Origin: Chloroflexota bacterium
Lineage (GTDB): Bacteria; Chloroflexota; Limnocylindria; QHBO01
NCBI GenBank assembly: GCA_013816405.1
Contig: JACDEL010000025.1
Span: forward strand, 1 to 35,148
Direction of reading: 5' to 3'
DNA length: 35,148 nucleotides
Shown: one piece after another, positions 1-35,148 of the stretch
Layout: each line of letters starts with the position of its first letter
Numbering within the stretch: position 1 is the stretch's first letter
The notes under the pieces: model-generated
What the model was told of the DNA's origin: nothing
The model's database searches: none
The model's input: the letters and a program-made list of their open reading frames with translations, nothing else
Made by a program: the position numbers and the translations under genes

Positions 1-110
1 GTCCTGGAGGCCCTTTCGGCAGTCCGACCCCGTATCGCTCGCCGAGTGAGACGCAACCGACAAACCGCTGAGGGTTATCTGACACGTGAACGACTCCCCT
101 GACCTGTCCG
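1..110. other. Left edge, no feature recognised
   Basis: Sequence downstream of the glycosyltransferase stop; no gene, repeat or terminator seen. Confidence 0.3.
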
Positions 111-1376
111 TCACCGAACCCGCAGCGCATCGTCGGTGGTCCCGCCGCTCGAAGTGACCAGGAGTCGATGCTCGAGGGCATCGGCCGCAGCAACAGGACC
201 GCCGGCGGCCGCGAAGGCCGAGGCGATCCGTTTGGCTCCATCCCTGCACGCCATCGCCTCGCGAACCTTGTCGCGCAGACGCTCTGGCGTCAGGCGGCTC
301 GCCGGCAGCCGGGTTCCGGCTCGGGCCACCTCCACCCGGCGGGCGACCTCAAGCTGATCCCGTCCGAACGGCACCGCGCAGACGGGCACGCCTCTGGCCA
401 GTGCCTTCTGGGTGGCGCCCATCCCACCGTGCGTGACCGCACAGACCGCGCGGTCGAGCACAGGTCCATGCGAGATGAAGCGCTCGAGCAAAGCGTTGGC
501 GGGCACCCGGAACATGGCCGGGTCGCCGGCCGGCAGGGTGGCCACGACGAACACGGGTTCGTCCTTCAGCCCATCAAGCGCAGCCTGGATGAGCCGCCCG
601 TCGCCCTGGAACTCTGACGAGGTCGTGACGAGCACGATCGGCTGGTCGATCTCGGCCAGCCATGCGGGCGCTTCGGGTTCCGGATCCCACTCGCACGGGC
701 CGACCATCACCACGCTGTCCGGCCAGTCGCTGCGGGGGTACTCGAACGGTTCCGCCGTCAGGTAGAGCAGCAGCGGTGGGCGGCTGAACATCGCGTCCGC
801 GTCCTTGAACGGATCGAGACCAAGCTGCGTTCGCACGCGATTCAACTTCGGGAGCAGCATCCGCTCGAGCATTCCGACGAAGAGGGGCCGGGCGATCCGA
901 TCGCGGAGGCGACCCAGGGGTCCGCGAGCGGGCGGGAAGCCGGGGCCGTACGCCGGCGCGTCACGCGAGCTCAGCGGCAGCGGAAAGGGGCAGAACGTCG
1001 CCCACCGGCCGCCCCAGACCTCCGCGGCGGCCATGCCACCCCAGCTGTTGATGTCGACGATGACGAGGTCCGGTCGTTCGTCGGCGATCGCCTGGCGGAG
1101 ATCAGGCGCATCGTGCTGGGCCCGGGCGACAAAGGTCGCGACCGCGTGCACCAGCGCGGCTCGGGGGTTCGAGGCCTTCCAGTCGTCGTGGTCAATGGCT
1201 TCGATGCGTTCGCTGATCGGAGCGGCGTCGAATCCTAGACCGCGCATGAGGGGCACCTCCGACGCGAGTGTTCGTAGCGCGATGTCGTGACCGCGTCGCC
1301 GCAGCTCGACGAGGATCGGGGTCAGCGGGAACAGATGGCCTCGGGCCGGCGAGGTGTAGGCCAGGATGCGCGCCAT
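111..1376 (-). CDS. GT1-family glycosyltransferase (UGT/macrolide glycosyltransferase-like)
   Basis: 421 aa; a cytosolic transferase expected to move a sugar from a nucleotide-sugar donor to a small-molecule acceptor. The N-terminus (ILAYTSPARGHLFPLTPILVEL) has the GH..P signature of GT-B enzymes such as the macrolide and glycopeptide glycosyltransferases, including the usual catalytic-base His. The C-terminal donor half has VTHGGMGATQKALARGVP followed by PFGRDQLEVARRVE, the typical nucleotide-sugar binding region. I chose the ATG at 1376 because it begins the canonical MARILAY motif and overlaps the TGA of the upstream tetR-type gene as ATGA, implying translational coupling. The longer reading frame upstream is inside the regulator. 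The pairing suggests regulated detoxification or tailoring of a hydrophobic compound that the TetR protein senses; acceptor and sugar cannot be read from the sequence. Confidence 0.9.
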   Translation of the reverse strand: MARILAYTSPARGHLFPLTPILVELRRRGHDIALRTLASEVPLMRGLGFDAAPISERIEAIDHDDWKASNPRAALVHAVATFVARAQHDAPDLRQAIADERPDLVIVDINSWGGMAAAEVWGGRWATFCPFPLPLSSRDAPAYGPGFPPARGPLGRLRDRIARPLFVGMLERMLLPKLNRVRTQLGLDPFKDADAMFSRPPLLLYLTAEPFEYPRSDWPDSVVMVGPCEWDPEPEAPAWLAEIDQPIVLVTTSSEFQGDGRLIQAALDGLKDEPVFVVATLPAGDPAMFRVPANALLERFISHGPVLDRAVCAVTHGGMGATQKALARGVPVCAVPFGRDQLEVARRVEVARAGTRLPASRLTPERLRDKVREAMACRDGAKRIASAFAAAGGPVAAADALEHRLLVTSSGGTTDDALRVR

Positions 1377-1972
1377 CACGATACCTCCAGTAGGGGTCTG
1401 AGCAGCTCGAGCACTGCCAGTTCGGTTTCGCGCCGGCTGAGACCGGCATCGCGTCGGAGCAGCTTCCAGGTGTAGACGTCGCACACGGCGACTAGCTGGG
1501 CGACCCGTCGACGCCGCCGCGCAACCCCGAGCCCGGCGAGCTCAGATGCGAATACCCGTTCACACCAGTCGCGATGGGCGCGCCGGCCGCGATCGACCAC
1601 CTGTCGCAGCGCCGGTATTCGCGTCTCCTCCTCGAGCATCCGAAGGACGCGATCGCCCATCGCCTCGTAGTGCGTGATGAGCTGGGCGACCGCACCGGCG
1701 GCGTCCGTCACGGCCGCGGGATCCCGCTCCTGGCGAACGCGATCCGACTCCCGCTCGACGGCGGCGGCGAAGAGGCCTTCCTTGCCGCCGAACCGGCGGA
1801 TGACGGTCTGCATGGAGACGCCGGCACGGCGAGCGACGTCGTCGAGAGAGATCTGGTCACTCGGCCGCTCCCAGAACGCCTCGACCGCCGCATCGAGGAT
1901 GCGCTCGCCGGTGGCAACTGCGTTCGCCGCGCGGGCGACCATGCGGTACGGACCACGTGACGTCATGTTCAT
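1376..1972 (-). CDS. TetR-family transcriptional regulator
   Basis: 198 aa. The N-terminal region ERILDAAVEAFWER, then ISLDDVARRAGVSMQTVIRRFGGKEGLFAAAV, is a canonical TetR helix-turn-helix with the following helix; the C-terminal part (about residues 75-198) is the variable all-helical ligand/dimer domain. It is first in a two-gene operon with the glycosyltransferase (ATGA overlap at its 3' end), so autoregulation together with control of the transferase is the simple model. The ATG at 1972 is chosen because a good promoter (TTGTAA, 16 bp, TAGTCT) ends 7 nt before it, which would give a leaderless transcript; a second in-frame ATG lies at 1966. An imperfect inverted repeat, TAGT-AAG-ACTA, overlaps the -10 and is a candidate operator. 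Inducer unknown. Confidence 0.9.
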   Translation of the reverse strand: MNMTSRGPYRMVARAANAVATGERILDAAVEAFWERPSDQISLDDVARRAGVSMQTVIRRFGGKEGLFAAAVERESDRVRQERDPAAVTDAAGAVAQLITHYEAMGDRVLRMLEEETRIPALRQVVDRGRRAHRDWCERVFASELAGLGVARRRRRVAQLVAVCDVYTWKLLRRDAGLSRRETELAVLELLRPLLEVS

Positions 1973-1974
1973 GT

Positions 1975-2007
1975 TAGTAAGACTACCAGGAAATCCTGTT
2001 ATTACAA
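1975..2007 (-). promoter_or_regulatory. Promoter and possible operator of the TetR/glycosyltransferase operon
   Basis: Read on the minus strand: -35 TTGTAA (plus 2002-2007), 16-bp spacer, -10 TAGTCT (plus 1980-1985), then 7 nt to the ATG at 1972. TAGT and ACTA arms separated by AAG (plus 1975-1985) overlap the -10. The hexamers are seen directly; the operator role is inference. Confidence 0.5.
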
Positions 2008-2445
2008 GCCCGCTCAACCAACTCGGGATCTGGGCCCAGCACTGGATCGAACTGCGGCAGGAGCATTGCGATGCCGCCTACCTGATGCAGACGGTCCACG
2101 CGCTGATCAGGCAGGAGCAGTTGCCGCGGAATGGAGTGACAGTCCGCTTCGAGTTCGCGCACGAGCCGAAGGTGTATTGGCCGGTGCTCGAAGGTCAGCA
2201 ATCTGAGTTGTGCTTCAACGACCCGGGGTCGCGAGGTGGATCTGCTGGTCACCTCCGATGAGCGGGCCAATGGCGCTGTGCTCCTCGGACGCGCCACCCT
2301 GGCCGAGGCAGTCCGCGCGGGCAAGATCACCTTCTTCGGCCCGACGAAACTGATCCGCGACTTCCCGAACTGGATCGGCGTGACCCGCTATGCGCGCTAC
2401 GCGACGCCCCTACAGCGCGCATACGCCGCGGTCGCGGCGTCATAG
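1988..2445 (+). pseudogene. Decayed HxlR-type regulator, C-terminal SCP2-like half only
   Basis: Two abutting frames together spell the C-terminal half of an HxlR-family regulator with an SCP2-like sensor domain: LGIWAQHWIELRQEHCD, then VTVRFEFAHEPKVYW and LEGQQSELCFNDPG in one frame, and REVDLLVTSDERANGAVLLG, TLAEAVRAGKITFFGP and FPNWIGVTRYARY in the next. Reading CCG-GGT-CGC-GAG instead of CCGGGGTCGCGAG at about 2221-2231 restores one frame, so a single extra G in a G-run breaks it. The winged-helix DNA-binding half that should precede LGIWAQ is missing: upstream lies the promoter of the divergent tetR-type gene. It therefore has two lesions, a 5' truncation and a frameshift, and cannot make a functional regulator. 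Confidence 0.75.
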
Positions 2446-2609
2446 GCGCCGCTTGCGCCCACTGACACCTCTCCCAACACGGCGGCAGCGAAGATCATCC
2501 ACGCCCACTGGCATCGGGCTTGCCGGAACACGACACTTGGGAGGATCATCAGAATCCAGTCAGATCCCGCCGGCTACAGGGTACCGATAAGCATGCAGCC
2601 GGCGGTACG

Positions 2610-3344
2610 ATGCCCCAGAATGCTCTGGGGACGACCGTGCCGAGTGACGCCGAGCACATGCCCGAGCCAGCCGATGCTCCCAGCCTGGACCAGGCCGTGG
2701 AGACCTTGACGCGCGCTGTCGACATCCTGCGATCGCTGAGCCTCCACGACGAGGCCCGGGAGGTGGCCGCCGTCGTCGAGCGGCTGGGAGCCGATCGCGC
2801 GGGCATCGGTCACCAACTCTTCCGGCAGGAGGGCGACTATCGCCTGATCCTCTACGAGTCGGATGTCTTCCGGTTGAAGGAGACGCTCGGCTTGGCCTAC
2901 CTCGCCAAGCTGCTCGCCTCCCCGGGCCGAGAGATTCACGTCCTGGAGCTTGTCGGCAGCGACGTCGGCCTCGCTTCAGATGCCGGGCCAGTGCTCGACG
3001 TCGAGGCGCGGCATGCCTATCGCGAGCGGGTCGAGGAGCTCACCGCCGAACTGACTGATGCAGAGCGCGCCAACGACCCGGATCGGGCGGAGCAGCATCG
3101 CGAGGAGCTCGAGCTGCTACGCAGGGAGCTGTCGCGGGGCGAAGGCCTCGGCGGGCGGCACCGTGCGTCGGGATCGACCTCCGAGCGAGCACGGCAGGCG
3201 GCGACGAAGGCGCTGAAGCGCGCACTCGCCCGCATCGCCACCCACAGCCCAGCACTCAGCCGGCACCTGGCCAGCACGGTGCGCACCGGTACGTACTGCC
3301 GATACGACCCCGACCCGAGGGTGCCGATCGTCTGGCGGTTCTAA
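2610..3344 (+). CDS. Stand-alone C-terminal domain of a large ATPase-type regulator family
   Basis: 244 aa from this start. The segment LFRQEGDYRLILYESDVFRLKETLGLAYLAKLLASPGREIHVLELVG, then GPVLDVEARHAYRERVEELTAEL with a charged coiled coil, then RARQAATKALKRALARIATHSPALSRHLASTVRTGTYCRYDPDP is the module usually found at the C-terminus of large ATPase transcriptional regulators in Actinobacteria and Chloroflexota. Here it stands alone behind a short variable N-terminus, without an ATPase domain; its job is unknown. The start is uncertain: in-frame GTG 2637 and ATG 2658 are alternatives. The ATG at 2610 sits in a TACGAT hexamer that could itself be a -10, and it is followed at once by a 7-bp hairpin (CCCCAGA-ATGC-TCTGGGG, 2613-2630). 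Confidence 0.65.
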   Translation: MPQNALGTTVPSDAEHMPEPADAPSLDQAVETLTRAVDILRSLSLHDEAREVAAVVERLGADRAGIGHQLFRQEGDYRLILYESDVFRLKETLGLAYLAKLLASPGREIHVLELVGSDVGLASDAGPVLDVEARHAYRERVEELTAELTDAERANDPDRAEQHREELELLRRELSRGEGLGGRHRASGSTSERARQAATKALKRALARIATHSPALSRHLASTVRTGTYCRYDPDPRVPIVWRF

Positions 3345-3350
3345 CCCGGC

Positions 3351-3413
3351 CGCGACGCCGCTCGTCACGGTCGCGACGCCGTTCGTCACGGTCGTGACGC
3401 CCTCTTTCACGCC
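3351..3413 (+). repeat. Three tandem 21-bp units with palindromes upstream of the peroxiredoxin-kinase gene
   Basis: Units begin at 3351, 3372 and 3393. The first two differ by one base; the third is more diverged. Each junction forms an inverted repeat: CGTCACG-GT-CGTGACG (3384-3399) is perfect, and CGTCACG-GT-CGCGACG (3363-3378) has one mismatch. The 21-bp period is two helical turns, so the palindromes lie on one face of DNA. They lie 23 bp or more before the ATG at 3436, which suggests a cooperative operator; an attenuator-like RNA structure is also possible. Confidence 0.6.
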
Positions 3414-3435
3414 TGAGGGGTGAAGGAGGAGAACC

Positions 3436-5082
3436 ATGGCCATCACGATGCTGCGCGTCGATCCAAACGCTGCCGGTGAGCGATCCCCCATCGGTCCGGA
3501 CGTCGTCGCCGCACTCGAGCGGGCGATCGCCGGGACCGGCCTGGATGCCTCGCTGCGGAATCGGTACTCGGTCGTCTTCGCCTTCCCCGGCATGGGCGTT
3601 GGTCAGCAGTATCCCGAGCTTGCGGGCTGCACGCTCGAGGTCTGCACCTTCATCGATGAGTCCGGCGTGTTCGCGAAGCACGGGATCGCAGTCATCGGTC
3701 TGTCGGGCGAACGGAGTGAGCCACCCGCCGGCTGCCTGGCAATCCCGTTCCCGGTCGGCGTCATCGGGCAGGAGGGGTTCGGCGGGCCGATCGGCTTCGT
3801 CGAGCAGGACGGCCGTCGGTACGCAGAGCGGTCGACGTTCGTGATCTTCCCGGACGGGACCGGCATGCGCATCTCGGGCATCGCCGACATCGTCGCCCAC
3901 GTGCGAACGTGCCTGGACCTGGTTCTGGAGCATCGGCTCGAACGGCTGCGCGAGGCGACGTTTGCCACCGATCTCACGCACCTGCGATCGACCGTACAGC
4001 TCGGCTCGCTGCTGCCGAACGGCGCCGATTCCGTCGCGATCACGCGCGTCGACGTCACGATCCCGCTGGTCGTCAAGATGGCGGCGGCGGACGTCGTGCG
4101 CGAGGAAGCCGGCTACATGCGCCGGATCAACATGCTCCTCGAGCGTGCCGGGCGCCCGCGCCTGTTTCCGGCGGTCGTCGCGATCAACGCCGACGAGGAC
4201 CCGGCCTGGTACCTGATGGAGGCCGCCGACCCCGTCTCGCTCGACCGCGTACTCTTCGCTGATGCGGCTCGGACGGTGGTGGACAGGGCACGACAGCCAC
4301 TGCTCAGGGCCGGGATCGACGGCCTATCCAACCTGTACGAGCTGACGTTCCGCCGCGAGGTGGCGCCGGTGGCGCGCTATCACTATCGCGACCGGTTCGC
4401 GGTCATTCCCAGCCGGGCGGATACGCGGCTCACGCACCAACTGCTCGTCGGCGGCGGAGACCTGGAGCGAATGCTCCAGCGGCCGGTCATGATCGATGGC
4501 TTCGCCTGTCGGTCCTACCGCGACCAGCTTGCCTTCCTCGAGGAGCGCGTCGACGACCTCGCGCAGCCGGTCGGGGTGTATCTCCACGGCGACGTGCACC
4601 TGCCGAACATGCTCATTGCCGGCAACGACTCGATCGTATTCGTCGATCCACGCATCGTGTGGGATGGGAATGACGTCGGGGATCCCGGCTTCGGCGATCC
4701 ACTCTACGACTTCGCCACGCTGCTCCACAGCCTCCACGTCATGTCGGCCATCCTGCATGCCATCGATATCCAGCAGACCGGAGCGCTCCTAACGGTCGAG
4801 GCCACCAATGGCAGGCTCGAGCTTCGCTCGCGCTCGCTGCGGATCCACGAAAACCCGGTGGTCGAGTGGTTCCGCGCCACCGTCGCCGATCGTCTGCCGG
4901 CCGACATCATCGGCGCCAACTGGGAGGCGCGCCTGCACGTGGGGACGGCCAACGCCCTCCTCGGCTGGCTGAAGTACGCCCGCTCCGTTCAGACCCGCGA
5001 GGCCTGGCTAGCCATCTTTGCGTCGGTGCTCTACCACCTCGAGGTCGGACGCCGGCTGCTCACCCGAAAGGAGATCTCATGA
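3436..5082 (+). CDS. Peroxiredoxin-like / APH-type phosphotransferase fusion protein
   Basis: 548 aa with two domains. Residues about 20-165 resemble a Bcp/AhpC-like peroxiredoxin: VVFAFPG, then GCTLEVCTFIDE with Cys65 and Cys70 in the place of the Bcp CTxxxC pair, IAVIGLSGE, and STFVIFPDG. Residues about 170-548 resemble an aminoglycoside/choline-kinase-type phosphotransferase: Lys214 in LVVKMA for ATP, the catalytic loop HGDVHLPNML (384-393) and the metal-binding Asp404 in VFVDPR. A strong Shine-Dalgarno (AAGGAGG) fixes the ATG. The stop overlaps the next ATG (ATGA), so the two genes are coupled. Kinase substrate unknown; a redox-gated small-molecule or antibiotic kinase is an inference. 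Family assignment is by motif only. I do not know this fusion as a characterised protein. Confidence 0.75.
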   Translation: MAITMLRVDPNAAGERSPIGPDVVAALERAIAGTGLDASLRNRYSVVFAFPGMGVGQQYPELAGCTLEVCTFIDESGVFAKHGIAVIGLSGERSEPPAGCLAIPFPVGVIGQEGFGGPIGFVEQDGRRYAERSTFVIFPDGTGMRISGIADIVAHVRTCLDLVLEHRLERLREATFATDLTHLRSTVQLGSLLPNGADSVAITRVDVTIPLVVKMAAADVVREEAGYMRRINMLLERAGRPRLFPAVVAINADEDPAWYLMEAADPVSLDRVLFADAARTVVDRARQPLLRAGIDGLSNLYELTFRREVAPVARYHYRDRFAVIPSRADTRLTHQLLVGGGDLERMLQRPVMIDGFACRSYRDQLAFLEERVDDLAQPVGVYLHGDVHLPNMLIAGNDSIVFVDPRIVWDGNDVGDPGFGDPLYDFATLLHSLHVMSAILHAIDIQQTGALLTVEATNGRLELRSRSLRIHENPVVEWFRATVADRLPADIIGANWEARLHVGTANALLGWLKYARSVQTREAWLAIFASVLYHLEVGRRLLTRKEIS

Positions 5083-5564
5083 CCGCCTCGAGTGCCCCCA
5101 CCACCACCGCTGTCCGACCGTCCATCTTCTCGTACGTCGCACGGCCGATCCGCTTCCTGGAGCTGTGGCAGCCCGGCGCCTGGCGACTGAAGCTGTACGG
5201 GATCGCCTACGGCCGCGCCGCTCCGCGTCCCGAGCTGGTCGACGCCGCCAAGACGCTCGCGCTTGAGGTCCTGCCAGCTGATCCCGGGTACGGCGTGGGC
5301 TTCATCGGCGCACACGACGCGCGCGGCGGCTGCTACGCGTTCGTCGACTGGTGGGCGAACGAGAACGAGCTGCACCACAAGAGCTTCCTCGGGCCGTCGC
5401 CCGACGAGCTGCGCCCGGCAGGCCCTAACGACTCAGTCGCCTGCGTCTGGGACCTGACGGTGATCGACTTCGAGCGACGGGCGTGGCACGACCTCGTCGT
5501 CAAGCAAGCCGACGCGCCGAACGTGGAAGCCTATCTCGCGCAACGGCTCGAAGACACGATCTAA
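5079..5564 (+). CDS. Conserved protein of unknown function coupled to the peroxiredoxin-kinase
   Basis: 161 aa, cytosolic, no signal peptide or membrane segment. Visible features are an N-terminal RPIRFLELWQPGAWRLKLYGIAYGR block, GYGVGFIGAHDARGGCYAFVDWWANENELHHKSF, and VCAWDLTVI-like VACVWDLTVIDFERRAWHDLVV. I recognise this as a recurring uncharacterised family but know no function for it. The ATG overlaps the stop of the fusion gene as ATGA, so the proteins are made together and may work together. The many Trp and His residues could line a small-molecule pocket, but nothing proves that. Confidence 0.8.
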   Translation: MTASSAPTTTAVRPSIFSYVARPIRFLELWQPGAWRLKLYGIAYGRAAPRPELVDAAKTLALEVLPADPGYGVGFIGAHDARGGCYAFVDWWANENELHHKSFLGPSPDELRPAGPNDSVACVWDLTVIDFERRAWHDLVVKQADAPNVEAYLAQRLEDTI

Positions 5565-5622
5565 CAGGCGTTCTTGGTGATTCCCAAACGAGGGACAAGC
5601 CGCAGCTGAGGAGGGTCGGGCA

Positions 5623-6459
5623 GTGGCAGCCGTTGAGACAGGAGCGGGCGTCGGGACGGTGGTCGCGCTGTGGCGTTACCCGGTGAAGTCGATGATGGGC
5701 GAGGAACTGAACGCGGCAGAGTTGACGGAGCGGGGGGTCCACGGCGACCGTGCCTATGCGCTTCTCGACGCCGAAAGCGGCAAGGTGGCGAGCGCGAAGA
5801 ACCCCCGCAAGTGGCTGACCCTGTTCGACCATCGCGCCAGCTTCGTGGAACCGCCGAAGAAGGACAACGCGATGCCGCCGGTCCGCATCACGCTGCCCGA
5901 CGGCAGCATCCTCACCAGTGACGAGCCTGACGTGCACCACCGACTATCGGCAGAGTTGGGCCGAGAAGTGACGTTGACGGCCGCCGCGCCGAGCGAGCCT
6001 GAGCTTGAGGAGTACTGGCCGAACATTGAAGGCCTGGCTCACAACGACCTCGTCACCGATGAGGCGATGCCGGAAGGAACCTTCTTCGACGTGTCGGTCC
6101 TCCATATCCTGACGACGGCCACCCTCAACCGGCTCCGCGAGCTCTACCCGCAAGGGCGCTTTGAGCCGCGCCGCTTCCGGCCGAACATCATCATCGATCC
6201 GAGCCCGGCTGACGGGTTTGCCGAGAACGACTGGATCGGAAAGACGCTGAGCATCGGGGTCGAAGTTCGGTTGCAGGTTACCGGTGGCTGCCAGCGCTGC
6301 GTGATGACGACGCTCCCCCAAGCTGACCTTCCCAAGGATCCCGGGATCCTTCGAGCGGCGGCCCAGTACAACGATGTGCATGTCGGCGTGTACGCGAAAG
6401 TGACGCACGGCGGCAGAGTGCAGCGGGGCGACCGCCTTGGACTGGGAGTCTCGATGTAG
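5623..6459 (+). CDS. MOSC domain protein (molybdenum cofactor/sulfur-carrier type)
   Basis: 278 aa. An N-terminal MOSC beta-barrel (VVALWRYPVKSMMGEEL, then GVHGDRAYALLDAESGKVASAKNPRKW) is followed by the MOSC domain, with RRFRPNIIID, the family Cys in GGCQRCVMTTLPQ, and AQYNDVHVGVYAKV. Such proteins handle sulfur or bind molybdenum cofactor, for example in mARC-type N-oxide reductases and the Moco sulfurase C-terminus. The start is GTG with GAGGAGGG about 8 nt upstream. It follows the unknown gene by 58 bp and may share its transcript. No partner reductase is adjacent, so the substrate stays open. Confidence 0.85.
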   Translation: MAAVETGAGVGTVVALWRYPVKSMMGEELNAAELTERGVHGDRAYALLDAESGKVASAKNPRKWLTLFDHRASFVEPPKKDNAMPPVRITLPDGSILTSDEPDVHHRLSAELGREVTLTAAAPSEPELEEYWPNIEGLAHNDLVTDEAMPEGTFFDVSVLHILTTATLNRLRELYPQGRFEPRRFRPNIIIDPSPADGFAENDWIGKTLSIGVEVRLQVTGGCQRCVMTTLPQADLPKDPGILRAAAQYNDVHVGVYAKVTHGGRVQRGDRLGLGVSM

Positions 6460-6568
6460 GCCTGACCCGTCCGACCTCAAATCGTGGGGCCGCTGTTCGG
6501 CACGCTCGGGAGGCCGTCGACCGGCCGCGCAGCCAGTAGTTCAGCCGGACCATTTAGAACAGTCGAAA

Positions 6569-6707
6569 GGCCCGATCCGAACGTGGATCGGGCCCATTTG
6601 TTCTATGTTGGTACCGCATACCGGATGCTGGTCGGATCGGCCCATGCGTCCCAACCTGGTTCAGAAACGACTCCGTGGGAGGCATGGGACAGCTCGCATA
6701 AGGGTTC
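6569..6707 (-). repeat. Repeat family copy A (candidate structured RNA or 3'-UTR element)
   Basis: On the minus strand the element starts AACCCTTATGCGA, runs through TCTGAACC and CCGATCCGACC, reaches the box GGTATGCGGTACCA, and after 14 nt enters the terminator hairpin. CCCATGC and GCATGGG arms can pair inside it. Copies B and C share these blocks. It follows the MBL gene by 50 bp, so it may be transcribed as that gene's 3' end. Confidence 0.7.
6570..6600. terminator. Bidirectional terminator between convergent MOSC and MBL genes
   Basis: Perfect 10-bp stem GGCCCGATCC / GGATCGGGCC (6570-6579 and 6586-6595), 6-nt loop, a T-rich stretch on the plus side and CTTTC on the minus side. It is also the 3' end of repeat copy A. 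Confidence 0.8.
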
Positions 6708-6756
6708 AGCACGGCGAGCCAGCCCCGGGGACGGGCGTTTCCTAACCTCGCGCTCC

Positions 6757-7563
6757 TCAGCGGTGGGCCAGGTACCGGTCCGCCGAGCGCTGGAGCGCGC
6801 CATCCCCGTCTGTGGTTGTGACGCGCCCCTGCCACAGGCTGTAGATGCGCTCGTAGGTATAGCCCCGCAGGGCCTCCACGATGTGACGCACCTCGGCGTC
6901 CGTCAGCGGGATGAGGTTCGGATAGCTGTACATGAAGCTCACCCAGCGACGGTCGTTCACGACCGTGATTGAATCGCCTGTCAGTAACGCTCCTCGGCCG
7001 CCAGCACCATCGGCCCAATGCAAGACCGTCGAGCCCGCGAAGTGGCCTCCGGTGTTGATGAGCGTGACGCCCGGCAGGATCTCGCGGGCGGGGCCATCCC
7101 AGAGCTGAAGTCCCGGACCGGGGTACTGAACCCATTGGGCATCGGCGGCGTGGATGTACACCGGGCAGTCGCCGAAGGCGCCGCTCCAGGTGGTCATCGA
7201 ATCGTAGAAGTGCGGGTGCGAGATGGCGATGGCGGCCAGCCCGCCGAGCTCCTGGACGCGTGCGATGGTCGGGTCGTCGATGAATGTGATGCAGTCCCAC
7301 AGGACATTGCCTGCTGGCGTTTGAACCAGCAACGTTCGCTGCCCGATGGCAATCGATGGCTCCGTCCCAATGCTCCATAGGCCAGGCTCCTCCTCGCTGA
7401 AGAGATTGCGATGACCGGCCGCCATCAGCTCCGCCATCGTCGTCCAGCGCTGCCCGTCCCAGCCGATGTACTGACGTTCGTCCTCGCAGATCGGACACGT
7501 CGTCGGCGGCTGCTCGCTCGGCGGAAACTGGACTCCGCAGGTGAGGCAAATGCGAGACTCCAT
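6757..7563 (-). CDS. MBL-fold metallo-hydrolase with N-terminal zinc ribbon
   Basis: 268 aa. The N-terminus has two CxxC knuckles (CLTCG and CPICE), so probably a small zinc ribbon, followed by a metallo-beta-lactamase fold: ISHPHFYDSMTTW in place of the usual HxHxDH, VTLINTGGHFAGSTVLHW for the distal His region, and GALLTGDSITVV with the bridging Asp. The HxH is kept but the canonical DH is not, as in a known SHPHxY subfamily, so catalysis with one metal or altered chemistry is possible. A strong Shine-Dalgarno (AAGGAGG) precedes the ATG. It is divergent from the cyclase/NTPase regulator and converges on the MOSC gene. Substrate unknown. Confidence 0.85.
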   Translation of the reverse strand: MESRICLTCGVQFPPSEQPPTTCPICEDERQYIGWDGQRWTTMAELMAAGHRNLFSEEEPGLWSIGTEPSIAIGQRTLLVQTPAGNVLWDCITFIDDPTIARVQELGGLAAIAISHPHFYDSMTTWSGAFGDCPVYIHAADAQWVQYPGPGLQLWDGPAREILPGVTLINTGGHFAGSTVLHWADGAGGRGALLTGDSITVVNDRRWVSFMYSYPNLIPLTDAEVRHIVEALRGYTYERIYSLWQGRVTTTDGDGALQRSADRYLAHR

Positions 7564-7766
7564 GGGCCTCCTTCGTGCGACCGAGGGACGGTGGTTCGGG
7601 GCACATGCGGGGTGCTCCGATTCTCCGTCCGCCCGGCCTACAGCGCGCCAGCCTACGCCAATTTCTCAGGCGGCGGCCAGAAGGGACTGTACACGTCGCT
7701 CCGAATCGGGTCCCCCCTGCGGAGGAGAATCCTCGCGCGGCGCTGGTGGCGGACGAGACGCGGGCG

Positions 7767-7772
7767 TATGCT
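7767..7772 (+). promoter_or_regulatory. -10 hexamer TATGCT of the cyclase/NTPase gene
   Basis: TATGCT lies 9 nt before the ATG at 7782, placing transcription start at or next to the start codon. No convincing Shine-Dalgarno is present. This supports the start chosen. Confidence 0.45.
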
Positions 7773-7781
7773 TCTCCGGCT

Positions 7782-10319
7782 ATGGGTCGTCCCGACCTAC
7801 CATCCGGCACCGTCACCTTCCTCTTCACCGATGTCGAAGGCTCGACGAGATTGCTGCACGAGGTCGGCGAGGCGGCCTACGCCGATGCGTTGTCTGAGCA
7901 CCGCCGCATCCTGCGCGACGCGATCGCGCGCCACGGCGGGATAGAGGTAGACACCGAGGGCGACGCGATCTTCGCTGCGTTCACGACTGCCCTCGGTGCG
8001 CTCGTCGCCGCCCGCGATGCACAGGCAGGACTGGAGCCGACCGCGGTCCGAGTCCGCATGGGCCTGCATACCGGCACGCCGCTGCGCACCGACGAGGGCT
8101 ACGTCGGGCTGGACGTTCACCGCGCAGCGCGGATCGCCGCCGCCGGTCACGGAGGCCAAGTGCTCATCTCGGCGACCACTGCGGCGTTGTTGAACAGTGG
8201 AATCGATGACCATCCGCTCACCGATCTGGGCGAGCACCGACTCAAGGATCTCACCGCCGCCGAGCGGCTCTACCAGCTCGGCGCCGAGAAGTATCCGCCG
8301 CTCAAGAGCCTGTCACCCTCAAACCTGCCCGAGCCTGTAGGCCCGCTGATCGGGCGAAGCGCCGAGTTGCTCGAGATCGGCGAGCTGCTGCGAGATTCAG
8401 CGGCCCGGCTGGTCACGCTCGTCGGTCCTGGCGGCATCGGCAAGACCAGACTCGCGCTCGAGGCGGCTGCCGCGGCGGCGAGCCGCTTCCCAAATGGCCG
8501 TTGGTGGGTGCCGCTGGCGTCCGTGCGCGATCCGGCGCTGGTATCGGGGCTCATCGGTCAGGCCCTGGGTCTGGCGGAAGAGGCGGGACCAGCCGCCATC
8601 AGCCAGCACCTCAGGGACCGGCGCGTTTTGCTCATCGTGGATAACGCCGAGCACCTACTGCCGGCTCTGGCCGAGCTGGTGGCCGAACTCCTGCCCACGG
8701 GCGGCGGGTCGTCGGCGCTGGTGACGAGCCGCGAGCCGCTTTATCTGGAAGCCGAGCGCCTCGTCCGGGTTCCGGTCCTGAGCGAGACCGATGCTGAACG
8801 GCTCCTGGTCACGCGCGCCGCCGCGCTTGGGGTGGCTGTGCCGCCGTCAGACGCGCTCACCACCCTCGTGCGCCGTCTCGATCGGCTGCCGTTGGCCCTC
8901 CAGCTGGCGGCTGCGCGGCTGCCGATTCTTTCCGTGGAGCAGGTGCTCGAGCGCCTCTCGCAGCGGCTCGACCTGTTCGCCGGTGCGCGCGACGCGGACC
9001 CGCGGCAGCGGACACTGCGGGCCACGATGGAGTGGAGCCACGAGCTTCTCTCGGAGCCCGAACGCACCCTCTTTCGGCGCATGTCCGTCTTCGCCAGCGG
9101 CTGCACGCTGGAAGCCGCCGAGGCGGTCTGCGACGCGAAGATCGACCTCCTCCAGGCGCTCGTTGAGCGCTCGCTGATCGAGCGACACAACGAGGCGGAC
9201 TCGGCGCCGCGCTTCGCGATGCTCGAATCGATCAGCCAGTTCGCGGTCGAGCGCCTCGCCGAGTCCGGGGAGGAGTCGGAGACCCGGTTGGGTCACGCCG
9301 CATGGGTCCGCGACCTCGCCGAGCGGGTCGACGAGCGGCTGCGAGCCGGCGAGCCAGAGGAACGCTGGGTCGCGCTGCTCAACCCTGAGCTGGATAACCT
9401 GCGCGCCGCGATCGACTTCGGCTTCGGGGGTGGCGACGCACAGCTCGTCCGGGCGATCGCCGCGGCCTTGCCGACCTTCTGGGTCATGCACGGGCGCTCC
9501 GCTGAGGGCCGCGCGTGGCTGGAGCGGGCGCTCCAGCTCGACCCGACCGAGGACGAGACGCGACGTCGCCTCTTGGGCGGGCTTGCCATTCTCGCCTACC
9601 TACAGGGCGACTACGCGGCGTCTACCACCGCGGCCGATGCGGCCGCCGATCTCGCCACTCGGCTGGGCCCGGCCGTCGGACGCTACGCCGGGCTGCGAGA
9701 TCGGGCGCGTGCAGCGCTGATGCGCGACGACTTCGTCGCCGCCGAGCCACTATTCGAGGAAGCCCTGGCCGCCGCTCGGGAGGACGACAACGGGATCGGC
9801 ATGTCGTCCTGCCGGCTCAGCCTGGCGAACATCGCGAATCGGACCGGGCGTCACGCGCGGGCCGAGGCGCTGCTGGGCGAGAACCTGCCCTTCGTGCGCA
9901 GCCGGGGCCAGGCGCGCTGCGAGGCGACCAGCCTGGTGGCGCTCGCCGAGACCTTTACCTACCTCGACCGGCCGGCTGCGGCAGTGGAACATGCGCTGGC
10001 CGCCGCCGAGGTAGCGCCGCAGGCCGCCGACCCCCTGCTGCTGATTGAGAATCTGCGCTGGTACGCGGTCGCCGCCGCCCGCCTTGGGGAGGCCGAGCGT
10101 ACGGCCCGCATCCTTGGCGCCTGCGAACAGGCGGAGGCCGAGATGGATGCCGCGCTCGAGCCGCACGAGCAGGCCGTTCGGGAGGACCTGGTCTCAGCGC
10201 TTCGGCGAGCACTGACGGATGCCGGCCTGCAGGCAGAGCGTACCTCTGGCCGCAGTCTCGGCCTGGCCGCGGCGACCGATCTCATGCGCGCACCAATCGT
10301 CGCACGAGAGTCCGCCTGA
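7782..10319 (+). CDS. Class III nucleotidyl cyclase / NTPase / TPR signalling protein
   Basis: 845 aa. Residues 8-165 form a class III adenylate/guanylate cyclase domain: TFLFTDVEGST (Asp17) and DTEGDAIFAAF (Asp61) supply the two metal-binding aspartates, followed by VRMGLHTG and VHRAARIAAAGHGGQVLIS. In the last motif the transition-state Asn is His but the Arg is kept, as in this subfamily. Residues about 188-500 are an AP-ATPase/NB-ARC-like domain with Walker A GPGGIGKT (215-222), Walker B VLLIVDNAEH and the LPLALQLAAARL motif. The rest is TPR-like helical repeats. Such proteins are thought to be cytosolic sensors or regulators; there is no C-terminal LuxR HTH. The ATG at 7782 is chosen for the domain boundary and the -10 at 7767. 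Confidence 0.9.
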   Translation: MGRPDLPSGTVTFLFTDVEGSTRLLHEVGEAAYADALSEHRRILRDAIARHGGIEVDTEGDAIFAAFTTALGALVAARDAQAGLEPTAVRVRMGLHTGTPLRTDEGYVGLDVHRAARIAAAGHGGQVLISATTAALLNSGIDDHPLTDLGEHRLKDLTAAERLYQLGAEKYPPLKSLSPSNLPEPVGPLIGRSAELLEIGELLRDSAARLVTLVGPGGIGKTRLALEAAAAAASRFPNGRWWVPLASVRDPALVSGLIGQALGLAEEAGPAAISQHLRDRRVLLIVDNAEHLLPALAELVAELLPTGGGSSALVTSREPLYLEAERLVRVPVLSETDAERLLVTRAAALGVAVPPSDALTTLVRRLDRLPLALQLAAARLPILSVEQVLERLSQRLDLFAGARDADPRQRTLRATMEWSHELLSEPERTLFRRMSVFASGCTLEAAEAVCDAKIDLLQALVERSLIERHNEADSAPRFAMLESISQFAVERLAESGEESETRLGHAAWVRDLAERVDERLRAGEPEERWVALLNPELDNLRAAIDFGFGGGDAQLVRAIAAALPTFWVMHGRSAEGRAWLERALQLDPTEDETRRRLLGGLAILAYLQGDYAASTTAADAAADLATRLGPAVGRYAGLRDRARAALMRDDFVAAEPLFEEALAAAREDDNGIGMSSCRLSLANIANRTGRHARAEALLGENLPFVRSRGQARCEATSLVALAETFTYLDRPAAAVEHALAAAEVAPQAADPLLLIENLRWYAVAAARLGEAERTARILGACEQAEAEMDAALEPHEQAVREDLVSALRRALTDAGLQAERTSGRSLGLAAATDLMRAPIVARESA

Positions 10320-10537
10320 ACCCTTGCCCGCCTGGCTTGTCATTCCGGGGCCTTGGATCGGCTCACACCCAGGCGTAGAGTGGGCGTCCCAGGGCCGACC
10401 AGCCGCATGTGGGACACGCCCCGGCGTACAGGTCGCCGCTGATGCGAGCAGCCCACTTCGGCCATAACGGCCTCAACAAACGTTGTAGGATCAGGGGGTC
10501 GGGCCTGAGGGACCGCCATCCCGCACCTCCTGGGCCG
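10320..10537. other. Intergenic stretch, possible small RNA in its distal part
   Basis: No gene recognised. A TAGGAT hexamer at 10486-10491 could be a -10 for a short transcript ending at the terminator at 10533-10570 (about 73 nt). A minus-strand reading frame here has a CPTCG knuckle but no recognisable family. Confidence 0.3.
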
Positions 10538-10570
10538 TCACGTCGTCGAAAGGCGTGGCGGCCTTTTTTT
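10533..10570 (+). terminator. Strong Rho-independent terminator
   Basis: GGCCGTCACG (10533-10542) pairs with CGTGGCGGCC (10554-10563), ten pairs with one G-U, an 11-nt loop and seven Ts. It ends transcripts from the cyclase gene or from a small RNA starting near 10498. It overlaps the 3' end of the opposing small gene. Confidence 0.85.
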
Positions 10571-10840
10571 GGCTCGCGCCAGGGAAGACTGATAAGCCAA
10601 GCTCGTGAAGTAGGCCATGCGCGCGGCGGTGGCGCGGCGGTGGCGCTCGGGCTCAGGGAGCTGTCGATCAGGGTCGACTTCATGGAGGAAGCGCCGCAGG
10701 AACGCTTCACGCGCCGCGGCAGTAGCCGCCCTAGGGAGCGGCCTGCACGGTGAGTTGACCGTCTGTCGCCTGCTCGGGCACAATGCCGGCCCCGGTGGTG
10801 CTTGATTGCATCGCTGAGTCCTTTCTACGGGGTCCAACAA
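10538..10840 (-). CDS. Small conserved protein (AREAFLRRF...ARKAYF-type), start or frame uncertain
   Basis: The conserved core AREAFLRRFLHEVDPDRQLP, then ERHRRATAARMAYFTSLAYQSSLARAKK belongs to a small family, common in high-G+C bacteria, of basic helical proteins with no known function. As given, the frame opens with TTG and has an uncharacteristic N-terminus. A better start, ATG at 10810 with AAAGGA upstream, opens another frame (MQSSTTGAGIVPEQATDG, ending in a stop after 26 codons). Either the N-terminus is simply different or a one-base slip near 10730 broke the gene. The AAAAAAA run at its end is the U-tract of the plus-strand terminator. Confidence 0.5.
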   Translation of the reverse strand: MLDPVERTQRCNQAPPGPALCPSRRQTVNSPCRPLPRAATAAAREAFLRRFLHEVDPDRQLPEPERHRRATAARMAYFTSLAYQSSLARAKKRPPRLSTT

Positions 10841-10939
10841 CTCCCGCAGTTATAGACTCTAAGAGCGGTGTAGCAAGTTACCACCGGGCTCGAAAAGTGC
10901 TAAAGCGCTTTAGCGAAGCACGCAACAGCACGAAACGAG
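10841..10939. other. Upstream region of tRNA-Val
   Basis: Short AT-richer stretch with a 16-bp perfect palindrome (listed separately) and a TATAGACT sequence at about 10852. The tRNA promoter should lie here; no clean -35/-10 pair could be fixed. Confidence 0.3.
10899..10914. promoter_or_regulatory. Perfect palindrome GCTAAAGCGCTTTAGC upstream of tRNA-Val
   Basis: Sixteen-base perfect inverted repeat with an AAAGCGCTTT centre, like LacI/GalR-family operators, 25 bp before the tRNA. The symmetry is seen; the regulator class is inference, and no LacI-type gene is in the window. Confidence 0.5.
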
Positions 10940-11016
10940 GGGCGGCTAGCTCAGCTGGTTAGAGCACTTGCTTGACATGCAAGAGGTCACTGGTTCGAGT
11001 CCAGTGTCGCCCACCA
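10940..11016 (+). tRNA. tRNA-Val (anticodon GAC)
   Basis: Complete cloverleaf: acceptor GGGCGGC pairs with GTCGCCC (one G-U), D-arm GCTC/GAGC, anticodon arm CTTGC-TTGACAT-GCAAG with anticodon GAC, T-arm ACTGG-TTCGAGT-CCAGT, discriminator A and an encoded CCA. Its 3' part, from the anticodon stem on, is repeated exactly at 18109-18159, so it is the likely integration site of the island behind it. Confidence 0.97.
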
Positions 11017-11019
11017 ACC
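10969..11019 (+). repeat. Left att site (attL) in tRNA-Val
   Basis: 51 bp identical to 18109-18159, starting in the anticodon stem and ending three bases past the encoded CCA, the usual position of tRNA-targeted tyrosine-integrase crossover sites. Confidence 0.8.
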
Positions 11020-11071
11020 ACCCGATCCACGCTCACACTGACCGCATAGCTGCTTCGCGGCGCCCAGGCGG

Positions 11072-11231
11072 TACCGCTCGCCTCCAGGCGTCGGCCGGTG
11101 GTGGAGAGATCCTCATGTGCGCGGCTACCTTCGAGGCCGTCGCGGACGCCTACCCCGGTCGCCGGACCCCGACGCCTTGAGCTCAGGGGAGAGGGGTCCA
11201 CGGTCCAGAGTTTCCGGATCCGTATCGAGTG
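11072..11231 (+). pseudogene. C-terminal fragment of a class III nucleotidyl cyclase
   Basis: The frame GTARLQASAGGGEILMCAATFEAVADAYPGRRT matches the end of a cyclase domain (usual form NxAARLxxxAxxGEILVS). It continues as LELRGEGSTVQSFRIRIE in the next frame after one extra C in a CCCC run near 11168. Everything N-terminal of this is absent; it starts some 55 bp inside the island. Confidence 0.65.
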
Positions 11232-11469
11232 ACGCGCGGCCTTACCTGAGCGGCCAGCTGGTTCGTGCCGGATCGACGCTTCGAGCGGCCGCTGGCTCGC
11301 TGACCTCGCATCAGCCGTGGGCGAGGTGCTCGCAGCCGCGCTACGACCCGAGTGAACTAGTTCCGCTACGACCGCGACATCACACGTCGAGTCGTCGGAG
11401 CTTCCTGCGCGATACCCCACGTCTGGCAGAGTCAGGTGACTTCCCTTCGATCTTGCGTCGGCAGAGCGC
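11232..11469. other. Non-coding stretch between cyclase remnant and nucleoside hydrolase
   Basis: No gene, repeat or clear terminator recognised. Confidence 0.3.
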
Positions 11470-12555
11470 TCATTCGCGGTTCAGGACGCCGATCACCAGC
11501 TGCTCCACGGTGGACGGCTCGGCGTCGCTGAGGAAGGTCGCGTTGGGCTCGCCGTCGCCGCGACGCGTGGCGCCGCTGGTCGGGCCCTCACCCACGTCCA
11601 CGGTAAGGTGAGCTTCGGTGAACTGGCCTATGTGGTAGCCGGCCGCCGTGATGGCGGCGACGGTGTCCCACAGGTAGTAGTCGCCACTCGTCATGAACGG
11701 GTTGGCGGCGAAGAGCTCGGCGAGCACACGCAGGCCTGGCCCGTTGGCCGACGCCCGCACCCGCTCGGCAAACGCCGGCGTGACCGGCACGCGGTTGATC
11801 CCGTCCAGGCTGACCAGGAAGACCGGCGCTCCCGCGTCGAGCACGACCGCCACCGCTGCCGGATCGACGTACATGTTCCACTCGGCGGAGGTGTTGTCCG
11901 TCGGCGCATCGGGCGACCCTGCCACGTTCCCGGGAACGTCGACCGCGCCACCCATGACATAGACGGACTCGAGTTCGGCTGCGAGGGAGGGGTCCCGCTG
12001 AAAGGCCTCGGCCAGGTTCGTGAGCGGGCCGAGCGTCAGCACGCGGAGCGGGCCATCCGCCCCACGGACGGTTGCATGGATCAGCTCGACTGCGTCACCG
12101 CTCGTCGGCTGTCGCGCGGTGTCGGGAAGCTCTAGACCGGCAGCGTGGTCGGCATTGTCGCGGAACAGGTCGGGAAAGGCATGGTCGAGTGCCAGCGGCA
12201 GCTCCCGTCCGCAGGCGACCGGGATCTGTGGCGCGTCGAGGCGCTCGAGTAGTCCGAGCACGATCGCGACGCCGGGGTCGCAATGCGCCTCGCCGGTGCC
12301 TGAAACGGTGATGGCGGCGATGCTCACCTGCGGAGCACTCACCAGGAACGCGATCGCCACCAGGTCGTCGGGCGCAACGTCGGTGTCCACCAGCATCGTC
12401 ACTGAGCCCGACGGTTCCGGCAAGGACGGAGGCACCGTGGGCGTGGAGGAGGCGGAGGGTGAGCCGGTAGTCGGCACGCCGGTCCCGCAGCCGGCGAGGA
12501 TGACTGCTAAGACCCCGGCCACCAGGCGCCGTCGAGGCATCGGTCGTTGATCCAT
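11470..12555 (-). CDS. Lipoprotein nucleoside hydrolase (IU-NH family)
   Basis: 361 aa. A signal peptide with lipobox (VLAVILAGC, about Cys23) and a Ser/Thr/Pro linker place it on the outer face of the membrane. The catalytic region follows: MLVDTDVAPDDLVAI is the DTDxxxDD calcium/ribose-binding motif of inosine-uridine-preferring nucleoside hydrolases, with VLTLGPLTNLAEA, VYVMGGAVDVPGN, SAEWNMYVDPAAV and SGDYYLWDTVAA further on, all typical. It should split the N-glycosidic bond of extracellular nucleosides for salvage. The ATG at 12555 is preceded by a TACGCT -10 at 8 nt (plus 12564-12569), so it is probably leaderless like the backbone genes although it lies inside the island. Confidence 0.9.
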   Translation of the reverse strand: MDQRPMPRRRLVAGVLAVILAGCGTGVPTTGSPSASSTPTVPPSLPEPSGSVTMLVDTDVAPDDLVAIAFLVSAPQVSIAAITVSGTGEAHCDPGVAIVLGLLERLDAPQIPVACGRELPLALDHAFPDLFRDNADHAAGLELPDTARQPTSGDAVELIHATVRGADGPLRVLTLGPLTNLAEAFQRDPSLAAELESVYVMGGAVDVPGNVAGSPDAPTDNTSAEWNMYVDPAAVAVVLDAGAPVFLVSLDGINRVPVTPAFAERVRASANGPGLRVLAELFAANPFMTSGDYYLWDTVAAITAAGYHIGQFTEAHLTVDVGEGPTSGATRRGDGEPNATFLSDAEPSTVEQLVIGVLNRE

Positions 12556-12563
12556 GGCACCGC

Positions 12564-12569
12564 AGCGTA
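12564..12569 (-). promoter_or_regulatory. -10 hexamer TACGCT of the nucleoside hydrolase
   Basis: TACGCT on the minus strand, 8 nt before the ATG at 12555; no Shine-Dalgarno. Confidence 0.45.
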
Positions 12570-12629
12570 CCAGCCGCAGAAGAGATACCGCGCGGTCGTC
12601 CTTTCCTCTGCCCGAGCGGCGGTGAGCTC

Positions 12630-12663
12630 CCCACCAGCCACCAAATTTGCGCTCACACTGACC
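12630..12663 (+). repeat. Degenerate copy of the island's left-end sequence
   Basis: 28 of 34 positions match 11010-11043 without gaps, including the last 14 bases (CGCTCACACTGACC) exactly. The matched original covers the tRNA 3' end (CCCACCA) and the first bases of the island, so this may be the left end of a second, related element integrated in tandem. Confidence 0.4.
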
Positions 12664-12811
12664 CATGAAAGGTGCGACCGACCGGTCTACGACTCGGTAA
12701 CATCAGTTCCTTCGTCAATCGGCGGGTGGCGCCCAAGGAACCCCGAGGCGCTGACGAGAAGCAGCGTCGCCGAGACCACGACCACGATGGGGCCGGTGAT
12801 CATCGGGGTAG
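12664..12811. other. Non-coding stretch with one doubtful small ORF
   Basis: Nothing firmly recognised. A minus-strand 38-codon frame (12687-12803) encodes one hydrophobic helix but has no ribosome-binding site. Confidence 0.25.
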
Positions 12812-12985
12812 GACGCTCTGCTCATCTTCTTCAGGATCATCCACGTCGGGTACGCGATGATCTGGTTCGGGGGTGCGATCGTGTCCTCCTTCTTCCTCCA
12901 ACCCACCGTTGAGGCCCTCGGCGCTCCATGGCAGCCGTCATGGAACATCTCATGAACCGACGCAAGATGGGAATCAGGTTCTCTT
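12812..12985 (+). pseudogene. Fragment of a small integral membrane protein (DUF2269-like)
   Basis: The frame LLIFFRIIHVGYAMIWFGGAIVSSFFLQPTVEALGAPWQP matches the N-terminal membrane segment of LFRxxHVGxxxxWxG proteins. It continues as MEHLMNRRKMG one base out of register; restoring one T (CCG-TTC-ATG) at about 12934 joins the frames. After RRKMG the similarity stops, so the rest of the protein is missing. Confidence 0.6.
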
Positions 12986-13124
12986 TGTACGATGACTCGC
13001 TAGCGGCCCGCCTCCCCTCGTCTGCGGCAGGCGATCCGGAAGGCGGAGCAGGCGCTCATGATGGAAAAAGTGGTAACGCGGGTTCGAGCTTGGCTCACCG
13101 CGGCGACCCGATCCCCTCCGGTCT
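12986..13124. other. Non-coding stretch upstream of repeat copy B
   Basis: No gene or regulatory site recognised. Confidence 0.3.
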
Positions 13125-13290
13125 GTACCCTTATCCGTACCCGGTAGCCAGCCGGAACACATTGGAAACGGCCGGACTCCACCGGAGGACTCGTGCTCAG
13201 CCGGAGCCCACCGGACCAGCGCGGCGATTCCGGTATGCGGTACCAGCACTCGTCCCTGAGCCTCGATTCACGCTCGAATCGAGGCCTTTT
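13125..13290 (+). repeat. Repeat family copy B with terminator
   Basis: Starts TACCCTTATCCGTACCC, has the box CCGGTATGCGGTACCA, then exactly 14 nt and a 10-bp terminator hairpin. The centre is diverged from copies A and C. Nothing that could be its parent gene lies upstream, so if transcribed it would be an independent RNA. Confidence 0.6.
13260..13290 (+). terminator. Rho-independent terminator at the end of repeat copy B
   Basis: GCCTCGATTC / GAATCGAGGC (13260-13269 and 13276-13285), loop ACGCTC, followed by CTTTT. The stem differs from that of copy A at three positions and each change is compensated; the loop (ACGTTC in A) is nearly the same. Confidence 0.85.
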
Positions 13291-13694
13291 CGTGTCCGCG
13301 GAATCCGCCGTACCTTGCTTGTACCCTTACGGGATCCGAGAGCAGCGGTCCATCTGAGAGCGGCTTCCTCCTGCATCGTCGTCCAAAGGTGATCGCAGCC
13401 GGCAACGTCCGCCAGGGGATGGGCAGCAGCTTCGGACGAGCGGGGTGTGGGAGTTGGCGCGCTGCTTCCTTTGAGGGATGGAACGCCAGCTTGCCCGCAG
13501 GCGGGTCAGGTGCACCCCGGAACCGGCCGCTGGGAGGTGTCTGCGACGGTCCACGGTCTGGATCGGGCTTGTCGACCCCCTCGGCAACTGGCGGCTACTT
13601 ACTTAGCATTGCCTTCATTCATCGGGGAGTCTTGACCCAGTTTCTGCCGCCGGTTACGGTCACCCGGGCCGCAGGCTGCAGGGAGAGGTGAGTC
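13291..13694. other. 404-bp non-coding leader of the methyltransferase gene
   Basis: No gene recognised. The promoter of the methyltransferase should lie here; no clean -35/-10 pair identified. Confidence 0.3.
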
Positions 13695-14744
13695 ATGCGC
13701 GTGGGACTGATGGCGGAGAACCCGCTCGAGAGCGCCGTGCTGGCCTCAGGGATCGTGCCGATCGCGATGCTCGAGGGGTATGCCCCGGTCTACTCCAGGG
13801 CCGTGTTGACCGCGACGCGGCTGGGGATCTTCGACGTGATCAGTGAGGGAGCCGGTTCGGCGAAGGCGGTGGCGGAAGCCTGCGGGACCAATGAGCGCGC
13901 CACCGAGAAGCTGCTGAACTTGCTGGTCACCATGCGGTACCTACGCTATCGAGACGGCATCTACCGGCTCGCTCCTCACGTGCGGCGCTGGCTGCTGGCC
14001 GATACCCCCGGCTCGATTCGCGACCTGATCCTCATGAAGGAGCTCGAATGGAGCTGGATCGACCAGATGGAGTCGTTCGTGCGGGACGGAAGGCCGCTCG
14101 ACGTTCACGGGTCGATGTCCACCGAGGACTGGCGCGCCTACCAGCGCGGCATGCGCGCGCAGGCCAATCCGCTCGCCGGTCTGCTTGCCAGGCGAGTGCC
14201 GGTTCCGGCCGGCGCGCGCGAGATGCTGGACATCGGCGGCTCGCACGGCTACTTCTCGGTGGCGCTCTGCCGGCGCCACCCAGGACTGCGCGCAACGGTG
14301 CTCGATCTGCCACCCGCGGTGGAGCACGCCGCTCCTCTGTTGGAGCGGGAGGGGATGGGGGACCGGGTGGTTCTCAGGGCCGGCGACGCGCTGGCCGACG
14401 ACCTCGGCGACAGAGTGTACGACCTGATCATGGCCTTCAGCCTGGTCCATCACTTCGATGACGCGACCAATCGGCTCCTCGTCCGCCGTTCAGCCCGCGC
14501 GCTGCGCCCGGGCGGCTACCTGGTGATCGGCGACGCGCTTCGCCCTCGATCGCCCGGCAAGGGAGGGCAGCAGGGAGCCTTCTTCGACCTCTACTTCGCG
14601 TTGACGAGCGAATCGGGGCTCTGGTCGTTCGACGAGATGCGGTCGTGGCAGGTCGACGCGGGGCTCTCGCCCCTCAAGTCGATCTCGCTTGTTCCGGGCG
14701 GGGGCTTTGGGCTGCAGGTCGCGGAACGGGTGGCGCCGGACTAG
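13695..14744 (+). CDS. SAM-dependent O-methyltransferase (Methyltransf_2-like)
   Basis: 349 aa, cytosolic. The N-terminal third (SRAVLTATRLGIFDVI, AVAEACGTNERATEKLLNLLVTMRYLRYRDGIYRLAP) is the winged-helix dimerisation domain of plant-like and polyketide O-methyltransferases. The SAM-binding motif is LDIGGSHGYFSVAL, followed by DLP, GDALADDLGDRVYDLIMAFSLVHHFDD and LRPGGYLVIGDAL. It probably methylates a hydroxyl on a small aromatic or polyketide-like molecule, as a tailoring step. GGGAGAGGTG precedes the ATG, so it is a Shine-Dalgarno-led gene. It stands alone in the island. Confidence 0.88.
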   Translation: MRVGLMAENPLESAVLASGIVPIAMLEGYAPVYSRAVLTATRLGIFDVISEGAGSAKAVAEACGTNERATEKLLNLLVTMRYLRYRDGIYRLAPHVRRWLLADTPGSIRDLILMKELEWSWIDQMESFVRDGRPLDVHGSMSTEDWRAYQRGMRAQANPLAGLLARRVPVPAGAREMLDIGGSHGYFSVALCRRHPGLRATVLDLPPAVEHAAPLLEREGMGDRVVLRAGDALADDLGDRVYDLIMAFSLVHHFDDATNRLLVRRSARALRPGGYLVIGDALRPRSPGKGGQQGAFFDLYFALTSESGLWSFDEMRSWQVDAGLSPLKSISLVPGGGFGLQVAERVAPD

Positions 14745-15140
14745 CTGTGCTTCGATCTTCCAGAACGCTGGCGACCCTCCGTCGTGCTGACGATCGGCGC
14801 GGGCGTGCCGCGCGGTCCGCCGATCGCGCGCTTGATGCTCGATCTCGCGCGTGCGTCGGCAACGCTCATGGCCATCGTGTTGATGACCGACAGCCCACCG
14901 ACGATCAGGCTGATCGCCGCGACGCCGATGATGATCGCGTTGAAGATCGCGGTCGTGCCGCCGACGGTCTCGTTGGAACTCTGCGCCCGTGAGCGTGGCA
15001 CTGTTCTCGACGGTCGCCTCGATTGCCGACGCTACGGCGGCGAAGTCCGATCCCTCTGTGGGATACACGATGATCTGGTTGACCAGCTCCTCGGCCACCA
15101 GCGGCGGGAGGTCACCGAGGTAGCGCGGAGCGACCGTAGC
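14741..15140 (-). pseudogene. Broken FtsX/MacB-type ABC transporter permease
   Basis: Minus-strand pieces in different frames spell the C-terminal part of an ABC export permease: APRYLGDLPPLVAEELVNQIIVYP, DFAAVASAIEATVENSATLTGAEF, then shifted SNETVGGTTAIFNAIIIGVAAISLIVGGLSVINTMAMSVA and SSIKRAIGG. The expected SVAERTREIGIKRAIGG is disturbed by compensating indels and the last membrane helices are absent. No ATPase partner is present. The first part of a possible extension (SLEQARFEVSPVTGARYG, about 15150-15230) is not clearly the same gene. Confidence 0.75.
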
Positions 15141-15286
15141 GTGCTCCTGTTACGGGGCTGACCTCGAACCTTGCCTGCTCCAGGCTTGACTCGATCCGCC
15201 GCAGGACGTCGCCGATGAGCGGGCGAATGTGGCTGGGGGTGGGTCCGAGTGCCTGGTGCGGGCGATCGACGCACCCGGCACGGTGC
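15141..15286. other. Remnant DNA between permease fragment and SRPBCC gene
   Basis: A minus-strand frame, IRPLIGDVLRRIESSLEQARFEVSP, looks like former coding sequence, but the family is not recognised. Confidence 0.25.
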
Positions 15287-15721
15287 TCACGTCCGGGCGC
15301 GAGCCTCTGCGGTCTGGACGAGCAGGTCGAGAGCGCGCTCCATCTGGCGGCGGTAGACCGGCCGGGCCAGGACCCGACATGGGCCGCCGAGCAACCTGTC
15401 CAGGTTGACGTCCAAGGTGATTATGCAGTTGCTGCCAGCCGGTTCGCAGCGGTGGTCGAAGTCGATCGTCAGCCACAGCAGCTTGCCGCGCCACGCCCAA
15501 CGCTTGCCATCCTCGACCGAGGTCACCACAAACGATGAACGCAGCGGCGGGAACCTGGTCTCCACCCAGCCGACCGTCCCGATCTCCAATCTCCCATCCA
15601 GGTGCGCGGCCTTGAGGTGGGGCGTGAACGTCTCGGGCCAGTGCTCGACATCGACCAGCAGGTCCCAGACGACCTCGTTCCCAGCCGGCGTGTGCCGAGT
15701 GCCGTAGGCGAAGTTTCCCAT
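15287..15721 (-). CDS. SRPBCC (START-like) domain protein
   Basis: 144 aa, about the length of a single polyketide-cyclase/START-like domain. It has the typical opening with VVWDLLVDVEHWPETFTPHLK, the central TVGWVETRFPPLRSSFVVTSVEDGKRWAWRGK, and the C-terminal helix RPVYRRQMERALDLLVQTAE. These proteins bind hydrophobic ligands in a deep cavity; many have no catalytic residues and the ligand here cannot be inferred. GGAAGGATGG precedes the ATG at 15721. Its neighbours in the island are the methyltransferase and the repeat-protein gene, which face differently, so no operon is suggested. Confidence 0.85.
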   Translation of the reverse strand: MGNFAYGTRHTPAGNEVVWDLLVDVEHWPETFTPHLKAAHLDGRLEIGTVGWVETRFPPLRSSFVVTSVEDGKRWAWRGKLLWLTIDFDHRCEPAGSNCIITLDVNLDRLLGGPCRVLARPVYRRQMERALDLLVQTAEARART

Positions 15722-16099
15722 CAGCCATCCTTCCGGTCGGTGCTACGCGCTCAAGGGATCCAGTTTACGTGCTGGAGGGAGCCGGTTGATGCCATCGGCC
15801 TGTCCCGCATCCGAGCCAGCCGAACCAACGGGTTGTTCTGTCGCCGGTCAGGCGCTCGGAGTCGAGCTGCGATCCTCGAAGGTGGATATCACCCGCGGGG
15901 GCGGCCCGCAATCGCAGTTCCTATCTCGTCGAGGTGTTGGAGTCGATGCGATTGGCCTCCGACGTCGCGCGCCGTCCGAGGCGCTCGTCCGCCCGGACCA
16001 GCAGTCTGCCGGCCCTTGGGTTGCCCGGCTGCGCGAGCGCCTGGCGAGCCGATGACACCGCGCATGGCGCACGCTCACCGCCCGTTGACCGCGGCACCC
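15722..16099. other. Non-coding stretch upstream of repeat copy C
   Basis: No gene recognised with confidence. Short plus-strand frames (NRSSYLVEVLESMRLASDVA; SAGPWVARLRERLASR) look like worn coding sequence but match no family I can name. Confidence 0.25.
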
Positions 16100-16218
16100 G
16101 AACCCCTATCCGAACCCTTATGCGATCTGTCCCATGTGTCACACGTGTCTCAAGGAGTCGAATCTGAACCGGGCTGGGACCATGGGACGATCCGACAAGC
16201 ATCAAGTATGCGGTACCA
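16100..16218 (+). repeat. Repeat family copy C (no terminator hairpin)
   Basis: Begins AACCCCTATCCGAACCCTTATGCGA (the first 17 bases resemble copy B, the last 13 copy A), contains GGAGTCG, TCTGAACC and GATCCGAC as in copy A, and ends at the box GTATGCGGTACCA. An 8-bp perfect stem, GTCCCATG / CATGGGAC (16129-16136 and 16181-16188), encloses the middle. No hairpin follows the box: the sequence changes and runs into the next gene's 3' end. Confidence 0.7.
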
Positions 16219-16262
16219 AACGCTTTACCACGTTCCGGGCAGTTCTGGCAGCGGCAACTGAT

Positions 16263-17282
16263 TCAAGCACGCTCCTCAGGGACCGGATCGGCTCGTAAGA
16301 CGACTTGCCTCTTGTTGCTCAGCTCGACCCGGATCGCGATTTGGCCCGCATCGTTGATCGATACCGGATTGAGCGCGAAGTCGACGATCGTAAAGCCGAA
16401 TAGAGATGAGCCGATGGAAATGAGGCAGTCACTTTGGGGGTCGGGTCCCGTGAACACGCCCAGCTCTCCACCTCTCGGCGTGGCGTAGAAGACGATTCTC
16501 CCCGCATTGTTGAGAAGCACTCCCCGGAAGCTCTCAAAGGGGCTGCTCGTGTCGATGGCCGTCACGATGTTTCCCGCGGATGCTGCAAAAACGCCCGATC
16601 CTCCACCCCGCAGAGTGGCACAAAATGCCACGGTTCCCGCGTCGTTGATGATGGGGAAATGGCCGAGGCCGCTGAAGCGGTCACCGGTCTCGGCGATGGT
16701 GGTCAGTGGTCCGCCGTCGCCCACATAGACGCCCTGGCCGCCCGCCTTGAGGTCTGCGCAAAACACTACCGCCTCGCGGCTGTTGATGACGGGCAGCCCA
16801 TGGAAAGCACTCAAGACGCCGCTTGTTTCGGCGATGGTGGTGACGGAGCCGCCGCTTCCGACGAAGATGCCACTCTCTCCGGACTTCAAATCGGCTCGAA
16901 AGGCTACGGTTCCGTCATCGTTCATGGTTGGTCCCAACGGGCCGCTGGTACCGGCAACGGTGATGATCTGGCCGTCGCGCACCAGAAGGACCCGGCGACC
17001 TCCCGACTTGAGGCTCCCATAGAAGCAAGTTGACCCACCGCGATTGATATCGGGGTGGCTGGAAACGTTGCTCAGTCGGGCCGTGGCGGAATCGGTGACG
17101 GTGGAAATCAGCCCGCCCGTGCCGGTGTACACGCCGGAACCGCCATCCCTCAGAGTCGCCTGAAACGCCACCACGCCAGCGTTGTTGATGGAAGCCACGT
17201 AGGGCCTGAAGTCGCTAAACCGATCGCCCGTATCCGCAACAGGTGCCAAGCTGTGGGAGCCGGTTCGAAATGAGTGGTTCAC
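16263..17282 (-). CDS. NxxGxxAF tandem-repeat protein, probably acquired
   Basis: 339 aa made of about six repeats of some 50 residues, each with an INNAGVVAF-type motif (also INDAGTVAF, MNDDGTVAF, LNNAGRIVF, INDAGQIAI) followed by GG.GV..G.GG..T.IA.T. This matches the choice-of-anchor NxxGxxAF beta-propeller-like repeat families. No signal peptide or anchor is visible, unlike most relatives, so either the export signal was lost or the protein is cytosolic. The start is GTG at 17282 with GAGGAAGGA in front. Its G+C is clearly below that of neighbours (two 60-bp lines counted: 52% and 62%), a sign of transfer. Function unknown. Confidence 0.85.
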   Translation of the reverse strand: MNHSFRTGSHSLAPVADTGDRFSDFRPYVASINNAGVVAFQATLRDGGSGVYTGTGGLISTVTDSATARLSNVSSHPDINRGGSTCFYGSLKSGGRRVLLVRDGQIITVAGTSGPLGPTMNDDGTVAFRADLKSGESGIFVGSGGSVTTIAETSGVLSAFHGLPVINSREAVVFCADLKAGGQGVYVGDGGPLTTIAETGDRFSGLGHFPIINDAGTVAFCATLRGGGSGVFAASAGNIVTAIDTSSPFESFRGVLLNNAGRIVFYATPRGGELGVFTGPDPQSDCLISIGSSLFGFTIVDFALNPVSINDAGQIAIRVELSNKRQVVLRADPVPEERA

Positions 17283-17528
17283 AGTGATTCCTTCCTCGAG
17301 GATGTCTCCGTGCGAAGGGCTATCGGCTCACCGCTGAGCCGGGAATGCTGGCGACTGACGAGACTTTTGGGCTCTGGTTGGACGACCGTGCGGGATGAGC
17401 CGCGGCCGTGCGCCCGACCCTAACGGCCGACGCTGGCCCCGCTCCGTGTGCCGACAACGGCTGCGCATGACGCCGTACTGCTCGGGCTCCCAGCCGCCTG
17501 CGCATTGTCGCCAAATATCGGGCTACGC
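17283..17528. other. Non-coding stretch
   Basis: No gene recognised; reading frames here lack a start signal and family likeness. Confidence 0.3.
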
Positions 17529-17909
17529 CTACGTCCGCTCCGACGCCAGCTTCCACGCCGCCCCAGTCAGCAGCAGCGCTGCGACGACCGCGAGCCCGAC
17601 CGTGTCGCTGACGCTGCCGCCCAGGTCGTGATCGCGAATGTGGGCGGCTACGTGGAAGGCGGCGCCGACGCCCGCCCCGGCGAGCGCGGCGAATATCGCA
17701 TCCGTGCGACGCCAGAGCGCGATCGCCAGCGTGGCGCCGATCCCCACCTGGAAGGCGCCGACGTCATGCAGGAAATGAACGTTGTACGGCTCGAAGTGGG
17801 CGAGCTGCTCAAAGAAGGACCTCGGGTCCAGGAATGACCACAAGCCGAACACGAGGAAGACGGCAGCCCCCAGCGCGGTCAGTATGGCCAGCGGTCTCTT
17901 GCGATTCAT
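17529..17909 (-). CDS. Four-helix integral membrane protein of unknown function
   Basis: 126 aa. Four hydrophobic segments: PLAILTALGAAVFLVFGLWSF, DVGAFQVGIGATLAIAL, DAIFAALAGAGVGAAFHVAAH and TVGLAVVAALLLTGAAW. The loop FLDPRSFFEQLAHFEPYNVHFLHDVG between helices 1 and 2 and the HVAAHIRDHDLGG motif are characteristic of a family of small membrane proteins that I recognise only as uncharacterised. The ATG at 17909 is chosen because AAGGGG lies 9 nt upstream; an in-frame ATG at 17927 is the alternative. It is the last gene before the right att site. Confidence 0.75.
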   Translation of the reverse strand: MNRKRPLAILTALGAAVFLVFGLWSFLDPRSFFEQLAHFEPYNVHFLHDVGAFQVGIGATLAIALWRRTDAIFAALAGAGVGAAFHVAAHIRDHDLGGSVSDTVGLAVVAALLLTGAAWKLASERT

Positions 17910-18108
17910 CGGGTCGTCCCCTTCCATTGCTGCTCAAGCTCAGCGTCATCACGAGAGCGGCGGACCCGCGACCCACCATCGCAGCCGACCGGGTCGTGCC
18001 TCGGTGGATGCTAGGGGAGGATCGCCGGGAGCCGCCATTGGCATGACCGTATAACTGACGCGGTTTCGCTCGGCCCTCCACGCTCGTAGCACAGCGCTCA
18101 GCCGGAAC

Positions 18109-18159
18109 TGCTTGACATGCAAGAGGTCACTGGTTCGAGTCCAGTGTCGCCCACCAACC
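18109..18159 (+). repeat. Right att site (attR): 3' part of tRNA-Val
   Basis: Exact 51-bp copy of 10969-11019. The preceding bases do not form a tRNA 5' half, so this is not a working tRNA gene but the displaced 3' end left by integration. Confidence 0.8.
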
Positions 18160-18186
18160 CCCCACTTTGAGCACGATCTGACTGGC

Positions 18187-18315
18187 CGAATTCCGGTCGT
18201 GAGGTGAGGCACGCGTGGGACTGGGCCGGTCGGCCCGCGACCGTCCGCGGCGGTCTCGTCGGCGCCGCTCTGCCATCCAGCGGCTGCGTGGGCGGGCAGG
18301 GATGCCGGACATGCC
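18187..18315 (+). repeat. Direct repeat copy 1 flanking the cupin gene
   Basis: 18187-18219 and 18286-18315 together match 19196-19251 with one mismatch. The 73 bp between the two GCGTGGG sequences (18213-18219, 18286-18292) are missing from the second copy. Confidence 0.75.
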
Positions 18316-18363
18316 CGGCGCCACGGCGTCGCCTGGTCGCCGAGCAAGCGAAGTTCTCTTAAC

Positions 18364-18486
18364 GGCGGCCCATCGGCCGCCCTGACCTGAGCATGTATGG
18401 ACTGTTTCCCCGTCAAGGGTTCGCGGCTGCGCCGCCCACCGCTGAGAACCGCTCGCGTTCGCTCGCGCGCGGCGGCCCTTGACGGG
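18364..18486. repeat. Inverted repeats (hairpin cluster)
   Basis: GGCGGCC-CATC-GGCCGCC (18364-18381) is a perfect hairpin. CCCGTCAAGGG (18409-18419) and CCCTTGACGGG (18476-18486) are a perfect 11-bp pair enclosing 56 nt that contain further GC-rich hairpins. The GTCAAGGG/CCCTTGAC type of arm is common in repeated extragenic elements of high-G+C genomes. Confidence 0.6.
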
Positions 18487-18715
18487 AGAGCCGGATGGCC
18501 CATCCTCGTCCGGTGACATCACCACACGCCGACTGAGGGGACTGTGTTGTCGTAGGGGCAGACAGCTGCTTAATGCATTGCCCGGTGTCAGAAGACATCT
18601 GTGCGCAATGCGGAACCCCGGTCTCGAGGCAGATCGACGGTCCCGGCATGCGGACGACCTCGATTCGACGCGGCCAAAGCCGCTGCCATGCTCGTGGGCA
18701 AGACCGTGACGCCGG

Positions 18716-19111
18716 TCACCAACCTTCGGGGGCAGTCGGTTTCCAGGGCCCCTCGATGACCGTCGCCTCCTTGTCGCCGGGCCAGCGCGGCATTGTGATG
18801 CAGAGGAACTGGAGCGGGTCGACACCCGTGCAGCGATACTGGAATGCGGTTCCGACCGGAATGTCGATCGAAACGCCTGTCCCCAGAACGGTCGTCTCCT
18901 CACGAGTGCCGTCTCGTCGCCATATCTGCCCCTCGCCCGAGAGAACATGCCAGAACTCGCTCACGGTGGCGTGGACGGTCGCCCGATTCACCTGACCTGG
19001 TGGGACGGTGGAGTGGATCATGCCGCCGGTCTCGCCTTCGATCAGGTGCCGAATCTCTGCCCCTGCGGGGGAACGGGCATCCGGGGTGGAGGGGAACGGG
19101 CGGGTCTGCAT
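18716..19111 (-). CDS. Cupin-domain protein
   Basis: 131 aa, one small beta-barrel. AEIRHLIEGETGGMIHSTVPPGQVNRATVHATVSEFWHVLSGEGQIW covers cupin motif 1, with His residues available for metal but not the full HxH of the canonical motif; GVSIDIPVGTAFQYRCTG is the motif 2 region. Such proteins are sugar-binding, isomerase or dioxygenase-like; metal and substrate are unclear. A perfect GGAGG 6 nt before the ATG at 19111 decides the start over a longer frame. The gene lies between two copies of a direct repeat, suggesting it moved as a unit. Confidence 0.85.
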   Translation of the reverse strand: MQTRPFPSTPDARSPAGAEIRHLIEGETGGMIHSTVPPGQVNRATVHATVSEFWHVLSGEGQIWRRDGTREETTVLGTGVSIDIPVGTAFQYRCTGVDPLQFLCITMPRWPGDKEATVIEGPWKPTAPEGW

Positions 19112-19306
19112 GGGAAACCTCCGTGTGCTCCCAAGCATTATCCCCGACACCTCAGGTGTCATTCGCGCACGCTGGCCGAACTCAGGGCCTGTGGTCGAAT
19201 TCCGGTCGTGAGGTGAGGAACGCGTGGGCGGGCAGGGATGCCGGACATGCCGGTCACCGGGGAGTGTGGAGCGCGAGCGCGCCGGCGATGGGCGGACTGG
19301 CGTCGC
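19112..19306. other. Short non-coding stretch with repeat copy 2
   Basis: Contains 19196-19251; otherwise nothing recognised. Confidence 0.4.
19196..19251 (+). repeat. Direct repeat copy 2, internally deleted
   Basis: 56 bp equal to 18187-18219 joined directly to 18286-18315 at a shared GCGTGGG, with one substitution. Confidence 0.75.
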
Positions 19307-19894
19307 TTACCGCGGCAGAGGGTTCGGGCCGGTCGCCGTCACGAGGCGCTGCGGGACCCAGTCATCGACGTGGACGAAGCCGTCGAACGTGGACCCATGG
19401 AGGACGCGGACGTCATACAGCGAGCGGCGGTGGAACTTCACGTGGGTGAAGTCCTCGAAGAGGACGTAGTAGGGCTCGTTGTCCGCGCTCTGGAACTGCT
19501 GCCCGGTCAACGCGGCGCGGTGCTCTCGCGAGAAGGCATCTACCTCGTCGCCGATGACGACCCCGAGGTGCTCGAGGCCCATCTTGTAGACGCGCTGGTG
19601 GACCGGCGGGATGAGCTCGATGAGCGGGACCGACATCCCGTCGAGAACCTCGAGCGGCGTGGCGAGGAGGATCATCGAGATCGGCCGGCCATTCCAGACG
19701 TTCTCGGAGTTCGCGGTCGCGTGGCGTTCGAGCAGGGTCCGCAGGTGGACGTACTGGTCCCACTCCGGTACCCGCACGGCGAGGTGGCTGAGCGGGTACG
19801 GGCGGATGTCGATGCCCCGGGCGAGCAGGCGGTCGCGCTGCTGCGCGGCGAACGCCCGATAGTCCCCGAGGATGTCGCCCACCGGATCGGCCAT
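19307..19894 (-). CDS. YecM-like VOC-superfamily protein
   Basis: 195 aa. SHLAVRVPEWDQYVHLRTLLE, SENVWNGRPISMILLATPLEV, SVPLIELIPPVHQRVYKMGLEHLGVVIGDEV and DFTHVKFHRRSLYDVRVLHG fit the YecM branch of the glyoxalase/bleomycin-resistance (VOC) fold. The His and Glu positions (SHL, IELIPP, LEHLGVV) could bind a metal, as proposed for YecM; no reaction is established. GAGGAGGAG just upstream selects the ATG at 19894. It stands alone beyond the island's right end. Confidence 0.82.
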   Translation of the reverse strand: MADPVGDILGDYRAFAAQQRDRLLARGIDIRPYPLSHLAVRVPEWDQYVHLRTLLERHATANSENVWNGRPISMILLATPLEVLDGMSVPLIELIPPVHQRVYKMGLEHLGVVIGDEVDAFSREHRAALTGQQFQSADNEPYYVLFEDFTHVKFHRRSLYDVRVLHGSTFDGFVHVDDWVPQRLVTATGPNPLPR

Positions 19895-19944
19895 CGCCTC
19901 CTCCTCTCGGCCGCCATCGTACAACGCGGTATGCGGCGAACGGA

Positions 19945-20100
19945 TCAAGCGACCGCGCGCCAGGCGAGGTAGCCGACCGAGGCGACTTCGAGCCAGGCGC
20001 GGGCACTCGCCTCGCTACCCTCGTAGCAGCGCGACAGCCGCCGCCAGCGACCGAGCCGGGCGAAGGCATGCTCGGCCTTGACCAGCGGCCGGATCGGCAC
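19945..20100 (-). pseudogene. C-terminal fragment of an IS5-type transposase
   Basis: The last about 49 codons, RPLVKAEHAFARLGRWRRLSRCYEG and ARAWLEVASVGYLAWRAVA, match the end of IS5/IS427-family DDE transposases (usual form RWVVERTFAWLGRCRRLSRDYE). The catalytic part is absent and no terminal inverted repeats were found, so it is a dead remnant. Confidence 0.7.
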
Positions 20101-20265
20101 CAAGGCCCTGATCCCGGCCAGATCGAGATTCACCTGGTCCCCGTGTTCCTCGGCGAGGGGCTTCGAGTCTTCGATGACGCTGCGCTGTGGGGAGTCACGC
20201 CCGAGCAGGTGCGCGTGGTCGCTCCGGTCACGCGTGTGACCGTGCGAGACAGTGGGCGCGATGGA
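20095..20265 (+). pseudogene. C-terminal fragment of a RibD/DHFR-like reductase
   Basis: QIEIHLVPVFLGEGLRVFDD, then PEQVRVVAPVTRVT matches the last strands of RibD C-terminal/dihydrofolate-reductase-like proteins (usual GLVDEIQIHLVPVLLGEGxRLFD). The preceding GTKALIPA is one frame off, and the nucleotide-binding N-terminus is missing. It meets the transposase fragment head-on, as if an insertion and deletion removed both ends. Confidence 0.6.
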
Positions 20266-20388
20266 TTCGAGCAACGCGCGGACACCGTGCTCATCAACAT
20301 GCGGCGCGTCGAGACGATGAGGGACATTGGTCTCGACGAGGCAGAGGCAATCGCGTCCTCGTCGAAGGCGCCGATCAGCGAAGGCGGG

Positions 20389-21135
20389 TCAGGCCGCTCC
20401 GGAGAACATGAAGGCGTTGCGAATGCGCTCGGCTTCCTCCTCGTCGGCGACGCGCATGAGCGAGTTTGGCTCCAGGTCTCGCACGATGGAAGCGAGGTCT
20501 TCGGCCTCGAGCTCACGGAGGAGCCCGTTTGCACAGAGGGCCAACAGGCCGTATGCGATCTGTGGGTCATACCAGGTGCCGGAGCGAGCATGGACGGTGG
20601 TGACCGCAGCCCGGGCGCCCTCCTGTGAGACCGCGATCTCGAGGCCATCGACGAGGGCCACGATGCGAGCAAAGAGGGGGATCGCCGCGGCGGTGAGGCC
20701 CATCGGCAGGCCCAGACCGTCCCAGTGCTCGTTGAGTGCCATGACCGTGACGGCAACCTCCGGACCGAATCCTGCCCGAGTCGCGAATTGCGCTCCGCGG
20801 CGTACCCGAAGGTGCTCCGCGGCCAGGCGTTCCTCGTCCATTCCGGGGGCGACGGGCATCAGCTGGTGCATCATCGCGGGACGAGCCCAGCTTGGGTCGA
20901 CGTCAGAGACGCTGCCGGCGTCGTGGAGGAGGGCGGCGTAGAAGAGCCCAAGCCGGTCGCGATCGGAGATGCCGACTGCCTCGGCAAGGCACATCGCCAG
21001 GAAGCAGGTGCGGACGGCGTGGCCCGGCTCGTGCTCCGCGAGCTCGTCGAGCGCCGGAGTCATCTCCAGCAGGAGATCGGCCACCGGGACGGCTTGCCTC
21101 GGATACGCGTTGCGTGCGGTCGCCTCGGCTCTCAT
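20389..21135 (-). CDS. HD-GYP-like phosphohydrolase domain protein (divergent)
   Basis: 248 aa. GHAVRTCFLAMCLAEAVGISDRDRLGLFYAALLHDAG carries the helical HD core with HD intact, EHWDGLGLPMGL resembles the HD-GYP stretch HHExxDGxGYPxGL, and IPLFARIVALVDGLEI corresponds to ARIxxVADxFDA. The GYP triplet reads GLP and the final Asp/Ala positions differ, so cyclic-di-GMP phosphodiesterase activity is possible but not assured. No receiver or sensor domain precedes it. The ATG at 21135 is taken; a TTG at 21180 would extend it. It is divergent from ligD. Confidence 0.75.
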   Translation of the reverse strand: MRAEATARNAYPRQAVPVADLLLEMTPALDELAEHEPGHAVRTCFLAMCLAEAVGISDRDRLGLFYAALLHDAGSVSDVDPSWARPAMMHQLMPVAPGMDEERLAAEHLRVRRGAQFATRAGFGPEVAVTVMALNEHWDGLGLPMGLTAAAIPLFARIVALVDGLEIAVSQEGARAAVTTVHARSGTWYDPQIAYGLLALCANGLLRELEAEDLASIVRDLEPNSLMRVADEEEAERIRNAFMFSGAA

Positions 21136-21294
21136 GTCCGCCAGTCTCGGGCGCCGCGCGCCGAGCTGGTATGGCCCCAAGGTACCCCCGGTACCGCCCT
21201 ACGCCTCGGCGTGCGTCCACGATCGCGGCTCGCTCCGGCAATGGCCGCCTCGACGGCCTGATCGAGGTCGTGACCGCTCCCCGGCGACGCGGGC

Positions 21295-21300
21295 TATCGT
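21295..21300 (+). promoter_or_regulatory. -10 hexamer TATCGT of ligD
   Basis: TATCGT, 6 nt before the ATG at 21307; GTGACC about 19 bp upstream could be the -35. Predicted leaderless transcript. Confidence 0.5.
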
Positions 21301-21306
21301 AGATCG

Positions 21307-23979
21307 ATGCCCGAGCCGCTCGAGACGTATCGGTCCAAGCGCGACTTCTCGCGAACGCCCGAGCCCGAGCCCGGGTCAATCGGGGAGGGGAGCGGGCGCT
21401 TTGTCGTCCAGCGCCATCGGGCCACCCGGCTCCACTACGACCTGCGACTGGAGATTGGCGGCGTCCTCGTCAGCTGGGCCGTGCCGCGCGGACCGACGCT
21501 CGACTCGAAACAGCGGCGCCTGGCGATGCGCACCGAGGACCACCCGATCGAGTATTTCGACTTCGAGGGAACGATTCCGGCCAGGGAATACGGCGCCGGC
21601 GACGTGATCGTGTGGGACTGGGGCACCTTCACCCCCGAAGAGACCGATGATCCGGCGGCGGCGCTGCTCGCCGGCGAGCTCAAGTTCCGGCTGGAGGGCG
21701 AGCGGTTGCGCGGCCGCTACACCATCATCCGGACTGGCGGGAAGCGGGACGCGTACGGCAGGGAGTCCGAGCCCGACCAGTGGCTGCTGATCCACAAGCG
21801 CGATGACGCGGCGGTTGCCGGCTGGGACGCGGAGGAGCATCCGACCAGCGTGAAGACCGGTCGCACCAACGACGAGGTCGTTGCGGGAGTCGAACCACAC
21901 CTGGTTGCGCGGCCTCCGAGCGTGGAGCCGGAGCCAGACCTCGCTGCCGCTCGACCGGCCGCGCTTCCCGATTTCGTGAAGCCGATGCTTGCCACGCTCA
22001 CCGAGGGCGCCTTCGACGATCCGGATTGGCTGTACGAGATCAAGTGGGACGGCTACCGGGTCGAGGCGGTCGTCCATCCGAATGCGGTTCGGATCTGGAC
22101 CCGCAACCACATCGACGCCGCAACCTACTTCCCAGACCTGGCCGGCGCAACCGACTGGATCGCCGCGCGCGAGGCCGTGGTGGACGGTGAGGTGGTGGCC
22201 CTTGACCCGGGAGGCCGCCCCGATTTCTCGCTGCTCCAGGACCGGACCGGACTGCGGGGGTTGGACGCCACCGGTCGGCGCTCGTCCGATGGACCAAAGC
22301 TCACCTCCGAGGAACGCAGGGCGATCCCGCTGGCGTACATGGTCTTCGACCTGCTGCACCTCGACGGCAACTCCCTCTTGGACGTGCCGCTCGAGGAGCG
22401 GAAGCGTCTCCTGCATCGGCTCATCCGGCCACATCCGCTGGTGCGTTATGCGGCACACGTGGTCGGGGATGGCGACGCCTTCGTTCGCGCGGCTGCCGAT
22501 CGGGGCCTGGAAGGGGTGGTTGCCAAGCGTCGGGCGAGCCGCTACGAGCCCGGCAAGCGATCGCGCGACTGGCTGAAGATCAAGCTGCGTCGCGAGCAGG
22601 AGCTTGTCGTGGCAGGGTGGCTGCCCGGGAAGGGAAGCCACGCCGACCTCGGATCGCTCATCGTCGCCGTGAACGCCGATGGTCACCTCAGGCACGCGGG
22701 TCAGGTTGGCAGCGGCATCTCGGCGACCATGCGTAAGCAACTCCTGGCCGCCATGGAGCCACTGCGCCGCGATACATCGCCGCTGGATCCTGTGCCCCGG
22801 CTGCCTGCGGCGCGCTGGGTGGAGCCTCGCATCGTGATTCGGGCGGAATTCGCAGAATGGACATCCGATGGATTGTTGCGACAGGCGGCCTTCAAGGGAA
22901 TCGAGGTGGGGAAGGAGCCTGCCGCCGTCGTTCGCGAAGAAGCGATGCCCGCCGCGCGGGTCGTGGCGCGCGCTCCCGGCAGCCGCTCGTCGGCAGCGGC
23001 CCGAGGCAACAGATCAGATCACTTGAACACGGCCGTCCTCGAGGCGACCCCCGCCGAGCTTGCGGCCCTCGATGCCATGGAACGCGACGGTACCTGGCAG
23101 GTTGCGGGCCATGAGGTCCGCCTCACGAACCTGGGCAAGGTGCTCTTCCCGGCGGCGGATGGACATCCCGCCCTCACCAAGCGCGACCTCATTCGGCACT
23201 ACGTGTCGGTAGGCCCGATCCTCGTGCCGCACCTGGCGGGCCGTGGCCTCAACCTCCAGCGCTTCCCGGACGGGATCGGGAAGGCCGGCTTCTGGCAGAA
23301 GGATCTGCCCGGCCACGCACCGAGCTGGATCGCGCGCTGGACCTACACCGGCAGCGAAGGGCCCAAGGACTACGTCGTGGCCGATCGGGTCGCGACGCTC
23401 GCGTGGCTGGGACAGGAGGGTGCGATCGAGCTGCACCCGTGGACCTCGCGCACCAGCGCGCCTGATCGGCCGACCTTCGCATTGATCGACATCGACCCGG
23501 GAACGAGAACGACCTTCGAGGAGATCCTCGTTCTGGCGCGACTGTATCGGACCGCACTCCAGCACCTGGGGGTGATCGGCCTTCCGAAGGTGAGCGGCAA
23601 GCGCGGCGTCCAGATCTGGCTGCCGATCGAGCCCGCCTACACCTTCAAGCAGACACGCGATTGGGTGGAGATGCTGTCGAGGGCGGTGGGGCAGACCGTG
23701 CCGGAGCTCGTGAGCTGGGAATGGTCGAAGCGTGACCGCGCGGGCCGGGCCCGGCTCGACTTCACCCAGAATGCGATCAATCGGACGCTCGTCGCACCCT
23801 ATTCGGCTCGACCAGCGCCGGGAGCTCCCGTCTCTGCGCCGATCACATGGGATGAGCTCGACGATCCCAAGCTCACACCAGACTATTGGACCATTCGCTC
23901 CCTGCCCGAGCGGCTGGCGGCGTTCGGCGACCTGTTCGCCCCTGCCCTCAGCGAGGCACAGAAGCTGCCGTCACTCTGA
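21307..23979 (+). CDS. ligD: Multifunctional DNA ligase D (phosphoesterase-ligase-polymerase)
   Basis: 890 aa; the end-processing and sealing enzyme of bacterial non-homologous end joining. Domain order is phosphoesterase (about 10-190; FVVQRHRATRLHYDLRLEIGG, SWAVPRGP, DHPIEYFDFEGTIP), ATP-dependent ligase (about 220-540; adenylation Lys in YEIKWDGYRVEA, VDGEVVALD, GLEGVVAKR, DWLKIKL), then primase/polymerase (about 590-880; VRLTNLGKVLFP, FPDGIGKAGFWQKDLP, IDIDPG with catalytic aspartates). This is the Pseudomonas-type order; mycobacterial LigD has the polymerase first. Its partner Ku is not in this window and should lie elsewhere. A leaderless start is predicted from TATCGT 6 nt upstream. 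A long-stem terminator follows. Confidence 0.95.
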   Translation: MPEPLETYRSKRDFSRTPEPEPGSIGEGSGRFVVQRHRATRLHYDLRLEIGGVLVSWAVPRGPTLDSKQRRLAMRTEDHPIEYFDFEGTIPAREYGAGDVIVWDWGTFTPEETDDPAAALLAGELKFRLEGERLRGRYTIIRTGGKRDAYGRESEPDQWLLIHKRDDAAVAGWDAEEHPTSVKTGRTNDEVVAGVEPHLVARPPSVEPEPDLAAARPAALPDFVKPMLATLTEGAFDDPDWLYEIKWDGYRVEAVVHPNAVRIWTRNHIDAATYFPDLAGATDWIAAREAVVDGEVVALDPGGRPDFSLLQDRTGLRGLDATGRRSSDGPKLTSEERRAIPLAYMVFDLLHLDGNSLLDVPLEERKRLLHRLIRPHPLVRYAAHVVGDGDAFVRAAADRGLEGVVAKRRASRYEPGKRSRDWLKIKLRREQELVVAGWLPGKGSHADLGSLIVAVNADGHLRHAGQVGSGISATMRKQLLAAMEPLRRDTSPLDPVPRLPAARWVEPRIVIRAEFAEWTSDGLLRQAAFKGIEVGKEPAAVVREEAMPAARVVARAPGSRSSAAARGNRSDHLNTAVLEATPAELAALDAMERDGTWQVAGHEVRLTNLGKVLFPAADGHPALTKRDLIRHYVSVGPILVPHLAGRGLNLQRFPDGIGKAGFWQKDLPGHAPSWIARWTYTGSEGPKDYVVADRVATLAWLGQEGAIELHPWTSRTSAPDRPTFALIDIDPGTRTTFEEILVLARLYRTALQHLGVIGLPKVSGKRGVQIWLPIEPAYTFKQTRDWVEMLSRAVGQTVPELVSWEWSKRDRAGRARLDFTQNAINRTLVAPYSARPAPGAPVSAPITWDELDDPKLTPDYWTIRSLPERLAAFGDLFAPALSEAQKLPSL

Positions 23980-23991
23980 GCGCAACGAAAG

Positions 23992-24050
23992 GCCGCGGGT
24001 GGAGCGCCGAGCCTGGGAGTCACAGGAGCGGAGCCGCCCGCGGCGATTTT
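23992..24050 (+). terminator. Terminator downstream of ligD
   Basis: GCCGCGGGTGG (23992-24002) pairs with CCGCCCGCGGC (24034-24044) over 11 pairs with one G-U; a 31-nt loop, then GATTTT. Confidence 0.65.
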
Positions 24051-24272
24051 GCGAACGGTAGAGGGGACGACGGGTCTAGCTGGGCCAGCCGCCGCCGGTG
24101 TGTGCACTGCGCATATGCGTCTCCTCGAGCGACCGCCTCGCATGAGACGTAGCCGCAGGGAAACGTTCGTACCCGGAGGTCGCCCCTTCAATGACCCATG
24201 GGTACCGACGTCGTGAGGGTTGGGCAGTACTTCCGGGGGAGCGAGCAGTCAAATGGGACTTGCCAAGGCCCG
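24051..24272. other. Non-coding leader of the HTH/TPR regulator
   Basis: No gene recognised; contains the upstream promoter region of the next gene. Confidence 0.3.
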
Positions 24273-24278
24273 TATACT
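24273..24278 (+). promoter_or_regulatory. -10 hexamer TATACT of the HTH/TPR regulator
   Basis: Near-consensus TATACT, 7 nt before the ATG at 24286, so the mRNA should start at the codon itself. Confidence 0.55.
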
Positions 24279-24285
24279 CCCGTCA

Positions 24286-25584
24286 ATGCCGCGTACCCGA
24301 CTGCCCAGCCAGAGCACCGCGCACGACAGCGCACTCGCTCAGCAGATCGGCGGGCGCATCCGCGACGCACGGAAGCGCAGCGGCCTGACCCAGCAGCAGT
24401 TGGCAGGGGATCGGTACACGAAGGCCTACGTCAGCGCGCTGGAGACCGGCATCGCCCGACCATCGATGGTCGCCCTCAGCTACCTCGCGGAGCGCCTCTC
24501 GCTGCCGCCCAGCCATTTCCTGGACGAGCAGAATCCCGCCTGGAGCCGATTGGCGGTCGACATGACCCTTGCGTCGGGCGATTGGCAGGCCGCTGCCGAT
24601 GGCTACGCGTCCCTGCTCGACATCCCCATCGACGACCTCGGTCGCGCCCAGGTCCTGCGGGGCCGCGCCGAGGCGTTGGCACGCCTGGACAAGGGCAAGG
24701 ACGCGGTCACGGCTGCCGCCGAGGCGGCTCGCCTCTTCGCCTCCCTGGGGCGGATCTCTGACGAGGCGCTGGCCCGATACTGGCTGGCCTACGGCCTCTA
24801 CCTGTCAGATCAGGAGGCCGATGCGCAGAGCCTCCTTTCCTCGCTTCTGGAGCGGGTACGAGCCGGCCTGAAGGTCGAGCCGGACTTCGAGATGCGCCTG
24901 TTGACGGCGCTCGCCGCCGTGGCGTCGCGCAGCGGCGACTATGCGCGATCCCTGACCCACCTCGAGACGGCCCGTGGCCTGGCCGAGGACCTCGACGATC
25001 GCCGGCGTGCGATGTTCCTCTTCAACCTGGCGATCAGCTACCAGGAGACCGGGGACCTGGAGGCGGCCATTCGCACCGGGACCCAGGGGCTGGCCCTCCT
25101 TCGCTCAGCAGGCGCCGGCTTCGAATCGGCGCAGATCGAGAACACCCTCGCGCTGGCGTACCTGTCCAGCGGGAACATCGAGCGCGCCGCCGAGTTTGCC
25201 GACAAGGCACGCGCTGCGTTTGAGGAGGTCGATGACGATCGCTTCCTGTGCGCCGTGCTCGACACCGACGCACAGGTGGCATTGGCTCAGGGTCGGCTTG
25301 ACGACGCGGTGACGACGGCCAGACGCGCGATGGAGATGGCGCGGTCGACCGGCAATCACGGGGTCGAGCTGACCGCGCTACTCACCGAAGCTCGCGCGCT
25401 CCGCGCCAGCGACGACACCGAGGGGGCCGAGGCCCGCTTCGCGCAGGCCGCGACGCTGGCCAGAGCGGGGCACTCCGCTGGACGGACTCGGGAGGTGTTG
25501 CGTGAGTGGGCGGAGCTGCGCGCCACCCTGGGAGATCACCGCGGAGCCTATGAGTTGACCAGGGAGGCACTCTCGGTCAAATAA
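24286..25584 (+). CDS. HTH (Xre-type) transcriptional regulator with TPR domain
   Basis: 432 aa. Residues about 15-75 are an Xre-type helix-turn-helix (IGGRIRDARKRSGLTQQQLAGDRYTKAYVSALETGIARPSMVALSYLAERL). The remainder is a run of TPR-like helical hairpins of about 40 residues (for example LGRAQVLRGRAEALARLDKGKDAVTAAAEAARLF, MFLFNLAISYQETGDLEAAIRTGTQGLALL, ENTLALAYLSSGNIERAAEFADKARAAF). The HTH-plus-TPR layout is that of the RRNPP group (PlcR, Rgg) that bind exported peptides in Firmicutes; here it is a common Chloroflexota type of unknown ligand. A promoter with a palindrome lies immediately after its stop codon and may be one of its targets. Confidence 0.88.
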   Translation: MPRTRLPSQSTAHDSALAQQIGGRIRDARKRSGLTQQQLAGDRYTKAYVSALETGIARPSMVALSYLAERLSLPPSHFLDEQNPAWSRLAVDMTLASGDWQAAADGYASLLDIPIDDLGRAQVLRGRAEALARLDKGKDAVTAAAEAARLFASLGRISDEALARYWLAYGLYLSDQEADAQSLLSSLLERVRAGLKVEPDFEMRLLTALAAVASRSGDYARSLTHLETARGLAEDLDDRRRAMFLFNLAISYQETGDLEAAIRTGTQGLALLRSAGAGFESAQIENTLALAYLSSGNIERAAEFADKARAAFEEVDDDRFLCAVLDTDAQVALAQGRLDDAVTTARRAMEMARSTGNHGVELTALLTEARALRASDDTEGAEARFAQAATLARAGHSAGRTREVLREWAELRATLGDHRGAYELTREALSVK

Positions 25585-25587
25585 AGG

Positions 25588-25617
25588 TTGACAAGTGCAC
25601 TCCGGTGCAGTTAGCCT
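25588..25617 (+). promoter_or_regulatory. Promoter with internal palindrome behind the HTH/TPR gene
   Basis: Consensus -35 TTGACA (25588-25593), then TTAGCC after 17 bp or TAGCCT (25612-25617) after 18 bp. Between them TGCAC-TCCG-GTGCA (25596-25609) is an inverted repeat, the classic place for a repressor. The -35 starts 3 bp after the preceding stop codon. Confidence 0.55.
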
Positions 25618-25618
25618 G

Positions 25619-25733
25619 CCATCAGCGAGTTGGTCTGGGTACCCGCCAGGTGCAACGCCGGCGTGGGACCAACTCAGAGGCGGGGAATCGGGATCGGAGA
25701 TCGGGCACAGCTCCGATCCCAATGCCCCGCGAA
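25619..25733 (+). ncRNA. Candidate small RNA downstream of the HTH/TPR regulator
   Basis: Behind the promoter at 25588 the DNA folds well but encodes no recognisable protein and has no plus-strand gene for over 600 bp. A 9-bp perfect stem GAGTTGGTC / GACCAACTC (25627-25635 and 25667-25675) encloses GC-rich inner pairs. A 10-bp perfect stem GGGATCGGAG / CTCCGATCCC (25690-25699 and 25711-25720), framed by CGGGG/CCCCG, closes the 3' side. There is no U-tract, so the end is uncertain. It could instead be only the bidirectional terminator region of the flanking convergent genes. Confidence 0.4.
25690..25720. terminator. Hairpin between convergent genes
   Basis: 10-bp perfect stem with an 11-nt loop and an outer CGGGG/CCCCG pair, no T-run; probable bidirectional terminator or the 3' end of the candidate small RNA. 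Confidence 0.5.
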
Positions 25734-25734
25734 A

Positions 25735-26325
25735 TCAGGAAGCCACCGGTGTTTCGACCAGCGTGAAGCGTCCTGCCGCAAAGGGATCCTCAGCACCGGG
25801 CAGGTAGATCCGCATCGCATACCTGCCCGGACCCCAGGCCTCCAGCAGGTTGGTCGCGCGTACCTCGAAGGCAAAGACCCGCGAGGTGGCGACGATCCGC
25901 TGCTCGGATGACCGCTGTGCAATGGTCTGCGTGCCGTCGGCATTCAGCCGGATGATCTCTACGAGGACCGTGTCCGTCCCTGCAGCCGCCAGCATCCGTA
26001 CGGAGTAGACAAACGGGTCGCCGTCCCGGAAGCGATCCGTCGCCCCGATCGCCTCTCCGCTGACGGGATCCAGGGCAGTGCCGTACATGATCGGCGCGGG
26101 ACTCGCCCCACTCGGCGACGGGGACGGCTGGGAAAGTCCAGTCTCCGACCCGGCACGGCCAACAAGGAACGCCAACACGGCCACACCCACGGCGGCAGCC
26201 GCCCATCCAAGCCAGGTCTGCGCTCGGGGACTCAGGCCTCCCCGCCGCTCCGCGGCCATCTGTCGCGCCTGCAACGGACGGCCGCGTTGGAGGCGGAACC
26301 TCGAGCCACCGATCCGCCTGCTCAT
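25735..26325 (-). CDS. Membrane-anchored extracytoplasmic protein of unknown function
   Basis: 196 aa. A basic cytosolic tail of about 40 residues is followed by one membrane helix (WLGWAAAAVGVAVLAFLVG), a Ser/Pro linker (SQPSPSPSGASPAP), and a domain rich in beta-strand patterns (DPFVYSVRMLAAAGTDTVLVEIIRL, RVFAFEVRATNLLEAWGPGRYAMRIYLPG, AAGRFTLVE), so the C-terminal part should be an outside beta-sandwich. No enzyme motif is seen. The ATG at 26325 is chosen; TAGAGT lies 10 nt upstream (plus 26336-26341). It is divergent from the DUF3090 gene with only 44 bp between starts. Confidence 0.75.
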   Translation of the reverse strand: MSRRIGGSRFRLQRGRPLQARQMAAERRGGLSPRAQTWLGWAAAAVGVAVLAFLVGRAGSETGLSQPSPSPSGASPAPIMYGTALDPVSGEAIGATDRFRDGDPFVYSVRMLAAAGTDTVLVEIIRLNADGTQTIAQRSSEQRIVATSRVFAFEVRATNLLEAWGPGRYAMRIYLPGAEDPFAAGRFTLVETPVAS

Positions 26326-26357
26326 CTCGGCCCAAACTCTAACGGGCTGATTCCAGA

Positions 26358-26363
26358 TACGAT
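26358..26363 (+). promoter_or_regulatory. -10 hexamer TACGAT of the DUF3090 gene
   Basis: TACGAT, 6 nt before the ATG at 26370. Same hexamer and spacing class as the msrB promoter. Confidence 0.5.
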
Positions 26364-26369
26364 GTCCCC

Positions 26370-26903
26370 ATGACCCGCCGCGTCTTCGACTTCGACACCC
26401 CTGACCGATTCGTCGCGGGCGTCCTCGGCGAGCCCGGCGCAAGGACGTTCTACCTCCAGGCACGACAGGGCGGCGCACTCGTCAGCATCGGCTTGGAGAA
26501 GACCCAGGTGGCCGCACTCGCCGGTCGCATGTCCGAGCTGCTGGACACGGTCGAGGGGCTGTCAGGCGAGCTTCCAGCTGGAGTGGCTCGCGACGACCGG
26601 CCACTCGAAGAGCCAACCGTCGAGTTGTTCAGGGTCGGTGCCATGGCCCTGGCCTGGGATGCGACAGCTGCCCAGATCGTCATCGAGGCACAGCCGCTGG
26701 GGGCGGAGGCCGCGCTTGACGAGACGCCCGACCAGAGGCCGGTCAGTGCCGACCTGTTCCGGGTGCGGGTCGAGCCCGCACGCGCGCGGGATTTCATCCG
26801 GCGCGCCGCTGCACTGATCGCGGCCGGGCGACCCGCCTGCCCGTTCTGCGGACAGCCGTTGGAAGCGACGGGCCATTTCTGCCCAAAGACGAACCTGAAC
26901 TGA
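26370..26903 (+). CDS. DUF3090 family protein
   Basis: 177 aa. FDFDTPDRFVAGVLGEPGARTFYLQARQGGALVSIGLEKTQVAALAGRMSELL is the DUF3090 signature, and the C-terminal PACPFCGQPLEATGHFCPKTN gives a treble-clef-like zinc site (CxxC...HxC). The family is widespread in Actinobacteria and Chloroflexota and often lies next to phosphatase-like genes; its role is unknown. Here a tyrosine/dual-specificity-like phosphatase gene follows 8 bp later, so an operon is likely. The start is set by the -10 at 26358 and the absence of any upstream alternative. Confidence 0.88.
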   Translation: MTRRVFDFDTPDRFVAGVLGEPGARTFYLQARQGGALVSIGLEKTQVAALAGRMSELLDTVEGLSGELPAGVARDDRPLEEPTVELFRVGAMALAWDATAAQIVIEAQPLGAEAALDETPDQRPVSADLFRVRVEPARARDFIRRAAALIAAGRPACPFCGQPLEATGHFCPKTNLN

Positions 26904-26911
26904 CGATCGAC

Positions 26912-27505
26912 GTGGGGGGCGGGAACGCCGACCACGCCGGCTTCGACCCGGAACTGCCGATCGACTGGCTCGAGCCGGTCCAGCTGGGGGACACGCTGCC
27001 GGGGCGCCTGGGCCTCACCATCCTGCCCGGCAAGCGGGGGACCTCGTTCCGCTATCCGGGCCGGACGTACCGCCGCGACCTGGATGAGGACTTTGCCCTG
27101 CTGCGCTCGGTCGGCATCGAGCGCCTGTTGCTGCTGGTTGACGACTCCGAGCTGCGTCAGTGGAGCGACCCGGCGATCATCGAGCGGGGGGGCGCTGCCG
27201 GCGTGAGGGTCATTCGGCACCCGATCCCTGACGGGAGACCGCCATCCTCAACCGGAGAGATGAACGCCATCCTCGCTGCGATCCGCGAAGGTCGAACCGC
27301 CGGCAACGTGGCGGTGGCGTGCATGGGCGGCGTCGGACGGACAGGTACGGTCGCCGCCTGCGCCCTGATAGAGGGCGGGATGACGCCCGACGAGGCGATT
27401 GCGACCGTTCGCGCCGTGCGGCACCCGACTGCCGTCGAAACCGCGGAGCAGGAGCGATTCGTACGCTCCTTCGGGACGGGGAGCCGGGCCGCCGATCGCG
27501 CCTAG
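26912..27505 (+). CDS. Tyrosine/dual-specificity-type protein phosphatase
   Basis: 197 aa. The P-loop VACMGGVGRTGTVAAC supplies the C(x)5R catalytic motif (Cys-Met-Gly-Gly-Val-Gly-Arg), and DDSELRQW and HPIPDGRPP upstream include the likely general-acid Asp loop. It looks like the CDKN3-related branch of small cysteine phosphatases. The first in-frame start is GTG at 26912, 8 bp after the DUF3090 stop. The last four bases, CTAG, are shared with the stop codon of the convergent helicase gene. Substrates could be phosphoproteins or nucleotides. Confidence 0.85.
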   Translation: MGGGNADHAGFDPELPIDWLEPVQLGDTLPGRLGLTILPGKRGTSFRYPGRTYRRDLDEDFALLRSVGIERLLLLVDDSELRQWSDPAIIERGGAAGVRVIRHPIPDGRPPSSTGEMNAILAAIREGRTAGNVAVACMGGVGRTGTVAACALIEGGMTPDEAIATVRAVRHPTAVETAEQERFVRSFGTGSRAADRA

Positions 27506-30500
27506 CGGGCAACCTCCTGCGGCTGCTGCGCACTTGCGACCTGTGTTGCCGCGACCTCCACGAACCGGCAGAGCGCATTCGCCAGTCGCATTTGCAATGG
27601 AGTGTGGACGCGCACCTTGAGGAGCTCGGGCGACGCGATCACGATCGCCAGGCAGCGGCCTCGCGAGGTCGCGACGTTGAGACGGTTCAGCGAATAGAGG
27701 AATTCGATCGATCGCGGCATCTCCGCCTGCGACGACGTGGCCATCGAATAGATGGCCACGGCTCCCTGTTGTCCCTGGATCTTGTCCACCGTTGCGACCC
27801 TGGCTTCGCGGGGACCGGCCGGGGCCTGGAGGGCGACGGTGCGCAGGCGCTCGGCGAGGAGCTCGACCTGGGCGTTGTAGGGAGCGATCACGAGCAGGTC
27901 CTCTGGCGTGATCGGCCTCACCTCTCCATTTGCGTTGGTCCACATCCCGGCGAGCAGATTCTGGTAGAGCTCGACGGCGGCTGCCGCTTCTTCCTCGGAG
28001 GTGTTGTGGTTGTCGGCATGGGTGATTGGCACCCATCGCACGCCCGTTCCCGTCATCGGACCCGGCGCCTCGAGCGACTGCCGGGCTGCGCTCGGGGCTG
28101 ACTTCAGCTCTCCCTTGTAGAAGGCAGCCGAGGTGAATGCGTTGACGTCGGGATGCAGACGCCACGTCTCGGCCAGGAAGACGCCACGAGCCGGGTCGAT
28201 GACAGGGTCTCCGGCAAGCACGTATTCGAGTGACGAAGCGCCTGCGCCCTCCGGATGCGCCCCTTTCTTGACCTGGGACAGTTGTTGGGGATCGCCGAGC
28301 AGGATGAGATTGCGTGCAGCACCCGCCACGGCAAGGACGTTCGCCAATGACATCTGGCCGGCCTCGTCGACGAACAGGGTGTCGATGGAGCTCTCGAATT
28401 CCGGTCGTGACCAGAGCCAGGCCGTGCCCGCCGCGACCTGCACCTGGCCCGACGCGAGCGCTACCCGGACCTCGGCATTGTCGCCGGTGCATGCGTACCC
28501 GCAGTCCGCAGGTGGCTCGTCCTCCTTGTCCACCTTGCGAATGGCGGAGATCGTTTGGCGTGCCCCCGCCGCGTGGGCCATGACCTCATCGAGAAGGTTT
28601 TCGATTGCGTGGTGCGTGAAGGCGACGATGCCGATCTGGCGGCCCGCTCGCACCAGCTCCAGAATCATCTGGGCCCCCGTAAACGTCTTGCCCGAGCCGG
28701 GCGGCCCCTGGATCGGCAAGGTTGTCTGATCGAGTACCACGGCGAGGCGCCGCGCTGCGGCGTTGCTGTCCTCGCCGGGCTGGACGAGGGCCGCACCTAC
28801 CGGCTGGCCAGCCCGGGGCGGCAGGCCGAGCAGGAACTCGCGTGACGCCTGCAGAGGCCCATCTCCGCGGAGGCCACTCGCCTCGACACGGAGGGCGAGC
28901 CGCTCGAGTGCTCCCTTCTGCTCGGTGGCGACCAGCGGCTTCTTCGGAATCAGCGATGTGGGATGCGGCCGGGGAGCCCTCACACCCCATTCGAGGTCGA
29001 GTGTGCCATGCAGCGCGTCGAGCTCGACGATCTTCCCGGCAGCGCGCTGGGTCACCGGGTTGAACGGCTCGTCACCTGGCTTCAGCCGGTACGGCTGCTC
29101 TGGGTCGAAGCGATAGCGGTGTCGCACCGACTGACGCGGACGATCCACTTCGGCTGTCCATTCCAACTGGCCGATCGACTCCTCGTCGTCGACGAGCTGT
29201 TCGTCTGATTGCCCGCACCGCTCATAGAAGGCCCACCACTCGACGTTCTCCTCGCGGCGGTGCCATTCCAGCAGGTCGCCGAGGAGGCGACGTACGGGGG
29301 CATCGGAAAGCGAGGCGGGTGACATGCGCAGCCGATCGGCAAGGTCGCGCCTCCGGCGGTCATCAGGGCCCAGCTCGCGTTCAAGCTCCTCGACCTTCGC
29401 TTCCCGCCTGGGCACCGCCCCCCCGGAGCGCTGGGCGAGCTCCGCTCGGCGGTCCTCGAGCCAAGCTCGCAGCTCGAAGTTGGAACGGCAGTCGTCGCGG
29501 TTGTAGTCGTGGATCTGATCCAGGATCGATTGGTCGGCCGTGCCTTCGGAGACCGACAGGATGTATGCCTCATAGGCGACCACCGACGAGCCGGCGTCCT
29601 GCAGGGCCACGTCCCGCCGAAGGTCGTAGAGCGCCTCGAGCTTCTTGATGGAGTAACTGTCCACGCCAATGCGCAGCGCCTGGCGCACGATCGCAAACAG
29701 GTCGACGAATAGCTCCCCGCGCAGGAAGCGATCGACTTCCACCTCGCGGGTAGCGTGACGCGTTGCGAGCATGCCAATCCGCCCGCGCTCGTAGGCGGCG
29801 TAGTGGTACACGTGCATCGTCGGGTCTGCGCGCCATCGGTCCATGACGAAATCCATGAAGCCCTCGAAGGCCAGCTTCTCTTCCGCGGTGTCATGTGCCC
29901 ACCAGGTGTGAAAGCCGCCCTGCTCCCATACGCCGAAGAGGTATTCCAGGCCTTCATCCTCGGCGAACGGGTCCCCCTCCATGTCGAAGAAGAGGTCGCC
30001 GGCGGACGGGGTTGGCAGGCCCGCGAGACCTCGATTCGTTTCGAGGGGAAGGAATTCGTAGAGGGGCTTCGCAAGTGCCCTGGACTGGTGCTGCAGACGA
30101 GCCTGCTGGTGCAGGTTGGTCAGCACCACATCGCCGACCTTCGCGACAACGGGAAGCGGCGCCTCGAGCGCAGCCAGGGCGCTGAAGGTCCCGATCCCGG
30201 CATCGGAGAGTCGCCGAGCGACATCAGATCGCATCCCGGCGACCAGGCTGAGGTGGTCTGCGTCGCGGCGAAGTGCAGTGCAGTACCCGTTCCAGCGGCA
30301 GACTCCGCAGTGGCTCACCGGCTCCGGCGTGACCTCGAGCGGGTAGACGAGAGGCTGGTCCGTCGCGACTGCGGCCTCAAATCTCTGCTTCACGCTGCGG
30401 AAGTAGGCCAGGTAGTCCTCCAGCCGATGTGACTCGACCCGGTGGCCGCTGCCTCCAAGCGCGACGTGCATCATTTCAGGCATCCGTCCCTGGATGCGGG

Positions 30501-31005
30501 ACAGCAGGTCCGAATAAACGCACATCTGCAGGAGGGCGCCTCCCTTCACGTGGCGGGCGAGCTTGGTGTCGGCCACCTCGTAGTGGTAGCTGCCGAGGTG
30601 GCTGCCGGCATCTGGCTCGTCCACCCGCAGCAGGAAGTCCGCGTATCCCAGCCAGCTTCCATCGAACAAGGTCGCCTGATAGATCACATCGGCGCCGTCG
30701 CGCATATGCCGCCGGGTCAACGCCCCATCAAGCTCGATCTCGGCGAGGGTGCTGCGAGGCGCATCGGGACCGCGATCGACCCGACCCTCGACGACGACCC
30801 GGCCCTGTCGCTGCAGGTGCGCGAGGTACTTCCGCTCGTGTTCGAGCCCGCGCCTTTGCAGCACGTCGAGCTCGGGGTCATCCCGCTTGGGACGCGTGAG
30901 GCCAGTCTCGAAGACAGCACGCTCCAGGGTCGTCAGGTGCTCACATTCGAGGTATCCGACCAGGTCGCTGGCGCTGTAGACGACGGTGCCGTCGAGATCC
31001 TGCAT
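27502..31005 (-). CDS. Dna2-like helicase with N-terminal RecB-type nuclease (TM0106 family)
   Basis: 1167 aa. The N-terminal part is a RecB/Cas4-like nuclease: GYADFLLRV, YEVADTKLARHVK (the D...ExK core) and QMCVYSDLL (the QxxxY motif). Cys21 with Cys233-x2-Cys236-x5-Cys242 (HCGVCRWNGYC) reproduces the C...CxxCx5C iron-sulfur staple of AddB, Cas4 and Dna2. The middle resembles TM0106-family predicted exonuclease sequence. The C-terminal third is a superfamily 1 helicase of the Dna2/Upf1 kind, with Walker A QGPPGSGKT at about 763-771, DEAG at about 877, GDPQQL at about 900 and a C-terminal TSRGRCLAIVIA. Likely role: DNA end or flap processing in repair. -10 TAGGCT lies 9 nt before the ATG. 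Confidence 0.92.
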   Translation of the reverse strand: MQDLDGTVVYSASDLVGYLECEHLTTLERAVFETGLTRPKRDDPELDVLQRRGLEHERKYLAHLQRQGRVVVEGRVDRGPDAPRSTLAEIELDGALTRRHMRDGADVIYQATLFDGSWLGYADFLLRVDEPDAGSHLGSYHYEVADTKLARHVKGGALLQMCVYSDLLSRIQGRMPEMMHVALGGSGHRVESHRLEDYLAYFRSVKQRFEAAVATDQPLVYPLEVTPEPVSHCGVCRWNGYCTALRRDADHLSLVAGMRSDVARRLSDAGIGTFSALAALEAPLPVVAKVGDVVLTNLHQQARLQHQSRALAKPLYEFLPLETNRGLAGLPTPSAGDLFFDMEGDPFAEDEGLEYLFGVWEQGGFHTWWAHDTAEEKLAFEGFMDFVMDRWRADPTMHVYHYAAYERGRIGMLATRHATREVEVDRFLRGELFVDLFAIVRQALRIGVDSYSIKKLEALYDLRRDVALQDAGSSVVAYEAYILSVSEGTADQSILDQIHDYNRDDCRSNFELRAWLEDRRAELAQRSGGAVPRREAKVEELERELGPDDRRRRDLADRLRMSPASLSDAPVRRLLGDLLEWHRREENVEWWAFYERCGQSDEQLVDDEESIGQLEWTAEVDRPRQSVRHRYRFDPEQPYRLKPGDEPFNPVTQRAAGKIVELDALHGTLDLEWGVRAPRPHPTSLIPKKPLVATEQKGALERLALRVEASGLRGDGPLQASREFLLGLPPRAGQPVGAALVQPGEDSNAAARRLAVVLDQTTLPIQGPPGSGKTFTGAQMILELVRAGRQIGIVAFTHHAIENLLDEVMAHAAGARQTISAIRKVDKEDEPPADCGYACTGDNAEVRVALASGQVQVAAGTAWLWSRPEFESSIDTLFVDEAGQMSLANVLAVAGAARNLILLGDPQQLSQVKKGAHPEGAGASSLEYVLAGDPVIDPARGVFLAETWRLHPDVNAFTSAAFYKGELKSAPSAARQSLEAPGPMTGTGVRWVPITHADNHNTSEEEAAAAVELYQNLLAGMWTNANGEVRPITPEDLLVIAPYNAQVELLAERLRTVALQAPAGPREARVATVDKIQGQQGAVAIYSMATSSQAEMPRSIEFLYSLNRLNVATSRGRCLAIVIASPELLKVRVHTPLQMRLANALCRFVEVAATQVASAQQPQEVAR

Positions 31006-31014
31006 GCGTCTCGA

Positions 31015-31020
31015 AGCCTA
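31015..31020 (-). promoter_or_regulatory. -10 hexamer TAGGCT of the nuclease/helicase
   Basis: TAGGCT on the minus strand, 9 nt before the ATG at 31005; identical to the hexamer of the next minus-strand gene. Confidence 0.4.
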
Positions 31021-31059
31021 GCCCTTCCGCGGGACAGGTCGCCTGTCGCGGGCCGCCGT

Positions 31060-31836
31060 TCAGCCCCCGACCGGCTCGCTTCGGACGATGCTGAGTGCCC
31101 AGCTGCAATCGGAGGTGACGCGCAGGAAGATGTCACCCACGAGTTCAGGATGAGCGGTGAAGAAGTCACCATAGAGACTGCCCGGCGCCGGCGCCGTGCC
31201 CAGCGTGGCCCGAATGGCCGGAACAGCGGTTCCGCTGCCTGGGACGAGGTCAGCGGAGAAGGCACAGCCGCCGCCTCCAGGCAGGACCACGGCAACCCAG
31301 CGCACCGCGTAGTTGGCATCCTGGATCGGTACCGGGCCGAACTCCCCGTTTCCCTCGTGCGCAAAACCGGCCACGATCGGGTTGAAGGGCAGCTCGAAGG
31401 TGGCCGGCGTCAGGTAAGGCGTGGGCATGAAGCCGGCCGCTACCCACCCTTCCTCGAAGGTTGGCTCGGCGGCGTCCGCGTCGCGGACCAGGTACCAGCC
31501 CCAGCTGTCGTTGCGCACCGGCCCGAGCTCGACCACGAGCTTGCTCCCGGTGGGAAGCAGGGTCAGCACGCCCTGGGTCAGCCCTGGTCCCTTGCGGACG
31601 CGCAGGCCCGAGGCATTCGTCTTCACGGTCGTCCCCGCGGTGAAGGTGGGGATGGCGTCGGCTCCGGGGGTCGGCGCCGGCGTGGCACTGGCCGGTGAGG
31701 CCGATGTCGAAGGCTGGACACTGACCAACTGCGAGGCGACCGCGCTCGACGATGGCGATGGGCTCGGCGATCCGAAGAGACAGCCCCCGAGCAGCAGGGT
31801 CGAGAGAGCCAGCGCGATCGGCGCGGGGCGTCGCAT
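31060..31836 (-). CDS. SH3b-domain lipoprotein
   Basis: 258 aa. The lipobox LLLGGC (Cys19) ends a typical signal peptide, followed by a Ser/Pro/Ala linker and a bacterial SH3 domain (TNASGLRVRKGPGLTQGVLTLLPTGSKLVV, then WGWYLVRD and GWVAAGFM). The C-terminal about 120 residues form another, unrecognised domain with two Cys (GGGCAFSA and SDCSWAL) that could make a disulfide. It should sit on the outer face of the membrane, perhaps binding cell-wall material. A leaderless start is supported by TAGGCT 6 nt upstream. It is divergent from msrB with 34 bp between starts. Confidence 0.88.
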   Translation of the reverse strand: MRRPAPIALALSTLLLGGCLFGSPSPSPSSSAVASQLVSVQPSTSASPASATPAPTPGADAIPTFTAGTTVKTNASGLRVRKGPGLTQGVLTLLPTGSKLVVELGPVRNDSWGWYLVRDADAAEPTFEEGWVAAGFMPTPYLTPATFELPFNPIVAGFAHEGNGEFGPVPIQDANYAVRWVAVVLPGGGGCAFSADLVPGSGTAVPAIRATLGTAPAPGSLYGDFFTAHPELVGDIFLRVTSDCSWALSIVRSEPVGG

Positions 31837-31842
31837 GCACGC

Positions 31843-31863
31843 AGCCTAACGCAACGGTACGAT
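31843..31863. promoter_or_regulatory. Back-to-back leaderless promoters of the SH3b lipoprotein and msrB
   Basis: TAGGCT on the minus strand (plus 31843-31848), 6 nt from ATG 31836; TACGAT on the plus strand (31858-31863), 7 nt from ATG 31871. The two start codons are only 34 bp apart, so each promoter's -35 falls in or near the opposite gene. Confidence 0.5.
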
Positions 31864-31870
31864 TCCGGAC

Positions 31871-32275
31871 ATGAGCACCAAGACCAGCAAGACCGACACC
31901 GACTGGGTCCGCGACCTCACCCCCGAGCAGTTCCACGTCCTGCGCGAGAAGGGGACCGAGCGGGCATTCACCGGGGCCTACTGGGACGAGCATCGGCCAG
32001 GGGTGTACCGGTGCGCCGGCTGCGGCGCCGACCTGTTCACCTCAGACACCAAGTTCGACTCGCGCAGCGGCTGGCCAAGCTTCTACGCTCCCGCCGACCC
32101 CGCTGCCGTGGAGGTCGAGAGCGACCGGGCCTTCTTCATGGTGCGCAACGAGGTGCACTGCTCGGCCTGCGGGGGCCACCTTGGCCACGTCTTCGACGAC
32201 GGGCCGAACCCGACGGGCCTGCGCTACTGCATCAACTCTGCGGCCCTGAAGCTCGAGCCCAAGCCTGAGGAATAG
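31871..32275 (+). CDS. msrB: Peptide-methionine (R)-S-oxide reductase MsrB
   Basis: 134 aa, the usual length of a single MsrB domain. It reduces the R epimer of methionine sulfoxide in proteins. Zinc-binding pairs CAGCG and CSACG, the SGWPSFYAP motif, [12 protein letters not shown] and the catalytic Cys in [13 protein letters not shown] are all present. A resolving Cys in the usual place is not evident, so thioredoxin or another Cys must regenerate it. The start follows TACGAT by 7 nt. No msrA is adjacent. Confidence 0.96.
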
Positions 32276-32284
32276 GGGACCTGA

Positions 32285-33847
32285 TCAGCGCACCTTGTCG
32301 GTCACATCGAGGAATGTGTAGATGTCCGACTGGTTGGGCCAGATGTAGTTTCGGTCGGGCAGCAGCGGCAGGTCCTGCCCGAACTCAGCATTGAAGAGGA
32401 CCCGGAACTGGTTGACCGGGGTCATGGTGCTGTAGAAGCCCGCCTCCTCCGGGTCCTTATCCGGCAGGTAAACGGCGTTGAGGATGCCGAACTTCTGCTT
32501 CAGGACCTCGGTTGAAGCGGTGGTCCAGTCGAAGCCACGCTCGTCGCGGCGGTATCCCTTCGGCCACGCGCCCTCGTCGCCAAGCAGCATGATGATCGGG
32601 CGCTCGGCCGCCGGGACGTCGAGGAGCTGATCGACCCAGGCAAGCATCTGCGTATTCGTGTATTTGAGCTGCTCCACGAACTGCTCCTCGTGGGTGAGCT
32701 CCCGCGCCTCCTCGGCGGTGATGAAGCTGCCATCGGGGTGGAAGACGTATGGCTCATGGTTGAGCGCCAGCTGGGTGTGGATGAACTTCGGACCGGCGAG
32801 GCTGGAGGCGCGCCGCAGCGAGCGCAGCTCGTAAAGGGTCTGGTTGTATCTGTTCAGCCGCCAGTCATAGGGTGCCTCCGTGCCGAGCTCCTCGAAGACG
32901 CGCAGGATCGTCGCCCGCTGCAGCACCGCGTCGAACTCCGAGGTCAGCTTGTCGTAGACATAGTTGATCTCGGCTGAGGGGTGCTGGCTCATCGGGCTCC
33001 AGAAGGTGCCGGCGTAGATGAAGCGGTAGCCGAGGCCATCGAGGAACGTCTGCACCTCGAACGGAGAGCTGAGCCCACGGTAGATCGGTCCCCAGTCGTT
33101 GGCCGCCTTCGCCTGCTTTCGGAGATCCGGGCCGTCGAGGTACTCGAGGTTGCGCGCCGATTGAATCGAAGGTGCCGTCTTCAGGTAGTTGGCGGTCGAA
33201 TCCTCGGCGATGTAGAAGCCTCGGTCGCGCAGCGCGTCGAGGAACGGAGAATTGTCGTAGTTGAAGTCAGCCTTGAGGACGCTGTTGGAGGCGTACTCCT
33301 CGAGGACGACCCAGTACACGTCGTGATGCGCAGCGTTCGACGTTTCGCCGGTGGCGGTGACCCCGGACCCGGTGTTGGCCGAGGTTGGCCGGACATTGAA
33401 GACGAATGCCCCGATGATCAGCAGGTTGAAGAGGAGCGCCAGCCCCGTGATCACGTTCAGCGGCAGCACGACGCGATTCGCCAGCGCATGGAAGCGCCAG
33501 ATGAATGACAGGCCGATGACGGCGATCAGCAGCCAGGCAATCAGCAAGACCCATTGTCCGAGGACCATCGTTCCGAGCCAGTCCCATGCCATCCCGTACG
33601 TGAAGAAGAGGACGAGGAGGAGCGTGCTGGCCAAGGCGGCCGCAGCCCACGCCCGGGTGAGAGCGCCGAGGATCCCCATCACGATCAGCGTCGCCACGAT
33701 GCAGATGGCGAGGGGAACAAAGATCTCTTCCGGGGCGATGGCCTCCTGCACGTTCTGGGCGTAGAGGAAGATCACCGGGTAGGCCGCCGCCAGAACCGGA
33801 TAGAGGGGGAGGCCAGGCAGCCGCCGAAGCCACGTCGGGGTGGTCAT
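32285..33847 (-). CDS. Membrane-anchored sulfatase-like (alkaline phosphatase superfamily) protein
   Basis: 520 aa. The N-terminal about 170 residues hold five hydrophobic helices (for example PLYPVLAAAYPVIFLYA, FVPLAICIVATLIVMGILGAL, AALASTLLLVLFFTYGM, WVLLIAWLLIAVIGLSFIW, VITGLALLFNLLIIGAFVFNV). The rest is an extracytoplasmic sulfatase-like domain: HDVYWVVLEEYAS at the place of the metal-site Asp, TANYLKTAPSIQSARNLEYLD at the place of the nucleophile Thr/Ser, and IIMLLGDEGAW in place of the usual DHG. The layout recalls LTA synthase-like phosphoglycerol or phosphoethanolamine transferases, but the metal ligands diverge, so enzyme activity is uncertain. The ATG at 33847 is taken at the start of the first helix. 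Confidence 0.82.
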   Translation of the reverse strand: MTTPTWLRRLPGLPLYPVLAAAYPVIFLYAQNVQEAIAPEEIFVPLAICIVATLIVMGILGALTRAWAAAALASTLLLVLFFTYGMAWDWLGTMVLGQWVLLIAWLLIAVIGLSFIWRFHALANRVVLPLNVITGLALLFNLLIIGAFVFNVRPTSANTGSGVTATGETSNAAHHDVYWVVLEEYASNSVLKADFNYDNSPFLDALRDRGFYIAEDSTANYLKTAPSIQSARNLEYLDGPDLRKQAKAANDWGPIYRGLSSPFEVQTFLDGLGYRFIYAGTFWSPMSQHPSAEINYVYDKLTSEFDAVLQRATILRVFEELGTEAPYDWRLNRYNQTLYELRSLRRASSLAGPKFIHTQLALNHEPYVFHPDGSFITAEEARELTHEEQFVEQLKYTNTQMLAWVDQLLDVPAAERPIIMLLGDEGAWPKGYRRDERGFDWTTASTEVLKQKFGILNAVYLPDKDPEEAGFYSTMTPVNQFRVLFNAEFGQDLPLLPDRNYIWPNQSDIYTFLDVTDKVR

Positions 33848-33909
33848 CGGCTCGGATTCTCGCACGGCGCGTCGTTGACCGTGGCCCGACGATCGGCGAT
33901 GCTGCGGTC

Positions 33910-34797
33910 GTGGTTGTGCCCACCATGGAGCTGAGCTTGCCCGATGGACGGTCGCTGGACGTCTTCCTCGACGGCCCGCCGACCGGTACGCCGCTGGTCT
34001 ATCACATGGGGACACCGTCCGCCGGCGGCCCGACCTTTCCGCCGGTCGTTGATGCCCTGGCGGAGCGCGGCCTCCGGTATGTCAGCTTCTCCCGTCCCGG
34101 CTACGGATCGTCGACGCGGCGGCCGGATCGCAGCGTGGCGGACGTGGTGGACGACACCGCAGCCGTCCTCGACGCCATTGAGGCTGAGCGCTGCCACGTG
34201 ATCGGTTGGTCGGGCGGGGGACCGCACGCCCTCGCCTGCGCAGCTCGGCTGCCGGAGCGGGTGATCAGCGTCGCGACCATCGGCAGCATCGCGCCCTACC
34301 CGGCCGAGGGGCTCGACTGGACCGCGGGGATGGGGGCCGAGAACATCGAGGAGTTTGCAGCGGCGCTGGCCGGCCCTGACGAGCTGATCGCGTTCAAGGA
34401 ACGAGCCGCTCCAGTGTTTCGGGCCGTGACGCCGGACCAGGTTGCGGACGCGTTCGGCGACCTCATCGACGACGTGGATCGCGGGTCCCTGACCGGTGCC
34501 TTCTCGGTGTGGATGGCGGATGTCATGCACGAGGCGCTGCGAATCGGCTACTGGGGCTGGTTCGACGACGACATGGCCTTCACAAAACCATGGGGATTCT
34601 CGCTGGACGAGATTCGCGTGCCCGTCTTCCTGTGGCAGGGGGGCCATGATCGGATGGTGCCCTTCGCCCACGGTGAGTGGCTGGCCGCTCACCTCCCGCA
34701 GGCGCGGGCCCGTCTCTTCCCTGAGCACGGTCACCTGACCCTGGCGGTCGACTCCATCCCTCGCATTGTCGACGAGATGGTGTCCGTGGACCGATGA
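33910..34797 (+). CDS. Alpha/beta hydrolase
   Basis: 295 aa. LVYHMGTPSAGGP is the oxyanion-hole strand region, GWSGGGPHALACAARLPERV carries the nucleophile Ser in GxSxG, GGHDRMVP supplies the Asp and PEHGHLTL the His, so the triad is complete. A cap domain of about 90 residues lies between the nucleophile and the Asp. The reaction (esterase, epoxide hydrolase, peptidase) cannot be told. The start is GTG 33910 or ATG 33925; GATGCT lies 6 nt before the GTG. The stop overlaps the next ATG (ATGA). Confidence 0.88.
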   Translation: MVVPTMELSLPDGRSLDVFLDGPPTGTPLVYHMGTPSAGGPTFPPVVDALAERGLRYVSFSRPGYGSSTRRPDRSVADVVDDTAAVLDAIEAERCHVIGWSGGGPHALACAARLPERVISVATIGSIAPYPAEGLDWTAGMGAENIEEFAAALAGPDELIAFKERAAPVFRAVTPDQVADAFGDLIDDVDRGSLTGAFSVWMADVMHEALRIGYWGWFDDDMAFTKPWGFSLDEIRVPVFLWQGGHDRMVPFAHGEWLAAHLPQARARLFPEHGHLTLAVDSIPRIVDEMVSVDR

Positions 34798-35148
34798 GGC
34801 TGCGCGCCGCCGTCATGCTGATGCTGGCGCTGACGGTGCTGAACCTCGCAGCGCCAGGAGGTGCTGCGGCGGCGGTTGCCAAGATAACCGGCGGGGCAGT
34901 GACGCCGAAGACGGGTACGACGGCCACCACCTTCCAATTCGCAGTTCACTTCGTCGGCACAAACACCGACCAGGCGGTCGCCGTCAGCGCATCCGTGGCC
35001 GGGCGGACGGTGCCGTTGTCCCTGTCGAGTGGCACCGCGCGGAACGGAACCTGGACCGGCCCGTCGACCCTTCCGGCGGGCAGCTGGACGGTGACCTATC
35101 AATCCACGAGCACCGGACTCACGAATCCGAGCTTCACCGTGCCAGGCC
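34794..35148 (+). CDS. Exported protein with beta-rich domain (3' end outside window)
   Basis: Starts ATGAGGCTGCGC within the hydrolase stop (ATGA overlap), so it is translationally coupled to it. The first 30 codons give a signal peptide (MRLRAAVMLMLALTVLNLAA, then APGGAAAAVAK). The mature part, from ITGGAVTPKTGTTATTFQFAVHFVGTN on, alternates strands and Ser/Thr turns (VAVSASVAGRTVPLSLSSG, GTWTGPSTLPAGSWTVTYQ) like an Ig-like surface domain. The gene runs off the window, so full length and anchor are unknown. Confidence 0.7.
   Translation, partial: MRLRAAVMLMLALTVLNLAAPGGAAAAVAKITGGAVTPKTGTTATTFQFAVHFVGTNTDQAVAVSASVAGRTVPLSLSSGTARNGTWTGPSTLPAGSWTVTYQSTSTGLTNPSFTVPG

What the first reader, a model, noticed from the sequence alone, without database searches (positions are those of the whole stretch)
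3436..5082. Peroxiredoxin fused to an APH-type kinase
One 548-aa frame with a strong ribosome-binding site joins a Bcp-like peroxiredoxin domain with a CTxxxC pair (Cys65, Cys70) to a phosphotransferase with intact HGDxHxxN and Asp404. I know of no characterised protein of this make-up. Coupled to it is a protein of unknown function. A kinase switched by peroxide would be a new kind of redox control.
Basis: partly seen in the sequence, partly recalled or inferred. Interest (0 to 1): 0.62.

Follow-up and report, generated by a model that had tools for sequence, protein, structure and literature searches.

The report
Peroxiredoxin-like domain fused to small-molecule kinase
A bacterium carries one protein that joins a redox-active, peroxiredoxin-like domain to a small-molecule kinase; distant relatives keep the same pair, fused or as neighbouring genes, inside what look like peptide-antibiotic-type pathways, so it is probably an unusual two-step metabolic enzyme rather than a peroxide-switched kinase.

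Summary
In detail: 3436-5082 encodes one 548-aa protein with an N-terminal peroxiredoxin-like domain (Cys65, Cys70, Arg132) and a C-terminal APH-type kinase (Lys214, Glu224, HGDxHxxN, Asp404). The fusion is real and recurrent: a same-genus genome, a Thermoleophilaceae MAG and two Vibrio plasmids. Both Cys are invariant in all these fusions, and selection is purifying on both halves. The domain nevertheless fails the defining peroxiredoxin pattern P-x3-[TS]-x2-C (Leu62 sits at the Thr position), so it is Prx-like, not a proven peroxidase.

The peroxide-switched kinase reading has no support. In Agrobacterium plasmids the same kinase subfamily and a stand-alone peroxiredoxin are separate genes of one operon (SidA-type N-monooxygenase, ATP-grasp ligase, epimerase, exporter). 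In Vibrio the fused gene sits between a haem-oxygenase-like (HDO) oxidase and an ATP-grasp gene. In the window it lies in a four-gene accessory cassette (2520-6459) with a regulator-tail gene, a conserved unknown protein and an mARC/YcbX-like MOSC gene. Best reading: a bifunctional small-molecule enzyme (kinase plus thiol-redox step) of specialised metabolism; substrate unknown. The MAG copy is fused to a SARP-type regulator, so a sensory role remains possible.

The parts
2520..3344 (+). Regulator-tail gene (274 aa), first gene of the conserved cassette; resembles the split-off C-terminal part of large AAA/TPR-type regulators
   Evidence: No Pfam family above its cut-off; 77% identical copy in the sister genome; in G446 a 44% relative lies directly behind a TPR-containing regulator-like reading frame (by eye)
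3352..3411 (+). Three 21-bp direct repeats (GNGACGCCNNNNNTCACG) just upstream of the Prx-kinase start: operator-like iterons
   Evidence: Three exact copies, no other exact copy in the 35-kb window; TRF period 21; two copies at the same place in the sister genome. Function inferred
3436..5082 (+). Prx-like domain / APH-type kinase fusion, 548 aa (the finding)
3493..3930 (+). Prx-like (thioredoxin-fold) domain, residues 20-165; Cys65 3628-3630, Cys70 3643-3645, Arg132 3829-3831; Leu62 where peroxiredoxins have catalytic Thr/Ser
   Evidence: Profile match to AhpC structures 1.6e-5; alignment with stand-alone PrxQ
3988..5079 (+). APH-type kinase domain, residues 185-548; Lys214, Glu224, HGDVHLPN from 4585, Asp404 4645-4647; subfamily signatures GADS, DPR-x2-WD, ANA-x2-GWLKY
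   Evidence: Pfam APH 2.2e-7; motifs invariant in six relatives
5079..5564 (+). Conserved unknown protein (161 aa), start overlaps the kinase stop (ATGA); follows the fusion in the sister genome and in the MAG
   Evidence: no Pfam/NCBIfam family; wider family on other plasmids in unrelated contexts
5623..6459 (+). MOSC_N-MOSC protein of the mARC/YcbX type (reduction of N-oxygenated compounds, by analogy), with conserved Cys in CQRCVMTT
   Evidence: Pfam MOSC 2.9e-17, MOSC_N 3.9e-11; PDB matches only human mARC1 constructs, 1e-9; same position in the sister genome
6569..6594 (+). Terminator-like hairpin (11 pairs) closing the cassette
   Evidence: consensus scan only

Best explanation
The protein is a bifunctional small-molecule enzyme of a rare, mobile accessory pathway. 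Its APH-type half transfers phosphate from ATP to a hydroxyl (or hydroxylamine) group of a small, probably amino-acid- or peptide-derived compound. Its Prx-like half carries a redox-active Cys65/Cys70 pair that performs or supports a thiol-redox step on the same pathway (reduction of an oxidised intermediate, or mopping up oxidant made by a partner oxygenase), without the classical peroxiredoxin active site. Shown: the fusion, its recurrence, conservation of both active-site sets, the gene contexts. Inferred: the substrate class, that both halves act in one pathway, and that the window cassette still does what the Vibrio and Agrobacterium operons suggest.
For: (1) Kinase residues Lys214, Glu224, His384-Gly-Asp386, His388, Asn391, Asp404 invariant in six sequences down to about 30% identity. 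(2) Cys65, Cys70, Pro51, Arg132 invariant in four aligned fusions and in stand-alone relatives; dN/dS 0.10 for the Prx core and 0.16 for the kinase against the sister genome, so both halves are kept functional. (3) Rosetta-stone evidence: in Agrobacterium plasmids pAt1D1478 and pAt15-1187-1-2a1 the kinase (31% identity, tblastn 1e-43) and a stand-alone Prx are genes of one tightly spaced operon, SidA-type N-monooxygenase / kinase / ATP-grasp / Prx / dipeptide epimerase / MFS. (4) In two Vibrio plasmids the fused form (hhalign 9e-31 over 457 columns) is flanked by an HDO-type oxidase (PF14518, 2e-31) and an ATP-grasp protein, behind an MFS transporter; HDO plus ATP-grasp pairs mark small-peptide natural-product clusters (PMC13185094). 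(5) In the window genus the fusion is one of four genes (2600-6456, 79% DNA identity) shared with the sister genome while the flanks are not, and the last gene is an mARC-like MOSC protein, a family that reduces N-oxygenated compounds (PMC10637980): a third possible N-O-chemistry neighbour.
Against: The window has no ATP-grasp or N-oxygenase next to the fusion; the only PF14518 protein found in the window's genome lies on another contig. The MAG copy is fused to a SARP/BTAD regulator, which points to regulation. HDO and MOSC families have varied chemistry, so the 'N-O theme' is only an association. Few fused lineages are in hand. No substrate evidence; structure prediction failed.
Confidence: 0.5

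Rival explanations
1. Regulatory module: the Prx-like/kinase pair is the sensory or effector part of a transcription regulator, replacing the AAA/LAL ATPase of SARP-LAL regulators, and controls the genes of the cassette.
For: In the MAG one 916-aa frame joins BTAD (8.6e-22), a cyclase-like stretch and Prx-kinase, with a winged-helix Trans_reg_C (1.1e-6) just upstream in another frame. SARP-LALs have SARP plus guanylate-cyclase-like plus ATPase parts (PMC10972967). In the window genus the gene before the fusion resembles the tail of large regulators, and 21-bp direct repeats precede the fusion; SARP sites are heptameric direct repeats with 4-15 nt spacers.
Against: No DNA-binding part in the window, Vibrio or Agrobacterium versions; the Vibrio and Agrobacterium contexts are enzymatic. 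The MAG frame is interrupted between winged helix and BTAD, and a regulator can fuse to the enzyme gene it controls. The repeats were not tested genome-wide.
Confidence: 0.2
2. Peroxide-switched kinase: peroxide oxidises Cys65, a Cys65-Cys70 disulfide forms and turns the kinase on or off.
For: Fusion in several lineages with both Cys and Arg132 invariant.
Against: The Thr/Ser of P-x3-[TS]-x2-C is absent in all aligned fusions (PMC5719442), which predicts poor peroxide reactivity. In Agrobacterium the kinase is not attached to a Prx. No downstream signalling target is conserved.
Confidence: 0.13
3. The Prx-like half is only a protective or structural appendage: it scavenges oxidant near an oxygenase or holds the kinase, and the kinase is the sole pathway enzyme.
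For: HDO and SidA-type oxygenase genes sit beside the pair in Vibrio and Agrobacterium and such oxygenases can leak H2O2 (general knowledge); the catalytic Thr is lost.
Against: Both Cys and Arg132 are kept across great distance and the Prx core evolves at dN/dS 0.10.
Confidence: 0.13
4. Antibiotic-inactivating APH (resistance) enzyme.
For: APH family score and motifs.
Against: NCBIfam APH(3') score 17 against a cut-off of 205; the closest relatives sit in biosynthesis-like operons; the subfamily has its own signatures.
Confidence: 0.04

Closest known systems
PrxQ/Bcp-type peroxiredoxins (e.g. Deinococcus DR0846, PMC6590489)
   Same: Thioredoxin-fold homology, CTxxxC Cys pair five residues apart, conserved Pro51 and Arg132
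   Different: No Thr/Ser at the CP-3 position and a loop seven residues longer between Pro51 and Cys65; fused to a kinase; below Pfam and NCBIfam cut-offs
APH/choline-kinase-like phosphotransferases (PF01636)
   Same: HGDxHxxN, Asp404, Lys214/Glu224, above the Pfam cut-off
   Different: Own subfamily (GADS, DPR-x2-WD, ANA-x2-GWLKY); fused Prx-like domain; not an aminoglycoside enzyme by curated models; no solved relative better than E about 0.09
Vibrio p1ST2/p319 'hypothetical protein' (WP_235676593.1, WP_043011706.1)
   Same: Same Prx-like/kinase fusion, end to end
   Different: Lies between HDO oxidase and ATP-grasp genes; 27-29% identical
Agrobacterium pAt operon with separate phosphotransferase (WP_306019461.1) and peroxiredoxin (WP_306019459.1)
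   Same: Same kinase subfamily and a Prx in one operon
   Different: Two separate proteins; the Prx keeps Thr/Ser residues in its active-site loop; SidA-type oxygenase and dipeptide epimerase are present
HDO plus ATP-grasp peptide pathways (mangotoxin, PMC13185094)
   Same: HDO oxidase with freestanding amino-acid ligase, as in the Vibrio locus
   Different: The mangotoxin paper names no peroxiredoxin or phosphotransferase; the window locus has neither HDO nor ligase beside the fusion
SARP-LAL regulators (PimR, SanG, FilR; PMC10972967)
   Same: The MAG copy has SARP-type and cyclase-like parts
   Different: LAL ATPase replaced by Prx-kinase; the window copy has no DNA-binding part

Membership tests
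Peroxiredoxin | Sequence/fold homology to Prx (thioredoxin fold) | tested here: met
   Profile vs PDB: AhpC 1.6e-5 and almost only Prx hits; the AF2 model was too poor to confirm the fold itself
Peroxiredoxin | Active-site pattern P-x3-[TS]-x2-C (invariant, PMC5719442) | tested here: not met
   P51-G-M-G-V-G-Q-Q-Y-P-E-L-A-G-C65: 14-residue spacing and no Thr/Ser in the loop; Leu at CP-3 in all four aligned fusions
Peroxiredoxin | Strictly conserved active-site Arg | tested here: met
   Arg132 invariant in all nine aligned domains
PrxQ/Bcp subfamily | Resolving Cys five residues after CP | tested here: met
   Cys65/Cys70 invariant; but PrxQ model only 17.5 bits vs cut-off 260
Peroxiredoxin | Peroxidase activity | not testable with these tools
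   Needs an enzyme assay
APH-type phosphotransferase (PF01636) | Family score above curated cut-off | tested here: met
   29.8 bits vs 23.2
APH-type phosphotransferase (PF01636) | HGDxHxxN loop, metal-binding Asp, Lys/Glu pair | tested here: met
   Invariant in six sequences
Aminoglycoside resistance APH(3') | Curated NCBIfam score | tested here: not met
   17.4 bits vs 205
SARP/SARP-LAL regulator | Winged helix plus BTAD in the protein | tested here: not met
   Absent in window, sister and Vibrio copies; BTAD present only in the MAG copy
HDO/ATP-grasp peptide biosynthesis cluster | HDO or N-oxygenase and ATP-grasp gene next to the fusion | tested here: not met
   Present in Vibrio and in the Agrobacterium operon but not in the window; the window locus is not filed as such a cluster
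mARC/YcbX MOSC protein (gene 5623-6459) | MOSC_N plus MOSC with conserved Cys | tested here: met
   molybdenum binding and activity not testable here

The most novel reading that the evidence does not exclude
A new class of bifunctional redox kinases: a peroxiredoxin fold that has lost its peroxidase Thr and been recruited, with an APH-type kinase, as a catalytic unit for an undescribed step on N-oxygenated or peptide-derived small molecules, spread between phyla as accessory cassettes and, in one lineage, fused to its own pathway regulator.
Probability: 0.3. Interest if true: 0.68.

Novelty: new variant of a known kind. Interest (0 to 1): 0.47.

Why it matters
If the pair is a pathway unit, it marks an uncharacterised biosynthetic logic (oxygenase, ATP-grasp ligase, kinase, Prx-like redox protein) that annotation does not name; the Vibrio copies are called 'hypothetical protein'. 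The conserved loss of the catalytic Thr with both cysteines kept would show a peroxiredoxin fold doing other chemistry. The Agrobacterium operon, with the two activities on separate genes, makes the question directly testable by single-gene deletions and metabolomics.

Tried and rejected
AlphaFold2 of the fusion with two sequences: pLDDT 38, not used. AF2 of the 161-aa protein: pLDDT 60; its Foldseek search gave no match at E <= 0.001. Viral contigs, phages and PADLOC: nothing. Solved structures with the single protein: nothing; kinase profile: best E about 0.09. Class-level hits G1129 and G1127 are ordinary stand-alone PrxQ and G1174 a different kinase. Chance fusion or assembly error rejected (several independent lineages). 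Aminoglycoside resistance rejected. Literature searches found no described Prx-APH protein. The 161-aa family occurs beside unrelated genes (Yersinia isochorismatase fusion, Xenorhabdus MetRS-like/PvdA cluster, Aureibacter), so it was not used to infer function. A short repeat shared with the sister genome outside the cassette turned out to be tRNA-derived.

Full report
What is there. The window carries one open frame at 3436-5082, 548 aa, with a good ribosome-binding site and coding-type codon bias. Residues 20-165 form a Prx-like domain and residues 185-548 an APH-type kinase. Pfam sees the kinase above its cut-off and the Prx half only weakly. A profile from four fused domains matches AhpC structures at 1.6e-5, with almost nothing but peroxiredoxins in the list, so the N-terminal assignment stands.

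Relatives. A same-genus genome has an 81% copy; two less complete genomes of the genus (89% and 76%) lack it. A Thermoleophilaceae MAG, from another phylum, has a 53% copy. Two Vibrio plasmids have a 480-aa copy annotated 'hypothetical protein', which aligns over the whole fusion (hhalign 9e-31). Apart from the two members of the window's genus and the MAG, no fusion was seen in 400 genomes of the window's phylum, 396 of the MAG's phylum, 399 of its class or 177 of the window's class. It is rare and patchy, as expected of an accessory gene moved between lineages. Chromosomes of other phyla could be reached only through one pattern scan that finds close relatives.

Active sites. Across the four aligned fusions Cys65, Cys70, Pro51 and Arg132 are invariant; across six kinases Lys214, Glu224, HGDxHxxN and Asp404 are invariant. 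Both halves are under purifying selection against the sister genome (dN/dS 0.10 Prx core, 0.16 kinase). The Prx half nevertheless misses the Thr/Ser of the invariant peroxiredoxin pattern P-x3-[TS]-x2-C, as defined in PMC5719442: the loop is seven residues longer and Leu stands at CP-3 in all four. I therefore call it Prx-like.

Context elsewhere. In Agrobacterium the kinase subfamily is not fused; it lies in a run of genes with overlapping or nearly touching ends: SidA-type N-monooxygenase, kinase, ATP-grasp ligase, stand-alone peroxiredoxin, dipeptide epimerase, MFS transporter. In Vibrio the fused gene stands between an HDO oxidase (PF14518) and an ATP-grasp protein, after an MFS transporter. 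HDO next to ATP-grasp is a recognised mark of small-peptide pathways (PMC13185094). One gene in some lineages and two operon neighbours in another is classical evidence that the two activities serve one process.

Context in the window. The DNA shared with the sister genome is 2600-6456 and, apart from a tRNA-derived repeat, nothing else in its 19.5 kb: a four-gene cassette of regulator-tail gene, Prx-kinase, 161-aa unknown protein (start overlapping the kinase stop) and MOSC protein, followed by a terminator-like hairpin at 6569-6594. The MOSC protein is of the mARC/YcbX type (only PDB match human mARC1), a family that reduces N-oxygenated compounds (PMC10637980); it is patchy in the family. 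Together with the SidA-type and HDO neighbours this suggests N-O chemistry, but that is an association, not a demonstration.

Regulatory hints. In the MAG the fusion continues upstream in one frame into a cyclase-like stretch and a BTAD domain, with a winged helix just before it in another frame. This is the front half of a SARP-LAL regulator (PMC10972967) with the ATPase replaced by Prx-kinase. In the window genus 21-bp direct repeats, three here and two in the sister genome, lie right before the fusion, with no other exact copy in the window. A sensory role is therefore a serious rival; an alternative is that a pathway regulator fused to the enzyme gene it controls.

Verdict. The peroxide-switch interpretation lacks support. 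The best reading is a bifunctional small-molecule enzyme of accessory, probably specialised, metabolism, at about even odds; what it phosphorylates, and what the cysteines do, remain open.

Noticed in passing
3352-3411: Three 21-bp direct repeats (GNGACGCC-N5-TCACG) between the regulator-tail gene and the Prx-kinase start; two in the sister genome at L018:9530-9567. Spacing resembles SARP operators; regulon not searched.
   Followed up: partly
10940-11013 and about 18076-18130: A full tRNA gene (anticodon GAC by eye, Val) and a second copy of its 3' half including CCA about 7 kb away; a similar partial copy lies in the sister genome (L018:17141-17265). Looks like an att-site footprint of an integrated element; no integrase seen among the genes called there.
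   Followed up: partly
L003:3434-6611: In the Thermoleophilaceae MAG the SARP winged helix and its BTAD lie in different frames (apparent frameshift), then one frame runs through cyclase-like, Prx-like and kinase parts.
   Followed up: partly
5079-5564: The 161-aa family has relatives in Xenorhabdus pXT29 inside a MetRS-like/GNAT/adenylation/PvdA cluster (L037), within a Yersinia protein annotated as isochorismatase (L036), and beside DJ-1 and GNAT genes in Aureibacter (L039); it deserves a family entry of its own.
   Followed up: partly
7575-10319: Large regulator with guanylate-cyclase, NB-ARC/AAA and TPR parts next to the cassette; not shared with the sister genome's stretch.
   Followed up: no
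21307-23979: Single-chain LigD with the order phosphoesterase, ligase, primase-polymerase.
   Followed up: no
32285-34015: 576-aa frame with coding-type bias and no Pfam family at 0.001.
   Followed up: no
L018:13056-14438 and L030:1957-3354: Similar FAD-linked (BBE-type, by eye) oxidoreductases lie near the cassette in the sister genome and near the regulator-tail relative in the MAG; possible further link.
   Followed up: no
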